Source: Oscillospiraceae bacterium MB24-C1
Lineage (GTDB): Bacteria > Bacillota > Clostridia > Oscillospirales > Ruminococcaceae
DNA: 64,000 nucleotides
Direction of reading: 5' to 3'
NCBI GenBank assembly: GCA_030913685.1
Contig: CP133187.1
Coordinates: forward strand, 1,575,501-1,639,500
Each line of letters begins with the position of its first letter. Within the stretch, counting starts at the first letter, position 1. This document shows positions 1 to 64,000 of this stretch, piece by piece. The position numbers were made by a program, and so were the translations under genes. The notes beneath the pieces are model-generated. The model saw only the letters and a list, made by a program, of their open reading frames with translations, made no database searches and had not been told where the DNA came from.

Positions 1-368
1 ATACGGGCGATGATCTCCTCATCGGTGATCTCAAGTTTAATAACTGCGTCAACCTTGCCGCCCATCTCTTCAAATTCCTGAGCCTGCACAACAGTGCGCG
101 GGAATCCATCCAGAATATAGCACTCTCTGCCATCCGGCTGCTTAAGCCGGCTAAGATGATTAGCCACCATCTCGACGACCAATTCATCGGGTACTAGCTT
201 ACCATGCTCGGTATAAGACTGAAAGCGTTTGCCCAATTCCGACCCGCTGTTGATCGCTTCGCGGATGATGTTGCCAGTTCCAATAATCGGAATTTTCAAC
301 TTCTTAGAAACGATTTCTGCCTGCGTACCCTTACCGGCACCAGGGGCGCCAAGTAATATCATTTTCAT
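1..368 (-). CDS. adk: Adenylate kinase, partial (C-terminus beyond window edge)
   Basis: Cytoplasmic enzyme that interconverts ATP + AMP and 2 ADP. Only the first 122 residues lie in the window. Visible are the P-loop GAPGAGKGT (residues 7-15), an AMP-site motif GTGNIIR (30-36, usual form STGDMLR) and DGFPRT (87-92). It follows secY in the usual spc-operon order, 22 bases after the secY stop, so it is probably co-transcribed. Whether the LID domain carries zinc cysteines cannot be seen. Confidence 0.96.
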   Translation of the reverse strand, partial: MKMILLGAPGAGKGTQAEIVSKKLKIPIIGTGNIIREAINSGSELGKRFQSYTEHGKLVPDELVVEMVANHLSRLKQPDGRECYILDGFPRTVVQAQEFEEMGGKVDAVIKLEITDEEIIAR

Positions 369-390
369 GGTTGCTACATGCCTCCACTCA

Positions 391-1686
391 TTATTCGAGG
401 AAACCTTTATAATGGCGCATCATCATCTGGCTCTCAAGCTGACGCACAGTGTCGAGCGCAACTCCTACAATAATGATTACCGAGGTTCCGCCCAATGAAA
501 TATTCATTCTAGTCAAAGCGCCTACGCCGATTGGCGCAGTAGCGATAAGTGCCAAGAACAAGCCGCCCAGGAAGGTGGTCTTGCCAACAATCTTCGCGAT
601 ATAATCAGAGGTCGGCTTGCCCGGGCGGATGCCGGGAACCGTTCCGCTGTTCTTGCGCAGATTATTGGATATTTCAATGGGGTTATACTGAATCGCAACA
701 TAAAAATAGTTAAAGCCAATAATCAGTATAAAATAAAGGACTGCGTACAACAGGGTGTTGTAGTTAAACAGCGACAAGAATCTCCCTAAAAAGGAATCGG
801 GCGCAGCGTTTACAAACCCGTTGATAGTCGAGGGAATTGCAAGGATGGTCGAAGCAAAGATGATGGGAAGAACGCCCGACATATTCACCTTGATCGGGAT
901 GAAGGTCGTCTGTCCGCCATACTGCTTGCGGCCTACAATTCTCTTTGCGTACTGAACAGTGATGCGACGCTCCGCATTGGTCATCACAATGATAAAAGCG
1001 ATGACAAACAGGAACATGACGAAAACAAGCGGTACGCTGAAGAAATAGAAAGTGTAGCCATCGATCGCATATTTGATATACTCCACCATCGTGTTGAGCA
1101 CAGCACCGCCGCGCGACACAATGCCGATAAAGAGTATCATCGAAATACCGTTGCCGATACCGCGTGCATCGATGCGCTCGCCCAAAAATACAACCAACAT
1201 CGCGCCTGCAGTAAAGCAGAGCACAATAATGACGCGAGCGAAGTAATACTGCCAACCACTAAAAGACTCAATCGCACCCTGAGCGTTTAAGAGCGTCATA
1301 TACGCATACGCCTGAAGCAGTGCTAAGCCAAGCGTGGTGTAGCGGGTGATTCTCGCCAGTCTACGCTTTCCTTCTTCACCCTCTTTGGCCAGATTCTCAA
1401 GGTAGGGAATGGCCACGGTGAGAAGCTGAATCACGATTGAAGCCGTGATATAAGGAGAAATCGAAAGGGCAAACAGCGTGCTGCGCGAGAAAGCGCCGCC
1501 AGTGAGAACGTCGAGATAACCGAAAATACCACCGGTAGCCGACACCATCTGCCCAAGCGCTGTCGGGTCAAGAAAGGGCACCGGAATCTGTGAGCCCACA
1601 CGCGACAGCATTAAAATGAAAAGTGTGAAGAGAAGTTTTTTTCTGAGATCCTCAATTTTCCAAGCGTTTCTGAGGGTTTCCAGCAT
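391..1686 (-). CDS. secY: Preprotein translocase subunit SecY
   Basis: Channel-forming subunit of the SecYEG translocon in the cytoplasmic membrane. The 431 residues are of normal family length. About ten hydrophobic segments are visible, beginning near residue 18. The plug-region sequence with DVLTGGAFSRST lies near residues 58-70, and a conserved cytoplasmic loop with RRITVQYAKR lies near 240-250. It starts one base after the rplO stop codon, which suggests translational coupling. This is the usual place of secY at the end of the ribosomal protein run. Confidence 0.98.
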   Translation of the reverse strand: MLETLRNAWKIEDLRKKLLFTLFILMLSRVGSQIPVPFLDPTALGQMVSATGGIFGYLDVLTGGAFSRSTLFALSISPYITASIVIQLLTVAIPYLENLAKEGEEGKRRLARITRYTTLGLALLQAYAYMTLLNAQGAIESFSGWQYYFARVIIVLCFTAGAMLVVFLGERIDARGIGNGISMILFIGIVSRGGAVLNTMVEYIKYAIDGYTFYFFSVPLVFVMFLFVIAFIIVMTNAERRITVQYAKRIVGRKQYGGQTTFIPIKVNMSGVLPIIFASTILAIPSTINGFVNAAPDSFLGRFLSLFNYNTLLYAVLYFILIIGFNYFYVAIQYNPIEISNNLRKNSGTVPGIRPGKPTSDYIAKIVGKTTFLGGLFLALIATAPIGVGALTRMNISLGGTSVIIIVGVALDTVRQLESQMMMRHYKGFLE

Positions 1687-1687
1687 G

Positions 1688-2128
1688 TTACTTCACCTCA
1701 GCCTTTCCTCCCGCTGCCTCAATCTTTTCCTTGGCGGTTGCGGAGAAAGCAGTTGCAACCACGGTGAGTTTACGATTGAGCTCGCCTCTGCCCAGGATTT
1801 TGATTCCGTCGCGGGTATTCTTAACGATGCCGGCCTTTGAAATGGCCTCGGCGTCTACGACCGCGCCGTCTTCAAAACGGTTGAGAACATCCACGTTGAT
1901 AGAAATATATTCTTTTGCAAAGATGTTGTTGAAACCTCTCTTGGGAATACGTCTCTGAAGGGGCATCTGGCCACCTTCAAAACCGGGGCGAACACCGCCA
2001 CCGGAACGGGCCTTCTGACCCTTGTGCCCCTTGCCCGCAGTCTTGCCGTTGCCGGAGCCGGGACCTCTGCCCTTGCGGAATGCATCCTTAACAGAGCCGG
2101 GCGCCGGGGATAACTCATGCAGTTTCAT
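1688..2128 (-). CDS. rplO: 50S ribosomal protein L15
   Basis: Large-subunit protein, 146 residues. The N-terminus [12 protein letters not shown] followed by the Gly/Lys/Arg-rich stretch (residues about 18-50) is typical of L15. The start at 2128 is preferred over an upstream in-frame codon at 2140, because it gives the family N-terminus and lies just after an AAGGAGG-type ribosome site. It sits between rpmD and secY, as in most Firmicutes. Confidence 0.97.
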
Positions 2129-2147
2129 AATAGCTTGCACCTCCTTG

Positions 2148-2327
2148 TTATGCCTCGGTCCAAGCGACTAAGTGAGAGATCTTGTTGATCTTACCTCTGG
2201 TTGCCGCGTTGTCAGGCTGAATAGTTTCATTGCCGATCTTGTGAAGACCGAGTGCTTCGGCGGTGGCAATCTGGTCCTTTTTAGAACCTGCGAGGCTCTT
2301 GACCAGCTTTACTTTGATGTTAGCCAT
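2148..2327 (-). CDS. rpmD: 50S ribosomal protein L30
   Basis: Large-subunit protein of 59 residues, the usual bacterial length. It begins [14 protein letters not shown] and has the characteristic LGLHKIG motif in the middle. The reading frame is open upstream to 2384 inside rpsE, but the start at 2327 gives the family N-terminus and is preceded by an AGGAGG-like site. The gene is 13 bases behind rpsE. Confidence 0.97.
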
Positions 2328-2340
2328 ATCCACTAACCTC

Positions 2341-2841
2341 CTAGCCCAAGATCTCGTCAACGCTCTTGCCGCGAATAGCAGCAACTTCGTCGACGTTGCG
2401 GAGCGACCGCAGTCCGTTAATAGTAGCGGTCACAACATTGCAGGGGTTGTTGGAGCGCTGGCACTTCGTTCTGATGTCCTTAATGCCTGCAATTTCAAGC
2501 ACTGCGCGCACGGGGCCGCCTGCGATAACGCCGGTACCCTGTGGGGCAGGGAGCATCAGCACAGAACCTGCGCCGAACCTTCCGATAACCTCATGAGGAA
2601 TAGTGGTTCCTCTGAGGGAAATTTTAAACAAGTTTTTCTTGGCATCCTCAATACCCTTGCGAATCGCATCGGGGACTTCGCCGGCCTTTCCAAGACCGTA
2701 GCCGACAGTGCCGTTTCCGTCACCGACAACAACCAGCGCGGCGAATTTGAAGATTCGACCACCCTTAACCGTCTTAGAAACACGGTTGATGGCGACAACT
2801 CTCTCAGTGAGTTCTAATGCCGTTGCGTCTATACGAGCCAA
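2341..2841 (-). CDS. rpsE: 30S ribosomal protein S5
   Basis: Small-subunit protein that helps decoding accuracy, 166 residues. The N-terminal double-stranded-RNA-binding-like domain carries [16 protein letters not shown] (about 14-29), followed by the glycine-rich G-x-G-x-GYGLGKA segment (about 40-52) and the C-terminal domain with PAPQGTG. Twelve bases separate it from rplR. Nothing unusual was seen. Confidence 0.98.
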
Positions 2842-2853
2842 TCCTATCCCTCC

Positions 2854-3213
2854 TTAGAAGTTGAGACCGCCCTCGCGGGCACCCTCAGCAAGTTCTTTAA
2901 CGCGTCCATGGTAGATGTAGCCGCTACGGTCAAATACGACATTGGTAATGCCCTTTTCCGCTGCGCGCTGTGCAACAAGCTTGCCAATTGCGCGGGCTGC
3001 ATCTTTGTTTGCGCCCTTCTCGGTGAAGGACTTTTCCAACGAAGAAGCTGACACCAGAGTGACGCCGGCTTTATCGTCGATGATCTGTGCGTAAATGTTC
3101 TTCTCAGAACGGAAAACGCTCAGACGGGGACGCTCTGCAGTGCCGCTGACCTTATTTCTGACGCGGAAATGGCGCTTAAGACGTGCTTTATTGCTATCAG
3201 GCTTTCTGATCAT
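2854..3213 (-). CDS. rplR: 50S ribosomal protein L18
   Basis: 5S rRNA-binding protein of the large subunit, 119 residues. The family motifs [18 protein letters not shown] (about 32-49) and the C-terminal [23 protein letters not shown] block are both present. Two ATGs lie close together at 3219 and 3213. The second is preferred because it is 9 bases from the GGAG of the ribosome site, whereas the first is only 3 bases away. Confidence 0.97.
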
Positions 3214-3231
3214 TTGCATTCACTCCTTTCT

Positions 3232-3777
3232 TTACTTCTTACCCTTACCGGCCTTGCCTTCCTTACGGATGATGACTTCGCCAGCGTACTTGATGCCCTT
3301 GCCCTTATAAGGCTCCGGCGGGCGCTTCTCGCGCACTTCGGCGGCGAACTGGCCTACGACCTGCTTGTCATTGCCCAGGATGGTAATTTTGTTCGGGGCG
3401 GGAACCTCAATGGTAATACCCTCAATTTCACTGACGATGATCTGGTGCGAAAAGCCCAGGTTCATGACCAGGTTTTTGCCCTGCTTGGCAACACGGTAAC
3501 CGACGCCGCTGACCTCGAGCTCCTTCTTGAAGCCCTCGTGGCAGCCGATAATCATGTTGGCAACCAGCGTTCTGGTCAGGCCGTGCAGGCTACGGTGACG
3601 GGGATCATCCGACGGACGGGTGACGATAACCTCAGCGCCCTCTACCGCAATGTTCATGTCCGGATCAAAGGTGCGAGTCCGGGTGCCCTTGGGGCCCTTG
3701 ACGGTGACCTCGCTGCCGTTGACCTTGACTTCGACGCCTGCGGGGATGGCGATATGCTTTCTTCCGATTCTAGACAT
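3232..3777 (-). CDS. rplF: 50S ribosomal protein L6
   Basis: Large-subunit protein near the factor-binding site, 181 residues. It begins [17 protein letters not shown] and shows the two related L6 domains. The C-terminal signature [14 protein letters not shown] is at about 156-169. It is located between rpsH and rplR with short spacers, as expected for the spc operon. Confidence 0.98.
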
Positions 3778-3791
3778 CTTTAGCGCCCCCC

Positions 3792-4190
3792 TTACCAGAC
3801 GAAGGCGAGCACTTCGCCGCCAACGTTCTGCTTTCTGGCTTCCTTGTCGGTCATGACGCCTTTGGATGTCGAAAGAATGGCAATGCCAAGTCCTCTCATA
3901 ACTCTGGGCATCTCTTCGCAGCTGGTGTAGATACGAAGACCCGGCTTGGAAACTCTTCTTAAACCGGTGAAAACGGGAGTTTTACCCGCAGTGTACTTGA
4001 GTACAATGTGAATAACGCCCTGCTTTCCGTCTTCTTGAACGGTAAAGCTCTTAATATAGCCCTCATCCAACAGAATCTGGACTATTGCCTTCTTCATGTT
4101 AGAGGCGGGAACATCGACCGTATCGTGTTTTGCCGTGCTCGCATTACGAATGCGGGTGAGCAAATCAGCGATGGTATCGGTGATATGCAT
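3792..4190 (-). CDS. rpsH: 30S ribosomal protein S8
   Basis: 16S rRNA-binding assembly protein, 132 residues. The N-terminus [17 protein letters not shown] and the C-terminal signature with [16 protein letters not shown] are diagnostic. In E. coli, S8 is the translational repressor of the spc operon. No S8-like target was evaluated here. Confidence 0.98.
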
Positions 4191-4214
4191 GCCGTTAACC
4201 TCCTTTGTATACTC

Positions 4215-4400
4215 TTACCAGCTTGCCTTACGCACGCCGGGAATCTGTCCTTTGTACGCCAGCTCTCTGAAGCAGATACGGCAAATGCCGTACTTTCTCA
4301 GATACGCATGGGGACGGCCGCAGATCTTGCATCTGTTATATTCTCTGGAAGAGAACTTTGCAGGGCGCTGCTGCTTAATTTTCATACTGGTCTTTGCCAT
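4215..4400 (-). CDS. rpsZ: 30S ribosomal protein S14, zinc-binding (type Z)
   Basis: Short 61-residue S14 of the zinc-binding form. Cysteines at 24, 27, 40 and 43 form the two CxxC pairs that hold zinc. Many Firmicutes also carry a longer cysteine-free S14 elsewhere under Zur control, but none is in this window. The gene lies between rplE and rpsH in the standard order. Confidence 0.97.
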
Positions 4401-4417
4401 GCTGTAAATCTCCTCCC

Positions 4418-4957
4418 TTACTTGGCGAACGGGCAGCCAAGCTCTGTGAGCAGGGCCTTGCCTTCTTCGTCGGTCTTGGCGGTGGTGACAAAGGAAATAT
4501 CCATGCCGCGCACCTTGTCAATCTTGTCGAACTCAATTTCGGGGAACATAAGCTGTTCCTTCAAACCGAAAGTAAAGTTGCCTCTGCCGTCGAAACCGTT
4601 GGCCGAAATGCCGCGGAAATCACGAACACGGGGCATAGCGACAGAAAAGAGTCTGTCGACAAATTCATACATTCTCGCGCCGCGAAGGGTAACTTTGCAG
4701 CCGACAGGCATGCCTTCGCGAAGCTTAAAGTTTGCTACCGACTTCTTTGCTTTGCAGATCACGGCGCGCTGGCCGGTAATCTTGCCGAGATCCCCGAGAA
4801 TCGCCTCGATGATCTTGGGGTTGTCTCTGCCTTCGCCGCAAGCGACGTTGACAACGACCTTCTCAAGCTTGGGGATCTGCATGACACTCTTGTAGCCGAA
4901 TTTCTTCATCAGCTCTCCGGCCACTTCGTTGTTGTAACGGTCTTTTAATCTAGCCAT
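4418..4957 (-). CDS. rplE: 50S ribosomal protein L5
   Basis: 5S rRNA-binding protein of the central protuberance, 179 residues. It shows [11 protein letters not shown] (about 33-43), the [21 protein letters not shown] block and the C-terminal segment [15 protein letters not shown]. It is 17 bases behind rplX and in the same operon. Confidence 0.98.
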
Positions 4958-4974
4958 GTATTAATCCTCCTCGC

Positions 4975-5292
4975 TTAAAAAGTCGCGTTGCATTTTTTGC
5001 AAACGCGCATTTTGGTTCCATCCGCCAGCAGTTTGTGGGCCACTCTGGTAGCCTTGCCGCAGGAAGGGCAGACAAGCATCGCCTTGGAGGCGTAAAAAGC
5101 ACCCTCCGCCTTGACAATGCCGCCGCTTTCGCCGGCACGGCGGGGCTTAACATGCTTGGTTACCATGTTGATGCCCTCAACAATGAGCTTCTGCTCCTTG
5201 GGAGAGGTCTCTAGAACCTTGCCCTTCTTGCCCTTATCTTTGCCGGACAGGATGACGACCGTGTCATCTCTTTTGACATGAAGTTTATTCAC
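4975..5292 (-). CDS. rplX: 50S ribosomal protein L24 with C-terminal CxxC pairs
   Basis: Assembly-initiator protein of the large subunit, 105 residues. The KOW motif is seen as VVILSGKDKGKKGKV (about 12-26). The C-terminal part has two CxxC pairs at Cys75/78 and Cys98/101, which suggests that this L24 binds a zinc ion. The pairs also occur in some other bacterial L24 proteins but not in E. coli L24. The position between rplN and rplE is standard. Confidence 0.97.
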   Translation of the reverse strand: MNKLHVKRDDTVVILSGKDKGKKGKVLETSPKEQKLIVEGINMVTKHVKPRRAGESGGIVKAEGAFYASKAMLVCPSCGKATRVAHKLLADGTKMRVCKKCNATF

Positions 5293-5307
5293 GCTCGTGC
5301 ACCTCCG

Positions 5308-5676
5308 TTACAGAACCTCGGGAGCGAGGCTCAAAATTTTCAGGTAGTCTTTTTCGCGAAGCTCTCTCGCAACCGGTCCAAAGATACGGGTACCCTTGGG
5401 GTTCTTGTCTTCTTTGATAATGACTGCCGCGTTATCGTCAAAGCGGATATAGGTGCCGTCCTCACGGCGCAGGCCCTTTGCGGAACGAACCACAACAGCC
5501 TTAACTACATCACCCTTTTTAACCGCGCCGCCGGGAGCAGCTTTCTTCACCGACGCTACGATCACATCGCCAATGTTGGCGTATCTTCTTCTGGTGCCGC
5601 CGAGCACTCGGATGCACATAAGCTCCTTAGCGCCGCTGTTGTCGGCAACCTTAAGATAAGTTTGCATCTGAATCAT
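5308..5676 (-). CDS. rplN: 50S ribosomal protein L14
   Basis: Large-subunit protein at the intersubunit face, 122 residues, the exact family length. It begins [17 protein letters not shown] and contains [12 protein letters not shown]. The reading frame stays open upstream to 5763, but that extension has no L14 homology. The start at 5676 follows an AAAGGAGG-type site. Confidence 0.98.
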
Positions 5677-5783
5677 GAGCGGTTTCCTCCTTTCGGTATC
5701 CACCGGTTTGCCGGGGCCTCTAATGGGGGCCGCTACACACTGCCCATTCGCAGTGGCGCTCAAACCGGTTTCTTATAAGTTAA

Positions 5784-6041
5784 TTACTTAGCCTTTTCAA
5801 GAATGTTGACTACGCGCCAATTCTTATCCTTAGAAAGCGGGCGAGTCTCCATGATCTCAACCTTGTCGCCAACGCCGCAGGAATTAGACTCGTCGTGGGC
5901 CTTAAACTTAACGGTGCGCTTGATGATTTTCTTGTAAAGGGGATGACGGACCTTATCCGCCACAGCAACAACAACGGTTTTGTCCATCTTATCGCTCACG
6001 ACAACGCCGATTGTGGTCTTACGCAAGTTTCTCTCACTCAC
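5784..6041 (-). CDS. rpsQ: 30S ribosomal protein S17
   Basis: Small-subunit primary 16S rRNA binder, 85 residues, with an OB fold. The motifs [14 protein letters not shown] (about 12-25), [11 protein letters not shown] and [14 protein letters not shown] are all typical. It is separated from rplN by 107 bases that include the upstream open extension of rplN. No promoter was recognised there. Confidence 0.97.
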
Positions 6042-6062
6042 AGTGATTTCCTCCTTTCGACG

Positions 6063-6260
6063 TTACGCCTTTTTGCGCCCGGCTTCACCGATCAGCGTCT
6101 TAACGCGGGCGATGTCCTTGCGGACAGCCACGAGACGCAGGGGATTGTCGAGCTGGTTGATGGTGTGCTGAAATCTGAGGTTAAAAAGCTCAGCCTTAAG
6201 GTCGACGAGCTTCTGCTCGAGCTCATTGAGAGACAGTTCTCTGAGTTCCGATGCCTTCAT
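6063..6260 (-). CDS. rpmC: 50S ribosomal protein L29
   Basis: Small helical-hairpin protein at the polypeptide exit tunnel, 65 residues. It begins [18 protein letters not shown] and has the FNLRFQH motif near residues 27-33. Its ATG overlaps the stop codon of rplP by one base (TAATG), a sign of coupled translation. Confidence 0.97.
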   Translation of the reverse strand: MKASELRELSLNELEQKLVDLKAELFNLRFQHTINQLDNPLRLVAVRKDIARVKTLIGEAGRKKA

Positions 6261-6682
6261 TAGCCTTCAACCTCCTCTTCCTTCTTAATAAACTTGCATT
6301 TAATAGGCAGCTTGTGCATAGCAAGACGCATAGCCTCACGTGCAAGCTCCTCAGAAACGCCGCCGATCTCAAACAACACGCGGCCGGGCTTAACGACAGC
6401 GACCCAGTACTCGGGGCTGCCCTTACCGGAACCCATTCGAGTTTCAGCGGGCTTCTCGGTAACGGGCTTGTCGGGGAAAATCTTGATCCAGACCTGACCG
6501 CCACGCTTGATGTAACGAGTCATGGCAATACGAGCTGCTTCGATCTGGTTAGAGGTAATCCAAGCGGGCTCAAGAGCCTGAAGACCAAAATCACCGTTGG
6601 AAATAAAGTTGCCGCGGGTGGCCTTGCCGGTCAATCTACCTCTGTGAACTCTGCGGTATTTTACTCTCTTGGGCAGAAGCAT
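6260..6682 (-). CDS. rplP: 50S ribosomal protein L16
   Basis: Large-subunit protein near the A and P tRNA sites, 140 residues. It begins [17 protein letters not shown] and contains the family signature [19 protein letters not shown] (about 82-100). It overlaps rpsC upstream and rpmC downstream by one base each, so the three genes are probably translationally coupled. Confidence 0.98.
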
Positions 6683-7365
6683 TATTTGCTGCCTCCTTCC
6701 TTACGGGACTGTCTGACCTCCTGCAGAACTTCGCCTGCATAGATCCAGACCTTTACGCCGATCTTACCATAAGTGGTATCAGCCTCGGCAAAGCCGTAGT
6801 CGATATCTGCACGAATGGTCTGCAGCGGAATGGTTCCTTCATGATAGTGCTCGGTTCTGGCGATTTCAGCGCCGCCCAGACGGCCCGAAACCTGAACCTT
6901 AATACCCTTGGCACCGAACTTCATAGCGCGGCCAATGGCCTGCTTCATAGCGCGGCGGAAGGAAACACGGCCCACCAGCTGAGCCGCAATATTCTCGGCA
7001 ACGAGCTGGGCGTTCTTGTCAGCCGACCTAACTTCGACGACATTGACAAAAACGTTGACCTTGTTTTCCTTATTCTTGTTGATCATCTTCTCGCACTCAA
7101 GGCGGACCTTTTCGATCTCGACACCCTGACGACCGATGACAACACCGGGACGTGCGCAGTGAATGTGAATTTTGACTTTAGCGGCGTCGCGCTCTATCTC
7201 AATTCTGGGGATACCCGCGTCAAAAAGACGCTTTTTAAGGTATTTTCTGAGCTGGTAATCTTCAACAAGGATGTCGCCGAAAGCGTTGTCCTTGGCAAAC
7301 CAGCGGGAATCCCAATCCTTGATTACGCCTACTCTAAGACCATGTGGATTGACTTTCTGGCCCAT
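6682..7365 (-). CDS. rpsC: 30S ribosomal protein S3
   Basis: Small-subunit protein at the mRNA entry channel, 227 residues. It starts [20 protein letters not shown]. The KH domain shows [12 protein letters not shown] (about 74-85), and the C-terminal half has [12 protein letters not shown]. It lies between rplV and rplP, with a one-base overlap into rplP. Confidence 0.98.
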
Positions 7366-7387
7366 TCAGTTTACCCTCCTCTTTCGG

Positions 7388-7723
7388 TTATTCCTTTTCC
7401 TTCACAACGATCGTCACGTGAGAAGTGCGCTTGTTGATGCGGAACGCTCTTCCCTGTGCTCTGGGCATGATACGCTTCATGATCATGCCGGGGGTGACAT
7501 AGCACTCGGCGACATAAAGCTGTTTCTTGTCCATGTTGTGATTGTTTTCTGCGTTTGCCATCGCGCTCTTTAAGAGCTTTGATACCGGCTCGCTTGCAGC
7601 CTTAGGGGTGTGTCTCAGGATTGCAAGCGCAACGTCGGCTGGTTTATTACGGATGAGATCGAGAACGATCTGCACCTTGCGAGGCGCGATGCGAATGCCT
7701 CGCAGATATGCTCTGGCTTCCAT
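7388..7723 (-). CDS. rplV: 50S ribosomal protein L22
   Basis: Large-subunit protein whose beta-hairpin lines the exit tunnel, 111 residues. It shows [18 protein letters not shown] near the N-terminus and the hairpin tip with [17 protein letters not shown] (about 85-101). Its operon position is standard. Confidence 0.97.
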
Positions 7724-7741
7724 GATTTATCCTCCTTTCGG

Positions 7742-8017
7742 CTACTTACCGGTTTTCTTGGCGCCGGCGTGTCCACGGAAGGTTCTGGTGGGGGCAAACT
7801 CACCGAGCTTGTGACCGACCATATCCTCGGTGACATATACCGGAACGTGCTTGCGCCCGTCATGAACAGCAAAGGTGTGCCCGACAAAATCCGGGAAGAT
7901 CGTGGAGGATCTGCTCCAGGTTTTGAGTACCTTCTTCTCGTCGGAGGCGTTCATCGCCATAACGCGTGCCAACAGCTTTTCATGCACGTAAGGGCCTTTT
8001 TTAATACTTCTACCCAT
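7742..8017 (-). CDS. rpsS: 30S ribosomal protein S19
   Basis: Small-subunit head protein, 91 residues. It begins [16 protein letters not shown] and ends with the motif [18 protein letters not shown]. It sits between rplB and rplV. Nothing unusual was seen. Confidence 0.98.
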
Positions 8018-8033
8018 TGTCGACTAAACCTCC

Positions 8034-8867
8034 TTACTTAGCGTTGCGACGCTTGACAATATACTTGTCAGAGCGGTGATGTTTGTTTCTGGTCTTGTAA
8101 CCCAGTGCGGGCTTGCCCCACGGGGTAACAGGGCTCGGACGACCGATCGGGCTTCTGCCCTCACCGCCACCGTGCGGGTGATCACAGGGGTTCATAACCG
8201 AACCGCGAACGGTCGGGCGGATACCCATGTGACGGGTACGGCCAGCCTTGCCGATAGAGACGTTTTCGTGATCAATGTTGCCCACCTGGCCAATGGTCGC
8301 CATGCAGGAAACGGGAACCTTGCGCAGCTCTCCGGAGGGAAGACGCAGCAGGGCGAAATTGCCCTCCTTAGCCATCAGCTGTGCCATAACGCCGGCGGCG
8401 CGGGCAAGCTGAGCGCCCTTGCCGGGGTAAAGCTCAACATTGTGGATAAAGGTACCAACCGGGATGTTGACAAGTGCAAGCGCGTTGCCGGGCTTGATGT
8501 CAGCGCCTACACCACTTGTGACAGTGTCGCCTACACGAAGGCCGTTGGGGGCGATGATATAGCGCTTTTCGCCGCTCTCGTACTGTACCAGTGCAATGTG
8601 CGCCGAACGGTTGGGGTCGTATTCGAGGGTCAGCACGGTTGCGGGAACACCCTGCAGGTCGCGCTTGAAGTCGATGATACGATATTTTCTACGATTTGCA
8701 CCGCCGCGGTGACGGACGGTGATTCTGCCGGTATTGTTACGACCGGAATTCGCCTTGATGACGGTCAGCAAGCTCTTTTCAGGCGCTACCTTGGAAAGGC
8801 CTGAATAATCGGTGACGGTCATCTGACGGCGAGAAGAGGTCGTCGGCTTATAAGTTTTGATTGCCAT
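8034..8867 (-). CDS. rplB: 50S ribosomal protein L2
   Basis: Large-subunit protein needed for subunit joining and peptidyl transfer, 277 residues. It begins [17 protein letters not shown] and has the conserved [19 protein letters not shown] segment near residue 220-240, which includes the important histidine region CDHPHGGG. The ATG at 8867 is chosen over an in-frame GTG at 8879 that overlaps the ribosome site. The 93-base spacer to rplW can form a six-pair hairpin and a longer ATGAGA/TCTCAT stem. Confidence 0.98.
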
Positions 8868-8960
8868 CTGATGTTTCACTCCTCATAACTTGTTAGCGGG
8901 AATTATGAGACTCCCATACCCAAGTCGTCGTATTTCTCATGTGATCGCTTTGACGCGATC

Positions 8961-9257
8961 TTAGATCATGCTCTCAAAGAACTCAATCTTCTTGGAGTCC
9001 GCCTTGATGGTAACGACGGCCTTCTTCCAGCCTCTGGTGAGGCCCTGGGTCTTGCCCATGCGCTTCATTTTGCCGCGCACATTCATGGTGTTGACAGAAT
9101 CCACTTTGGTGCCGGGGAACAGCTTCTCAATCGCGGAAGCGATCTCGATCTTGTTTGCGTCCTTGGCAACTTCAAAGGTGTATTTACCACTGGCGAGGCC
9201 GCTCATGCTGCGCTCGGTGATGATCGGTCTAATGACGATATCCTGTGCAGTTTTCAT
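8961..9257 (-). CDS. rplW: 50S ribosomal protein L23
   Basis: Exit-tunnel protein that docks trigger factor and SRP, 98 residues. It begins MKTAQDIVIRPIITERS, and the typical KYTFEVAKDANKIEIASAIE stretch follows. It starts directly after the rplD stop codon with no gap. Confidence 0.97.
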   Translation of the reverse strand: MKTAQDIVIRPIITERSMSGLASGKYTFEVAKDANKIEIASAIEKLFPGTKVDSVNTMNVRGKMKRMGKTQGLTRGWKKAVVTIKADSKKIEFFESMI

Positions 9258-9881
9258 TTAAGCGTACACCTCCTCGATCTTGGCGATTGCGTCCTTGGCA
9301 ACAACCAACTTCTTGGCGTTGACAATATCATAGACATTAATGGTGTTGGTCAGCGCGGTTTTGACGCCAGGGATGTTGGAAGCGGATTTAATCAACTTCT
9401 CGTTCTTCTCAGCGGCAACAAGCAGGATCTTGCAGTCTGCGCCGAGCGCCTTGAGCATCTCGATAACCGGCTTGGTTTTGTATTCCTCAATCTTGATCTC
9501 GTCGACAACGATGAGATTCTCTTCGAGCACCTTAGAGGAGAACACCGACTTCATTGCCAGTCTTCTGACCTTCTTGTTGAGGGAATAACTGTAATCGCGG
9601 GGCTTGGGGCCGAGCGCAACGCCGCCGTGATACCACTGGGGCGCTCTGATAGAGCCCTGTCTGGCGTGGCCGGTGCCCTTTTGGCGCCACGGCTTTCTGC
9701 CGCCGCCTCTGACCTCGGTTCTGGTCAGCGTGGACTGGGTGCCCTGACGCTGGTTTGCGAGGTAGTTCTTCACAACTGCATGGACGGCGATCTTGTTGGG
9801 TTCGATACCGAACACCGCGTCAGAAAGCTCAATCTCTCCGACCGAAGCGCCTGCCATGTTGTAAACTGTAACCTTCGGCAT
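9258..9881 (-). CDS. rplD: 50S ribosomal protein L4
   Basis: Large-subunit protein with a long tunnel loop, 207 residues. The signature stretch with [19 protein letters not shown] (about 60-78) is clear. In E. coli, L4 also represses its own operon through the S10 leader. Whether a comparable loop exists here is open, but the leader upstream of rpsJ does hold an attenuator-like hairpin. Confidence 0.98.
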
Positions 9882-9898
9882 TATGATTCCTCCTCCCT

Positions 9899-10540
9899 TT
9901 AAGCCTTCTGGCCCTTGACGGCGTCGGTGATGTAAACATAACCGCCCTTGGGGCCGGGGATCGCGCCGCGCAGCGCAATCAGATTGTTTTCTGCGTCAAC
10001 CTTGACAACATCAAGATTCTGTATGGTAACCTTGTCGGTGCCCATGTGTCCGGGCATCTTCTTGCCCTTGAAAATTCTCGATGGGCTGGAGTTTGCACCC
10101 ATGGAGCCCGCATGTCTGCCGACAGGGCCGGTACCGTGCGTAGCTTTGAGCGAGTGGTTGCCGTAACGCTTGATGGTGCCGGCAAAGCCCTTACCCTTGC
10201 TGGTGCCCGAGACGTCCACTTTGTCGCCGATGGCGAAAACGTCTGCTTTGATGATGTCTCCGACATTCATCTCGGCTGCACCCGCAAGCTTAAACTCGCG
10301 CAGTGTGCGCTTGGCAGCAACGTCAGATTTGACAAAATGTCCCTTCATGGGTTTGTTCACGTGCTTGTCCGAGACCTCGCCGAAACCGATCTGCACGGAT
10401 TCATATCCGTCGTTTTCGGTCGTCTTCTTCTGAACGACGACGCAGGGACCCGCCTCAATGACAGTGACCGGGATGAAGCTGCCGTTCTCATCGAACAACT
10501 GAGTCATGCCGAGTTTTTTGCCGATGATTGCTTTTTGCAT
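9899..10540 (-). CDS. rplC: 50S ribosomal protein L3
   Basis: Early-assembly large-subunit protein, 213 residues. It begins [20 protein letters not shown] and contains the central signature of the family, [21 protein letters not shown] 108-base spacer separates it from rpsJ. The spacer has a short CGCG stem, but no clear promoter or terminator was recognised. Confidence 0.98.
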
Positions 10541-10648
10541 TTGATTTTTTCCTCCTTTGGTTATTGGTTGACCGGTCTTACAAAGACTTCGCCAACATTA
10601 CCTTTGCGCGCAAAATTCGCGACGCATGTATCAAGTTCTAATATAGGA

Positions 10649-10960
10649 TTAGAGCTTGATCTCGATCTCGACGCCCGCGGGGAGCTCGAGGCCGGTAAGC
10701 GCTTCCACCGTCTTGTTGGACGGACGGAGAATGTCGATGAGACGCTTGTGGGTTCTCATCTCAAACTGTTCGCGGGAATCCTTGTACTTGTGGACCGCGC
10801 GCAGAATGGTAACAACGTCCTTGTCGGTGGGCAGCGGAATCGGACCGGAAACCTTGGCGCCAGTGCGCTTTGCGGTTTCAACAATCTTCTCAGCTGCTGC
10901 ATCGACCAACTGATGGTCATAGCCTCTTACACGGATACGGATTTTTTCTTTGACTGCCAT
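10649..10960 (-). CDS. rpsJ: 30S ribosomal protein S10
   Basis: Small-subunit protein, also the NusE component of transcription antitermination complexes. 103 residues, starting [16 protein letters not shown], with [18 protein letters not shown] and [18 protein letters not shown]. It is the first gene of the operon and follows a 270-nt untranslated leader. A GGGAGGCG-type ribosome site precedes the ATG. Confidence 0.98.
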
Positions 10961-11234
10961 TTTTCATCGCCTCCCGTATTTTGTTATCAGAGGCGCCCCT
11001 TTTCAATCCACTGTGCCGTGTGTTTTCTATTTTTGCCTGCAAAAAACCGGTTAAACCGCAAGACGCAGTTTAGCCGGGTAGGCACAATGTTCCTCACACA
11101 AACTTGTAGGCAGGTCACCCTGCCATATGGGGTTTGATGGGTCGCCCGGTTTAAAATCGGACATACTCCGCGGAAATTCCCCGCCTCAAAGGGCGGCCAC
11201 CTCCCGCATCAACGCATATCTCAGCAGTCACGCA
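10961..11234 (-). promoter_or_regulatory. Long 5' leader of the S10 operon, candidate attenuator
   Basis: About 270 untranslated bases separate the predicted transcription start (near 11234) from rpsJ. The RNA can form CCGCC/GGCGG and GGCAGG-GUGA-CCUGCC hairpins, then a strong 13-pair stem (11047-11077) followed by six U residues. An upstream segment (11147-11154) is perfectly complementary for eight bases to the 3' arm of that stem (11051-11058), so an alternative pairing could disrupt the terminator. The r-protein leader role is an inference. Confidence 0.5.
11041..11077 (-). terminator. Intrinsic terminator hairpin inside the rpsJ leader
   Basis: On the minus strand a stem of 13 pairs with one C-A mismatch and a GUCUU loop is followed directly by six U. 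It lies about 85 bases before the rpsJ start, within the transcript. The layout fits attenuation rather than the end of a gene. Confidence 0.6.
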
Positions 11235-11240
11235 AGGTAT

Positions 11241-11269
11241 ATATTATCACAGCAAAACGGCATTTGCAA
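11241..11269 (-). promoter_or_regulatory. Sigma-A promoter of the S10-spc operon
   Basis: On the minus strand TTGCAA (11264-11269), 17 bases, then TAATAT (11241-11246). It is the only good match upstream of rpsJ and predicts a start near 11234. Confidence 0.6.
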
Positions 11270-11451
11270 GCATTTTTTCATGTTTTTTAAAATTTATTTG
11301 CGTTAAAATGCCTGGTAATTTTTTTCACTGTAAGATACCCTAATTTTAACCGGATAGACCAAATAAATTCATTTTTTTACCTTTGAAGTTAAAATTTATA
11401 ATCTTTTAGTATATCATGATGTGAAAATTACAAAAAATGTTATATCCTAAA
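11270..11451. other. AT-rich intergenic stretch, nothing recognised
   Basis: Runs of A and T between the S10 promoter and the terminator of the YbjQ-like gene. No open frame with a ribosome site and no repeat was seen. Confidence 0.5.
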
Positions 11452-11489
11452 ATGATTTGCCCTTCAGTTAACGCCGATGGGCAAATCAT
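11452..11489 (-). terminator. Terminator of the YbjQ-like gene
   Basis: Perfect 11-pair inverted repeat (11452-11462 with 11479-11489) 26 bases past the stop codon. On the minus strand it is followed by TTT, a weak U-run. Confidence 0.55.
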
Positions 11490-11515
11490 CTTGACCTAAA
11501 TCAGCATTTACGCGC

Positions 11516-11902
11516 TCATAAAAATTTGACAGCTGTGCCGTACATTTGAAGATAAAAGAACGCAAAACCGTTTGTGTCCATGTCGATATCCTGCCGCATG
11601 CAAATAATGGCGTCTGCCCCCACCATTTCCCCACGCTTTTTCAGTTCCTCAGTCGCAATGAAAAATGCCTTTTCAAAGTCACTTTGCCCAACCGACCATT
11701 CACCGTATAAAAAGCCCCAATCGGTTCTATCGCCTGACATGCTTCCCTGCTTCTTCATTTGCGCAATTTCAGACTGATATTGTGCCACTAGTTTACTTAA
11801 TGCACTACCGAATATACCTTTGTTAGAGACCTGAAAATAGACCGGGCCCAAAATTTCATAGGGTCGGCCAATATCGCCGGTGGTTACAATAACCTTACTC
11901 AT
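11516..11902 (-). CDS. YbjQ-like (heavy-metal-binding-domain fold) protein
   Basis: Function unknown. The 128 residues begin MSKVIVTTGDIGRPYEILGPVYF and end in a GADAIICM...YGTAVKF block. This resembles the YbjQ/UPF0145 family (opening IVTTT..IPGYEI, closing GADAVIGVRF..YGTAV), whose Pfam name mentions heavy metals although no function is established. Here a charged insert (about residues 40-85, with QMKKQGSMSGDRTDW) makes it longer than the roughly 105-residue family norm. It stands alone, with its own terminator. The family assignment is from visual similarity only. Confidence 0.7.
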   Translation of the reverse strand: MSKVIVTTGDIGRPYEILGPVYFQVSNKGIFGSALSKLVAQYQSEIAQMKKQGSMSGDRTDWGFLYGEWSVGQSDFEKAFFIATEELKKRGEMVGADAIICMRQDIDMDTNGFAFFYLQMYGTAVKFL

Positions 11903-11986
11903 AAAACTGACACCATCCTTTTTTGTCTAGCAGCTGTAGCATTCAATTGCTTTTTTGTTTACGCCACTGCCAGAAAATCGTCTGCC

Positions 11987-13012
11987 TCACAGCATAGACG
12001 CGCCCTCTTCCAGCCAGTTATAATCCACCTCGTGACGCGGCGGGCGAGCCAAAAGCGCCTCCACAGCTTGCTTTGCGGTAGTCTGACCTTTGATTAGGCT
12101 GTATATTTGACTGGTAATAGGCATGTCCACACCAAGCTTTTGCGAAAGTTCATAGGCGCAGATGGCCGCAGTAATACCCTCCACCGTCATTCCCACTTTT
12201 TCAACGGCCTCATCCACCGTACAGCCTTCGCCGACATAAAGCCCGCAACGGCGATTGCGTGAATGCATTGAGCAACAGGTAACAATGAGGTCGCCTACGC
12301 CCGAAAGCCCAGCGAAGGTCTCCCTTTTGGCACCCATCTTGACGCCCATGCGCGCGATTTCGGTAAGGCCACGGGTCATCAGTGCCGCCTTGGTGTTGTC
12401 ACCGCCACCCATGCCGTCGACGACGCCCGCAGCAAATGCAATGACATTTTTAAGCGCGCCACCAAGTTCTACCCCGACAACATCATCGCTGGTGTAGATG
12501 CGTATATGAGTCTGAACTGTCAAATCCTGAATCTTCTGTGCCGCAGCCAGCGATTTGCTGGCCGCTACCAGCACCGTGGGTATACCCTGTGAAATCTCCT
12601 CGGCGTGGGAAGGGCCGGACAGTGCGACAAAACTATTCTCAGGCAGTTCCTGCGCCACCACCTCATGTAGCGGCAACAACGTTTTAGGCTCCAATCCTTT
12701 GGAGGTACAGGCTACCGGAATGTCATTAGAAAGCTTTCCCGCCAACTGTTTGGCTGCACCGCGCACACCGACTGTCGGGGTCGCAATGATGACCGCGTCG
12801 GCGGACTCTACACCATCCACTGTATCCACAATACACACTGATTCGGGTATTTTAACCCCCTTTAACAGCTGCACATGTTCACGCGCCTGGCGAATTCTAT
12901 CATTTTCTTCCTTATTCCATCCCCAGAGCCACACCTCGTGTCCCACATTCGACATAGCCACCGCCATTGCGGTGCCCATGCCCCCCGCGCCTAAGATATA
13001 TAATTTTGCCAT
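11987..13012 (-). CDS. gpsA: NAD(P)H-dependent glycerol-3-phosphate dehydrogenase
   Basis: Makes sn-glycerol 3-phosphate from dihydroxyacetone phosphate for phospholipid synthesis, in the cytoplasm. 341 residues, the family length. Near the N-terminus it has the Rossmann motif GAGGMGTAMA (8-17), then VALSGPSHAEE and the catalytic-lysine region GGALKNVIAFAAG (about 185-197). The C-terminal helical domain follows. It is downstream of der, a neighbourhood common in Firmicutes, but here an unrelated membrane-protein gene lies between the two. Confidence 0.97.
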   Translation of the reverse strand: MAKLYILGAGGMGTAMAVAMSNVGHEVWLWGWNKEENDRIRQAREHVQLLKGVKIPESVCIVDTVDGVESADAVIIATPTVGVRGAAKQLAGKLSNDIPVACTSKGLEPKTLLPLHEVVAQELPENSFVALSGPSHAEEISQGIPTVLVAASKSLAAAQKIQDLTVQTHIRIYTSDDVVGVELGGALKNVIAFAAGVVDGMGGGDNTKAALMTRGLTEIARMGVKMGAKRETFAGLSGVGDLIVTCCSMHSRNRRCGLYVGEGCTVDEAVEKVGMTVEGITAAICAYELSQKLGVDMPITSQIYSLIKGQTTAKQAVEALLARPPRHEVDYNWLEEGASML

Positions 13013-13141
13013 TAAATGGTTCCTCCTGCTTTATTACTCCCGTACTAGTCTACCCTAATATCACTTATTCTACATAATGCAACATAACGATTACGGCTTC
13101 TGATATTGTAATAGTGCTATCCAGCAATGTCAAACCATCAC

Positions 13142-13306
13142 CTAAGCCATATCGCCATTGATCCACGAGTCCTTGTAATTGATCTCAGTACCGCAGTATT
13201 GACAATAGCGCCTTTACTATCATAATTGTCATCCTCCACTGTATACCACCACACCCTGGTAGATGCTTCTTCCCACAGTCCCTTGTGATAACATTTATTC
13301 CGCAAC
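13142..13306 (-). pseudogene. Possible remnant of a zinc-ribbon protein gene
   Basis: Between gpsA and the zinc-ribbon membrane protein, two overlapping minus-strand frames read like protein. One gives a stretch with WWYTVEDDNYDSKGAIV. A shifted frame gives CQYCGTEINYKDSWINGDMA and then a stop at 13142-13144. A CxxCG zinc-knuckle directly after a frame change suggests a decayed gene, but the segment is short and coincidence is possible. Confidence 0.25.
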
Positions 13307-14299
13307 CTAATCCTCGAACGCACCATTCATCAAGACAAACGCCTGCGGCTGGTCGGAAAAGTTTATACAAATGCCACGCATACGCACCTCGGTATCCGGT
13401 TCAATCTGCTCAAGACGATCAAACAATGCGGGGTCCAGAACAAACACATAGCAAGCGCCATCTTTTTGGCCAATTTTGACCAAACGTATCTGCCCATTGT
13501 CAGAAGATGACACCTCGACAAACGGTCCGGTTACGGTAAATTCTTTTCCCTCCTGCTGTGCTACCCAGCCTTCTGGGTCATCGCCCTTTGCCTCGATAAT
13601 TTTTTCAGGGGTAAGGTGTAGTTCCTCGTCAAGATCATCTGTTAAATTGGTTTCTTCACTCGGCACAACTGCGCCCTGTTCTTCAAGTGGCTCACCGCTT
13701 ATTTCTACCAGACAATAGGACTCGATATTGTGCCCATTCCCAATTTCAAATTTCAGTTCAACCACTTCGCCAGGCTCAATATCCCGTTGCAACGACGCGC
13801 TGCTTGAACCGACATAATGCCCCGAGGTATCAAAGAATTTCACATTTCCGCCCACGCCGGTGCAAATAACATCACTGATATTCTCAACGGCGCACACCAG
13901 CAGGATTTTATCCCCTTCTCGTTGTGCCGTTATCTCTTTGTTCAAAATAATATACGAATTATCAGGAGCCATCGCCGGCAGCCCAATTAAGGGCATTTCA
14001 TCTTGTTGGCGCCGTTCATCTAGTACGCTCATCTCAATTTGCAGTGCAGACTCACGTTCAGCTTTTGTTGTGAATACACTCCAGTTTTCAGCATTGAAAC
14101 TTGAGACGACGATGTAGGCTACCAGCGTACCCACCATAATTAGTCCAACGATAATTAAAACAGCAGCCAGCCACAGGGCGCCTACCGGCACCGCCGGTGC
14201 TTTTTGCGGCGATGACAAAATTTCGTCCCCACAGTTATGGCGCATTTTTTCTTCTGCCGTAATTGGTTTTGCACATTTAGAACAATGCCGTTCTTCCAT
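13307..14299 (-). CDS. Zinc-ribbon membrane-anchored protein with OB-fold-like C-terminus
   Basis: Not recognised as a named gene; 330 residues. Residues 1-24 hold a CSKC pair and a second Cys that together resemble a small zinc ribbon. One membrane segment follows (about 39-68), so most of the chain is probably outside the cell. The next region (about 105-210) resembles FxLYD-type beta domains (IEPGEVVELKFEI). The last 100 residues (from HLTPEKIIEA) look like the tRNA_anti-like OB fold found in Gram-positive membrane proteins. The start follows a GAGGTGG site. It lies between der and gpsA on the same strand, behind a terminator. Confidence 0.75.
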   Translation of the reverse strand: MEERHCSKCAKPITAEEKMRHNCGDEILSSPQKAPAVPVGALWLAAVLIIVGLIMVGTLVAYIVVSSFNAENWSVFTTKAERESALQIEMSVLDERRQQDEMPLIGLPAMAPDNSYIILNKEITAQREGDKILLVCAVENISDVICTGVGGNVKFFDTSGHYVGSSSASLQRDIEPGEVVELKFEIGNGHNIESYCLVEISGEPLEEQGAVVPSEETNLTDDLDEELHLTPEKIIEAKGDDPEGWVAQQEGKEFTVTGPFVEVSSSDNGQIRLVKIGQKDGACYVFVLDPALFDRLEQIEPDTEVRMRGICINFSDQPQAFVLMNGAFED

Positions 14300-14386
14300 T
14301 TTACCACCTCATATTCAAGCGCATCATTTCTGACGGCCATGATAAATCCCCAAGTTATAATACCAAACGCAACCAGCAAAAACAAG

Positions 14387-14418
14387 GAGCCGACACCACC
14401 TTTTTATGGTATCGGCTC
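14387..14418 (-). terminator. Terminator after der
   Basis: A GAGCCGA/TCGGCTC stem extended by CACCA/TGGTA with one mismatch. On the minus strand it is followed by CTTGTTTTTG. It lies 18 bases past the der stop codon. Confidence 0.6.
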
Positions 14419-14435
14419 GATTTATAGCATAATAA

Positions 14436-15755
14436 CTATTCTCCGCGCTCGCGGGCAATGATGCGCACTGGTGTACCCTGAAGCCCAAACGATTCTCTAA
14501 TCTGATTTTCAAGGTAACGCTGGTACGAAAAATGGAACAGATCTTTCTTGTTGACAAAGCAGACAAAGGTTGGCGGACGGGTGGACGGCTGAGTAATATA
14601 ATAAATTTTCAGCCGCTTACCTTTGTCAGAGGGCGGCTGCACACGGGCCGTCGCATGCGCCAGTAGGTCGTTAAGTGCGCCGGTAGTGACGCGCATAGCA
14701 TTGTTAGCAGAAACTTGATTGATCATTTCAAACAGCTTATCGACGCGCTGACCAGTCTTGGCCGATATGAAGATAAACTGCACATAGCTCATAAACGAAA
14801 AATCGTTTTCAAGCTTTCGCTGATATTCGATCATAGTCTTGTCGTCTTTCTCGACAGCATCCCACTTGTTCACTGCGACAATGCAGCCCTTGCCCTGCTC
14901 ATGGGCATAGCCCGCAATTTTGGAATCCTGCTCGGTGAAACCCTCAAGCGCATCAATCATGATGACGCAAACCTCGGCGCGATCAACCGCCATATAGGCA
15001 CGTAGCACTGAATAATGCTCAATCGACTCAGTCACCTTATTTTTGCGGCGGATGCCCGCAGTGTCGATGAACAAATATTTTCCGTGGTCGTTATCCACTT
15101 CGGTGTCGGTGGCATCGCGAGTTGTACCCGCGATATCTGAGACGATCACCCGTTCTTCGCCCGCAATGCGATTGATAATGGACGACTTACCGACATTTGG
15201 CTTGCCGATGACCGCTACCGCAATGCGATCACTCTCAACAGGCTCGTGGTTAGAAAAATCAATATGCTCACACACGACATCGAGTAAATCACCGGTGCCA
15301 TGGCCATGCAATGATGAGACGGCAATGGGATCCCCTAGTCCGAGGTTATAAAACTCGTAGAAATCAGGCGGCGGGTCACCCACCTGATCACATTTGTTGA
15401 CGCACAGCACAATCGGCTTAGAGCTTTTAAGCAGCATTGACGCAACCTCTTGGTCGGTTGCGGTCACACCGCTTCTCAGATCAACCACCAAGATAATCAC
15501 CTCGGCGTTATCGATGGCCAACTGAGCCTGCCTGCGCATCTGAGAAAGTATAATGTCATCCGAAAAAGGCTCAATGCCGCCGGTATCCACCAGCATAAGC
15601 TCTTTGCCCAACCACTCGCAGGGTGCATAAATTCGGTCGCGGGTCACGCCGGGCGTGTCCTCCACGATGGCGAGTCGCTTGCCCGTCAGCTTATTAAACA
15701 GTGTCGATTTCCCCACATTTGGGCGGCCGACAACAGCCACAACAGGTTTTGACAT
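14436..15755 (-). CDS. der: Ribosome-assembly GTPase Der (EngA)
   Basis: Tandem-domain GTPase needed for 50S subunit maturation; 439 residues, the usual size. The first G domain has GRPNVGKST (8-16) and DTGG; the second has GKPNVGKSS (near 183) with DTAG and NKWD. A C-terminal KH-like domain follows. It starts 19 bases after the DUF512 protein gene and probably shares its transcript, a common Firmicutes pairing. Confidence 0.98.
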
Positions 15756-15773
15756 GAGCTTTACGCCTCCTTT

Positions 15774-17072
15774 CTATTCTACCAGCGCCTCAGCTAGTGA
15801 AGCGCCGTCGTCCTGCACCACCTTAACCGGAATATCCAATGCCTTTGACACATCTTCCGGGGTGGTGTCGTCTAAAAATTTATCCTGCTCCCGCCTGAGC
15901 ATACAGGAAGGGATGATAAGCAGGTCACCCAGCGGGCGGCCTTTAAGCTCGGTGATGATGTCGCTGCCGGTGACCAATCCTGTCACCGTGATGCGACCGC
16001 CGAAAAAACGGCTGGGTATCGGAAACACCTCAGCCTTTAACGCCGGGGCACACTCCTGCGCTTTAGCGCACAGCTTTTTTATTGAATCGCCCGCGGCAAC
16101 ACCGGTCGCTACCGATATGTGGCGCAGCGTTTCATCGGGTTCGAGCAGCGGCAGCAGGCTGCAAAACTCTAGTTCGGTGTTAGCGATCAGTCCTACACCA
16201 TTTTCAAGGTTAGCAAAATCGCCGTAATATTCCGCCGGGGGAATCGGCCGCTTTGCCAGCAGAAAAAATTCGTCGGCGGGGTAGCCCACCCGCATGCCGT
16301 GGCGCATAAACCAGCGATCAGCATATTTTTCAATGGTGTCGATGGTCTGTGCCGCCTCTTCTTGGGTAAAGGGAAGCAACGGCAGCAACCCCTCGCGGTA
16401 AGCAGTCAACCCCACCGGCACACAGGCAATGGACTGAATCTTGGGCACCAGTGGATCAAGATCCGAAAGGGTGCGTTCAAGCGCTGCACCATCATTATAC
16501 CCCGGACAGAGTACAAGCTGCGTATTAATTTTAATATTGCCTTCACACAGCCTGTAGAGTCGCCGCAAAGAGCTGCCCGCAAAGCGGTTGCGCATCATCT
16601 TGACCCGCAGCTCGGGGTCGGTGGTATGCACCGAAATGTTGATGGGGCTGATGTGCATGCGCAGAATCCTATCCACATCATGGTCGGTCAAATTGGTCAG
16701 CGTAATATAATTGCCGAACAAAAAGGATAGCCTATCGTCGTCATCCTTAAAATAGATACTCTCGCGCATACCCTGGGGGTTTTGATCAATAAAGCAGAAA
16801 ATACAGTTGTTCCGGCAACTGCGCTGCTTGTCCATCAGGTAGGTTTCAAACTCCAGCCCCAAGTCGTCATACTCGTCTTTTTTAACAGTAATATTGTAAG
16901 GGGCGCTACCGCGCATCAGCGAAAGAGTCAGCTGTTTGGCTGTCATATAAAAACGGTAATCAAGCACATCACCGATATCTTCATCGCCAATTTTAAGCAA
17001 CACATCGCCACTTTTTATGCCATGGCGCTGTGCGATGGAATTCGCCTCGACTCCCGATATTGTGACTGCCAT
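15774..17072 (-). CDS. DUF512-family radical SAM protein with PDZ-like N-terminus
   Basis: Function not established. 432 residues. The N-terminal 60 residues look like a PDZ domain (GIKSGDVLLKIGDEDI). A CRNNCIFC cluster motif (CxxxCxxC, near 85-92) predicts a 4Fe-4S cluster and radical SAM chemistry. The C-terminal DUF512 domain includes GYPADEFFLLA. The family is widespread in Clostridia and usually next to der, as here, which hints at a link to ribosome or GTPase biology. The start follows a GGGAGG site. Confidence 0.9.
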   Translation of the reverse strand: MAVTISGVEANSIAQRHGIKSGDVLLKIGDEDIGDVLDYRFYMTAKQLTLSLMRGSAPYNITVKKDEYDDLGLEFETYLMDKQRSCRNNCIFCFIDQNPQGMRESIYFKDDDDRLSFLFGNYITLTNLTDHDVDRILRMHISPINISVHTTDPELRVKMMRNRFAGSSLRRLYRLCEGNIKINTQLVLCPGYNDGAALERTLSDLDPLVPKIQSIACVPVGLTAYREGLLPLLPFTQEEAAQTIDTIEKYADRWFMRHGMRVGYPADEFFLLAKRPIPPAEYYGDFANLENGVGLIANTELEFCSLLPLLEPDETLRHISVATGVAAGDSIKKLCAKAQECAPALKAEVFPIPSRFFGGRITVTGLVTGSDIITELKGRPLGDLLIIPSCMLRREQDKFLDDTTPEDVSKALDIPVKVVQDDGASLAEALVE

Positions 17073-17120
17073 GATCTGCCTCCCTCACTCTGCAAAGTCC
17101 ACCCTCAAACCGCTTGATAT

Positions 17121-17156
17121 AAAAAAATAGAGGTGGAAAGCAGCTTCCCCCTCTAT
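17121..17156 (-). terminator. Terminator of the DUF177-rpmF operon
   Basis: Stem ATAGAGG...CCTCTAT with an inner GGAA/TTCC pairing (17127-17156). On the minus strand it is followed by at least six T (17121-17126). It separates rpmF from the DUF512-der operon. Confidence 0.7.
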
Positions 17157-17179
17157 CTTTCTCTTAAACGTGAGCGCTC

Positions 17180-17362
17180 TTACGCCTCTACCTTGACAAC
17201 TTCTTTGCCCTTGTAGAATCCGCACACGGAGCACACTCTATGCGGCATTTTCAGCTCACCGCACTGGGTGCACTTGGAAAGCGCAGGAGCATCCAGCTTC
17301 CAGACACTGGAGCGTCTTTTGTCTCTACGCGCTTTAGATACCTTTTTCTTCGGAACCGCCAT
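17180..17362 (-). CDS. rpmF: 50S ribosomal protein L32, zinc-binding
   Basis: Large-subunit protein of 60 residues, starting [17 protein letters not shown]. The cysteines at 31, 34, 44 and 47 form two CxxC pairs, so this is the zinc form. It follows the DUF177 gene by 15 bases, the classical yceD-rpmF pair, and ends before a strong terminator. Confidence 0.97.
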
Positions 17363-17377
17363 CTTTACAGCACCTCC

Positions 17378-17878
17378 TTAGCCTTTCAGCAAATTTTTCA
17401 AAATGGCCATGCGGCTGTCACCCGATTCGGGCACGCAGCCACAATTAGTTGAGTTGAGATCCGCCCCACAGACAGGACACAACCCTTTGCAATCTTCTTT
17501 GCAAAGGAACACCTGCGGTAGGGAAAGTTGAAGATCCGCACCTGCGATCTCATCAAGCGCAAGAACCCCATCCGGGGCGGTTAAAAAAACGTCATCGAGC
17601 TCTACATCTTCAAGGCTAGCCACCACAGTATGGGTGAATTCCTTTTGAAAATTTTGCTCTGACTGCATCAGACAGCGATCACACTGAAAAGGCATCTTGC
17701 CGCTGATTTGGTAGCGCAGCGTTACAACGCCGGCACGGTTAAAAACCTCTCCCCTGACCGCCAGTGCATCAGGAAAAAGCTTTTCGCCATGCCTCATAAC
17801 CCAAGAAAGGTTAATATCGCCCGCAAAATCTTGCTTTTCACCGATGATGTCCAAAACCTGTTTGATCGAAATCTGCAT
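17378..17878 (-). CDS. DUF177 (YceD-type) protein, rpmF partner
   Basis: 166 residues. YceD-family proteins are linked to 23S rRNA processing or stability and are usually encoded just before rpmF, as here. The C-terminal region has CKEDCKGLCPVCG and a further CGC, a cysteine-rich signature of the Gram-positive members. The start at 17878 (MQISIKQVLDIIGE) lies six bases after GGAGA and is preferred to an upstream in-frame extension that runs into the promoter leader. Confidence 0.9.
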   Translation of the reverse strand: MQISIKQVLDIIGEKQDFAGDINLSWVMRHGEKLFPDALAVRGEVFNRAGVVTLRYQISGKMPFQCDRCLMQSEQNFQKEFTHTVVASLEDVELDDVFLTAPDGVLALDEIAGADLQLSLPQVFLCKEDCKGLCPVCGADLNSTNCGCVPESGDSRMAILKNLLKG

Positions 17879-17956
17879 GGTTCTCTCCTCATCTTTGGCT
17901 TTGCGTCCACCATTAGGGCGCAAAAAATATAATTGTAACGCGGGCGTTACCTGATT

Positions 17957-17985
17957 ATTATAGTGTCCAGATTTTTGTTTGTCAA
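17957..17985 (-). promoter_or_regulatory. Consensus sigma-A promoter of DUF177-rpmF
   Basis: On the minus strand TTGACA (17980-17985), exactly 17 bases, TATAAT (17957-17962): a perfect consensus. A GTAACG/CGTTAC hairpin lies in the short leader. Confidence 0.8.
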
Positions 17986-18037
17986 TAATTTTTGCGCCGA
18001 AAACCTTCGTTTCCGACGCAAAAATCGCACAAAGTGT

Positions 18038-18448
18038 TTAAATCTGGTATTGGCGGATTCTTTCGGCAAGCTCTTCCGGCTCGCAGGAAACTGTAAAGAC
18101 AATGGTCAATCCGTTGGCGGAGGTCAATTTATACAGCTTATCAATCATGTCAGCGAACCGCTCCTGGTTCTTACCGCAGATCCTAAAGGTTGCGTCGCAG
18201 AAAATATCGGTAATGTCATAGTTGCCGGCCATCAGTCCGCAAAGGAAGCCATAAAGCGCATCATAATCGCTGATTCCGTACTGCTCAACATCCACCAGAC
18301 GGACCTGATAGTTGAGGTCATAGGTCAGCTGAATACCCTTTTCTACGCAGACTACGTTTCCGTTTGAGGTTTTGACCGCATCGTTCGCCATCTGGATCAT
18401 GGCCTTGGTTTTTCCGGAGCCTTTGTGTCCAACGATAAGCTTTATCAT
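18038..18448 (-). CDS. Small P-loop ATPase-like protein, function unknown
   Basis: 136 residues with a Walker A motif GHKGSGKT at 7-14 and a plausible Walker B strand (DIFCDATF, near 82-89). The rest is too short for a known motor or kinase. Similar short ATP-binding proteins occur in Oscillospiraceae under vague labels. No substrate can be inferred. It lies between pgi and DUF177 with its own ribosome site. Confidence 0.75.
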   Translation of the reverse strand: MIKLIVGHKGSGKTKAMIQMANDAVKTSNGNVVCVEKGIQLTYDLNYQVRLVDVEQYGISDYDALYGFLCGLMAGNYDITDIFCDATFRICGKNQERFADMIDKLYKLTSANGLTIVFTVSCEPEELAERIRQYQI

Positions 18449-18530
18449 GATGTATTCCTCCCAGATTTTGGTTACTCATCCTTTTGGATCAGCTTCCACG
18501 TTTATTTTTGTAATGCCGGCTCACCGGTTT

Positions 18531-19829
18531 TTAATAGCCCGGCTTACCCAGCAACGCAAACATATTTTTTTTATAATCCTCAACCCCCGGCTGATTAAAT
18601 GGGTTTACATTCAAAGTATAGCCGCTGACACCACATGCGTATTCAAAGAAGTAGAGCAACCAGCCATATTCATAGGGCGTTCTTGCGTCGAGCGACATCA
18701 TAATCGAGGCAACGCCGCCTTTGTGGTGCGCCATGGCAACAGCTTGCCGTGCCTTCTCCTGAATTTCTGTCAGCGTCATGCCAGCAAGATAATTCAAGCC
18801 GTCTAAATCGCTCGCTTCACTTTGCATGGTGGCTGACGCGCTATCCTCTTTAAAGAACAGCACCGTTTCAAACAGATTGCGGCTGCCATCCTGGACGAAC
18901 TGGCCCAATGAATGCAGGTCTGTGGTATAGGTTGCCGAGGCTGGAAATAGCCCTTTGTGATCTTTTCCTTCACTTTCACCAAAGAGCTGTTTAAGCCACT
19001 CAGCCGTCATGGTTAGGCAGGGGTCCCACCCGCAAAACAGCTCAATTGCACAGCCCTGACGATATAAAATGTTTCTGGCTGCCACATACTGCAGGCAGGG
19101 GTTTTGCCAAAAGTCTGAACCATTGCAGACCTGTCTTGCATCGGCAGCACCTTCGATCAGACGACTAATGGAAATGCCCGCCACCGCCGCAGGCAGCAAC
19201 CCAACGGGCGTCAACACCGAGTATCTACCGCCTATGTTGTCGGGAATGACAAAAGTCTCAAACCCCTCTTGATCGGCCATGGTACGCAAGGCGCCATGTG
19301 CCTTATCGGTAATCGCTACTATGCGATGAGCCGCTTGCTCACCATAGCGCTTGAGCATTTCTTGCTTAATGAGGCGAAAAGCCACTGCCGACTCGGTCGT
19401 AGTGCCGGATTTTGAAATAACAATAACCGACAGCCGTTTGCCCTTACATATCCTTAACACCTCGACAATATGAGAGGCCGAAAGATCGTTGCCCAAAAAC
19501 CAAATATTGGGGGATTCGTTAGGGAGGCTGTTGTATAACGGAGAAATCAGATATTCAATGGCGGCGCGTGCCCCGAGATAGGAGCCACCGATACCCACCA
19601 CCAGCACAGCGTCACTGGTTTCACGCAGCCGCTCTGCGCAGCGAGTCAGCCGAAGTAGATCATCATCAGTGTTGATTGCCCGTGGATCCATCCAACCAAG
19701 AAAATCATTTCCAGCTCCGTTTTCTTGCCGCAGCGTCTGCTGTGCCGCTAAAATCTCGGGCGCTATTGCTTCAAAATTTTTTCGAGTCACAAAGGGCTCA
19801 ATGAAATTAAAATTAAGTTCAATCGGCAA
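18531..19829 (-). CDS. pgi: Glucose-6-phosphate isomerase
   Basis: Glycolytic enzyme converting glucose 6-phosphate to fructose 6-phosphate. 432 residues, the shorter Gram-positive form. It contains GIGGSYLGARA (about 68-78), the SKSGTTTE phosphate loop, and the C-terminal QPGVEDYKK signature. A TTG start at 19829 (MPIELNFNF) is preferred because AAGGGG lies eight bases upstream. An in-frame TTG at 19859 has no such site. Confidence 0.96.
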   Translation of the reverse strand: MPIELNFNFIEPFVTRKNFEAIAPEILAAQQTLRQENGAGNDFLGWMDPRAINTDDDLLRLTRCAERLRETSDAVLVVGIGGSYLGARAAIEYLISPLYNSLPNESPNIWFLGNDLSASHIVEVLRICKGKRLSVIVISKSGTTTESAVAFRLIKQEMLKRYGEQAAHRIVAITDKAHGALRTMADQEGFETFVIPDNIGGRYSVLTPVGLLPAAVAGISISRLIEGAADARQVCNGSDFWQNPCLQYVAARNILYRQGCAIELFCGWDPCLTMTAEWLKQLFGESEGKDHKGLFPASATYTTDLHSLGQFVQDGSRNLFETVLFFKEDSASATMQSEASDLDGLNYLAGMTLTEIQEKARQAVAMAHHKGGVASIMMSLDARTPYEYGWLLYFFEYACGVSGYTLNVNPFNQPGVEDYKKNMFALLGKPGY

Positions 19830-19899
19830 TGCTGTCACCCCTTGTTGATTTTTAAACAACCGATCATTTAAATTAACACGTCTTAGTTAATTTAAGTTT

Positions 19900-19928
19900 A
19901 TTTTACACGAAATCTCGCCCGTTTTCAA
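19900..19928 (-). promoter_or_regulatory. Probable pgi promoter
   Basis: On the minus strand TTGAAA (19923-19928), 17 bases, TAAAAT (19900-19905), about 70 bases before the pgi start. Confidence 0.5.
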
Positions 19929-20110
19929 CCGCAAATCTATTAAATTTATGATAATATTAAAAACCAGGACTATTTTTTAATTATATCCATTTGGAGGGAT
20001 TATCGTATTTTCCAGGATGTTACCCGCAGGGACTATACGAGTAGCAAATGGCACCCTCTATGTAACACCAAGCGCTAAACCGCGAAAATATTTTCTTCAG
20101 AAAGTATGTT

Positions 20111-21307
20111 TTAACGCATGCGGGTCAGCTCCGTCCAAATTAACCCGAGCGCTGAACGCAGGTCCATTTTATCGACTGGTTCGGCTGTAACCACATCATA
20201 TTCACAGATGATAACCCCGTCAAGCATCACCCGTATCGTTCCCGCATGGGTGCCCTCGGCAACAGGCGCTTCAAATTCTTCCACCATGCTCTGCTGCTGT
20301 GTCAGCGCAGTTCCGCGCCCTTTTTCGACCAGCATTTGTTTGGGCGCACAGCTTTTTAGGTTCACCTGCTGGCGCACACCCCCTCTGACCTTGAGTGGCG
20401 TAATAGGGGGTTCAGGTTCCGGCACAGGTTTCGCTTCATAATTGGCAAATCCGTATTCCAGCAGACCACGCGCCGAGCCAAAGCGCTGGTCGCTAGTGTC
20501 GGAGCCGAGCACCACTGCGATGAGCGAAAGATTATCCCGTGTGGCAGAGGCTGCCAGACAGGAACCTGCGCCATCGGTTGTGCCGGTCTTTAGTCCTGTT
20601 GCCCCCTTAAAAAAGCGCACAAGCTTGTTGGTGTTTACCAGCTGTGTCTCTCCGTTGCGCAAGCTGTCCATCCAGATGGTGGTATATTCGATAATTTTCG
20701 GGTGCTTTAAAAGCTCTGCGGACATGGCTGCAATGTCACGTGCTGTGGTTAGATGCCCGTCGGCATCTAGCCCTGTGGCGTTTTTAAAGGTGGAGTTGGT
20801 CATCCCTAGTTCCTGTGCTCGCGTATTCATCAGGTTGACAAAGGCTTCCTCACTGCCTGATACATGTTCGCCGAGCGCCACAGCAGCGTCGTTAGCACTG
20901 GCGATAGCCGTCGCTTTTAGAAGCTCGTGTACTGTCATCTGCTCACCCGGTTCAAACCAAATCTGTGTGCCACCCATCGAGCTGGCATGCGGTGAACAGG
21001 TCACGGTGTCGTCAAGGCTTATTTTGCCCGAGTCAATCGCCTCCATAACCAGCAGCATGGTCATTATTTTTGTAATAGACGCCGGTGGCATAAGGGTGTC
21101 CGGTTCCTTTTCAAACAAAATTTTACCGCTTTCTGGCTCGATTAATATCGCTGAGCGGCAAGGAATATTTGTGTTTACCAGCGCTGCCGCAGGCAGGGCC
21201 TCTTCTTCCTGTACGCCCATCGCGCCTAGTGGCAGGGCGAACAACAACATGGCAGCGCAAAGCAATACCGCCACCGCTTTCCTTTGTCTTTTTATTAGTA
21301 ATTTCAC
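20111..21307 (-). CDS. D-alanyl-D-alanine carboxypeptidase (PBP5/DacF type)
   Basis: Trims the terminal D-Ala from peptidoglycan stem peptides outside the membrane. 398 residues. A signal peptide spans about 1-30. All three catalytic motifs are intact: SITK (Ser77, Lys80), SAN (137-139) and KTG (240-242). A PBP5 C-terminal beta domain and an amphipathic tail follow. The GTG at 21307 is nine bases from GAGGTG and gives a normal signal peptide; upstream in-frame sequence is not signal-like. Compare the motif-altered homologue at 29744. Confidence 0.92.
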   Translation of the reverse strand: MKLLIKRQRKAVAVLLCAAMLLFALPLGAMGVQEEEALPAAALVNTNIPCRSAILIEPESGKILFEKEPDTLMPPASITKIMTMLLVMEAIDSGKISLDDTVTCSPHASSMGGTQIWFEPGEQMTVHELLKATAIASANDAAVALGEHVSGSEEAFVNLMNTRAQELGMTNSTFKNATGLDADGHLTTARDIAAMSAELLKHPKIIEYTTIWMDSLRNGETQLVNTNKLVRFFKGATGLKTGTTDGAGSCLAASATRDNLSLIAVVLGSDTSDQRFGSARGLLEYGFANYEAKPVPEPEPPITPLKVRGGVRQQVNLKSCAPKQMLVEKGRGTALTQQQSMVEEFEAPVAEGTHAGTIRVMLDGVIICEYDVVTAEPVDKMDLRSALGLIWTELTRMR

Positions 21308-21500
21308 CTTAAAAAGCACCTCACATCTCTTTCCGAACGGCTTATTTACGCACCTTTTGCTGTTTGGATTATATGCGTTTGAACGGGGCAAATATGCGGT
21401 GGGCCACCGCAAAGACGGCGTAAATCGCCTCTTGCCGCAAGAACAGGCAGTCGAAACAATTTCGGCCGCCTGTTTTTATTCCCAAATACGGTACAACGCC

Positions 21501-21529
21501 TTGCCTTTTGTGGTCATGTTGTATATAAT
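21501..21529 (+). promoter_or_regulatory. Sigma-A promoter of mtaB-purL
   Basis: TTGCCT (21501-21506), 17 bases, TATAAT (21524-21529), about 55 bases before mtaB. Confidence 0.6.
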
Positions 21530-21583
21530 GATTACGAATTATTTGTACGTTTTATTTGTATGTTGTGCGATTAGGAGGCCATG

Positions 21584-22867
21584 ATGCGCGCTAGATTTAT
21601 ATCGCTCGGTTGCAAGGTCAATCAGTATGAAACACAGGCGCTTGAAGGACTTTTTGCGCAGCACGGTTTTTTTACTGAAACTGATGGAAAAGCCGATTTG
21701 GTAGTTATCAACTCCTGCACTGTGACATCATTGGCTGACCGTAAGACCCGCCAGATCGTCAGAAAGTTGCGGCGCGAGCTACCTGATGCCGTTTTAGTGC
21801 TGACCGGCTGCATGCCACAGACCTCGCCCGAAGACGCCGCCGCACTTGACGAGGCCGACATCATCACCGGTACCAAAGATCGCAGCCAGCTGGTGGCACT
21901 AGTGCTCGACTATTTTAAAACCCGCCGGCGAAAAGTGGAGATTGCACCATATGCGCCGGACGAGCTATTCGAACCTTTGAGCGCTGAAAAATTCGATGAC
22001 AGTTTTCAGCGTGCCTACCTTAAAATTCAGGACGGCTGCGATCGCTTCTGTGCCTATTGTATTATCCCATATGCCCGGGGTGGCATACGCTCCCGCTCGC
22101 TGGAGCAGATTACAGCTGAAACGCAAAAACTAGCAGATGCGGGCTACCATGAGATCGTACTCACCGGCATTAATATTTCGCGCTACGGGTCCGATTTTGG
22201 CGCTTCGCTGCCCGAGGCTGTCCAAGCCGCCGCCTCGGCGCACGGCAATTTCAGACTGCGCTTAGGTTCGGTCGAACCCGACCTGCTAACCGAAGCGGAC
22301 TGGCAGTTGCTATCAAAAATCCCCGCGCTCTGCCCACACTTTCATATTCCGCTGCAATCGGGCTGCGATGCCACACTGCGTCGCATGGACCGACACTATT
22401 CCGCCGATGACTTTATCGCAACCGTCGGTAAAATCCGGCAGCTGTTTCCAAATCCGTCGATCACCACCGACATTATCGTCGGCTTCCCCGGTGAGACTGA
22501 CGAAGAATTTGAACAAACCTGCCGAACCGTCGAGCGCATTGGCCTTTTGCGCGCGCACATATTTGAATACTCCCCTCGAATCGGTACACCTGCAGCGGCG
22601 ATGGAAAATCAGATTCCGCCGCCGGTTAAAAAGCAGCGAGCCAGAAAACTGGCTGATCTATGCACATTAAGCGGCGCGAACTTTGCTAGCGCCCAGATTG
22701 GGCGCAGAGCACGTGTGCTGTTGGAAGCGACCGGAGGCGGCTATAGCGACAACTATTTATATGTGAATGTTCCTGACCGAACCGGGGTTTTCGTTGGCGA
22801 TTTTATAAACGTTTTGCTCACTGCGTCGGACGGCGCGGCCTGCACTGGCGTTTTAACATGTGATTAG
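21584..22867 (+). CDS. mtaB: tRNA t6A37 methylthiotransferase MtaB
   Basis: Radical SAM enzyme that adds a methylthio group to threonylcarbamoyladenosine 37 of tRNA. 427 residues. The N-terminal domain opens with ISLGCKVNQYETQ, diagnostic of the MtaB branch. CDRFCAYC carries the radical SAM cluster. A TRAM-like end follows. Two adjacent ATGs exist; the second (21584) is better spaced from AGGAGG. It precedes purL by 15 bases and probably shares the transcript. Confidence 0.94.
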   Translation: MRARFISLGCKVNQYETQALEGLFAQHGFFTETDGKADLVVINSCTVTSLADRKTRQIVRKLRRELPDAVLVLTGCMPQTSPEDAAALDEADIITGTKDRSQLVALVLDYFKTRRRKVEIAPYAPDELFEPLSAEKFDDSFQRAYLKIQDGCDRFCAYCIIPYARGGIRSRSLEQITAETQKLADAGYHEIVLTGINISRYGSDFGASLPEAVQAAASAHGNFRLRLGSVEPDLLTEADWQLLSKIPALCPHFHIPLQSGCDATLRRMDRHYSADDFIATVGKIRQLFPNPSITTDIIVGFPGETDEEFEQTCRTVERIGLLRAHIFEYSPRIGTPAAAMENQIPPPVKKQRARKLADLCTLSGANFASAQIGRRARVLLEATGGGYSDNYLYVNVPDRTGVFVGDFINVLLTASDGAACTGVLTCD

Positions 22868-22882
22868 ATAGGAGTGGACATT

Positions 22883-25800
22883 ATGGCAGTATTTCGGGTA
22901 TTCATCGAGAAAAAGCAACCCTTTGCCGTAGAAGCACAGGGAGTACTGAGCGATTTGCATGCCGCGCTGGGCTTGGAGAGCCTTAAAGCCGTTCGCATCT
23001 TAAACCGCTACGACGCAGAGCATATCTCCCCGGAGGATTTTGCCGCCGCCAGAATGACGGTATTTGGCGAACCTCAGGTCGATATTGCACACGATACGCT
23101 CCCTGCCGCAGCAGGATGCGTGTTCGCCGTCGAATACCTGCCGGGGCAGTATGATCAGCGTGCCGATTCCGCCGCGCAGTGCATCCAGCTTCACACCCAA
23201 AAGGAGCGCCCCCTCATCCGCTGTGCCCGTGTGTTTATCTTGGAGGGAAACCTCTCTGAAGAAGAGTTTGCAGCTATCAAACAGTATCTCATCAACCCAG
23301 TAGAAAGCCGCGAGGCGTCGCTGGCGAAGCCCGACACGCTGGAGACCGACTACCCAACCCCACCGGACGTTACGATACTCACCGGCTTTTGCCGCGCATC
23401 CAATGAGGAGCTGGCTCAGATGGTCGCACAATACGGCCTTGCAATGGAATTGGATGACCTGCAGTGCTGCCGCGATTATTTCATTAGCGAAAAGCGAGAC
23501 CCCACTTTTACTGAGTTGAAGCTCATTGATACCTATTGGTCGGATCATTGCCGCCACACCACTTTTTCAACCCAGTTCGACCATATTTCTTTTGAGTCGG
23601 ATGTTGTTAAAAACGCTTTTAAGCGTTACCTTGACCTGCGCGTCAGCCTAGGGCGCGCCGATCGCCCCATCACACTGATGGATTTGGCTACCATTGGCGC
23701 AAAGGCTTTAAAAAAACGAGGCCTACTCCCCGACCTCGACGAGTCGGAGGAGATCAACGCCTGCTCGGTCAAGATCAAGGTGGATGTCGACGGTCAGGAC
23801 GAAGACTGGCTCTTAATGTTTAAAAACGAGACCCACAATCACCCGACCGAAATTGAGCCGTTCGGCGGCGCGGCCACCTGTCTGGGCGGCGCAATTCGCG
23901 ACCCGCTCTCGGGCAGGAGCTATGTCTATCAGGCTATGCGTGTTACGGGTGCCGCAAACCCGCTCAAACCGATTTCTGAGACAATGCCAGGCAAGTTGCC
24001 GCAGCGCAAAATCGTCACGCAGGCGGCGGCGGGCTACTCCTCTTATGGCAACCAGATTGGCCTTGCGACCGGTTTGGTTCACGAGATATATCACCCGGGC
24101 TACGTGGCAAAACGCATGGAGGTCGGCGCAGTCATCGCGGCCGCCCCGGCACAAAATGTGGTGCGATCCAGACCTGAGCCCGGCGACATTGTATTGCTGC
24201 TCGGCGGAAAAACGGGACGTGACGGCTGCGGCGGTGCAACAGGCTCTTCCAAAGCGCATTCGTCCGAAAGTCTCCTGACTTGCGGTGCCGAGGTGCAAAA
24301 GGGCAACGCCCCCGAAGAGCGTAAGCTCCAGCGCCTATTCCGAAACCCTGAAGCATCCAGAATGATCAAGCGTTGCAACGACTTTGGCGCGGGCGGTGTG
24401 TCTGTCGCCATCGGCGAATTGGCTGACAGTTTGGACATTGATCTTGATGCTGTACCAAAGAAATACGAGGGTCTGGATGGCACCGAGCTTGCCATTAGCG
24501 AATCGCAGGAGCGCATGGCCGTCGTACTCGACGCTAAAGATGTTGAACGCTTTTTAGAAATTGCCAAAACCGAAAATCTAAGCGGCGTGCCAGTAGCCAA
24601 GGTGACCGACACCGGCCGTATGACTATGACCTGGCGCGGAAAGACCATTGTCGATCTCTCCCGCGCGTTTTTGAACACCAACGGCGCGCAAAAACATGTC
24701 TGCGCCCGCGTGGCCGCCCCCGCTGCCGAAGTTGCTGCGGCGGAATATCTTTCGTTCACCGAACGGCTGCGCCGCATGGCAGTCGATTTAAACGTCTGCT
24801 CACAGAAGGGTCTGACTGAGCGCTTTGACGCCTCCATTGGTGCCGGCACCGTGCTTTTCCCCTTCGGTGGAAAATATCAAGAAACGCCCATTCAAGCGAT
24901 GGCCGCGAAAATTCCGGTACTACACGGCGAAACAGACACCGCATCACTGATGGCCTACGCTTTTGACCCCTATATCTCGAAGCGCAACCCCTATGCTGGC
25001 GCGGTCACGGCCGTGTGCGAGTCGATCGCGAAGGTGGTCGCTGCCGGAGGCTCGAGAAAGCACTGCTGGCTTTCGTTCCAAGAGTATTTCGAGCGGCTGC
25101 GCCACGACGATATCCGCTGGGGCAAGCCGTTGTCCGCATTGCTCGGCGCACTGGACGCCCAGATGGCGCTGGAATGCGGTGCAATCGGTGGTAAGGACTC
25201 GATGTCCGGCAGCTTTGAGCATATTGATGTTCCGCCAACACTTATCTCTTTTGCCGTTTCGGTCTCAAAAGCTTCGCGCATTATCTCTCCGGAGTTTAAA
25301 AAGGCAGGTTCTAAAATTGGCTTGTTGCTGCCCGCGGTAGATAGCCACGGCGTGCCCGATTTGAACAGCATTCGTCAGATGCTCGATGGGCTTGAAGCGC
25401 TGATTGCTGCTGGCAAGGTACGTGCGGCATGGGTCTGCAGCATGGGCGGCGTTGCGGAGGGCCTTTTCAAAATGGCGCTGGGTAATCGAATCGGCGTCAA
25501 GCTCTGCGACGGTTTTTCGGACGATTTTTGGTTTAATCGCCAGACTTCAGCCATTATTATCGAGTGCGACGAAATTCCGGCCGGAGCCGTTAAAATCGGT
25601 GAGACCACCGCTGCGTTCTCGCTCTCTTGCAGCCATGGCAACATTGATTTGAACGAGATTTTCGCCAACTATTCCGAAAAGCTTGAGCCGGTATACCCCT
25701 ATCGCCTACCCACGCCGAAAATCACATTGAACACCTATGCAGCCAAACCTGCCGACACGCGCACTGCACCCGCCATCAAAGTGGCAAGACCGCGCGTGCT

Positions 25801-26587
25801 GCTACCGGTTTTTGCGGGTACCAACTGTGAATATGATACCGCACGCGCCTTTGAGCGCGCAGGCGCCGTCACCGAAACCTTTATTGTACAGAATCTCTCG
25901 GCTGCAGACATTGAATATTCTGCCAAGGAGTTTGAACGCCTGATTCGGGAATGCAATATTCTCGCTGTGCCCGGCGGCTTCTCGGGGGGAGATGAACCGG
26001 ACGGTTCAGGTAAGTTTATCACGGCCTTTTTCAGAAATCCGCGCATCGGAGAGGCAGTCACTGATCTTCTTTCTAATCGCGACGGCCTGATGATCGGTAT
26101 TTGCAACGGTTTCCAAGCGCTTGTCAAGTTAGGGCTTGTACCCTTCGGCAAAATCATTGAGCCGGATGAAAACGCGCCCACCCTCACCTTTAACCGCATC
26201 GGACGCCATCAGTCCAAGTTGGTCACCACCCGCGTCTGTTCAAACCGCTCTCCCTGGATGATGTATAACGCCGTCGGCGATCTGCATACCATTCCGGTCT
26301 CACATGGAGAAGGGCGTTTTGTCGCCACACCAGAGCTGATTGCTCAGTTGGCTGAAAACGGACAGATCGCTACTCAATATGTCGACCTTTCTGGCGCACC
26401 GACGTTGGACACCGAGTATAACCCCAACTTCTCAGAGTGCGCTATCGAGGGCATTACCTCTCCGGACGGTAGAATTTTTGCCAAAATGGGCCATTCCGAA
26501 CGCATGGGCGAGAATATCCATAAAAATGTGCCCGGTGCAAAAGATCAGAAGCTCTTTTTGGGTGCTGTGCATTACTTTACAAAATAA
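22883..26587 (+). CDS. purL: Phosphoribosylformylglycinamidine synthase, single-chain
   Basis: Fourth step of purine synthesis, FGAR + Gln + ATP to FGAM. At 1234 residues it combines synthetase and glutaminase in one chain, the large form found in Clostridia rather than the PurS/PurQ/PurL set of Bacillus. The ATP region has FKNETHNHPTEIEPFGGAAT. The C-terminal glutaminase has PVFAGTNCE, the nucleophile Cys in GICNGFQ, and SHGEGRF. The ATG at 22883 follows TAGGAG; an in-frame GTG at 22874 overlaps that site. No other pur gene is adjacent. Confidence 0.97.
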   Translation: MAVFRVFIEKKQPFAVEAQGVLSDLHAALGLESLKAVRILNRYDAEHISPEDFAAARMTVFGEPQVDIAHDTLPAAAGCVFAVEYLPGQYDQRADSAAQCIQLHTQKERPLIRCARVFILEGNLSEEEFAAIKQYLINPVESREASLAKPDTLETDYPTPPDVTILTGFCRASNEELAQMVAQYGLAMELDDLQCCRDYFISEKRDPTFTELKLIDTYWSDHCRHTTFSTQFDHISFESDVVKNAFKRYLDLRVSLGRADRPITLMDLATIGAKALKKRGLLPDLDESEEINACSVKIKVDVDGQDEDWLLMFKNETHNHPTEIEPFGGAATCLGGAIRDPLSGRSYVYQAMRVTGAANPLKPISETMPGKLPQRKIVTQAAAGYSSYGNQIGLATGLVHEIYHPGYVAKRMEVGAVIAAAPAQNVVRSRPEPGDIVLLLGGKTGRDGCGGATGSSKAHSSESLLTCGAEVQKGNAPEERKLQRLFRNPEASRMIKRCNDFGAGGVSVAIGELADSLDIDLDAVPKKYEGLDGTELAISESQERMAVVLDAKDVERFLEIAKTENLSGVPVAKVTDTGRMTMTWRGKTIVDLSRAFLNTNGAQKHVCARVAAPAAEVAAAEYLSFTERLRRMAVDLNVCSQKGLTERFDASIGAGTVLFPFGGKYQETPIQAMAAKIPVLHGETDTASLMAYAFDPYISKRNPYAGAVTAVCESIAKVVAAGGSRKHCWLSFQEYFERLRHDDIRWGKPLSALLGALDAQMALECGAIGGKDSMSGSFEHIDVPPTLISFAVSVSKASRIISPEFKKAGSKIGLLLPAVDSHGVPDLNSIRQMLDGLEALIAAGKVRAAWVCSMGGVAEGLFKMALGNRIGVKLCDGFSDDFWFNRQTSAIIIECDEIPAGAVKIGETTAAFSLSCSHGNIDLNEIFANYSEKLEPVYPYRLPTPKITLNTYAAKPADTRTAPAIKVARPRVLLPVFAGTNCEYDTARAFERAGAVTETFIVQNLSAADIEYSAKEFERLIRECNILAVPGGFSGGDEPDGSGKFITAFFRNPRIGEAVTDLLSNRDGLMIGICNGFQALVKLGLVPFGKIIEPDENAPTLTFNRIGRHQSKLVTTRVCSNRSPWMMYNAVGDLHTIPVSHGEGRFVATPELIAQLAENGQIATQYVDLSGAPTLDTEYNPNFSECAIEGITSPDGRIFAKMGHSERMGENIHKNVPGAKDQKLFLGAVHYFTK

Positions 26588-26607
26588 TTTCTTAATACAT
26601 GCCTTGA

Positions 26608-26635
26608 GCCGCAGGATGGTATACCATCCTGCGGC
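26608..26635 (+). terminator. Terminator after purL
   Basis: Perfect 12-pair stem GCCGCAGGATGG/CCATCCTGCGGC with a TATA loop, 20 bases past the stop codon. The following T-run is weak (TACATTTCTT). Confidence 0.55.
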
Positions 26636-26681
26636 TACATTTCTTAATATTATACTTAAATAATTCGATGATTTTTTGTTA

Positions 26682-26712
26682 TTGTTAAAATTATTTTAAA
26701 ATATGATATAAT
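26682..26712 (+). promoter_or_regulatory. Promoter of the GYF_2 gene, extended -10
   Basis: TATAAT (26707-26712) with TG one base upstream (extended -10), and a TTGTTA-like -35 at 26682 with a long 19-base spacer. Confidence 0.45.
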
Positions 26713-26759
26713 TGGAAAAACACTTAAAATACATCGTTGTGTAGAAATGGAGTCCGACT

Positions 26760-27162
26760 ATGTGGAGATGTACCTGCGGATATCAAAATTCAGATATCGG
26801 AAACTTCTGCGTTGCCTGCGGTACCCCTAAAACTGCGGCGATTTCAGCTCAGCTTGCAGATGATGTCGCTTGGTTTTACTACAAAGGCAACCATCGCTTT
26901 GGGCCCGCTTCTTCAAATGAGATTGTCGGATTACTGCAATCGGGTGAGCTTAACCGAAACACAATGGTTTGGAAAGCGGGAATGAACGACTGGGTTCCGT
27001 TACACCAGACGGCGCTAGACAAAAAACCGTTTGGGCGCTTGGATTTGGACTGTTTTCTTACTGACGCCGGTCTATCTTTTTATTAGATCCAGCGAAGTTG
27101 GGGGAAGATATGGTTATGCCATCGCCTGGTGCATTGTGTATGTCTTCTCTATTTTTATTTAA
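26760..27162 (+). pseudogene. GYF_2-domain membrane protein, frameshifted
   Basis: The open frame from ATG 26760 gives a zinc ribbon (two CxxC pairs within residues 4-20), then a GYF_2 domain (WFYYKGNHRFGPAS to KAGMNDWVPL) and stops at 27086. One base after a run of six A (27021-27026), another frame continues as WIWTVFLLTPVYLF and RYGYAIAW and stops naturally at 27160-27162. Removing one A joins them into a 133-residue protein with one or two membrane segments. So this is either a recent frameshift, a sequencing error in a homopolymer, or slippage. Function unknown; it has its own promoter. Confidence 0.6.
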
Positions 27163-27204
27163 GCTGCTACCTTTTGAAAGCTAGAAATTGTCTGAAAAAC
27201 ACTG

Positions 27205-27617
27205 ATATGGAAAGCCGGCATGGCCGACTGGGTCCCCTTAAATCATACCGCGCTCAACACGTGGCAACCGACGTCGTGCCACCTATTCCGCCGAAGGCAG
27301 TCAAAGTACAATATGCGTGGGCACTGGCGCCGGTTCCTTTCTTATGGTCCCTTCCTACCCCGTATCAATATAACAGGCTTATGCGTGACGCTAATTTTAA
27401 ATTTAGCAATAAATTGTATTCTTAGTATCGAATATTGAAGAATTTAAAAGACAGGAAATGACCCCGGGAACTGGATATGGATTGGATTTGCCCTTGTTCC
27501 TGTTTATCTGTTTGTGCGAGCATCAAAAGTCAACCGAAAATATGGCTATCCATCACCGAAATTATACTTCTTTTCCTCAGTATCTTTATTGCTGCTGATT
27601 CGGCGCTTTAACAGGGT
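27205..27617 (+). pseudogene. Degraded second copy of the GYF_2-domain membrane protein
   Basis: Homology to the preceding gene recurs in broken pieces: IWKAGMADWVPL (from 27205), then in another frame PPIPPKAVKVQYAWALAP, then a membrane-like NLAINCILS, then NIEEFKR, then NWIWIGFALVPVYLFVRASK and KYGYP. At least four frame changes occur and the N-terminal zinc ribbon is missing. The last block matches the tail of the first copy (WIWTVFLLTPVYLFIRSS). The pieces look like one ancestral membrane protein that has decayed after tandem duplication. Confidence 0.6.
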
Positions 27618-27620
27618 TAC

Positions 27621-27652
27621 AAAAAAACACCGGGACGCACCCGGTGTTTTTT
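27621..27652. terminator. Bidirectional terminator
   Basis: Stem ACACCGGG/CCCGGTGT flanked by seven A and six T. It can end the minus-strand metallophosphoesterase gene and transcripts from the left. Confidence 0.7.
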
Positions 27653-27660
27653 GCTATACT

Positions 27661-28335
27661 TCACTTTTTAGGCTCAAATTTGAGTATCTTTTCAAATACC
27701 GCTGTCATGCGGGGTGAAATGGCTCTGTCCACATGATCCATACCGAAATACCAGTGCTTGTAGTTGACGGTTTTCGCAACATCCGACAGAAAAACCCCCA
27801 GCGCGTTAATCGTCTGCCGCTGCGTATCAATGAGCCCCAGCTCAAGGCGCGGGTTGTGGTGGGTTATGATAATATCCACACCGCTTTTCACCTTTTCAAC
27901 CGTGCGTCGAGCCGCTTCTATCTCGGAGGCCATGGGGAGCTCGCCACGCCACCAGTTGACGCCCTCTTCACGTTCGTCGGCATCACTGCTTTCGCCACCA
28001 CCCATCCCAAAAACGGTAACGCCGTCAATTGTGAACAGTTCACCGCGCTGCATCCAAAACACGTTTTTGGCAATGCGGCGCACCTTTCCGCCGCAAAACT
28101 CCTCCAACGGATAGTCGGAAAGCAAATCAAGATTATCGTGTGTACCTTCAACAAACAGAATGTTGCAATCCAATTTCTCGAGCTTTCTCAACCGCTTTTT
28201 TTCCTGCTCCGAATTGTCCCAAACAAAACCAAAATCGCCGCACACCAAAATATGATGCCGGTATTTGGGGAAGATAGCCTTGAACTGCTTGAAGCGGGTG
28301 ATGTCTCCGTGGGTGTCTCCCGTGATATAAATCAT
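27661..28335 (-). CDS. Metallophosphoesterase
   Basis: Calcineurin-like phosphoesterase of 224 residues, probably cytoplasmic. The metal-ligand motifs appear in order: GDTHGD (6-11), GDFG (33-36), GTHDN (in place of GNHD, near 64-68), and HHNP (near 162). The substrate is not known. It lies 20 bases after the metY stop and may be co-transcribed with it. Confidence 0.88.
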   Translation of the reverse strand: MIYITGDTHGDITRFKQFKAIFPKYRHHILVCGDFGFVWDNSEQEKKRLRKLEKLDCNILFVEGTHDNLDLLSDYPLEEFCGGKVRRIAKNVFWMQRGELFTIDGVTVFGMGGGESSDADEREEGVNWWRGELPMASEIEAARRTVEKVKSGVDIIITHHNPRLELGLIDTQRQTINALGVFLSDVAKTVNYKHWYFGMDHVDRAISPRMTAVFEKILKFEPKK

Positions 28336-28355
28336 GTCTGTTCACACCTGTGTCA

Positions 28356-29651
28356 TTATTTTTTGGCAGCTGCTATTGCAGCATCGAGATCTGCCAAAAT
28401 ATCCGCTGCATCCTCAAGTCCAACCGAGAGGCGAATGGTCTGCGGGCTGATGCCAGACCGTACGAGCTGCTCATCAGAAAGCTGGCTATGTGTGGTGGTG
28501 GCTGGGTGAATGACCATTGAGCGTGCATCGCCTACATTCGCCACGTTCATCAAAAGCTGGAGCGAGTCGATGAACTTCGCGCCGGTTTCACGGGTGCCCT
28601 TTAATCCGAAGGTCATGACGCCACCCGCACCGTTGGACAGATATTTCTGCGCCAGCGTATAATAGGGGCTGGTCTCCAACGCAGGGTAATTAACAAATTC
28701 GATATCGGGGTGCTGCGCCAAGTGCTGCGCGACCGCCAACGCATTATCAGAGTGCTTTTTCATACGCAATGAAAGCGTTTCCACTCCATTGAGGCATATA
28801 AAAGCGTTAAAGGGTGAGAGGCAGGCACCAATATCACGCAGAATCAGCGCGCGCAGGCGGGTGGCAAACGCCACGTTACCAAAATCTCTCGCAAACACCA
28901 TCCCATGATAGCTTACATCGGGGGTGTTGTACTGCGGGAAGCGGGGATTGTCCTCAAACTTGAAGGTGCCGGCGTCCACCGCGATTCCGCACATCACCGT
29001 GCCGTTGCCGCTTAAAAACTTGGTGGCGGAGTGGATGACGATATCCGCGCCATGTTGGATGGGGCGGCAAAGCGCCGGCGTGGTGAAGGTGGAATCGACA
29101 ATCATCGGGATTCCATGCCGGTGTGCGATAGCGGCAATCGCTTCAACATCCGCCACATTGGCATTAGGGTTGCCGACCACCTCGACAAAAAAGGCTTTGG
29201 TCTTGTCGGTGATGGCGTTTTCCCATTCCTCAAGCTTAGCAGGGTCGACAAACTTGGTCTTGATGCCAAGGTTTCCAAGCGTGACGCCCATCATATTGAT
29301 AGCGCCGCCGTAGATACATATAGACGAGACGATTTCATCTCCGGCTTGCGCCAGGTTTAGAAACGTACTGAACATAACACCGTGCCCAGAGCTCATCGCC
29401 ACCGCGGCAACACCGCCGTCGAGCGCAGCCACCCGCTTTTCAAGTACGTCCACTGTGGGGTTGGAAAGACGGGTATAGATATTACCCGCGGCCTTCAGTT
29501 CAAAAAGCTGCTTGGCGTATTCCACACTTTCAAACGCGTAGGCATTGGTCATATAAAGTGGTGGTGCCACCGAATGCTGGTCGCTGTCGGGCTGGTAGCC
29601 AGCGCGAACGGCAAGTGTGTCAAAACCAAAGTTCTTTTCTGCGTTCCCCAT
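28356..29651 (-). CDS. metY: O-acetylhomoserine sulfhydrylase
   Basis: PLP enzyme that makes homocysteine from O-acetylhomoserine and sulfide. 431 residues. It has IYTRLSNPTVDVLEKRVAAL near 58-77 and the PLP lysine in IHSATKFLSG (near 208-217). The long C-terminal half with SYHGMVFARDFG is typical of MetY rather than MetB/MetC. The start follows GGGAGG. No met regulatory leader (S-box or T-box) was recognised upstream, but the upstream spacer is short. Confidence 0.94.
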   Translation of the reverse strand: MGNAEKNFGFDTLAVRAGYQPDSDQHSVAPPLYMTNAYAFESVEYAKQLFELKAAGNIYTRLSNPTVDVLEKRVAALDGGVAAVAMSSGHGVMFSTFLNLAQAGDEIVSSICIYGGAINMMGVTLGNLGIKTKFVDPAKLEEWENAITDKTKAFFVEVVGNPNANVADVEAIAAIAHRHGIPMIVDSTFTTPALCRPIQHGADIVIHSATKFLSGNGTVMCGIAVDAGTFKFEDNPRFPQYNTPDVSYHGMVFARDFGNVAFATRLRALILRDIGACLSPFNAFICLNGVETLSLRMKKHSDNALAVAQHLAQHPDIEFVNYPALETSPYYTLAQKYLSNGAGGVMTFGLKGTRETGAKFIDSLQLLMNVANVGDARSMVIHPATTTHSQLSDEQLVRSGISPQTIRLSVGLEDAADILADLDAAIAAAKK

Positions 29652-29672
29652 AAGAAAAACCTCCCGTATCGG

Positions 29673-29701
29673 TTTAAAAAAATATGGTTTTTTGCTATAA
29701 T
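29673..29701 (+). promoter_or_regulatory. Promoter of the carboxypeptidase-like gene, extended -10
   Basis: TGCTATAAT with the -10 at 29696-29701 and a poor -35 (TTTAAA, 29673-29678) at 17 bases. The divergent metY start is close by. Confidence 0.45.
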
Positions 29702-29743
29702 AGTTTAGTACATACCATCATATCACATTTGGAGGAGATTTTC

Positions 29744-31078
29744 ATGAAAAAGTTTTCCGCTTTTTGCATCACGCTGCTCCTCTGTCTTGCAACACTATGC
29801 ACACAGATATCCGCAGCGTCTTATAACCCGTCGTTTGACCCGGCTGCGCAGGCGGTTTATCTGATAAATTTGGACAGCGAGATGATCATTTATGAGAAGG
29901 ACGCCGATAAAAAGATCGAGCCCTCGTCGCTGGCACAGTTGATGACCGTCGTGCTCACGCTTGAAAATGTCAAAAACCCCACAGAGGAAACGGTGACGAT
30001 GAAGGGCTACATTCAGGATGAAATGAACCGCCAGTATATCAAGCTTGGCGGCATCCGACTGGCGGGCCTTTATAAAAACGAAGAGATATCAGTTGAAAAG
30101 CTGCTGTATGCCGTCATGCTGCGTGACGCTAACGAGGCGGCCATGATGCTGGCCGACTATATCGGGGACGGCTCGGTGCCCTATTTTGTGGAGCTGATGA
30201 ACAAGCGCGCGACCGAGCTAGGCATGACGAACACCCATTTCACCAGCCCATACGGCCTGCCCGATCCGGAATCTTTCACCACTGCTCGCGATATAGCGTT
30301 GCTGGGGCGGCACGCCATGACGTTACCGGGCTTTTCAGAGCTGATATCGGTGACGGCCTATGACGGTGGCCCCACAAACATCAACGAACACCTTAACTGG
30401 AGTAGCACCAACCGTCTGCTGGTAAGCAGCTCGCCTTATTATAACCGCTTTGTCTCCGGCATCAAGAGCGGTTATCATCATACGCTTGGGTCTTACGCCG
30501 TCTCACTGGCCAAGCGCGACGGTTACAGCTACCTGCTGGTGGCACTGGCGAGTACCGGCGTGGATGAGTCCGGAAAAGATAATTCAATGTTTTCGGTATT
30601 TCAAGAATCAAACCGGCTTTACGGTTGGGCTTTTAATACCTTCAGGGTGAAAACGTTGCTAGAAAAGGGAAAGAATTTTGGTGAGGTGCCGCTCAAGCTT
30701 TCGTGGGGAAAAGATTTTCTGCGCATCATGAGTGCAGACAACTACACTGCGCTTATCCCTGATGCGATTGAATCCTCCAGCATTCAGTATACCCTTGATT
30801 TGCCCCCCTACGTCAACGCGCCAATCAAAAAAGGTGATCTGATCGGGCAGGTGCGTTTAATTCTAGCTGACGAGCAGATCGGCGTGGTCGGGGTGGTCGC
30901 TGCCGAGGATGCCGATGTCTCTCGCGCGCTGCTGCTGCTTGAAACGCTGCTGGGCGTCACAAGAACTTTCTGGTTTAAATTTATTGTTATTCTACTAATT
31001 GTTTTAATATTAATTTATATTGCATTGATGATTATTCGCAACCGAAACCGTCGGCGTTACCGCGGGATGGGGCGATAA
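29744..31078 (+). CDS. D-Ala-D-Ala carboxypeptidase homologue with altered catalytic motifs
   Basis: 444 residues with signal peptide (1-24), a PBP5-like penicillin-binding fold and a C-terminal membrane helix (about 405-430) with an Arg-rich tail. The fold is clear (EKDADKKIEPSS, NKRATELGMTN, TTARDIALLGRH). However, SxxK reads S-L-A-Q (Ser62, Gln65), SxN reads D-A-N (128-130), and KTG reads KSG (241-243). Loss of the general-base lysine predicts no carboxypeptidase activity; a binding or regulatory role is an inference. The start is set by GGAGGAG before 29744. Confidence 0.85.
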   Translation: MKKFSAFCITLLLCLATLCTQISAASYNPSFDPAAQAVYLINLDSEMIIYEKDADKKIEPSSLAQLMTVVLTLENVKNPTEETVTMKGYIQDEMNRQYIKLGGIRLAGLYKNEEISVEKLLYAVMLRDANEAAMMLADYIGDGSVPYFVELMNKRATELGMTNTHFTSPYGLPDPESFTTARDIALLGRHAMTLPGFSELISVTAYDGGPTNINEHLNWSSTNRLLVSSSPYYNRFVSGIKSGYHHTLGSYAVSLAKRDGYSYLLVALASTGVDESGKDNSMFSVFQESNRLYGWAFNTFRVKTLLEKGKNFGEVPLKLSWGKDFLRIMSADNYTALIPDAIESSSIQYTLDLPPYVNAPIKKGDLIGQVRLILADEQIGVVGVVAAEDADVSRALLLLETLLGVTRTFWFKFIVILLIVLILIYIALMIIRNRNRRRYRGMGR

Positions 31079-31100
31079 CACCGCATTAAAGGAGTTTATA

Positions 31101-32021
31101 ATGGATTGGACCGAGCTGAGTATCACCGTCCCCACGGCACAAGCTGAAGATGCTTGTGCTATTGCACAGATGGTCGCGGGAGGCGGCATTTACCTTGAAG
31201 ATTATTCCGATCTCGAAGAAAAAACGTTGGAGATTGCGCACATTGATTTAATCGATGAATCACTCATCAAAAAAGACCGCAGCAAAGCGGTCATTCACCT
31301 TTATTTATCGCCAGGACAATCCCCGGCCGAAGCACTTGCCTATATCGGCAGCCGATTGGACAACTGCGGTATACCTTTTAGCGTTGACACCACCGATGTG
31401 CGTGAGGAAGACTGGGCTAATGCATGGAAAACCTATTACCACGCCATCGCCCTTTCGGACAAGCTGGCCATCTGCCCTTCTTGGGAGCAGTATACTCCAG
31501 CACCCGGGCAAAAGGTGATCTGCCTAGATCCCGGCATGGCGTTCGGCACCGGCACGCACGAAACCACCCGGCTATGCCTGTCGCTTTTAGAGGATGCGCT
31601 GCAACCGGGTATGAGCATGCTCGATGTCGGCTGCGGTAGTGGCATACTTGCCATCTGTGCAAAGCTTTTGGGCAGCGGGCGAACCGTTGGTGTAGATATT
31701 GATGAGGTTGCGGTGCGGGTCGCCAAAGAAAATGCAGCGCTCAACAACTGCGGGGATATCGACATTTTGTGCGGCGATCTTGCCACCGACATCGAAGGTT
31801 CTTTTGATGTGATTTGCGCTAACATTGTGGCCGATGCCATTTTGCGCTTGGCAAAGGATCTCCCGGCGTTGATGCATGAAAAGAGTGTCTGCATCGTCTC
31901 AGGTATTATCGACACCCGCTGCGCTGAAGTGGAGCAGGGCTTAATGGCCGCTGGGCTGACCCCCGTGCGTAAAGCACTGCAAAATGGCTGGGCTGCCATC
32001 GCCTGCCAAAAGGCGGTGTAG
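31101..32021 (+). CDS. prmA: Ribosomal protein L11 methyltransferase
   Basis: Trimethylates lysines and the N-terminus of L11 with SAM. 306 residues. The N-terminal recognition domain is followed by DPGMAFGTGTHETT (about 142-155), the SAM motif DVGCGSGILAI (near 175), and the substrate motif ANIVAD. The next gene, rsmE, starts three bases after its stop, a conserved pair in Firmicutes. Confidence 0.96.
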   Translation: MDWTELSITVPTAQAEDACAIAQMVAGGGIYLEDYSDLEEKTLEIAHIDLIDESLIKKDRSKAVIHLYLSPGQSPAEALAYIGSRLDNCGIPFSVDTTDVREEDWANAWKTYYHAIALSDKLAICPSWEQYTPAPGQKVICLDPGMAFGTGTHETTRLCLSLLEDALQPGMSMLDVGCGSGILAICAKLLGSGRTVGVDIDEVAVRVAKENAALNNCGDIDILCGDLATDIEGSFDVICANIVADAILRLAKDLPALMHEKSVCIVSGIIDTRCAEVEQGLMAAGLTPVRKALQNGWAAIACQKAV

Positions 32022-32024
32022 CCT

Positions 32025-32747
32025 ATGCCAAGATTTTTTGTAGACGGTCTTTCTGAAACGGTCGTCATAACCGGCGAGGACGCCCGCCATATTTCTAAAT
32101 CGCTGCGTATGACAGCGGGCGAACCACTCACTCTTTGTGACGGCAAAGGGTTGGAGGCAAAGGGTGTGATTGTCAGTTTGTCGCCCGACGCCGTCTCGGT
32201 GCGCCTCGGCGAAGCTGCCACCTGCATCGCCGAGCCTCAAACACAGATTCGCCTTTATTTGGCTATGCCAAAGGGCGACAAACTCGAACTGGTTATTCAA
32301 AAGGCGGTCGAGCTTGGAGCCGCCGAAATCGTGCTGTTTCTTTCTTCACGCTGCATCTCCCGTCCTAAGGGAGACGATGTTGCCAAAAAGGTGCATCGTC
32401 TGCAAAAAATAGCCAACGAGGCCGCCAAACAGTGTGGCCGGGGTATTTTACCGTCGGTACGTGGAATCCTTTCTTTTGCTCAGGCGATAAAAGAAGCGCA
32501 GCAATTTGACAATTGCTTTGTACTATATGAAGGAATGTGCAAGCCATTGCGTGCACAGCTGCCAAAGCGCGGTGCGACACTTGCGTTGCTTGTCGGCAGT
32601 GAAGGCGGGTTTTCTGTTGAAGAAATTGCGCAGGCTACCGAATGCGGTGTACGCACTGCATCACTTGGAAAACGCATTTTGCGATGCGAAACAGCGCCTA
32701 TTGCAGCACTGGCTGCCGTAATGTTTGCTCTTGGTGAAATGGATTAG
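32025..32747 (+). CDS. rsmE: 16S rRNA m3U1498 methyltransferase
   Basis: SPOUT-class enzyme that methylates U1498 of 16S rRNA. 240 residues. It begins MPRFFVDGLSETVVITGEDARHISKSLRM, an N-terminal PUA-like domain, and ends with the knot motifs VGSEGGFSVEE and LGKRILRCETA. It directly follows prmA. Confidence 0.96.
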   Translation: MPRFFVDGLSETVVITGEDARHISKSLRMTAGEPLTLCDGKGLEAKGVIVSLSPDAVSVRLGEAATCIAEPQTQIRLYLAMPKGDKLELVIQKAVELGAAEIVLFLSSRCISRPKGDDVAKKVHRLQKIANEAAKQCGRGILPSVRGILSFAQAIKEAQQFDNCFVLYEGMCKPLRAQLPKRGATLALLVGSEGGFSVEEIAQATECGVRTASLGKRILRCETAPIAALAAVMFALGEMD

Positions 32748-32848
32748 TTTTATTTGCCAAAAGCTTCTATTTATATTACAAACTTTACAGGACAAACTTT
32801 TATAAGCGAGATTTTTCTCCCGCTAATGTTCCCAAACGGAGGGGTAAA

Positions 32849-33841
32849 ATGAAACGGAATCTGTTTTTTCTAACGGCGATGATATTGTTGCTTTCAGCTA
32901 CTCTTATCATCAGCGGCTGTGCGGCCTGTGGCCGGGATTTGACTGGATCTTCTATTCCACCCAGTTCAAGCATGGTCCCCAACCCTGTGCCGTCCACACC
33001 GCCCAGTACCTCGTCGGTCCCAAGCTCCCCTAGCACACCTAGCTCCCCGAGTTCGGGCAGTTCTACCGGATCATCTTCTGATTTGCCCGCGCTAGCGATG
33101 AGTGCCGATTTCTTACAAATCGGCACTCTGGACAATAAATCGGTGCTTTGGGGACCGGGCACCCATCAGGACGCTCTCGGGCGCTCTACTGCTTGTATAG
33201 GTCTGCAAGATCAATACGAGAAGTATGGCGCGTATTTTATTGCGCCAGAAACAGAAAACACCGTGACCCTTTCGTTTGACCAAGGGTATGAAAACGGTTA
33301 TACCGCGCCAATTCTTGACACGCTTAAAGAAAAAGAGGTTCGGGCTATCTTTTTTTTAACCGGCCACTATGTCCGCAGCCAACCCGAGTTGGTACAGCGC
33401 ATGATAGATGAAGGGCATATTTTGGGCAACCATTCTGACAGCCACAAGGTTTACTGTGAAGAGCTTAGCATTGAAGAATCATTTGAGGATGCCAAATGGA
33501 TGCAGGACTACCTGAGAGATAATTTTGATTATGAGATGCGGCTATTTCGTTTCCCAGAAGGGAAGTTTTCTGAACAGGCGCTTGCTCTGATGCAGCAAAT
33601 GGGCTATAAGAGCGTTTTCTGGAGCTTTGCCTACAGCGACTGGGACGTTAAAAACCAGCCGTCGCCCACCGCGGCGATGGAGAAAATTATGAAATATCTG
33701 CACCCCGGCGAAATTATGCTGCTGCACTCAGTTGGTTCGACCAACGCAGAAATTTTGCCCCAAGTCATTGATACTATACGCGACAAAGGCTATATTGTCG
33801 CGCCCTTTGCCTCCATCGACCAGCCTCCCCCCTTATCGTAA
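32849..33841 (+). CDS. Lipoprotein polysaccharide deacetylase (PdaA-like)
   Basis: 330 residues. A signal peptide ends in the lipobox LIISGC (Cys24), so the protein is probably lipid-anchored outside the membrane. A Ser/Pro-rich linker (about 30-80) follows. The NodB-type domain has LSFDQGYENGY (the Gln fits PdaA relatives with DxGYENG), NHSDSH zinc histidines, RFPEGKFS and LLHSVG. Probable target: peptidoglycan muramic acid or GlcNAc N-acetyl groups, as in the PdaA family. Not part of a clear operon. Confidence 0.88.
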   Translation: MKRNLFFLTAMILLLSATLIISGCAACGRDLTGSSIPPSSSMVPNPVPSTPPSTSSVPSSPSTPSSPSSGSSTGSSSDLPALAMSADFLQIGTLDNKSVLWGPGTHQDALGRSTACIGLQDQYEKYGAYFIAPETENTVTLSFDQGYENGYTAPILDTLKEKEVRAIFFLTGHYVRSQPELVQRMIDEGHILGNHSDSHKVYCEELSIEESFEDAKWMQDYLRDNFDYEMRLFRFPEGKFSEQALALMQQMGYKSVFWSFAYSDWDVKNQPSPTAAMEKIMKYLHPGEIMLLHSVGSTNAEILPQVIDTIRDKGYIVAPFASIDQPPPLS

Positions 33842-33856
33842 TTTTAAAATTTAAAT

Positions 33857-33884
33857 AAGGCCGCACCCTGTCGGGCGCGGCCTT
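33857..33884. terminator. Terminator between convergent genes
   Basis: Stem AAGGCCGC/GCGGCCTT with an inner CCC/GGG pairing between the deacetylase lipoprotein and the coiled-coil gene. AT-rich on both sides. Confidence 0.6.
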
Positions 33885-33900
33885 AAATTTACGATTTTTA

Positions 33901-34314
33901 TTATTCTTTATCGGCAGGTTCTTCCGGCGCGACTGGTTCTGTGGTTTCTTCAACCTCGACCTCTACAACCTCGACAACCGGAACGGTGTTATCCTCAGGA
34001 ATGTCTGTCGCAACGCTGTACTCCGCAGTATCACGCTCGTTTTTATGTTGTTCAATCTCAAGATCTAGGTCGGCAATCTGCTGCATGAGCACATCAATGT
34101 CACGGCAGTAATCCAGCAATTCCTCCGGCATCGTTTCGCCGGCTTTGACCTTGCTGTAACAGTACCGCCCAATTGCAGCATAAACACCTTCTATCTGACG
34201 CTCAAGCCCAGCTCTGTCAATGCCCAGCTTTGCAATTTGAACCTGCTCGCCAGCCTTTTTAGCGGTGGTGGAAGCGATGTTGCCAATAATTTTACCGAAT
34301 TTTTCAAATCCCAT
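33901..34314 (-). CDS. Small coiled-coil protein, function unknown
   Basis: 137 residues, no signal peptide or membrane segment. The first 100 residues are predicted helical with a KAGEQVQIAKLGIDRAGLERQI region and a heptad-like stretch near 70-95. The last 35 residues are acidic and rich in Val/Glu/Pro (low complexity). It resembles short helical proteins common in Clostridia that sit near zinc-ribbon proteins, but no function is known. It starts after a normal ribosome site. Confidence 0.7.
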   Translation of the reverse strand: MGFEKFGKIIGNIASTTAKKAGEQVQIAKLGIDRAGLERQIEGVYAAIGRYCYSKVKAGETMPEELLDYCRDIDVLMQQIADLDLEIEQHKNERDTAEYSVATDIPEDNTVPVVEVVEVEVEETTEPVAPEEPADKE

Positions 34315-34413
34315 TCCAATATTCCTCCTTGTTGGTAGTCGAGCCGATAAAACCGATTTTGTTTGATTTTAAGTATAACATATTAGAATATAAAGTGCTA
34401 CTACTTATTTTTA

Positions 34414-35277
34414 TTATTCTACCTCCATTCGCTTCATGAACCGCTGCGTGGAAACACCATAAGGACGATTAAATCGGCCCAGCGATTGCAAAACCTCAGG
34501 ATCGCCGGTGATGATGTTTACCTTTTCGCAGCAAGTTAGCATGGCGGTAAAGCCCATCTCCTGCAAAATCGGTATTGAATCTTTGCTGATATACCCAAAA
34601 GGATAAGTGAAGGTCGTGGGCACAATACCACAGTATTCTTCCAACAGCGATTGAGCTTTGCCCACATCGTTTATCAGTGCCACGTAATAATCGGCATCGC
34701 TTTCGCCAAGCTTTTTCTTAGCGCCCTTACGAATATCCTTTCGGTGCATATCGTAGGAGTGATTGCCTATTTCGACTCGACCGGTATTGGTTAACGCATC
34801 AATATCCTCCCAACACAGGTACGCATAGGCGGGGTTGGGATCCGGCTTCTGAGCATAGCACTCACAATAGCTGCCCACCACCGAGACGACTGCCTTCATA
34901 TCGTATTTTTCTAAAAGAGGTAGCACGTAGGTCAAATTATTGAGATAGCCGTCGTCAAGCGTAATGATAATCGGTTTTTCCGGCAGCGCCTGACCCGTTA
35001 ATACTGCATCGGCCAGTTCTGAAACAAACATGGTTGTATAGCCATGCGCCTTAATGTAAGCAAAATCGCTTTCGATAGTCTCGGGTGGCACGGTATAGGG
35101 ACCAGCCAGAGACTTATCCTTGAGCACACTATGATACATAACAATTGGCAGCGCCACCCCATCTGCGCCCGCGGCCGCCGAAGCGGGCAGCGCCACCGAC
35201 ATATGCAGTAGCAATCCGGTCATCAGTAGGCAGTATATTGCCCGTGCGCGTACCGAAATGCAAAAAAATCTACGCAT
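34414..35277 (-). CDS. Secreted polysaccharide deacetylase
   Basis: 287 residues with signal peptide (1-35, ending ASAAAGA). The domain starts PIVMYHSV, then IITLDDGYLNN carries the catalytic Asp pair and GNHSYDMH the zinc histidines. This is the carbohydrate esterase 4 fold and the substrate is probably an envelope polymer. It starts eight bases after the stop of the catalase-like gene, suggesting a two-gene operon, although no functional link is known. Confidence 0.88.
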   Translation of the reverse strand: MRRFFCISVRARAIYCLLMTGLLLHMSVALPASAAAGADGVALPIVMYHSVLKDKSLAGPYTVPPETIESDFAYIKAHGYTTMFVSELADAVLTGQALPEKPIIITLDDGYLNNLTYVLPLLEKYDMKAVVSVVGSYCECYAQKPDPNPAYAYLCWEDIDALTNTGRVEIGNHSYDMHRKDIRKGAKKKLGESDADYYVALINDVGKAQSLLEEYCGIVPTTFTYPFGYISKDSIPILQEMGFTAMLTCCEKVNIITGDPEVLQSLGRFNRPYGVSTQRFMKRMEVE

Positions 35278-35284
35278 TCATGCT

Positions 35285-37318
35285 TCACCCGCCAAGAGCC
35301 AGCGTCACCGCCTGGCCAAACTCAAGATCGGCTCTCGAAAAGAGGATAAGCACCTGCTCAAGCAACAGCGGAGGCAACCTAAGAAGCTCTTCGGTTAGAT
35401 TATCTATCAGCCTGTGCCGCGAAAATTCGCCCAGCGAACGCAAATATTGCTGCACTTGGGTAAAATCGTCGCCGCTCTTTTGAGCCGGAGCTGGCACATG
35501 CTCGATACCTGGAATGATATTTTCCGGTTGGAACCGCGCACAGTTAAGCTCGGTCTGCACATCATCCGGTAGCCTTTCCAGCGTCAGCAACCCGATGCGC
35601 TGAAGCTTAAACTGTTCTGTTGGCCAGATAGCTGTCGGATCAAAGGGGTCAAAAGATAATGAAGCAAACTGTTCTGGTTCAATAACCTGAATGCTCAGCT
35701 CATATTGTGGACGTTCACCCGCCTGAAGGCTGATAGACAAGTCGCGCGCCACCCCATCGGGGTCAGAGCCTGCCAGCTCTTCCGATTCAAACCGCGTCAG
35801 TGTTTGCGGGCGCTGCCGCGATAGCCAGCGCGGGCGTACCGCACGGCGCTCATTCTTGGCGTTCACCCAAATACAGGGCAGTCCGTAACCATCAATTGTG
35901 CGATAGCTGCCGATGGTACCCAGATCGGAATAAAGCCACATTGTACCGTGCAGCGCCTCCGGATGGGTCACAAGAAATTCCCAAAACGCCGCGCGGGTGC
36001 GCAAACCGGTTTTTGGGTTGGCTCGCGAAGCGGCACAGCATTCGGTCAACGTGTTTTCAGTCGTTCCCACCGAGACGGGCAGATGCATGCCAAACAGGTC
36101 ATACTCTCCCTCACGGCAAAAGAACTTGACCGTAAAGCTGCGTCGACATCTTATCGCATCAGCGCTGCCCATTGGCACATCGGCAGCGAATCGCACCAGT
36201 GTTTGAACCGCCTCTCCCGGCGTCTGCATAAAAGAGGCAAGGGTATATTTGCCCATCCGCTCATAGGGGCGAAAAACGCCGTAAGCACCTGCGTCTTTTT
36301 CAAATTCGGTGTGCGCTATGCAACCGGGCTGTTGGGTTTTGACTGGCGCAAAAGCCCGATCATTTTTTATTGGTTCAGGCTGCTGCTCTGGCAGGACAAT
36401 TGCCATGCTTGATGGCGGTGCGGTTGCTACGGACGGTGTCACAATAGCTTGAGGCTTTTTCTCAGCATTGCTGTCCGTAGCCAATTGTGGTGTAGGCGCA
36501 GGCGCTTGGGCAACATCCTCCTTTAGTTGCGGCAACATTTCGGAACTGTTTTGGGGTACATTTGGGAGCACAGATTGCGTCTCTGTTATGTTTTCTGTCA
36601 TCATTACATTTGTCATGGGCGCGCTTTCTGAGGTTATGTCAACTGGTTGCGGCAACTGTAAAGCGAGCGGCTCCGGTGAGGTTGCATCAACTGGTTGCGG
36701 CAGCTGTAAAGCGGGCGACTCCGGTGAGGCTGCGTCAACTGGTTGCGATAGCTGCGAAGTGGGCGGCCCCGGTGAGGTTGCGTCAACTGGTTGCGATAGC
36801 TGCGAAGTGGGCGGCCCCGGTGAGGTTGCGTCAACTGGTTGCGGTAGCTGCAAAGTGGGCAGTTCCGGCAATGTGGGCGGCTCCGCCGGCTGCAACGGTT
36901 CAACAAATATTTGTAGTTCATCTTCCTCACCCTGTGTTGACGGTTCAATAGCCTGTTCCCCAATTTCAACTTGGGCATCGGGCCGGGGTATCTGGGCTGT
37001 TGGCAACAGCATAATAGGTGGTGTCTCAACCATAACTTTTTCGCGGCGGCCCTCAGGCTGCACTATAATTTTTTTGTTTTCTAATATAGTTTGTGTCGTC
37101 GGCTGTCTTACTTCTACCTTGGGCGGCGCGGCTTGCTTTTGCTCCGCCACTGCTGAAGTTCGATCCATTCTGCCTTTTTCAGAAGTTTCGAGATTTTGGG
37201 CCAGTGTTGGCTTGCCCGGCGGGGTTGCCCGCTGATAACGTAGCAGCTCTGCACGGTATCGTTCCATCATCGCTTCCAGCGATGCATGATCAAAGTCATT
37301 AGCAGTTGGTCTTTGCAC
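35285..37318 (-). CDS. Catalase-like protein with disordered repeat N-terminus, heme-ligand segment missing
   Basis: 677 residues, GTG start ten bases after AAGGAGG. Residues 1-330 are Pro/Gln-rich and probably disordered, with five 16-residue repeats (about 154-230). From about 334 the chain aligns by eye to heme catalases: IAH-TEFEKDAGAYG (His336 at the place of the catalytic His), LVRFAAD, FTVKFFCREGEYDLFG (405-410 region), WEFLVTHPEALH, and IIPGIEHVPA. The next segment, DDFTQ...YLRSL...RLIDNL, aligns to the separate catalase-rel domain. The intervening Tyr heme-ligand segment (RLFSY) is absent, and the catalytic Asn region reads MHLPV instead of NNTPV. No signal peptide. Possibly no longer a catalase. 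Confidence 0.7.
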   Translation of the reverse strand: MQRPTANDFDHASLEAMMERYRAELLRYQRATPPGKPTLAQNLETSEKGRMDRTSAVAEQKQAAPPKVEVRQPTTQTILENKKIIVQPEGRREKVMVETPPIMLLPTAQIPRPDAQVEIGEQAIEPSTQGEEDELQIFVEPLQPAEPPTLPELPTLQLPQPVDATSPGPPTSQLSQPVDATSPGPPTSQLSQPVDAASPESPALQLPQPVDATSPEPLALQLPQPVDITSESAPMTNVMMTENITETQSVLPNVPQNSSEMLPQLKEDVAQAPAPTPQLATDSNAEKKPQAIVTPSVATAPPSSMAIVLPEQQPEPIKNDRAFAPVKTQQPGCIAHTEFEKDAGAYGVFRPYERMGKYTLASFMQTPGEAVQTLVRFAADVPMGSADAIRCRRSFTVKFFCREGEYDLFGMHLPVSVGTTENTLTECCAASRANPKTGLRTRAAFWEFLVTHPEALHGTMWLYSDLGTIGSYRTIDGYGLPCIWVNAKNERRAVRPRWLSRQRPQTLTRFESEELAGSDPDGVARDLSISLQAGERPQYELSIQVIEPEQFASLSFDPFDPTAIWPTEQFKLQRIGLLTLERLPDDVQTELNCARFQPENIIPGIEHVPAPAQKSGDDFTQVQQYLRSLGEFSRHRLIDNLTEELLRLPPLLLEQVLILFSRADLEFGQAVTLALGG
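36635..36859. repeat. Five 48-bp tandem repeats in the catalase-like gene
   Basis: In-frame direct repeats encode copies of a 16-residue unit with QPVDATSP. Two neighbouring copies (around 36740-36840) are identical at DNA level, a sign of recent expansion. Confidence 0.8.
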
Positions 37319-37468
37319 GACGCCTCAGCCTCCTTTTTTGTTCTCTCAAAAGTATATGAGGCATCGCCGTGTAAATATTAACTCTTGTGTGACATTTCTG
37401 AGTCTTATTGCCAAGCCGTAAAAATTATCGTGTAATTAAAACTTTGAATTAGGGTTTTGGGCATGCAA

Positions 37469-37499
37469 AAAGGGCCGCATTTTTGCAGCCCTTTGCTTT
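37469..37499 (-). terminator. Terminator of the M23 gene
   Basis: Stem AAAGGGC/GCCCTTT with a TGC/GCG extension. On the minus strand a run of five T follows. It is 11 bases past the stop of the M23 gene at 37510. Confidence 0.55.
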
Positions 37500-37509
37500 T
37501 TAGGTCATC

Positions 37510-38274
37510 TTATTTCTTACTCATTACGGACATGGGGTCGATGAATTTGCCGTTTTGCTTGCATTCAAAGTGTAAATGCGACGGCATAAGGCTTTCAGCG
37601 GGGATATAGCCGACAAGCCCGACCACCTGACCCAACTTGACCGAATCGCCTTCTTTGACCGAAAGCTGTTTGGCTAGGCCACAGTAGTTGGTAACTACGC
37701 CGTTTGAATGCGTAATTTCTACCACATAGCCCCAAAGCGCATCTGAACGCACAGCCGTCACCTTGCCCTTGGCAGCTGCTTTGACCGCTGCACCCTGTTC
37801 AGCTGCAATATCAACCCCGTTGTGGGTGCGCCAGTCGCCCAGTGTCTCACTCTTAACCAGTTCGCCATTGGAGTAGGGTGTGAATACTTCCCCCTCAATC
37901 GGCATGGTCAAGGATAATTTGGCTGATGACGCCGGCACGCCGGACTGTCCTGAGCCGGTGGATCGCTCGGCAGGCTGACTCGAAGAGGATTGCACCTTTG
38001 AGGAAGAGGAGGACGGTTGCGATGATTCTATTTTGACGCCGTCTTGTTTTCCTGCCGCCTCCTCCAGCTGAGGGAAGTTCCATTCATCCGCTGCTGAATG
38101 TTGGCGCGTTATCGTACTCGACTGCGCCGGGGGTTGAACGGTTGCATCTCCTGTACTGGTTTCCATCGCGAGATAAGCCGCGGTTCCCGCGCCCGCCAGA
38201 CAGAAAGCCAGCACAACATAAAAGCCTTTACCACTTAAAAACCCTGTAAATTTATTTTCGGAACGATCAGACAT
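37510..38274 (-). CDS. Membrane-anchored M23 peptidase, SpoIIQ-like
   Basis: 254 residues. One membrane segment (about 17-37) follows a short cytoplasmic N-terminus, so the catalytic domain is outside. A low-complexity Ser/Gln linker (about 60-115) comes before the lysostaphin-type domain. HNGVDIAAEQGAAV and HLHFE carry the zinc ligands, which are intact. Single-span M23 proteins with this layout include the sporulation protein SpoIIQ, but the assignment to sporulation is only suggestive. The ATG at 38274 lies eight bases after GGAGG. Confidence 0.8.
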   Translation of the reverse strand: MSDRSENKFTGFLSGKGFYVVLAFCLAGAGTAAYLAMETSTGDATVQPPAQSSTITRQHSAADEWNFPQLEEAAGKQDGVKIESSQPSSSSSKVQSSSSQPAERSTGSGQSGVPASSAKLSLTMPIEGEVFTPYSNGELVKSETLGDWRTHNGVDIAAEQGAAVKAAAKGKVTAVRSDALWGYVVEITHSNGVVTNYCGLAKQLSVKEGDSVKLGQVVGLVGYIPAESLMPSHLHFECKQNGKFIDPMSVMSKK

Positions 38275-38283
38275 CTTTTGCAC

Positions 38284-38599
38284 CTCCGACCTTATTTTGA
38301 GCGAAACATGTGCCGGTTATGCTTTGCTTTTTTAAAAAAGAGAATTATAGTTGCATTTATTTAGCAGACCATCTAATCTGATTTTATAATGCCCCAAAAA
38401 TATTTAAACAGTAAGTGTGACAACCCATTTTTATAAACAAACTGCCGGCTGAGCATCTTGTGGTTGGCGCTATCGTTTGTCACACGCGCAGAAATCCCCG
38501 CTCGATCTTTAGAGCACCTTTCTGCTCACGAAAAGGCGGCACCCAAGATCAAATGATTCTCATGGCAACAACGCATAGCTCAGATAGGCATTTTCAGCC
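38284..38599. other. Gene-free spacer upstream of the M23 gene, inverted repeat inside
   Basis: No open frame with a ribosome site. A perfect 9-base inverted repeat, GTGTGACAA (38415-38423) and TTGTCACAC (38477-38485), encloses 53 bases. If transcribed it would form a closed stem in the M23 leader or in an independent RNA. No known riboswitch motif was recognised. Confidence 0.35.
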
Positions 38600-38847
38600 A
38601 AAAAAAGCGGAGCAGCGTTGACAAATGTCTCCGCTGCTCCGCGTAAACGCGATTTTTCATTTTTAGCGCGTTATCAGGATAAAATAACACCCCGCAATGC
38701 CGTTACCTTCCCCGTATAAAACCCCGTCCTAGACAGGTGGGTGAGCGCCCACAAACATCGCGCTCCCTTCTTCCACGCAACCCTCAGGGGGAAGGCGGGA
38801 GGTCTGCACTAGTCTGCTGGAGACACTTAAAGCCCTAAATTTATGCT
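38600..38847 (-). ncRNA. Candidate structured non-coding RNA
   Basis: A TATAAT (38854-38859, minus strand) without a clear -35 predicts a start near 38847. About 240 bases follow with no convincing reading frame. Pairings: CCTTCCCC (minus strand 38795-38788) with GGGGAAGG (38713-38706), an inner GAGCGC/GCGCTC hairpin (38743-38765), and a terminal intrinsic terminator with an 11-pair stem (38607-38642) and seven U. Rod-like length and layout would suit a 6S-type RNA, but the 6S central-bubble sequence was not recognised, so the class is open. Confidence 0.4.
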
Positions 38848-38922
38848 TGTCGGATTATAAATGGAAAAGGATGTCGTACATCGCAGGGTATCGTAATGTT
38901 ATCTTATGACCATAAGACGTAA

Positions 38923-39276
38923 TTATTCTTCGTCAATAAAATCGTAGTCCTCGCCAAGGCGTTCCATAAACATAGCTGAAATGCGGTTGAATTCCGCTTC
39001 ATCCTCGATGGCCTCAAGGAACTCCTCTACGCCCTCTGCAACAACCTTGAGCACCACAAGCTCGCCCGGGTCGGACAGCAGCTCGTCGGGATCCTCTATC
39101 ACTGGAATAAGGGCAAGATACTGGACGCCGTCCTCCTCCATCATATCCACCACTTCAAACTCATGTTCAACGCCATCCTCGTCAACGAGGGTGAGGACGC
39201 CTTCGCCCGATTCGCAGCCGCAGCCGCAAGCGCAATCTTCTTCATGGTCGTGACCACAGTTGCAATGCTCGCTCAT
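38923..39276 (-). CDS. DUF1292 protein with Cys/His-rich N-terminus
   Basis: 117 residues, strongly acidic. The first 25 residues hold seven Cys and several His in CNCGHDHEEDCACGCGC. The rest fits DUF1292 (VLTLVDEDGVEHEFEVVD, LIPV, LVVLKVV). DUF1292 proteins are of unknown function and often sit near alaS/ruvX genes in Bacillus, which are not present here. The Cys-rich head could bind metal. Its start is well spaced from a GGAG site. Confidence 0.8.
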   Translation of the reverse strand: MSEHCNCGHDHEEDCACGCGCESGEGVLTLVDEDGVEHEFEVVDMMEEDGVQYLALIPVIEDPDELLSDPGELVVLKVVAEGVEEFLEAIEDEAEFNRISAMFMERLGEDYDFIDEE

Positions 39277-39391
39277 AATCTATTATGCTCCTCTCTTTTT
39301 CTAGCTATAGTTTACGCTATACGTAAACGAAAGTCAAGAAAAATGACCTTTGGGTATTTTATGCAAATTTATTTTATTTTGTTGAAAATAG

Positions 39392-39420
39392 TTGACTCTT
39401 TTGTCTTTGTATGCTATAGT
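39392..39420 (+). promoter_or_regulatory. Strong sigma-A promoter
   Basis: TTGACT (39392-39397), exactly 17 bases, TATAGT (39415-39420), with TGC just upstream of the -10. It drives the transcript described next, divergent from the DUF1292 gene. Confidence 0.7.
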
Positions 39421-39476
39421 AAAGATACAGAAAAGTCAAATGTAAAATCTAACAATAATGAAAGGGGGCGATTCCA

Positions 39477-39527
39477 ATGTGCAGCAAAGAGCCGGTTTAT
39501 CCCGTTGGCGCTGTTGCTGTCGGTTAA
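39477..39527 (+). CDS. Possible 16-residue leader peptide
   Basis: An ATG eight bases after AAAGGGGG opens a frame encoding MCSKEPVYPVGAVAVG. It overlaps the 5' arm of the long helix, so it could be a translated leader controlling the fold, or only chance. Confidence 0.25.
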   Translation: MCSKEPVYPVGAVAVG

Positions 39528-39688
39528 AGTATTGGGTCTGTAAGAACGTATCTGCTTTTTAGAATCTTCTTTAACGCCAACATACTATTTGTCATAGCAT
39601 ACCCGACAGCACCGCCTTATACCAACGCAAATTTACATAGATTAAGAGAGAGGATAATTTAAAAATTAATGTTTGATATTCCAAAGCG

Positions 39689-39725
39689 TTAAGCGCCGTT
39701 TTCAAAGTGAGAAAGCGGCGCTTAA
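39689..39725 (+). terminator. Terminator of the structured RNA
   Basis: Stem TTAAGCGCCG/CGGCGCTTAA, ten pairs, 17-base loop, followed by TTAATTT. It resembles the hairpin at about 39835-39870. Confidence 0.55.
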
Positions 39726-39832
39726 TTAATTTCCAATTTTACTTTTCTCGGGTTTTGCGTTCATTATAAATGTCCTTTGAAAATATTATGTATAAGTTTT
39801 TAACGGTATCACTCAATCTTATACTTAGTTTT

Positions 39833-39872
39833 TAAACGCCGCTTCCCGATAGAGGAAACGGCGTTTAATTTT
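39833..39872. terminator. Terminator beside nrdG
   Basis: Stem AAACGCCG/CGGCGTTT with an inner TTCC/GGAA. On the plus strand TTTAATTTT follows; on the minus strand it lies at the nrdG stop. Probably bidirectional. Confidence 0.5.
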
Positions 39873-40396
39873 CATAATTCCGAAAGCACAGGCTTCCCGC
39901 TTTTGAGCGACCTTTGAGGATCAATCAGGCGTTGATTGCGGCTACCGCGAAACCGAAGCGACAAATCGCGCTGTGCTTGAACAAACCGGCCATCCACCAG
40001 CAGGCAGCAAAGCGAGAGCAGTTCAATAATATCCGGCTCCTTTTTACCTCTTTCCAACAGTTCCTCAAATGTATAGCCCGAAAAGGCCACCACATCCTTA
40101 CCACGGCGCCGTACAGCCTGTGCTAAGGGCAGTAGGCCGGCAGCTTGCTCAAACGGTTCACCGCCCGAAAGCGTAATGCCGCGCAGCAGCGGGTCAGCAT
40201 CAAATGCATCAAGAATTTTTTGAAGCGTACAATCATAGCCGCCCAGTGGATCATGCGTATCAGGGTTGTGACAACCAGGGCAGTGATGCGGACAACCTTG
40301 AGTAAACACCGTCAAGCGGATGCCCGGCCCATCGACAATAGACTCGCGGACAATGCCCGCGAGTCTGATGCTGCCTGTTAATTCGGTGGCGCTCAC
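39872..40396 (-). CDS. nrdG: Anaerobic ribonucleotide reductase activating enzyme
   Basis: Radical SAM activase that installs the glycyl radical on NrdD. 174 residues. The 4Fe-4S cysteines are in CPHHCPGC (CxxxCxxC, near 30-37), then TLSGGEPFEQ. It overlaps the small glycyl-radical gene by a few bases, the tightest arrangement with its substrate polypeptide. Confidence 0.95.
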   Translation of the reverse strand: MSATELTGSIRLAGIVRESIVDGPGIRLTVFTQGCPHHCPGCHNPDTHDPLGGYDCTLQKILDAFDADPLLRGITLSGGEPFEQAAGLLPLAQAVRRRGKDVVAFSGYTFEELLERGKKEPDIIELLSLCCLLVDGRFVQAQRDLSLRFRGSRNQRLIDPQRSLKSGKPVLSEL

Positions 40397-40566
40397 AGGC
40401 GCTCCATTCCGCCGGAAAGGCTGTGCTTTACCCGGTCGTTAACCTCGGCATGTTTGGCGTTGTTAAAGCGATCAAGCGTGCCGACAAGATAACCTGTAAT
40501 TCTGCGGATACGCTCAAAACCTATACCTGCGCCTACCATCTCAACTGATGTTATATCATTTTTCAT
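40393..40566 (-). CDS. Separate glycyl-radical subunit of anaerobic ribonucleotide reductase
   Basis: 57 residues. The sequence RRITGYLVGTLDRFNNAK and DRVKH match the C-terminal glycyl-radical segment that normally ends NrdD (family form R-x-T/C-GYL). Here it stands alone. It overlaps the 3' end of nrdD by 11 bases in another frame and has its own AAGGAGG eight bases before ATG 40566. A genuine separate subunit is therefore more likely than a frameshift. Activated by NrdG encoded directly after it. Confidence 0.85.
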   Translation of the reverse strand: MKNDITSVEMVGAGIGFERIRRITGYLVGTLDRFNNAKHAEVNDRVKHSLSGGMERL

Positions 40567-42898
40567 TTGTTTCTCCTCCTTGATCGGTGATATTATTTGG
40601 AACGCGATCGGCTTCTTCGGCGATATCGCCACAGCAACCGAGCGTTGTTGAATTTAAGTGCTTATATACCCCAAGCTTTTTTAGTTTTTCTACCGAAATA
40701 GCCTCGCCCTCATGCCGTCCGCAGCGTGGGCAAACCTCGTCAATAATACCGGTGTAGCCACAGACCGGATCGCGGTCAACAGGGTGGTTAATTGAACCGT
40801 AACCAATGCCGCATTCCTTCATATAGCGAACAATCGACTCAAACGCATCAAGGTTCTTAACCGGGTCGCCATCAAGCTCGATATAAGAGATATGACCTGC
40901 GTTGGTCAGCCCATGATAAGGCGCCTCAAGTCTAATTTTGTCAAAAGCCGAAATAGGGAATCTGACTGGAATATGGAATGAGTTGGTGTAGTACTCTTTA
41001 TCAGTGACCCCCGGAATAATGCCGTATTGCTTCTTATCCAGCCGCACAAACCTACCGGAAAGTCCTTCTGCCGGCGTGGCGATAACGGTGTAGTTCATCC
41101 CGGTCTTTTTGCTCTCTTCATCCATGCGCTTTCTCATGCAGCCGATAATCTCAAGGCCCAGATTCTGGGAAGCCTGAGATTCACCATGGTGCTTGCCAGT
41201 CAGCGCCGTTAGACACTCAGCTAAACCGATGAAGCCGACGGTAAGCGTGCCATGCTTGAGCACTTCGCCAACCGTGTCGTCGGTGCCAAGCTTATCCGAA
41301 TCCATCCAGATGCCCTGCCCCATCAGGAACGGGAAGTTCTTGACTTTTTTGCTAGCCTGAATATGAAAGCGCTCGGTGAGCTGATTAATGACCAATTCGA
41401 GTTCGCGTTCAAGCTGATCAAAGAAGAAGTCCAGATTGTGGTTGGCTTTGATGGCCAGCCTCGGCAGATTGATGGACGTAAAGCTTAAATTCCCTCTGCC
41501 GGTGACGATCTCACGGGTGGGATCATAGGCGTTGCCGACCACACGGGTACGGCATCCCATGTAGGACACTTCGGTCTCAGGACGGCCAGACTTGTAATAC
41601 TTGAGATTGAAGGGGGCATCAATAAATGAGAAGTTCGGGAAGAGTCGCTCAGCTGACACCTTGCAGGCCAGCTTGAACAGGTCATAGTTCGGATCGTCGG
41701 GGTTAAAATTGACCCCTTCCTTGACCTTGAAGATGTGGATCGGGAAAATCGCCGTTTCGCCGTTGCCCAAGCCCGCTTCGGTGGCAAGCAGCAGGTTGCG
41801 AGTGACGATTCGTCCCTCAGGCGAGGTATCGGTACCATAATTGAGTGACGAAAACGGAATTTGCGCGCCCGCGCGGGAGTGCATGGTGTTCAGGTTATGT
41901 ACCAGTGCCTCCATAGCCTGATAGGTACTGCGATCTATCTCCTGATCGGCAAACCTACGGGCAAATTTATAGACCTTTTCGTAAACCGCCTTGCTCAGTG
42001 TAGGCTCTAAAATCTTTTTCTCCGCCTCGGCGTAACCGTTATTGGCATCCACCGCTGGCCACAGGCCGGTTTTCTCCTCAACCTTGGCAAGGGTATCGCG
42101 CACCAGTTTGTCGGCGTTGGCGATCTCCTCCATCTCAAGGGCCTTGATCAGGTTGTTGCGATATAGCGTACGATAGCTCTTTGCCACACCCTTTGCCATA
42201 TCAAAATCGAAATTCGGAACACTCTGACCGCCGTGCTGATCGTTCTGATTGGATTGAATCGCAATACAGGCCAGCGCCGAATAGCTTTGAATCGAATTGG
42301 GTTCGCGCAAAAATCCGTGACCGGTCGAAAAGCCGTTTTCAAACAACTTGGTCAAATCGATCTGGCAACAGGTTGTGGTTAGCGCCAGAAAATCCAGATC
42401 ATGAATATGAATATCGCCCACAATGTGTGCCTTGGAGTGCTCGGGCTTTAAGATAAACATCTCATAAAACTGCTTAGCGCCCTCCGAGCCATATTTGAGC
42501 ATCGTACCCATAGCGGTGTCACCATCTATGTTGGCATTTTCACGCTTGATATCGTTTTCCTTGGCCTCGTGAAAGGTCAACCCTTCATAAATCTTCATCA
42601 GGCGGGTGTTCATCTCTCTCACGCGGGTGCGTGCCGAGCGATAAAGAATAAACTCCTTGGCAGTGCGCGCATGGCCGTTTTCGATAAGCGTATGCTCGAC
42701 AGCGTCCTGAATCTGTTCGACGGTGGGGGTCTGGTTTCCCTTGGATTCCAAATAGGTCACCACCTGATTGGCCAACGTCTCTGCGGTTTCGTGATCGTTG
42801 CCGCCAAGCGCCTGCGCAGCCTTGTAGATCGCCTGCGTAATCTTATCAAGTTCAAATGAAACCATGCGGCCGTCCCGCTTGATGATAGAAGTAATCAT
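40556..42898 (-). CDS. nrdD: Anaerobic ribonucleoside-triphosphate reductase, large part
   Basis: Converts NTPs to dNTPs under anaerobic conditions. 780 residues. The N-terminal ATP-cone (about 1-95, IIKRDGRMVSFELDKI) binds effectors. The catalytic barrel includes TTTCCQIDLTKLF and SLNYGTDTSPEGR. Near the end DPVCGYTG and CPRCGR form a zinc site in which the first cysteine of the usual CPxCGY appears replaced by Asp. The protein lacks the terminal glycyl-radical motif, which is encoded in the next gene. Confidence 0.95.
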   Translation of the reverse strand: MITSIIKRDGRMVSFELDKITQAIYKAAQALGGNDHETAETLANQVVTYLESKGNQTPTVEQIQDAVEHTLIENGHARTAKEFILYRSARTRVREMNTRLMKIYEGLTFHEAKENDIKRENANIDGDTAMGTMLKYGSEGAKQFYEMFILKPEHSKAHIVGDIHIHDLDFLALTTTCCQIDLTKLFENGFSTGHGFLREPNSIQSYSALACIAIQSNQNDQHGGQSVPNFDFDMAKGVAKSYRTLYRNNLIKALEMEEIANADKLVRDTLAKVEEKTGLWPAVDANNGYAEAEKKILEPTLSKAVYEKVYKFARRFADQEIDRSTYQAMEALVHNLNTMHSRAGAQIPFSSLNYGTDTSPEGRIVTRNLLLATEAGLGNGETAIFPIHIFKVKEGVNFNPDDPNYDLFKLACKVSAERLFPNFSFIDAPFNLKYYKSGRPETEVSYMGCRTRVVGNAYDPTREIVTGRGNLSFTSINLPRLAIKANHNLDFFFDQLERELELVINQLTERFHIQASKKVKNFPFLMGQGIWMDSDKLGTDDTVGEVLKHGTLTVGFIGLAECLTALTGKHHGESQASQNLGLEIIGCMRKRMDEESKKTGMNYTVIATPAEGLSGRFVRLDKKQYGIIPGVTDKEYYTNSFHIPVRFPISAFDKIRLEAPYHGLTNAGHISYIELDGDPVKNLDAFESIVRYMKECGIGYGSINHPVDRDPVCGYTGIIDEVCPRCGRHEGEAISVEKLKKLGVYKHLNSTTLGCCGDIAEEADRVPNNITDQGGETNEK

Positions 42899-42908
42899 TG
42901 GAGGTCCT

Positions 42909-42957
42909 CCACTATATATTGTATTTGACTATCTGATTCTACCACTATATAGGGTAT
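42909..42957. promoter_or_regulatory. Paired NrdR boxes upstream of nrdD
   Basis: Two near-identical sites, CCACTATATATTGTAT (42909-42924) and CCACTATATAGGGTAT (42942-42957), close to the NrdR consensus ACACWATATWTWGTGT. Their 33-base spacing is about three helical turns. NrdR would repress the operon when dNTP levels are high. Confidence 0.7.
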
Positions 42958-43068
42958 GTGTCAATTGAATAAGCTCTATTTATCGTTAAAAGCTTCGTTA
43001 ATATTTTTGTGCCTTTTGTCTTGATATTTAGAACAATTCACTATTTTTATAACGCTTTTTTACCCAGT

Positions 43069-44277
43069 TCAGTGATCTTCCTTATCCTTTATTCCGGGTG
43101 TTTTGCCCACCGCGGCAAATAGAAACCAACCAGCCATAAGACTTAAAACCGCACAGAGCAGCCACATATTGTGGTAACTACCGGTTCGATCGAATAAAAA
43201 ACCCGCCAATGGAACGCCGCTTGCAGCCCCCGCCGAAGCCGCGAGGGTCAGCCGTGAGACAATACGGGCGTAGTCTTTTCTTCCGAACAATGTCGCCGCA
43301 AAGACATTGCCAGGGATGGCATTGGCGCAAGCACAACCCGCCAGCAGCACCGAGTATAAAAAGCCGAATTGATGGTATTGTACCAGTGCCAGCGCCATGA
43401 GCGAACCAGCCAGCAAGACCATACCCAGCGACAATGCGCCGACTTTAAGACCGAATTTATCCAACGCCACACCGTAGGCTGGCTTTGAAACCGACATCAT
43501 CAGCGTGGCGGCTGAAGAAATCATCGCTGCCGCCATCGCACTAAAACCGATGTCGGTCAGATAGGGGATGGCGTGATTATACAATGACAGGTTGACAAAA
43601 TTGGCGCAAAATAGTCCGGCAAACAACAGCCAAAACCCGGTTGTTTTAATTGCCTTTTCGCAGCACACGCCCCTTACCTCTTCTTTTTTCCGGTCGCTCA
43701 ATCCACCTTTATCTTGCACCAAAAAAGAGACGGTTGGTAGCAGCACGGCAAATCCCACCGCGCTTTGCAGGCGGTACCCCCAGCGCCAGCCATAGTACTG
43801 AATGGTCAACTGAAGCAGCGGAATCATAATAGACGAAAAAATACCAACCCCAGCAAACGAAGCGCCTGTCGCCATGCCTCTGTCTGCAGATAGGTTTTTT
43901 TCTATCAGCACACCCACAGTCATCATTGTCATGCCGTTGACCGCTAAGCCGTTAACAAAGGCGCACAAATAAAACTGCCATAGCTTATCACAAAAGGAAT
44001 ATGCCAGTGGCACCGATGCACAGACAATCGCGCACACCATCAAAACTCGACGTATCGGCACAATTTGTAACAACCGGCCAAACAACAGCAGCACCATCAT
44101 TGAGGAAAGAATTGAAATAGTGCCAATCAGCGTGAATCCACCGCGCGAAAATCCAAGCGCGCTACAGACAGGCGTTACAAAAACGCCCGTACAATTGCTG
44201 AAAACACCGATTCCAGTACCGGTGATCAGCGCACCAGTCAAGATTATTTTTCGCCGCGCTCTGCGTTCGTTGTTCAT
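43069..44277 (-). CDS. MFS transporter, oxalate/formate-antiporter-like
   Basis: 402 residues with about twelve hydrophobic segments. The layout and motifs (GALITGTGIGVFSN, PAYGVALDKFG) resemble the OFA/monocarboxylate branch of the major facilitator family, so an organic anion is likely but the substrate is not visible. The ATG at 44277 is preferred over an upstream in-frame TTG because GGGAG lies six bases before it. It is divergent from the ArsR gene with about 130 bases between. Confidence 0.8.
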   Translation of the reverse strand: MNNERRARRKIILTGALITGTGIGVFSNCTGVFVTPVCSALGFSRGGFTLIGTISILSSMMVLLLFGRLLQIVPIRRVLMVCAIVCASVPLAYSFCDKLWQFYLCAFVNGLAVNGMTMMTVGVLIEKNLSADRGMATGASFAGVGIFSSIMIPLLQLTIQYYGWRWGYRLQSAVGFAVLLPTVSFLVQDKGGLSDRKKEEVRGVCCEKAIKTTGFWLLFAGLFCANFVNLSLYNHAIPYLTDIGFSAMAAAMISSAATLMMSVSKPAYGVALDKFGLKVGALSLGMVLLAGSLMALALVQYHQFGFLYSVLLAGCACANAIPGNVFAATLFGRKDYARIVSRLTLAASAGAASGVPLAGFLFDRTGSYHNMWLLCAVLSLMAGWFLFAAVGKTPGIKDKEDH

Positions 44278-44347
44278 GCGATTCACTCCCAAAAGTTAGT
44301 CTACCCATTACGCGACAAAATCTTTCCTTAAAATCTTCAATGCATGC

Positions 44348-44388
44348 TTGACTGCTTATATGTTTATATGTTAATATGTAAATACATA
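44348..44388 (+). promoter_or_regulatory. Promoter and operator of the ArsR-ATPase operon
   Basis: TTGACT (44348-44353) and TAATAT (44372-44377) at 18 bases. A TATGT-AAAT-ACATA inverted repeat (44375-44388) overlaps the -10 and start region, where an SmtB/CzrA-type repressor would bind. Confidence 0.5.
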
Positions 44389-44405
44389 AAAAGTGAGGTG
44401 AAACA

Positions 44406-44732
44406 ATGGCTTGTATAAACACTCACGATCCTACCGTTGTTGCCATTCCCACCGATCGGGAGCTCGATCTGCTGACCCAGATATTTTCTATCTTTGCCGA
44501 CTCAACCCGCATACGCATTATCTGTGCACTGCAGGACGATGAACTGAGTGTCAATGAGATATGCGCCGCCCTCGAGATGAGCCAGCCCGCCATTTCGCAT
44601 CAGCTGCGCATTCTTAAAAACGCCCGGGTAGTAAAATGCCGGCGTGCCGGCCGCAGCAGTTTTTATTCCTTGGACGATTCTCATGTTGCTTTAATTTTAA
44701 AAATGGGCTTAGAACATGTAAGGGAGATTTGA
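44406..44732 (+). CDS. ArsR/SmtB-family metal-responsive repressor
   Basis: 108 residues. The winged helix includes VNEICAALEMSQPAISHQLRIL. The alpha-5 helix reads D-S-H, ten residues, H-V-R-E, which matches the CzrA/SmtB zinc-binding signature D-x-H-x10-H-x2-E. It should bind the operator without metal and release on Zn(II) or Co(II). It starts five bases before the P-type ATPase gene, so it is probably autoregulatory. Confidence 0.9.
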   Translation: MACINTHDPTVVAIPTDRELDLLTQIFSIFADSTRIRIICALQDDELSVNEICAALEMSQPAISHQLRILKNARVVKCRRAGRSSFYSLDDSHVALILKMGLEHVREI

Positions 44733-44736
44733 TTTT

Positions 44737-46926
44737 ATGAACCATCAGCATCACGACGGACACTGTAATTGCCACAACCAAAAATGCAGCTGCCATGCGC
44801 AACCAGAATCCACTGTCAATATCGATACCGCAGGTGCGTGCGATTGTGGCGGCGGTCAGGAGCATCCGCCAGGAGACGACCCCGAGGACCCCGCCCAACG
44901 GCTTTCGCGCACGGACGACGATTTACACCAGCAGCATAATGCGGCGGATAAGTGCGATTATGCGCACCATGAGACCGGTGACATGCACCACCATGAACAT
45001 GACCACGACAGCTGCTCTGCCTCCGGTCATTGTTCCTGCTGTGGGGATGACTGCGGCTGCGGCCACAGTCACGACGAAGCGCTCACTGCGCCTTACTCGC
45101 GTCCGCTGACGATTATAGGTGGCGTACTGGTCGCCGCCGCATTTCTGCCGACGTGGGGAACAATGGCCCCATGGCTTGTGGGCATCGGCACGCTACTAAT
45201 CGGCTATCCGCTCTTCGTTTCGGGCATAAGGGCAATTATCAAATCGAAGGCGTTAGATGAGCTGAGCCTGATGACCATAGCAGTCGTTGCGTCGTTTGGT
45301 TTGGCTGCCACCTCGTCCGACCCGATGGAAAGCCTGTTTGAAGCATTTGCCGTAACAGCGCTGTTCCGTTTAGGCAATTACTTAGAGGCGCGCGCTATCG
45401 CCAAAAGCCAGCGCGATATTGAGGCGTTGACTAATATCCGACCAGACACCGCCTTGATCATCTCGCCTGACGGCCAAACCCGCCAGATAGCTGCCGAGCT
45501 GGTAACGGTCGGTAGTCTGATACAGCTCCGGGCCGGCGACCGTGTTCCCATTGACTGCGAAATTGTTTCGGGCGCGGGCTATATCGATCTCTCGGCCATC
45601 ACCGGCGAGCCGATTCCGATTCAAGGCGAACCTAAAACCCGGTTACCCTCGGGTGCTATTAACCTCGATGGGCTGCTGACCTGCCGCACCACCACCTCCT
45701 TTGCCGATTCCGCTGCCTCGCGCATCATTCGCATGGTGCGAGAAGCGGCCGACAAAAAGGGCTCAGCCGAAAAGTTGATCTCGCGCTTTGCCAAGGTCTA
45801 CACCCCGGCTGTAGTGGTTTTGGCCGTTCTACTGGCAACTCTCCCTCCGCTACTGGGTTTTGGTGCTTTTGGCATGTGGCTTTCTCGTGCGCTGGTGTTT
45901 CTGGTGGCCTCCTGCCCCTGCGCATTGGTCATTTCGGTACCGCTCACGTTTTTTGCGGGCATCGGCACTGCCTCCCGTGCGGGTATTTTGGTCAAGGGCT
46001 CCCGTTATCTTGAAACGCTGGCCAAAACCGACTGCATTGCGTTTGACAAAACCGGGACACTAACTCAGGGTGTTCCCATCGTCGAGGAAATGAAACTTGT
46101 CGAAGGTTTTGATCGAGAGACGCTACTCACTTTCGCAGCCGCCGCCGAGCAAAATTCCAATCATCCGGCCGCCAAAGCCGTCATGGCCTTTGCTGGGAAA
46201 CAACCCGATTTTTTGGTGTCGGATTTTACTGAACATAGCGGCATGGGCGTTTCGCTTATGTACGATGGTAAACGCATTTTGTGCGGTTCGTTTCGTCTGA
46301 TGGCACAAAACGGTGTGGATTATTCCCCACTGGAGCCCGCAAATATCTATCTGGCCGTGGATAACAGGCTGGCTTGTGCCTTTACTCTGACCGATCTTCC
46401 TCGCAAAGAAGTGCCTCAGGCACTGGAGATGCTGCGCGACTTGGGTATTACGGATTTTGCCATGTTGACCGGCGATGCACAAAATGCCTCTGCAAAGATT
46501 GCAGCCTCGCTTGGCATCACCAATGTGTTCGCCCAACTTTTGCCGGAACAGAAGTCTGAGCGTCTCGCCACTTTGCGCAATACCCATCGCACCACTTTAT
46601 TCGTGGGTGACGGCATCAACGACGCGCCGGTATTAGCCGGTGCAGATGTCGGCATCGCAATGGGGCTGGGCACCGATACCGCGATTGAAGCAGCCGACGT
46701 CGTGCTAGTCAACGAACAGCTCACCGCCATTCCCCGCGCAATAAAAATAGCGCGCAAAACCGTAGCAAAAGCTAATCAGAATATTGCATTCGCCCTCACG
46801 ATCAAAATCTCTGTGTTGCTGCTTGGCGCACTTGGATTTGCCACGATGTGGATGGCCGTTTTTGCAGATGTTGGCGTAACCATTTTGGCGGTGCTCAATT
46901 CTTTGACACTGTTATCAGAGAAGTAA
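44737..46926 (+). CDS. P1B-type heavy-metal ATPase (Zn/Cd/Pb export)
   Basis: 729 residues. The first 115 are extremely rich in His, Cys and Asp, in place of the usual HMA domain, and probably collect metal. The rest is the ATPase: SCPCAL ion-binding motif in the sixth helix, DKTGTLTQG phosphorylation site, NHPAAKAV, and GDGINDAPVLAGAD hinge. The CPC form and the ArsR partner support Zn(II)/Cd(II)/Pb(II) rather than Cu(I). The gene would be induced by metal. A terminator follows 13 bases downstream. Confidence 0.93.
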   Translation: MNHQHHDGHCNCHNQKCSCHAQPESTVNIDTAGACDCGGGQEHPPGDDPEDPAQRLSRTDDDLHQQHNAADKCDYAHHETGDMHHHEHDHDSCSASGHCSCCGDDCGCGHSHDEALTAPYSRPLTIIGGVLVAAAFLPTWGTMAPWLVGIGTLLIGYPLFVSGIRAIIKSKALDELSLMTIAVVASFGLAATSSDPMESLFEAFAVTALFRLGNYLEARAIAKSQRDIEALTNIRPDTALIISPDGQTRQIAAELVTVGSLIQLRAGDRVPIDCEIVSGAGYIDLSAITGEPIPIQGEPKTRLPSGAINLDGLLTCRTTTSFADSAASRIIRMVREAADKKGSAEKLISRFAKVYTPAVVVLAVLLATLPPLLGFGAFGMWLSRALVFLVASCPCALVISVPLTFFAGIGTASRAGILVKGSRYLETLAKTDCIAFDKTGTLTQGVPIVEEMKLVEGFDRETLLTFAAAAEQNSNHPAAKAVMAFAGKQPDFLVSDFTEHSGMGVSLMYDGKRILCGSFRLMAQNGVDYSPLEPANIYLAVDNRLACAFTLTDLPRKEVPQALEMLRDLGITDFAMLTGDAQNASAKIAASLGITNVFAQLLPEQKSERLATLRNTHRTTLFVGDGINDAPVLAGADVGIAMGLGTDTAIEAADVVLVNEQLTAIPRAIKIARKTVAKANQNIAFALTIKISVLLLGALGFATMWMAVFADVGVTILAVLNSLTLLSEK

Positions 46927-46939
46927 TCTTTTAAAAAAT

Positions 46940-46974
46940 GACGCGTGGCTTCCTGCTAAGCTGCGCGTCGTTTT
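46940..46974 (+). terminator. Terminator of the metal-export operon
   Basis: GACGCG/CGCGTC with inner GCTT/AAGC stem, followed by GTTTTG. Confidence 0.6.
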
Positions 46975-47166
46975 GCTTCCGATTACTGCAACAATAAAAA
47001 AGTTACCAGGTACAGATTCGGCTTCAAACATAGCTTTATTATTCAGATACATGGCGTAAATTCGAGAGGAAGTATTTGCTGAGTAACTCTCTCATAGGCG
47101 GTCTTTTTGTTTACCCAATGCTTACCCTTTTTATATAATTCTAAAACAATTGATTCTTTATAGGCA

Positions 47167-47196
47167 AACAGGGCACCCTTATCAGGGCGCCCTGTT
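47167..47196. terminator. Terminator between convergent genes
   Basis: AACAGGGC/GCCCTGTT stem near the end of the P-type-ATPase-like gene. T-runs are short on the minus strand. Confidence 0.5.
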
Positions 47197-47203
47197 GAAC
47201 GTT

Positions 47204-49654
47204 TTATTTATATCTTTTCAGGTTTGGGATCAACACAATCGCAATAGCCCAGAAAAGCTGGTAGATGGCAAGCTGTCCAAACCCAATTGCTGACATTGCG
47301 CCGGTAAAGGCCAAAAATGCAACCAACGCATAGCCTAGCACCAGGCCTGCCATTTGCAGCACTGTTCCAATGACCATCGCCTGCTTGAGGGTATGGATAG
47401 CCGCCAATGCCCGCAAGCGCACAGCTGCGCCTGACAGCGACATGATATAAGCCTCGGCCCGCTCTTTCGGTGCAGTCAGTTCGAGATACTGCTCGCGCAA
47501 GTCGGACGGAATGACCTGTATAAATTCCTCGGGATAGTGGTAATCCGTCGCTATTTTGCGAGGCGTAATATTGGGGTCGGTAGCGTGCACGATAAGGCTT
47601 AGTTCTTTTTTCGCCAGTACTCGCAACCATTTTGCCACCTCGGGATTTGGGCGGTAACTGAGCACAAACATGGCTGTCACCTCACCCGAATTGGCAAGAT
47701 AAAGAATCTCACGGTCACCCTTGACATATTTTTTCTCATAATCGTGGGACGGCATTTCGACACCGTGAGCACTCATCAAAGCGCGGTTGCCGATCAGCAC
47801 CGTTTTGCCGTCTACCTGCGCGCTCAAGCCCTTGCCATCTTTATAAACAACATCGGTGACCGGCTTTAAAATATCGCTCTTGTTACCGATCATCTCCATA
47901 AAAATGTTCTTCAACAGGCCGTCCACCTGACACATCAGGCTGGCAGCATCCAAAATCGCCTCGTCAATTCGGCTCTGCGCAAAAGCCTTAATACCGTGCA
48001 TTTCCACCGCACCTTCGGGATAAAGCCCACCGGAATCGACCGCAACACAGTTCATATCCTCAAAGGCTTCAACCGCGTCATAGCCTGAGATAAATGCCCC
48101 CTCGCCCGAAAGGCTTTTGGCAGCCCGCAACAACGGCAGGTTGCCAAGGATAGTGGGCGTCAACGGGGAGGCCATGCAAAGCACGACGCTAAAGATAGTA
48201 AATGCCTCAAGCGGCGACCGGTCAAACACCAACCAGCAGACCAGCGATAGCCCCACAGCAAACAACAAAAATATTGGCGCTATATAGCGGCTGAAATTTT
48301 CTGAGTAATCGTCACTATATGAAAGCTTCAAAAACTTCTCAGGGAAGTTGACCTTAACTGGGTAAGCGATCGCAGGCTCCGAAAAGCCCTGCCCCTCCGC
48401 TAGTTTATCCGCCAGCTTATCGCCGGAAAGTAAATACTCACCTGTGCGTTGCGCGTCCACCGATGCTACAGCAAAATTGCGCTCAATACGCAAAATAATC
48501 ATGCGCTTGCCGATGGTATTCGCAAACAACGTCAGCCCTGCAATGACAAAATAAAAGCTGCTCTCGCCGGTATGAATCTGATCGGGATTCAAAATCAGGG
48601 CAACCCCATGTGCAATAACAGCCAACGTACAAAGCGCCGCAGGCGTATCATGATCCGCCTTTAAGGTGAACAGCGATACCAGTCCCCCGCCTATCACGGC
48701 ATTGGCGGCTAGCGCGCTGATGACAAACACAACCAGGTTGACCATCATGAATACTCGCATATCCACTTCTGGGCAGATCGGGTTAAAAAGAGGCAGCGGA
48801 TAGAGATTGCACAGTGCAAGATAGAGCAGCAACAACACACAGCCGCCTGTAACGAGCAACCGGGTCGAAAGGCTGCGCTTAATACCTAAAATATCATAGC
48901 GCACATCGCGGGCATCGGCTGGGTTGAGATATTCGCCCTCGTCGTCTTCCTCCACCAACGGCGCCTTTTTAGCTTTGGTGCTGGCGCGCGGTGAAGGCGC
49001 TTCCTCGCGCACCTTCTTTACCTTTTTGATCGATTTTTGCTTTACACCGGTAGTGGCCTTTTTCTCTTCCGGTGCCGGTGCAGCTACTGTCCTGCCGTGG
49101 CGAAGGCCCCCAAAATATTGGCTAAGACCCTCAATGTGGTCCGAATCGCCATCGTCATCTCCAGCTGCGGTGGCATCCGGTGCAAATTGTGCCGCTTGCT
49201 GTTCTTTTTCAATTGCAGAAAAAGAACTCTGCATAAATTTTTGTATCTTTTCCTGTCTCCTCAACTGTAAGCCGTCATCATCCTGAGAGCGAACGGCTGG
49301 TATCACCCGCGTTTTATCATTCAATGCGCCAGCAGACGCAGCCCGATTGGTTGGCAAATCTGTGCGCGTCACCACCGCAGAGCGCTCTGTCGGCTTTGCA
49401 GTAGACGTAGGGCTCTTGGCAAATGGAGAACCCTCGGCTGGCTTTTCAAAATTACTTTTTGTCCGTTTAGGTACATCAAACTCACCGGTCATGCCTTTGA
49501 GCTGAAACGGTGCTGTGCTGCCCTGCTTTTCCTTGGCGGACGGCTTTGAGCGCTCGGGTGTCGGCTCTGAATAGAGCGACGCCTTTTTGACAGAATCCTT
49601 TTTGCGCTGCACCTCCGCTAAAATATCGTCCACATTGTAGTTATTGGCCATCAT
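47204..49654 (-). CDS. P-type-ATPase-like membrane protein without catalytic motifs
   Basis: 816 residues. The first 250 are charged and low-complexity, probably disordered and cytoplasmic. Hydrophobic segments follow (about 264-283, 301-325, 341-355, 366-385, 458-475, 484-500, and three near 757-810), as in a P-type ATPase. After helix four the sequence FISGYDAVEAFEDMNCVAVDSGGLYPEG aligns with ALEALAKVKTVVFDKTGTLTEG, with Asp540 kept but KTGT replaced. DGKGLSAQVDGKTVLIGNRALM (about 606-627) matches the nucleotide domain. The GDGxND hinge and TGD motifs are missing. Probably no ATPase; downstream of rlmB by 11 bases. Confidence 0.7.
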   Translation of the reverse strand: MMANNYNVDDILAEVQRKKDSVKKASLYSEPTPERSKPSAKEKQGSTAPFQLKGMTGEFDVPKRTKSNFEKPAEGSPFAKSPTSTAKPTERSAVVTRTDLPTNRAASAGALNDKTRVIPAVRSQDDDGLQLRRQEKIQKFMQSSFSAIEKEQQAAQFAPDATAAGDDDGDSDHIEGLSQYFGGLRHGRTVAAPAPEEKKATTGVKQKSIKKVKKVREEAPSPRASTKAKKAPLVEEDDEGEYLNPADARDVRYDILGIKRSLSTRLLVTGGCVLLLLYLALCNLYPLPLFNPICPEVDMRVFMMVNLVVFVISALAANAVIGGGLVSLFTLKADHDTPAALCTLAVIAHGVALILNPDQIHTGESSFYFVIAGLTLFANTIGKRMIILRIERNFAVASVDAQRTGEYLLSGDKLADKLAEGQGFSEPAIAYPVKVNFPEKFLKLSYSDDYSENFSRYIAPIFLLFAVGLSLVCWLVFDRSPLEAFTIFSVVLCMASPLTPTILGNLPLLRAAKSLSGEGAFISGYDAVEAFEDMNCVAVDSGGLYPEGAVEMHGIKAFAQSRIDEAILDAASLMCQVDGLLKNIFMEMIGNKSDILKPVTDVVYKDGKGLSAQVDGKTVLIGNRALMSAHGVEMPSHDYEKKYVKGDREILYLANSGEVTAMFVLSYRPNPEVAKWLRVLAKKELSLIVHATDPNITPRKIATDYHYPEEFIQVIPSDLREQYLELTAPKERAEAYIMSLSGAAVRLRALAAIHTLKQAMVIGTVLQMAGLVLGYALVAFLAFTGAMSAIGFGQLAIYQLFWAIAIVLIPNLKRYK

Positions 49655-49665
49655 CCCCGCCCCTT

Positions 49666-50421
49666 CTACTTTGCTTTGATTCCTTTTCTCTGCCGCGTGA
49701 TCTCATACAACAGAATACCTGCCGCCACTGAAGCGTTGAGCGAATTGACCTTGCCACACATCGGCAGGCTGACCACCACGTCGCTTCGTTCTTTCAACAG
49801 GCGAGAAACGCCACTGCCCTCAGAGCCTATCACCAGCGCAACCGCACCAGAATAATCCACTGTGCACCAGCTTTCACCGTCCATGTCGGCGGCATAAACC
49901 CACACGTTTTTCTTCTTGAGCTCTTCGACTGTTGCCGCCAGGTTAGAAACCCGCGCAACCGGCAGGTGCTCGGCCGCACCGGCCGAGGCCTTCATCACTG
50001 CGGCGGTTAACCCTGCACCGTGCCGCTTGGGTACAATCACACCATGTGCCCCCGCAGCATCGGCCGATCGAATAATCGCGCCTAGGTTGTGAGGGTCCTC
50101 GATGCCATCGGCAATGACCACAAAAAGCGGCTCACTACCGGCTCGGGTGAAAATGTCATCCACCGTTGCATAATCACAGGCCGCCGCAAAGGCAATAACG
50201 CCCTGGTGATTCACCCCAGGAGAAAGCGCATCAAGTTTTTCACGCGCAACATCCTTGACAGGGACGCCCCGTTCCTTCGCCATGGCGATAACTCTTTTAA
50301 GGCTGCCGCTCTCTGTTTTAAGCATCAATATCTTATTCACCGGTCGCTCTGACCGAAGCAATTCAATAACGGGATTACGTCCCGCCACCATCTCGTCAGA
50401 TGAATCCCTTATATCCTGCAT
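49666..50421 (-). CDS. rlmB: 23S rRNA Gm2251-type 2'-O-methyltransferase (TrmH family)
   Basis: 251 residues of the SPOUT class. It contains EDPHNLGAIIRSADAAGAHGV (near 109-129), VIGSEGSGVSRL, and the knot-closing NSLNASVAAGI. The N-terminal L30e-like substrate domain is present (AGRNPVIELLRS). The exact target residue cannot be read. The gene precedes the P-type-ATPase-like gene and shares its transcript. Confidence 0.92.
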   Translation of the reverse strand: MQDIRDSSDEMVAGRNPVIELLRSERPVNKILMLKTESGSLKRVIAMAKERGVPVKDVAREKLDALSPGVNHQGVIAFAAACDYATVDDIFTRAGSEPLFVVIADGIEDPHNLGAIIRSADAAGAHGVIVPKRHGAGLTAAVMKASAGAAEHLPVARVSNLAATVEELKKKNVWVYAADMDGESWCTVDYSGAVALVIGSEGSGVSRLLKERSDVVVSLPMCGKVNSLNASVAAGILLYEITRQRKGIKAK

Positions 50422-50471
50422 GTATTTCTCCTAATTATTAAGCTTGTTAAAGGAATAGCTATACAATTTAT

Positions 50472-50499
50472 ATTATAGCAGATTATGTCACTAAAACAA
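50472..50499 (-). promoter_or_regulatory. rlmB promoter, extended -10
   Basis: On the minus strand TTGTTT (50494-50499), 16 bases, TGC-TATAAT (-10 at 50472-50477). Confidence 0.5.
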
Positions 50500-50503
50500 G
50501 CAC

Positions 50504-50875
50504 ACGGCACAAAATATGGGGTTTGTTGGCTGATTTAACTGCTGGTTCGTAATAAGCACCCATTCAGCTTTCATTAAATTTGATCTTAGAACTTTTTTCG
50601 CCAGTATTCATTCCTATTTTAACCATTGCTCAAATTTAATATACCATTTAAAATAATTTTGCGATGTATACACGGGTTATTTTTACCCTTAGTAATTTTC
50701 AGCATTCCACAAGGGCAAGTGCATATGTTGAAAACTCTGTTGAAAGTGTGGAATTCTTCCTGTAATATAAGGCCTTTTACCTGTTAGAACAAAAAGTCAA
50801 ACAATTTTGTGGAAAAAAACTTTGTTACCAACAGTTTACAAGCCTTGTCGGGCTAGGTCACATTATGTCGAAAGC
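50504..50875. other. AT-rich intergenic region with TTCCACA-like motifs
   Basis: No gene was found. Four TTCCACA-like cores occur at 50704-50712, 50747-50755, 50808-50816 and about 50883. The first two form an eight-base inverted repeat (ATTCCACA/TGTGGAAT). They resemble weak DnaA boxes but miss the TTATCCACA consensus, so a replication role is doubtful. Confidence 0.3.
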
Positions 50876-50903
50876 TTGAATTTTTTCCACCCGATGTTAT
50901 ACT
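50876..50903 (+). promoter_or_regulatory. Promoter of the glycosylase gene
   Basis: TTGAAT (50876-50881), 16 bases, TATACT (50898-50903), about 40 bases before the gene. Confidence 0.5.
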
Positions 50904-50944
50904 AATAGCTGTGCATAAAAGCACATGAAAGAAAGGTGAGCAAC

Positions 50945-51763
50945 TTGCGAACCCCTATACTACAAAAAAAAGACACCTTCGTTCTGCACATCCCTGAATT
51001 TGACCTTGAACAAACGCTGAACTGTGGGCAGAGTTTTCGGTGGAAGCGCGAGACGGATGGCTCTTTTATCGGCGTAGCAGGAATCTACCCAGCACGCATA
51101 CGTCAGCAGGGCGACGTGGTCACCATCGTCTCCGTCGCAGGCGAAGCCTTTTGGCGGCATTATTTTGATACAGAGACCGACTATTGCGCTTTAAAGCGCT
51201 TGTTTTGCAATACCCAACAGCTGGTGGCCCCCTGTGAGTGTGCAGGCGGCATTCGAATTTTACGCCAGGATGGCTGGGAAGCGCTCGCAAGCTTTATCAT
51301 CAGTCAGAACAACAATATTAAGCGCATTTCAGGCATTATCGAGCGCTTGTGTGAACATTTCGGCGACCCCATCGGCGAAGGGCTCCATGCTTTTCCGCCT
51401 CCCGAAAGGCTGGCCAGTTGCACCGTCGAAGACCTTGCCCCGCTGCGCAGTGGCTTTCGGGCGCGTTATCTCATCGACGCCGCACAGAAGGTATGCGACG
51501 GCACAGTACGGCTTGATGCGCTGGCTACGCTCCCATTAGATGATGCTCGCACAATGCTGATGCAGATTGTTGGCGTGGGCCGCAAGGTGGCTGACTGCGC
51601 ATTGCTGTTCGGGTTTTACCGGCTGGAATGCTTCCCGGTGGACGTGTGGATCGGCCGCGCGCTCAAAGAGCTGTTCGCTGATGGCTTTCCAGAGGAGCTA
51701 GCCCCCTATGCTGGCATCGCACAACAGATGCTGTTCCACTATATGCGCACGCGACCAAAATAA
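50945..51763 (+). CDS. OGG1-type 8-oxoguanine DNA glycosylase/lyase
   Basis: 272 residues. The N-terminal domain has TLNCGQSFRW, the same motif as eukaryotic OGG1. The HhH-GPD domain has GVGRKVADC with the catalytic Lys, and FPVDVW with the catalytic Asp. It removes 8-oxoguanine opposite C and nicks the strand. OGG1 forms are known in Clostridia. Start uncertain: TTG at 50945 fits AAAGGTGA better than the in-frame GTG at 50936. Confidence 0.88.
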   Translation: MRTPILQKKDTFVLHIPEFDLEQTLNCGQSFRWKRETDGSFIGVAGIYPARIRQQGDVVTIVSVAGEAFWRHYFDTETDYCALKRLFCNTQQLVAPCECAGGIRILRQDGWEALASFIISQNNNIKRISGIIERLCEHFGDPIGEGLHAFPPPERLASCTVEDLAPLRSGFRARYLIDAAQKVCDGTVRLDALATLPLDDARTMLMQIVGVGRKVADCALLFGFYRLECFPVDVWIGRALKELFADGFPEELAPYAGIAQQMLFHYMRTRPK

Positions 51764-51786
51764 GAAAAAGCCGATACATAAAGGAG

Positions 51787-51925
51787 ATAGCGGCGACGAC
51801 TCACCGCTATGATATTCCACAGGAGAGGCCATGCCCGTCGAGGCATCTAGTCATCCGTCTTTTAGGCGAGGGTCCTTTACGGGGAAATTTTCACGGAAGC
51901 CTCTCTTTCCCACTCCTATTTTTTT
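51787..51925 (+). ncRNA. Candidate structured RNA with three-way junction
   Basis: Downstream of the glycosylase, a 7-pair hairpin (51787-51810) is followed by an outer stem GAGAGGC (51823-51829)/GCCTCTC (51899-51905). It encloses an ATGCC/GGCAT hairpin (51831-51846) and a TCCGT (51854-51858)/ACGGA (51893-51897) arm, then a run of seven T (51919-51925). This layout resembles a riboswitch or small RNA, but no known class was recognised and no plus-strand gene follows. Confidence 0.35.
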
Positions 51926-51993
51926 AACCCTAGAAATGGATATGGGACACCGCCTCTTGCCGCCAAGCTAAAAATTCAACCAGAACTTTATAA

Positions 51994-52031
51994 AAAACAG
52001 CACCTTCCCCAATTGGAGAAAGCGCTGTTTT
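51994..52031 (-). terminator. Terminator of carAB
   Basis: AAAACAGC/GCTGTTTT stem with an inner TTTC/GGAA pairing, followed by T on both strands. It lies just after the carB stop at 52040. Confidence 0.65.
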
Positions 52032-52039
52032 TATTTATT

Positions 52040-55000
52040 TTATAGATCGGTGATACTCACAAGGTCGATATCAGCCATCCGCTTTTTAGAGAGCAGGCAG
52101 TCGGCCAGTGCATTGGCGGTGTCTAACGCTGTCAGGCAGACGATAGAATGGTCTACTGCGCGGCGGCGCAACTGCACCGACTGGCTCGTCTTGGGGTTCG
52201 CGCCTCCCTTTGAAGTGGAGATCACATATTGAACCTTACCGGAGTCGATTAAATCTATGACGTTTGGTGACGCATCCTGCATGGGGCGCACTGAGTTGGT
52301 AGCGACCATCTCTCTGTTGAGCGCCAGTGCCGTGCCCGGCGTTGCGTAAAGCTCAAAACCGAGCTTTTCAAACTTCCCCGCAATCTTGGTGATTTCGGGC
52401 TTGTCGGTATCACGCACCGAGATCAACACACCGCCGCGCTCCTCAAGCTTGTAACCCGCGGCGACAAGACCCTTTAACAGCGCCTCCTCAAAGGTTTTTG
52501 CGATGCCAAGTACCTCGCCGGTGGACTTCATCTCCGGGCCGAGCTGTACATCGACGCCGCGCAGTTTTTCAAAACTAAACACGGGTACCTTGACCGCTAC
52601 GTATGGGGCGTCTGGGTAGAGCCCGGTGCCAAAGCCCAAATCCTTGAGTTTTGCGCCCAGCATGATCTTGGTGGCAAGGTCAACCATCGGCACGCCGGTA
52701 ACCTTGCTGATATAGGGTACCGTACGCGACGAACGCGGGTTAACCTCAATGACGTAAACCTCGTCGTTATATACCACATACTGTACGTTGACCATGCCGA
52801 TAACTTTAAGTGCACGTGCCAACCTGCCGGTATAGTCGATGATGATGTCCTTGATGCGGGGCGAGAGTGTGCGGCAGGGGTAGACCGAAATTGAGTCGCC
52901 CGAGTGGACGCCAGCGCGTTCAACATGCTCCATGATGCCCGGAATCAGATAATCTTCACCGTCGCAGATGGCGTCGACTTCAACCTCAGTACCCATCATA
53001 TACTTATCGACCAGCACCGGGTTTTCCAGCATGGTAGCGGTGATAATGCCCATATATTCGATGACCCGCTCGGTGTTATGGGCGATAACCATATTCTGGC
53101 CGCCCAACACATAGGAGGGACGCAACAACACCGGATAGCCAAGAGCTTCCGCAGCTTTAACCGCCTCTTCGGTCGTCATGACAGTGTCGCCCTTGGGGCG
53201 CGGAATCTGGCAAGCTTCCAGAATCTCGTCAAAGCGCTCGCGATCCTCGGCGGCGTCCACCGAGTCGGCGCCGGTACCCAGAATGCGCACGCCTTTTTTC
53301 GCTAGATAACTGGTTAGTTTGATGGCGGTCTGTCCGCCGAACTGCACCACGACACCGTAAGGCTTTTCGGTCTCCAAGATACTGTCAACACTTTCAGGTG
53401 TCAGCGGGTCAAAATAGAGCCGGTCGCCCGTGTCAAAGTCGGTGGAAACCGTCTCGGGATTGTTATTGACGATAATAGCCTCGCAGCCTTCTTCTTTAAG
53501 CGCCCAGACGCAGTGCACCGAGCAATAGTCAAACTCAATGCCCTGACCAATCCGGATGGGCCCAGAACCGAACACAATCACCTTTTTCTTGTCGCTAGCG
53601 TGGTGTGCAATAAACTCCGCCGCTTCATTCTGCTCGTCGTAAGTCGAGTAGAAATAGGGCGTTTCAGCCGGAAACTCAGCCGCACAGGTGTCAACCATTT
53701 TATAGCTGGCAAAGCGGTGGAAGGGCGCGGGGTCAATACCGGTCATTTTTTGGATGGTGCTATCTAAAAAGCCAAACTTCTTGGCCCGCATATAGATGGT
53801 CTCGTCCAGCTTGCCCCGTTCAAGAATTTGCTGCATTTGGGCGAGGTTCAAGAATTTATATAAGAACCATCGATCGATGCGCGTGATTCGGAAAATTTCC
53901 TCAACGCCCTCGATACCACGATAAAGCGCTTCATAGACGGCAAACAGACGCATGTCGTCGCAGGTTTGCACGCGGGACATGACCTGATCGTCACTCTCAT
54001 TGGCCAGTAGCGGCGAACGCATCGAGTCAAGCTTTAGCTCTACCGACTGCGCAGCCTTCATCATCGCCTGTTCAAAGCTGGTGCCGATGCTCATGACCTC
54101 GCCAGTCGCTTTCATCTGGGTTCCAAGCTTCTTTTCGCCGTAAACAAACTTGTCAAACGGCCAGCGCGGGTATTTAACGACGATGTAATCGAGTGCCGGT
54201 TCAAAGCAGGCATAGGTGCAACCGGTAACAGCGTTGACAATCTCATCAAGAGTATAGCCGATCGCAATTTTGGTCGCCACCTTGGCGATGGGATAGCCGG
54301 TCGCCTTGGAGGCAAGCGCTGACGAACGGGACACACGGGGGTTGACCTCGATAACCGTGTATTCAAAGCTATCGGGGTTCAGCGCAAACTGGCAGTTGCA
54401 GCCACCTTCAACGCCGAGTGAATCAACAATTTGCAGCGAAGCGGTTCGCAGCATCTGATATTCCTTGTCGGCCAACGTCACCGCCGGCGCAATAACAACC
54501 GAGTCGCCGGTGTGTACACCAACCGGGTCGACGTTTTCCATCGAGCAGACGGTGATGAGGTTGCCCTTGGAGTCTCGAATAACCTCAAACTCAATCTCCT
54601 TCCAACCTGCAACGCAACGCTCAACGAGAATCTGCTGAATTGGCGAATGACGTAGGCCATTTGTGGCAATCTCACGTAGATCGGCGATGTCACTGGCAAT
54701 GCCGCCGCCTGTGCCGCCAAGGGTGAACGCTGGGCGCACAATGACCGGGTAGCCAATTTCGTCGGCAAAGGCCAGCGCGTCATCGAGGTTGGTGACGACC
54801 TTTGAGGGGATGCAGGGCTGGCCAATGGACTGCATCGTATCCTTAAACAGCTGGCGATCCTCTGCCTTGTCAATTGTCTCGGGTCTCGCACCAAGCAACT
54901 TGACATTATGCGCCTCTAAAAAGCCATCCTTGGCAAGCTGCATCGAAAGGGTCAGGCCGGTCTGTCCTCCCAACGTGGAAAGTACGCTGTCTGGCTTTTC

Positions 55001-55240
55001 AATTTCGATGATGCGTTTGATAGTCTCAAGGGTGAGCGGTTCAATATAGATGCGGTCAGCCATCCGCTTGTCAGTCATAATGGTTGCGGGGTTTGAGTTG
55101 ATAAGCACCACCTCAAGCCCTTCTTCTTTGAGTGCACGGCATGCCTGGGTACCCGCGTAATCAAACTCGGCAGCCTGTCCAATCACGATAGGGCCCGAGC
55201 CAATCATCAAAACTTTCTTTATATCCTTGCGCAACGGCAT
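52040..55240 (-). CDS. carB: Carbamoyl-phosphate synthase large subunit
   Basis: Makes carbamoyl phosphate for pyrimidines and arginine with CarA. 1066 residues, the usual length. Two homologous ATP-grasp halves are visible: the first begins MPLRKDIKKVLMIGSGPIVIGQA, the second around KKVIVFGSGPIRIGQGIEFD (near 556). The MGS-like allosteric domain forms the C-terminal 130 residues. It starts two bases after carA and is probably coupled to it. Confidence 0.98.
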   Translation of the reverse strand: MPLRKDIKKVLMIGSGPIVIGQAAEFDYAGTQACRALKEEGLEVVLINSNPATIMTDKRMADRIYIEPLTLETIKRIIEIEKPDSVLSTLGGQTGLTLSMQLAKDGFLEAHNVKLLGARPETIDKAEDRQLFKDTMQSIGQPCIPSKVVTNLDDALAFADEIGYPVIVRPAFTLGGTGGGIASDIADLREIATNGLRHSPIQQILVERCVAGWKEIEFEVIRDSKGNLITVCSMENVDPVGVHTGDSVVIAPAVTLADKEYQMLRTASLQIVDSLGVEGGCNCQFALNPDSFEYTVIEVNPRVSRSSALASKATGYPIAKVATKIAIGYTLDEIVNAVTGCTYACFEPALDYIVVKYPRWPFDKFVYGEKKLGTQMKATGEVMSIGTSFEQAMMKAAQSVELKLDSMRSPLLANESDDQVMSRVQTCDDMRLFAVYEALYRGIEGVEEIFRITRIDRWFLYKFLNLAQMQQILERGKLDETIYMRAKKFGFLDSTIQKMTGIDPAPFHRFASYKMVDTCAAEFPAETPYFYSTYDEQNEAAEFIAHHASDKKKVIVFGSGPIRIGQGIEFDYCSVHCVWALKEEGCEAIIVNNNPETVSTDFDTGDRLYFDPLTPESVDSILETEKPYGVVVQFGGQTAIKLTSYLAKKGVRILGTGADSVDAAEDRERFDEILEACQIPRPKGDTVMTTEEAVKAAEALGYPVLLRPSYVLGGQNMVIAHNTERVIEYMGIITATMLENPVLVDKYMMGTEVEVDAICDGEDYLIPGIMEHVERAGVHSGDSISVYPCRTLSPRIKDIIIDYTGRLARALKVIGMVNVQYVVYNDEVYVIEVNPRSSRTVPYISKVTGVPMVDLATKIMLGAKLKDLGFGTGLYPDAPYVAVKVPVFSFEKLRGVDVQLGPEMKSTGEVLGIAKTFEEALLKGLVAAGYKLEERGGVLISVRDTDKPEITKIAGKFEKLGFELYATPGTALALNREMVATNSVRPMQDASPNVIDLIDSGKVQYVISTSKGGANPKTSQSVQLRRRAVDHSIVCLTALDTANALADCLLSKKRMADIDLVSITDL

Positions 55241-55242
55241 AA

Positions 55243-56358
55243 TTACTTGCCCTCCTTGCTCTTATCGATCATGGCAATGAAGTTATCAAACAGATAGGCG
55301 GTGTCGGCTGGTCCAGCGCAGGCCTCGGGGTGGAACTGTACTGTGAAAACCGGTGACTGAAGGTAAATAACACCTTCGCAGGTGCGGTCATTGGCGTTGA
55401 TGTGGCTAACCTTTCCAACCTTGGGGTCAAGAGAATCGGCCAGTACCTCATAACCATGGTTCTGAGTCGTAACATAGGTGCGGTCACTCGCTAAATCAAT
55501 GACCGGTTGGTTGCCACCGCGGTGGCCATAGCCCATTTTGACGGTTTTGCCGCCCATAGCCAGGGCCATTAGCTGATGCCCAAGGCAGACACCCATCACC
55601 GGCAGTCCCACCGCAACGATGGCGCGCAAATTTTCAATGACCTCGGCGTTTTCTTGGGGATCCCCAGGGCCATTTGAAAGCATAATGCCATCCAAGTTCA
55701 TCTCTTTGAGTTGGGCGGCCGTGGTGCGCGCCGGCACAACCGCAACGTCACAGCCGCGCGCGCGTAGACTTTCTCTAATGTTACGCTTATAACCAAAATC
55801 AAACAGCGCAACGCGGTATTTTCTATGACCGTGCGCCGGATAAATCTTAACAGTAGTGGCAGTGACTGAATCGACTGCCTTGGTGACCGTATATTTTTCA
55901 ATCTCAGCCAACAGCTTGTCTTTACCTTGCTCTTCAATTGGCACCGTTGTAATCACGCCGTTCATAACACCGTGCTCACGTAGGCGGCGGGTGAGTGCGC
56001 GGGTGTCGATATCAAATAATCCGATGGTGTTGTGTTTTTTCAAAAAGAGATCAATGCGCTCCTTGGCGCGGAAGTTGGAGGGGGAGTCACACCATTCGCG
56101 TACAATATAGCCCTTCATATAAATACCGTCCGACTCGACATCATCGTCGTTGGTTCCGTAGTTGCCGATCAGCGGAAAGGTTTGTACGATAATCTGCCCA
56201 TAATAGCTCGGGTCGGTCAGCGTTTCCTGACATCCCGTCATACCGGTGGTAAAAACCACCTCACCAATGGCCGTTCCGGTTGCGCCAAACGACCTGCCCT
56301 CAAAAACCGTCCCATCGGCCAACATCAGCCACGCCCGATCTGCGTTATAAATTGACAT
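55243..56358 (-). CDS. carA: Carbamoyl-phosphate synthase small subunit
   Basis: Glutaminase subunit that supplies ammonia to CarB. 371 residues. The N-terminal domain has WLMLADGTVFEGRSFGA. The glutaminase has LSNGPGDP, the nucleophile Cys in GVCLGHQLMALA, and the His-Glu pair in FHPEA. The ATG at 56358 follows AGGAGG by six bases; an upstream in-frame TTG is not used. Confidence 0.98.
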   Translation of the reverse strand: MSIYNADRAWLMLADGTVFEGRSFGATGTAIGEVVFTTGMTGCQETLTDPSYYGQIIVQTFPLIGNYGTNDDDVESDGIYMKGYIVREWCDSPSNFRAKERIDLFLKKHNTIGLFDIDTRALTRRLREHGVMNGVITTVPIEEQGKDKLLAEIEKYTVTKAVDSVTATTVKIYPAHGHRKYRVALFDFGYKRNIRESLRARGCDVAVVPARTTAAQLKEMNLDGIMLSNGPGDPQENAEVIENLRAIVAVGLPVMGVCLGHQLMALAMGGKTVKMGYGHRGGNQPVIDLASDRTYVTTQNHGYEVLADSLDPKVGKVSHINANDRTCEGVIYLQSPVFTVQFHPEACAGPADTAYLFDNFIAMIDKSKEGK

Positions 56359-56448
56359 GCGGCTCCTCCTATTCAAGTAGGGTGTTTGTATTCATATCTT
56401 CTGCATTAGATGTATAAAACGAATAAATTTAATTGATGCTTTCTTAGC

Positions 56449-56477
56449 ATTATAACCTAACCAAAGAACATTGTAAA
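56449..56477 (-). promoter_or_regulatory. Sigma-A promoter of carAB
   Basis: On the minus strand TTTACA (56472-56477), 17 bases, TATAAT (56449-56454). The 85-base leader shows no PyrR attenuator or arginine operator that I can recognise. Confidence 0.65.
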
Positions 56478-56557
56478 GTAGATTAAAGTATTTCCAAAAG
56501 GGTTTTATCGCTTTCATATCACGCCATGCCGCGAAATTTTACACAATTTTTTATACT

Positions 56558-56587
56558 AAAAAAGGAACGACAAAATCGCTCCTTTTT
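56558..56587. terminator. Terminator upstream of the carAB promoter
   Basis: AAAAAGGA/TCCTTTTT stem with an inner CGA/TCG pairing, flanked by A and T runs. It closes the small frame at 56586-56738 or readthrough from greA. Confidence 0.55.
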
Positions 56588-56738
56588 ATGAATAAATATT
56601 CAAATTATTGAAACAGCAATACATAGCCCCTGAAAAAGAAGCTTGAAATTGCAATAAAAAAACGTCAAAACACGTGGTTTTTACCCCGTGCACAAGCCGC
56701 TGTTTAATAGATGATTGTCTGAAAAGTGCGCCTGCCAT
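56586..56738 (-). CDS. Possible 50-residue peptide
   Basis: An ATG ten bases after AAAGGGG opens 50 codons ending at a terminator. The sequence has no recognisable motif and codon use is unremarkable, so this may be chance in the greA-carA spacer. Confidence 0.2.
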   Translation of the reverse strand: MAGALFRQSSIKQRLVHGVKTTCFDVFLLQFQASFSGAMYCCFNNLNIYS

Positions 56739-56762
56739 GAATTTTCTTCCCCTTTCTTTAAA

Positions 56763-56789
56763 AAAATGCGGGTATAACACCCGCATTTT
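56763..56789 (-). terminator. Terminator of greA
   Basis: AAAATGCGGG/CCCGCATTTT, ten pairs. On the minus strand it is followed by a run of T. It directly adjoins the greA stop. Confidence 0.7.
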
Positions 56790-56790
56790 C

Positions 56791-57270
56791 CTATTTGCTA
56801 ATGCTGATAATTTTCATCTGATAGATTTTTTTGCTGGGCGTATCGATATCAACAACATCTTCTACCCGCTTGCCGATAATAGCGCGCCCGACGGGAGAAT
56901 CAACGGTAATGACATCCTCACCGCTGCTAGCAGCACTGCTGCCAATGCGGTATTCAGCCTCGTCGCCAAATTCCATATCCAACAATACTACCTTGGTACC
57001 AATGGTAACAAAATCAGTATTAACCGTCTCTACGATCGTTACGTTTTTAAGCTGTTCCTCCAACCGGCTGATACGCGCTTCTAAACGGGCCTGGTCGTTC
57101 TTTGCCTCATCATATTCGCTATTTTCAGAAAGATCGCCAAAACCACGGGCAATTCGGATCTTTTCCGAAATCTCGTTGCGCTCAACCGTTTTTAAGTTTT
57201 CGAGCTCTTCACGCAGCGACTGGTATTCCTCCCTGGTCATCTCACTAACCGGGGTCTTTTCCTTTGCCAT
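56791..57270 (-). CDS. greA: Transcription elongation factor GreA
   Basis: Rescues arrested RNA polymerase by stimulating transcript cleavage. 159 residues. The N-terminal coiled coil has ARGFGDLSENSEYDEAKNDQ (the acidic tip), and the C-terminal FKBP-like domain has IGSSAA and SPVGRAIIGKRVED. The ATG at 57270 is set by AAAGGAGG; an upstream extension to 57324 is not used. Confidence 0.97.
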   Translation of the reverse strand: MAKEKTPVSEMTREEYQSLREELENLKTVERNEISEKIRIARGFGDLSENSEYDEAKNDQARLEARISRLEEQLKNVTIVETVNTDFVTIGTKVVLLDMEFGDEAEYRIGSSAASSGEDVITVDSPVGRAIIGKRVEDVVDIDTPSKKIYQMKIISISK

Positions 57271-57307
57271 GAATGTTATCCTCCTTTTAAAGGATTGCAA
57301 TAGATGT

Positions 57308-57337
57308 ATTATATTAAAAAGCATCCCATTGTGTCAA
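57308..57337 (-). promoter_or_regulatory. Sigma-A promoter of greA
   Basis: On the minus strand TTGACA (57332-57337), 18 bases, TATAAT (57308-57313). Confidence 0.7.
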
Positions 57338-57431
57338 GCTGAATTTTACCTGAAAAAGTTCAGGATTTCAAGCGTCTATTTGCTCAATCTATATGCTTTG
57401 TATACTGTGCTGATTACGATTTATGCGGTCT

Positions 57432-57464
57432 AAAAGCGGCTGTGGCATAAACACAGCCGCTTTT
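57432..57464. terminator. Terminator after ctpA
   Basis: A 13-pair stem AAAAGCGGCTGTG/CACAGCCGCTTTT with T-runs on both sides, about 70 bases past the ctpA stop. Probably bidirectional. Confidence 0.7.
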
Positions 57465-57535
57465 TATAACATTTTCACGCCTTCTTCTAAGGATAATCGG
57501 CGATAGTCTAAGGGCTTAACGGGGCACATTTCGCC

Positions 57536-58918
57536 TTACTCGGAGTCCACATCCTCAGATGTGCTTTCGTCTTCACTGCCCTCTCCAGACGATTCTTCGC
57601 TCTCATCTTCACCCACGTCGTCATCTTCGCCGGTGTAGATATATTCCTCTTCGCCTTCGTCGCTGACGTCCTCAGAGCTGCTATCATCGGGATTGGTTAC
57701 ATCGGTTCCAGGCTCGGTCTGGTCCTTTATGATGGCCGTCACGACCTCAAGTGCCTTTTTCAACTGCAGGTCGCTGTTTTCATCTAAATTCTCAAGCTCT
57801 TTTTCCAAATCGGGCGACAGTTTGACATCATAATCCGGCTTGACACCGAGACCTTCAAAGTTGGGCGACTTCGGCGGATTGTACCGCGCCACGGTAAAAT
57901 CGAGCGCTGAGCCGTCTGAAAGTTTGTGTATCTCCTGCATCGAGCCCTTGCCGTAGGTTGTCACACCAATCGCCTTGGCCTTGTTATAATCCTTGAGCGC
58001 CTGTGCAAACAGTTCGGCTGCCGAGGCCGATTTTGAATTGATCAGTACCGCCATCGGTAGCTTAACCTCTTCCGCATCACTGGTGATCAACACCTGCGGT
58101 GTGGTGCTGTTTCGGTAAGTGGCCGAAATGATCGGCCCCTCGGGCAGCAGCTTATCAAGCATTTTACCTACCGATTCAATCGTACCGCCGGGATTGCCAC
58201 GCACATCAAAGACCAACGCCTGAGCGCCGTTATCCATGAGCTGGGCCATCACCTTGAAGAACTGGTCAGGTGTGTTATCGTTAAACTGCGAAATGCGGAT
58301 ATACCCAATGTTGCCGATCATGCGGCCCTCCGCAGTGGGCACCTCAACCTTGCGCCGAGTGATGGTATAGCTTTTTTCAAGGCTTCCGCGGCGTACCAGT
58401 ACGGTTACCGTCGTTCCTGGCTCACCTTTAAGCGCATCGACAGCTGCCTCATAGCTTTCCGCAGTGACGGCCAATTCATCCACCTTGATAATTAAATCGC
58501 CTCTGGCAAGTTCTGACACCGCTGCCGGCGAATCGGCATAGACCTTGTCAATCAAAATATAACCGCCGGGATCCGGCGTGCAGACAATGCCGATATCCAC
58601 CATTCTACCATCATAATCACTCTGCGTTTCGGCATACTGCTCGGCAGTCAAGTAGATGCCGTACTCATCCTCTATGCCCGCAATATAGCCGCGAACCAGA
58701 TTTTCGCCCAGTGTCTTTTCATCGATGGGGTTAAAATATTTTTGTCGCACCAGACGGTCGACCTCCGCCAGTTTCGCATACATAGTCTCTCGCTCTTTAA
58801 TGTTAAAAACACGACTGTCAAAGGTCTTCTGGGCATAAATCATCGTCATGATAAATGTGACGGTGGAAAACATTATGGCCAGCGTCACGGCGCCGCCCAG
58901 TGTTATTTTTCTATTCAT
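57536..58918 (-). CDS. C-terminal processing peptidase CtpA (S41) with acidic tail
   Basis: 460 residues. A membrane anchor (about 8-29) puts the protein outside. A PDZ domain (about 100-190, ADSPAAVSELARGDLIIKV) precedes the S41 protease with RGNPGGT, the catalytic Ser in SKSASAAE and the Lys in YGKGS. The last 60 residues are almost all Glu, Asp and Ser. This tail is unusual in the family. CtpA homologues cleave envelope hydrolases or their regulators. It lies 69 bases after the M23 gene. Confidence 0.93.
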   Translation of the reverse strand: MNRKITLGGAVTLAIMFSTVTFIMTMIYAQKTFDSRVFNIKERETMYAKLAEVDRLVRQKYFNPIDEKTLGENLVRGYIAGIEDEYGIYLTAEQYAETQSDYDGRMVDIGIVCTPDPGGYILIDKVYADSPAAVSELARGDLIIKVDELAVTAESYEAAVDALKGEPGTTVTVLVRRGSLEKSYTITRRKVEVPTAEGRMIGNIGYIRISQFNDNTPDQFFKVMAQLMDNGAQALVFDVRGNPGGTIESVGKMLDKLLPEGPIISATYRNSTTPQVLITSDAEEVKLPMAVLINSKSASAAELFAQALKDYNKAKAIGVTTYGKGSMQEIHKLSDGSALDFTVARYNPPKSPNFEGLGVKPDYDVKLSPDLEKELENLDENSDLQLKKALEVVTAIIKDQTEPGTDVTNPDDSSSEDVSDEGEEEYIYTGEDDDVGEDESEESSGEGSEDESTSEDVDSE

Positions 58919-58987
58919 TGGGCTCTCCTTCTCAGGTGGTTTTATACTATTCTCGCATTAAAAGTTGAACAGTATTAAAAGGCAGGG

Positions 58988-60172
58988 CTATTTCAGATAA
59001 GGCCAAGGATTGGTGTATTTACCCTTGACGCGCACTTCAAAGTGCAGATGCGGCCCGGTCGACCAACCGGTCGATCCGACATAAGCCACCGTTTGCCCAC
59101 GGGAGACTTTATCGCCAACCTTCACCTTTAAACCGCTTGTGTGGCCGTAAAGGGTTGAGATACCGCCGCCGTGGTCAATAATCAGGTAGATACCATAGCC
59201 GCGACCCGCAATATAAGTGGTTTGTGTAAACACAACCTTGCCGTCGGCAGCTGCTAATATCGGCTTGCCGTAGATGCCCTGACCCGCCGAATTGGTGCGC
59301 GCAATATCAATACCAGTATGGAAATCGGTGCCGCCAAAACGCCAGCCGTAGTTTGAAGTGACGGTTTTGTAGCCCGCAACGGGCCACAGCATAATGCCGC
59401 CATCGTAGGTTCCGGTGGAATCAATCTTGGCATAGATGGCGTCCACCTCGGCCTGAACTTCCTTCATCTGCTGCGTCAGCTTTGCCTGATTCGCCTTATA
59501 GTCCTTTTCAAGCGCTTCAATATCCTGTATTTGATCCTGCGTCTGTAAGAGCTGCTGCGCAAGCTGGGTCTGTTTTTCGGCCTGTTGACCCTTCGAGGTT
59601 TCAAGCTCTGTCTTGTCGGCTTCAATAGCCTCCTTGACTTCTTTGATCTGCGCCAGCTCTTTTTGCATATTTTCAATTAATTCGCGGTCATGCTGAGCCA
59701 CTCGAGCCGTCACCTGCGTACGGGACAAGAACTCGGTGAAATCCTCCGCGCCGAGCACCAAGCCCAACACGCTGGCGTTGCCGGTCTTATACATCACCCG
59801 TAGCCGCTTCTTAAGTAACTCAAAGTTGTCCTCGATGCGCAGCTGCTGCTCTTGCAATTCCTCTTCCTTTTTACTGATGCCCTGCTCAAGCAGCGTAATT
59901 TTATCGCTTAAAACCGTAATTTGCTGGCGAACACCATAAATTTGATTATCAAGCTGTTTTTTTTGCGCAAGATGCTTGTCTTTTTCTGTTTTAGCCTTAT
60001 CAATTTGAGACTGAATTGCCTTTTGCTGCTTTTCAAGCTCATCATATTTTGAAGAAAGTGAGTCGAGCTGATCCTTATAGTCGTCCGCATCAACGCCTAA
60101 AATAACCGGCGATGCTGAAACGAGCATAAGCACAACAGCAAGATACACCGCCGCCCGCCTTATAGCTTTCAA
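58988..60172 (-). CDS. Coiled-coil M23 peptidoglycan hydrolase (EnvC/PcsB-like)
   Basis: 394 residues. A signal peptide (about 1-28) is followed by a long coiled coil (about 30-250, repeated Lys/Gln/Glu heptads) and the M23 domain: FHTGIDIA and GPHLHFEVR carry zinc ligands, with YGHTSGLKV between. This layout matches hydrolases controlled by FtsEX such as EnvC or PcsB. It lies about 90 bases after ftsX on the same strand. A TTG start at 60172 follows GAGAGGTGG; an in-frame ATG lies further upstream. Confidence 0.9.
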   Translation of the reverse strand: MKAIRRAAVYLAVVLMLVSASPVILGVDADDYKDQLDSLSSKYDELEKQQKAIQSQIDKAKTEKDKHLAQKKQLDNQIYGVRQQITVLSDKITLLEQGISKKEEELQEQQLRIEDNFELLKKRLRVMYKTGNASVLGLVLGAEDFTEFLSRTQVTARVAQHDRELIENMQKELAQIKEVKEAIEADKTELETSKGQQAEKQTQLAQQLLQTQDQIQDIEALEKDYKANQAKLTQQMKEVQAEVDAIYAKIDSTGTYDGGIMLWPVAGYKTVTSNYGWRFGGTDFHTGIDIARTNSAGQGIYGKPILAAADGKVVFTQTTYIAGRGYGIYLIIDHGGGISTLYGHTSGLKVKVGDKVSRGQTVAYVGSTGWSTGPHLHFEVRVKGKYTNPWPYLK

Positions 60173-60263
60173 AATACCACCTCTCCACAAACAATGCATG
60201 ACAGAAATGTAAAAAAACTGTAAGCGTGTATTTGTATAACTCTTAGTTTAATTTGATCTAAAA

Positions 60264-61169
60264 TTACACTTTTATATATTTACCTACAAAGAAGACACTT
60301 CCCAGCGCGCCAATTCCCACACCGGCCGCCAGAAAATAAAGGTAGAGCTTGAGTGCAACCGTCTTAAAAGCAACCAACTGGCCCACGACAAGTGACGCCC
60401 AGTAAAACGTGCTTCGACTGACCCAATGTCCAAAGGCGATATAACCGCCCCATAACATAAAAAACGCAAGGGTTGCAGAAATAAAGCCCAGCAGCATACC
60501 CTCGGACAAGAACGGCAACCTGATAAAAGCGTCAGTGGCACCGACGTATTTCATAATACTGATTTCTTTTCTGCGATTAAAAACCGTAAGCTTAATGGTG
60601 TTTGATACAATGCTTAATGACACAGCTACCAACAACGCAATAACCGCGAGCCCACCAACTGATACCGCCTGTTTAAGACCTGTTACAGCCTGAGCCACCT
60701 CGTTGGAAGCGCTGATGGTGTCAATGCCATCTATGTAACCGACCAACTCTATTGTCTCCTGCATTTTGGAGAGATCTTTGACGACTAGGCGGTATGCATT
60801 TTGCAAAGGATTATCCTCAATAAGCCACTCGAGCAGCGTGCCGTCGTCACCAAGCTCTTCCATCCATGATTTCAGTCCATCCTCGCGACTGATGAAAGTT
60901 ACCGACGCCACATTGCTGATGCTTCGGATTTCGGAGTCGATATCCGTCAGTTCGTCACCGACGACATCGTCGGACAAAAACACCATAATCTCGTTTTGTG
61001 ACTCAAAATAGCCAACCATATTATTAACATTTATAGTGAATAGCATCGAAATTCCTACCAAAAGCAAACAGGCCATCAGCACGCCGATGGCCGCAATCGA
61101 AATTGCCCTGTTTTGATAAATATTTCGAAAACCCTCTTTGATTAGGTAACGAAAACTACTGCCGCGCAC
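60264..61169 (-). CDS. ftsX: Cell-division ABC transporter permease FtsX
   Basis: Membrane part of FtsEX. 301 residues. One helix near the N-terminus (about 24-46), a large outer loop (about 50-170), then three helices. RYLIKEGFRNIYQNRAISIA and the NRRKEISIMKYVGATD motif are typical. The GTG at 61169 lies five bases after GGGAGG and overlaps ftsE by 14 bases; an upstream frame extension is within ftsE. Confidence 0.95.
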   Translation of the reverse strand: MRGSSFRYLIKEGFRNIYQNRAISIAAIGVLMACLLLVGISMLFTINVNNMVGYFESQNEIMVFLSDDVVGDELTDIDSEIRSISNVASVTFISREDGLKSWMEELGDDGTLLEWLIEDNPLQNAYRLVVKDLSKMQETIELVGYIDGIDTISASNEVAQAVTGLKQAVSVGGLAVIALLVAVSLSIVSNTIKLTVFNRRKEISIMKYVGATDAFIRLPFLSEGMLLGFISATLAFFMLWGGYIAFGHWVSRSTFYWASLVVGQLVAFKTVALKLYLYFLAAGVGIGALGSVFFVGKYIKV

Positions 61170-61842
61170 GTTTGCCTCCCAGATGACCGTCGGCAACAAT
61201 GTGCCCACCATTGATAACTATGGTGCGATGACGGAATTTGTTTACTAAATTGTGCTCGTGTGTCACCATCATCACTGTCGTGCCGCATTTATTGATTTCA
61301 CTCAACAGCTCTACAATCTCAAAAGACATGGCGGGGTCGATGTTTCCGGTCGGCTCGTCCGCAATAATCAGCGATGGGTTGTTCACAAGGGCACGCGCCA
61401 AGGCGACGCGCTGCTGCTCGCCACCCGAAAGCTGTTCAGGAAAGCGTTTAACCTTGGGCAGCAGCCCGACCAGATCGAGAACATAGGGCACCCTGCGCTT
61501 AATCTCACGGGTTGCCACGTTTGTAACCCGCATGGCGAACGCCACATTATCATAGACGTTCATCTGCGGGATAAGCCGGAAATCCTGGAACACCACCCCG
61601 ATACCTCTGCGGTAATAGGGCAGCTCGCTGCGGCGCAGCTTGCCCACGTCACATCCGTCCACATAAACCTTGCCGGAGGAAGTAGCCTCCTCCCGGGTAA
61701 TAAGCTTAAGCATCGTGCTTTTACCCGATCCGGATGACCCCACCACAAACAAAAACTCGCCCTTTTCAACCGAAAAGGAAACATCACTCAAAGCAAGCTG
61801 CGGCCCGCCGTAGCTTTTGCTTACATTTTGAAATTCAATCAT
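61156..61842 (-). CDS. ftsE: Cell-division ATP-binding protein FtsE
   Basis: ATPase of the FtsEX complex, which drives peptidoglycan hydrolases at the septum. 228 residues. The Walker A GSSGSGKS, signature LSGGEQQRVALARAL and Walker B IIADEPTGNID are all intact. Located directly before ftsX with a short overlap. Confidence 0.97.
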   Translation of the reverse strand: MIEFQNVSKSYGGPQLALSDVSFSVEKGEFLFVVGSSGSGKSTMLKLITREEATSSGKVYVDGCDVGKLRRSELPYYRRGIGVVFQDFRLIPQMNVYDNVAFAMRVTNVATREIKRRVPYVLDLVGLLPKVKRFPEQLSGGEQQRVALARALVNNPSLIIADEPTGNIDPAMSFEIVELLSEINKCGTTVMMVTHEHNLVNKFRHRTIVINGGHIVADGHLGGKRARQ

Positions 61843-61851
61843 GATAACACA

Positions 61852-62934
61852 TCAATACTTAACTGGATTTGCAGTCAGGTATTTTTTAACCATCAATGCC
61901 ACCTTAAAAACGATGGCATGATCAAACTCACGCAGATCAAGGCCCGTAAGCTTTTTAATCTTCTCCAGACGGTAGACTAGCGTGTTGCGGTGAACAAACA
62001 GCTTTCTTGAAGTTTCGGAAACATTCAGGTTGTTCTCAAAGAACTTCTGAATGGTAAAGAGCGTCTCTTTATCAAGGCTGTCAATTGAACCCTTGATAAA
62101 CACCTCCCGCAGGAACATCTCACACAGTGTGGTAGGCAGTTGATAAATCAAACGGGCAATGCCAAGATTATCATACCGCACAATGGTCTTTTCGGTGTCA
62201 AACACCTTTCCAACTTCAAGAGATACCTGCGCCTCTTTAAAGGAACGGGCTAAATCCTTGACACCTACAACAACGGTGCCGATACCAACGACGATACGAG
62301 TGTAAAACTCACCCGCGAGCGTGTCGACGATGGAGCGTGCCAACTTTTCAAGATCCTTTGATTCAATTCCGGGTTTAATTTCTTTGACAATAACAATGTC
62401 ATTTTCAGAGATGCTGAAAACGAAATCCTTTTGCTTGTCCGGAAACAGGTTCTGAATGACGTCGAACGCCGATACGCCAGAAGCTGAAACAATACGCACC
62501 AAAAACACAACGCGTGAAACATCAGTATTGAAGTGCAGCTCACGCGCCTTGATATAGACGTCACCAGGCAGAATATTGTCTAGCATGACGTTTTTGATAA
62601 AGTTGCCCCGGTCATACTTTTCATCATAATACTGCTTGATGCCCGACACCGCGACCGCCAGAATGCCAGCGTAACGCGAAGCCATATCGTCGGTGCCTTC
62701 TACAAACACCGCAAAATCGGGGCGCTGCCCGGTACCAAACGGCTTATAGGTGCAGCCGTCGCGCACAAAGGTACGACCTTCTCCAAGGTCAAGAGCAAGA
62801 TACTCCCGTGAGCTGTCCAGCTTGGACAAATCGGAACACGCAACAATGTGAGCGGTGTCATCAATCACACCGATCACGCGATCGATCGAATCTCGCATTT
62901 GATGGATGATGCCCTGAAACAGCCGGTTAGACAT
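61852..62934 (-). CDS. PucR/CdaR-type transcription regulator
   Basis: 360 residues. The N-terminal half resembles a sugar-diacid-recognition sensor (MRDSIDRVIGVIDDTAHIVACSD). The C-terminal region FENNLNVSETSRKLFVHRNTLVYRLEKI is the PucR helix-turn-helix. Such regulators sit just upstream of ftsEX in many Clostridia and probably belong to the same transcript. The ligand is unknown. Confidence 0.85.
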   Translation of the reverse strand: MSNRLFQGIIHQMRDSIDRVIGVIDDTAHIVACSDLSKLDSSREYLALDLGEGRTFVRDGCTYKPFGTGQRPDFAVFVEGTDDMASRYAGILAVAVSGIKQYYDEKYDRGNFIKNVMLDNILPGDVYIKARELHFNTDVSRVVFLVRIVSASGVSAFDVIQNLFPDKQKDFVFSISENDIVIVKEIKPGIESKDLEKLARSIVDTLAGEFYTRIVVGIGTVVVGVKDLARSFKEAQVSLEVGKVFDTEKTIVRYDNLGIARLIYQLPTTLCEMFLREVFIKGSIDSLDKETLFTIQKFFENNLNVSETSRKLFVHRNTLVYRLEKIKKLTGLDLREFDHAIVFKVALMVKKYLTANPVKY

Positions 62935-63192
62935 ACAAATCCCCTCTCAATTGTCAAGAATAACAGTACGCATAGTTTATTAGTATTCATTTTACATAAA
63001 ATGTTCCGCATTTGCAACATAAAATCGAACTTTTCTTGTAAATAATTGTGGAAATTATGAGTTCGCATAGTATTTCAGCTATTTTTAGTGTGCAAAATCA
63101 AGGTTGAATACCGTATTTAATTGGCTGGCCGATGCGCTTTGCATCCCGTTATGTCCGATATGTACAATGTCCTTTCATTTACTGGCGCATAG
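62935..63192. other. Intergenic region before metG, nothing recognised
   Basis: About 260 bases with no coding frame of note. No T-box (no GGGTGGNACCGCG) and no S-box was seen upstream of metG. Confidence 0.4.
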
Positions 63193-63221
63193 TTGTTTTT
63201 TACTAGCGTTGATGCTATACT
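63193..63221 (+). promoter_or_regulatory. metG promoter, extended -10
   Basis: TTGTTT (63193-63198), 17 bases, TATACT (63216-63221) with TGC before it. Confidence 0.6.
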
Positions 63222-63231
63222 TATTTAATAA

Positions 63232-64000
<769 letters not shown>

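Follow-up and report, generated by a model that had tools for sequence, protein, structure and literature searches.

The pseudocatalase locus

The gene described here occupies positions 35285-37318 on the reverse strand of the window, the 64,000-nucleotide stretch of Oscillospiraceae bacterium MB24-C1 DNA that was analysed. It has a GTG start and encodes a 677-residue catalase homologue, referred to below as the pseudocatalase. Features of the window are on the reverse strand unless the forward strand is given. An N-terminal helix motif, FDHASLEAMMERYRAELLRYQRATPPGKPTLAQNL (residues 9-43; 37190-37294), common to a catalase of genome G006 and to beta-domain proteins, is followed by a head of Pro/Gln-rich, low-complexity sequence (residues 44-335; 36314-37189). 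The head contains the repeats reported in a first-pass annotation of the letters, which amount to 4.8 tandem copies of a 48-nt unit encoding 16 residues (36629-36860). The remainder comprises a catalase domain without its N-terminal arm and Tyr segment (residues 341-608; 35495-36298), a junction of 10 residues in place of the heme-Tyr segment (35468-35497), and a Catalase-rel domain (residues 616-674; 35297-35473).

The first-pass annotation had proposed descent from catalases with loss of the heme-ligand segment, and had suggested a profile search and a structure prediction as checks. Both catalase profiles matched: Pfam Catalase (PF00199) aligned with residues 341-608 over profile positions 50-319 of 383 (E 3e-62), and Catalase-rel (PF06628) with residues 616-674 (E 2.9e-8). 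Profile positions 1-49, the N-terminal arm, and 320-383, which hold the RxxxY heme ligand, were unmatched, confirming the proposed descent and loss. Similarly, a phmmer search of solved structures aligned Bacillus pumilus catalase (4qol) strongly with residues 340-607, and the C-terminal part of 4qol weakly with residues 596-676 (9.7 bits). No Mn-catalase domain was present, these two families being the only matches up to E 1, and no second PF00199 match was found in the organism's own 2.95-Mb genome.

As annotated earlier, the next gene encodes a polysaccharide deacetylase with a hydrophobic, signal-like N-terminal stretch (34414-35277); it starts 7 nt downstream, in the same operon. It is followed by a gene for a 137-residue coiled-coil-like protein (33901-34314). 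Upstream lies a gene for an M23 peptidase-domain protein (37510-38283), whose best NCBIfam match was SpoIIQ, below the model cut-off. On the forward strand, 32849-33841 encodes a lipoprotein-like deacetylase that best matched PdaA, a sporulation model, at E 5.3e-68 (below cut-off).

Heme site and predicted fold

The PGIE and FTQ blocks are separated by 10 residues in the pseudocatalase and 11 in its homologue L016, versus 92 in the syntenic, intact catalase L011. An intact RxxxY motif, which the first-pass annotation had allowed might still lie in residues 600-640, was absent from the translation there. The altered distal Asn region that it had noted was also found: Met occupies the column of the catalytic Asn (GNNTP to GMHLP), and Ala replaces the Ser of RFS. 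The distal-His region, which it had considered retained, does align, but the His itself is doubtful. Specifically, Phe339 occupies the His column, and His336, three residues upstream, could be the displaced counterpart. His336 is present in four of the five genus members and absent in L019. With the proximal ligands and the catalytic Asn gone, the protein is, by sequence, no working catalase, as had been proposed.

A first structure model had a pLDDT of 49.6. Modelling residues 325-677 from six sequences gave a mean pLDDT of 68 and a pTM of 0.63, although the model was weak at the distal-His region, with a pLDDT below 50 over the first 19 modelled residues. The best Foldseek match to catalases had an E-value of 1.4e-22, and VIA-align superposed 333 residues on human catalase 1qqw (Z 28.8, rmsd 3.8). 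The model matched a catalase fold and is consistent with the earlier idea that the fold was reused; because the alignment included one intact catalase, which may bias towards that fold, its support is partial. Passages of PMC4192493 report that the substitution P28T in the arm of Enterococcus faecalis KatA leads to aggregation. The missing N-terminal arm accordingly suggests that the pseudocatalase does not assemble into the usual tetramer.

Conservation of the truncated gene

All five genomes of the genus contained a PF00199 match, and all five were truncated, starting at profile position 45 or 50 and ending at 312 or 320. Besides the window organism, these were Ruminococcaceae bacterium D5 (L050), Yanshouia hominis BX1 (L051), and two metagenome-assembled genomes (L052, L053); NCBI places Yanshouia in Oscillospiraceae. 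We rejected the possibility that a frameshift or an assembly error conceals the Tyr segment, as the other four genomes lack it too. A phage gene was also rejected, no relative having been found in a scan of viral contigs; scans of such contigs for more catalases yielded one gene only.

The genus homologues were 42-56% identical to the window domain. Using our own script for the Nei-Gojobori method, dN/dS was 0.069 between L015 and L016 and 0.114 between L016 and the window gene, where dS was saturated (3.5). Across seven pairs of heme-less genes the range was 0.055-0.114, the five pairs from family f27 (see below) spanning 0.055-0.107. Invariant blocks outside the heme site, e.g., RFAAD and RCRRSF, are kept in the genus. 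As judged from these substitution patterns, the truncated gene is under purifying selection and is not decaying. That it is a decaying pseudogene of a catalase might be argued from the missing active-site residues and the varying length and repeats of the head. We consider this very improbable given truncated homologues in 5/5 genus genomes (the L015 copy containing a run of N), these dN/dS values, and the conservation of both the blocks and a promoter-like element.

An intact relative with the same head

Among 197 genomes of the family, 17 had PF00199 matches: three genus members, nine ordinary KatA-type catalases, four proteins with a head or extension (L011-L014), and one fragment. L011, from the sister-genus genome G006, is a 777-residue frame comprising the helix MEALMQHYREELLRYQRATPPG, a head rich in Pro and a complete catalase. 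It thus resembles the pseudocatalase in its helix, head, deacetylase operon and promoter-like element but differs in retaining the His, the Asn (GNHIP), and the Arg and Tyr (RSFAY). The genes downstream of L011 are homologous to the deacetylase gene of the window (60% identity) and to the 33901-34314 gene (50%). When the heme-site columns were left out, trees placed the genus clade as sister to L011, with support of 96 in a quick tree and 97/93 in a careful one.

The first-pass annotation had the head gained along with the loss of heme binding. This order was not upheld: as the catalase of the sister-genus operon has this head and is intact, the head is the older. From these comparisons, loss of the heme site probably followed the appearance of the operon, the head and the promoter-like element.

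The deacetylase gene is downstream in the window, L050, L051, L053 and G006, overlapping the pseudocatalase gene by 4 nt in L050 and L051, and is absent downstream in L052. The coiled-coil-like gene is also downstream in L053 and G006, and the SpoIIQ-like gene is upstream in the window and in L053. SpoIVA occurs in 5/5 genus genomes but also in 56/61 relatives and does not discriminate.

Heme-less homologues in other Clostridia

Two weak matches in samples of the order and class proved to be catalase homologues without the ligands. The G219 gene, which is split between two contig pieces, reads RALGAKG, with LSALSFFM as its Tyr segment; that of G608 reads RLFFEGC and MMMAFAC. In the G219 gene (L080 and L084), from another family of the order, His is replaced by Gly and Tyr by Met, with the segment kept. 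The family of G608, coded f27, had PF00199 matches in 72 of 349 genomes. We collected 34 regions with weak matches or matches short of the profile ends, plus the f27 search loci. The resulting 153 hits comprised 138 unique sequences, 135 of at least 180 residues and 130 rows after removal of contained copies.

The His, Arg and Tyr were kept in 86 of the 130 aligned rows and not in 44. The latter represent 42 distinct genes, as L020 repeats the window gene and L080 and L084 are one gene; 42/130 is not a rate, the regions having been chosen. Thirty-six of the 42 are in f27, another family of Clostridia, five in the genus and one in G219. None retains the Arg or the Asn, 14 retain the His, and two short genes have a Tyr in a doubtful stretch. 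These counts leave out several partial PF00199 matches (e.g., G322, G607, G685, G773, G800, G1064, G1087 and G1094). The f27 loci (L159, L191-L193, L194-L227) hold many genes of approximately 300-450 residues that could be annotated as catalases and lack the heme Arg and Tyr, the shorter ones also lacking the Catalase-rel part; CATATACT or CATATATT lies just upstream of most of them. Two intact catalases, L077 and L078, have heads of another kind, with Cys/Pro/Glu-rich repeats (PECPECPECP in L078).

The f27 (e.g., L216, L217) and G219 homologues resemble the pseudocatalase in having a catalase fold without the Arg and Tyr, most with a CATAYAHT box upstream. They differ in that the longer ones have mostly substitutions rather than a segment deletion, in that the f27 proteins read lack a long Pro-rich head, and in branching separately from the window genus. 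Indeed, the tree contained two separate degenerate groups, albeit with long branches present. A single heme-less clade appeared in 0/200 bootstrap trees; the AU test did not reject it (p 0.095). Synteny argues for two losses rather than one. Heme loss in f27 was probably independent of that in the genus.

Promoter-like element

Upstream of the pseudocatalase gene, positions 37351-37380 contain a putative mother-cell sigma-type promoter, TAATATT-N15-CATATACT, whose -10 box starts 40 nt before the start codon. The full pattern had a single match in the window and none in 100 shuffles, though it had itself been derived from the genes compared here. The -35-like element keeps the 15-nt spacing in L016, L021 and L011, as TACTATT, and in L018, as TACTATC; L019 has CATATAAT with a poorer -35. 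Passages of PMC3789822 describe Clostridioides difficile sigma-E and sigma-K promoters as having common -10 sequences and differing at -35 (ATA or AC), and give CATATAAT for a sigK promoter. The window sequence is of the sigma-E/sigma-K type, the two being indistinguishable here; this is a match of sequence and not of transcription.

Searching for CATAYAHT within 120 nt upstream, we found the box at 5/5 genus genes versus 1/13 ordinary KatA genes. It also preceded four of ten other headed catalases, one of which (L080) was later found to be heme-less. Genes for beta-domain proteins with a similar N-terminus (beta-head genes) had the strict box in 3/15 cases and a looser one in 5/15. In the larger set, the box was present at 39/42 heme-less genes versus 7/85 intact ones, one intact row lacking upstream sequence having been left out. 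Fisher's exact test gave p 6e-22, a value that ignores relatedness, which inflates the contrast; with approximately two losses, independent pairs cannot reach significance. Three heme-less genes had no box: L223, L211 and, by exclusion, L015. The true start of L015 is on the far side of the run of N, and in L021 that start does have the box. The seven intact genes with a box include the helix-bearing L011, L013 and L074.

Of 37 window ORFs with a Shine-Dalgarno-like site, two had the box: the pseudocatalase gene and 20111-21307, a D-Ala-D-Ala carboxypeptidase-like gene on the same strand. At 14 neighbourhood loci, which had been fetched around such genes, the box preceded 6/129 ORFs, all encoding pseudocatalases, head catalases or a beta-head protein. 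Genome-wide, the full pattern allowing two mismatches was not enriched (24 sites versus 22 in the control), and we rejected it as a genome-wide regulon motif. The intended positive controls for the promoter, spoIVA and spoIIIAA, were uninformative. Judged by sequence, sporulation control of the pseudocatalase gene is well supported.

The N-terminal helix

A search with residues 1-47 retrieved catalase heads and, among many chance matches, five proteins that matched weakly at the N-terminus and have a beta domain at the C-terminus (L024, L025, L027, L036 and L045). Three of these five approached Pfam CarboxypepD_reg, below its cut-off. A profile of the beta-domain proteins had members in 36/61 relatives, mostly via the C-terminal domain, including L085 in the organism's own genome. 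With a profile of the N-terminus only, built from eight beta-head members, the pseudocatalase was the top non-beta protein (E 0.002, among 3414 frames from loci rich in beta-head genes). On these similarities, the helix is a module common to catalase heads and an unrelated beta-domain protein, and it probably serves docking.

In five loci (L090-L094), as well as next to L085, the beta-head gene is followed by a gene of similar appearance when compared by eye. The one beside L085, the only one scanned, had weak matches to SpoIID/LytB and SleB models, below cut-off. The L085 frame itself (L085:574-1821; contig C1 near 2689373) has 437 residues and combines a similar helix at the N-terminus with Pro-rich repeats and, at the C-terminus, a beta domain.

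Discussion

The promoter box, the neighbouring genes and the recurrence in other Clostridia now point to a role. We regard as reasonably probable that the mother cell makes the protein as a pseudocatalase of the spore envelope, in which the catalase core is a structural module of the coat and the head a tether. In the sporulating mother cell, the pseudocatalase and deacetylase genes would be transcribed together from the sigma-E/sigma-K-type promoter. The amphipathic N-terminal helix and the long Pro-rich linker would tether the protein to a spore-envelope partner. The core, without heme site or N-terminal arm, would be a non-enzymatic structural or binding module, and the deacetylase would act on polysaccharide nearby. 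The protein would descend from a sporulation catalase that had its heme site, as in the sister genus, and lost it later. We infer a structural role in the spore, together with mother-cell transcription, spore location and docking. Of the two roles proposed in the first-pass annotation, a scaffold fits, whereas nothing specific supports a sensor.

The main rival is a ligand-binding or carrier protein in the sporulating mother cell or coat, its altered pocket binding heme, porphyrin or another small molecule without catalysis. Passages of PMC4192493 describe E. faecalis apocatalase assembling with a porphyrin that contains no metal, so a missing Tyr would not by itself rule out porphyrin binding, and the retention of His336 in most of the genus and of a distal-column His in a third of the heme-less genes fits a remaining pocket. 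The genus has lost far more than the Tyr, however: the Asn, the Arg, the whole proximal segment and the N-terminal arm are gone, and in L019 the His as well, leaving a carrier unlikely. We give still less weight to a regulator or partner of the adjoining deacetylase that, instead of building the coat, positions or controls this enzyme in the envelope of the sporulating cell. The operon order kept in the window, L050, L051, L053 and G006 and the overlapping genes of L050 and L051 would suit such a partner, but L052 lacks the pair, and in G608 different genes immediately flank the heme-less one. Moreover, the deacetylase is probably exported, judging by its signal-like N-terminus, whereas the pseudocatalase has no apparent signal peptide.

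Monofunctional heme catalases of the KatA type are reviewed in PMC9687031, of which passages were used. The pseudocatalase shares their catalase core and C-terminal Catalase-rel domain (PF00199 plus PF06628) but lacks the proximal Arg/Tyr segment, the catalytic Asn and the N-terminal arm, has a doubtful distal His, and carries a 335-residue head instead. Chanoclavine synthase (9jdb, 9jdc), which presumably keeps heme, has, by fold match, a catalase-like fold in another role, as given by the entry title, and differs in being an enzyme. The known spore-coat catalases, CotJC, CotCB, CotD and CotG, are likewise catalase-related and linked to the clostridial spore. As described in passages of PMC8745062, PMC9542656 and PMC3789822, they belong to a separate family of manganese enzymes, and activity has been demonstrated for CotD and CotG. 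An excerpt of Galperin et al. (PMC3533761) lists SpoIIQ among sporulation proteins that are former enzymes; it is comparable in this respect and differs in its M23 peptidase fold. Pseudoenzymes in sporulation are thus already known as a kind, and a new protein family possibly lies behind the window gene. Titles and abstract openings among the matches listed, which covered few subscription journals, did not describe catalase homologues that lack heme and act in sporulation.

More broadly, we see an even chance that spore-forming Clostridia turned the catalase fold at least twice into a family of heme-less, mother-cell-controlled spore pseudocatalases, here via an intact sporulation catalase whose modular, N-terminal docking helix also occurs on an unrelated beta-domain protein. 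"Catalase" annotations in gut Clostridia may be taken for peroxide defence, although in genes of the heme-less kind the proximal ligands are missing. If this broader reading is true, the catalase fold would be a recurring building block of the spore, and the pairing of the intact G006 protein with the heme-less proteins of the window genus would make pseudoenzyme evolution directly testable. The short helix, in turn, may guide proteins of diverse kinds to the envelope of the spore.
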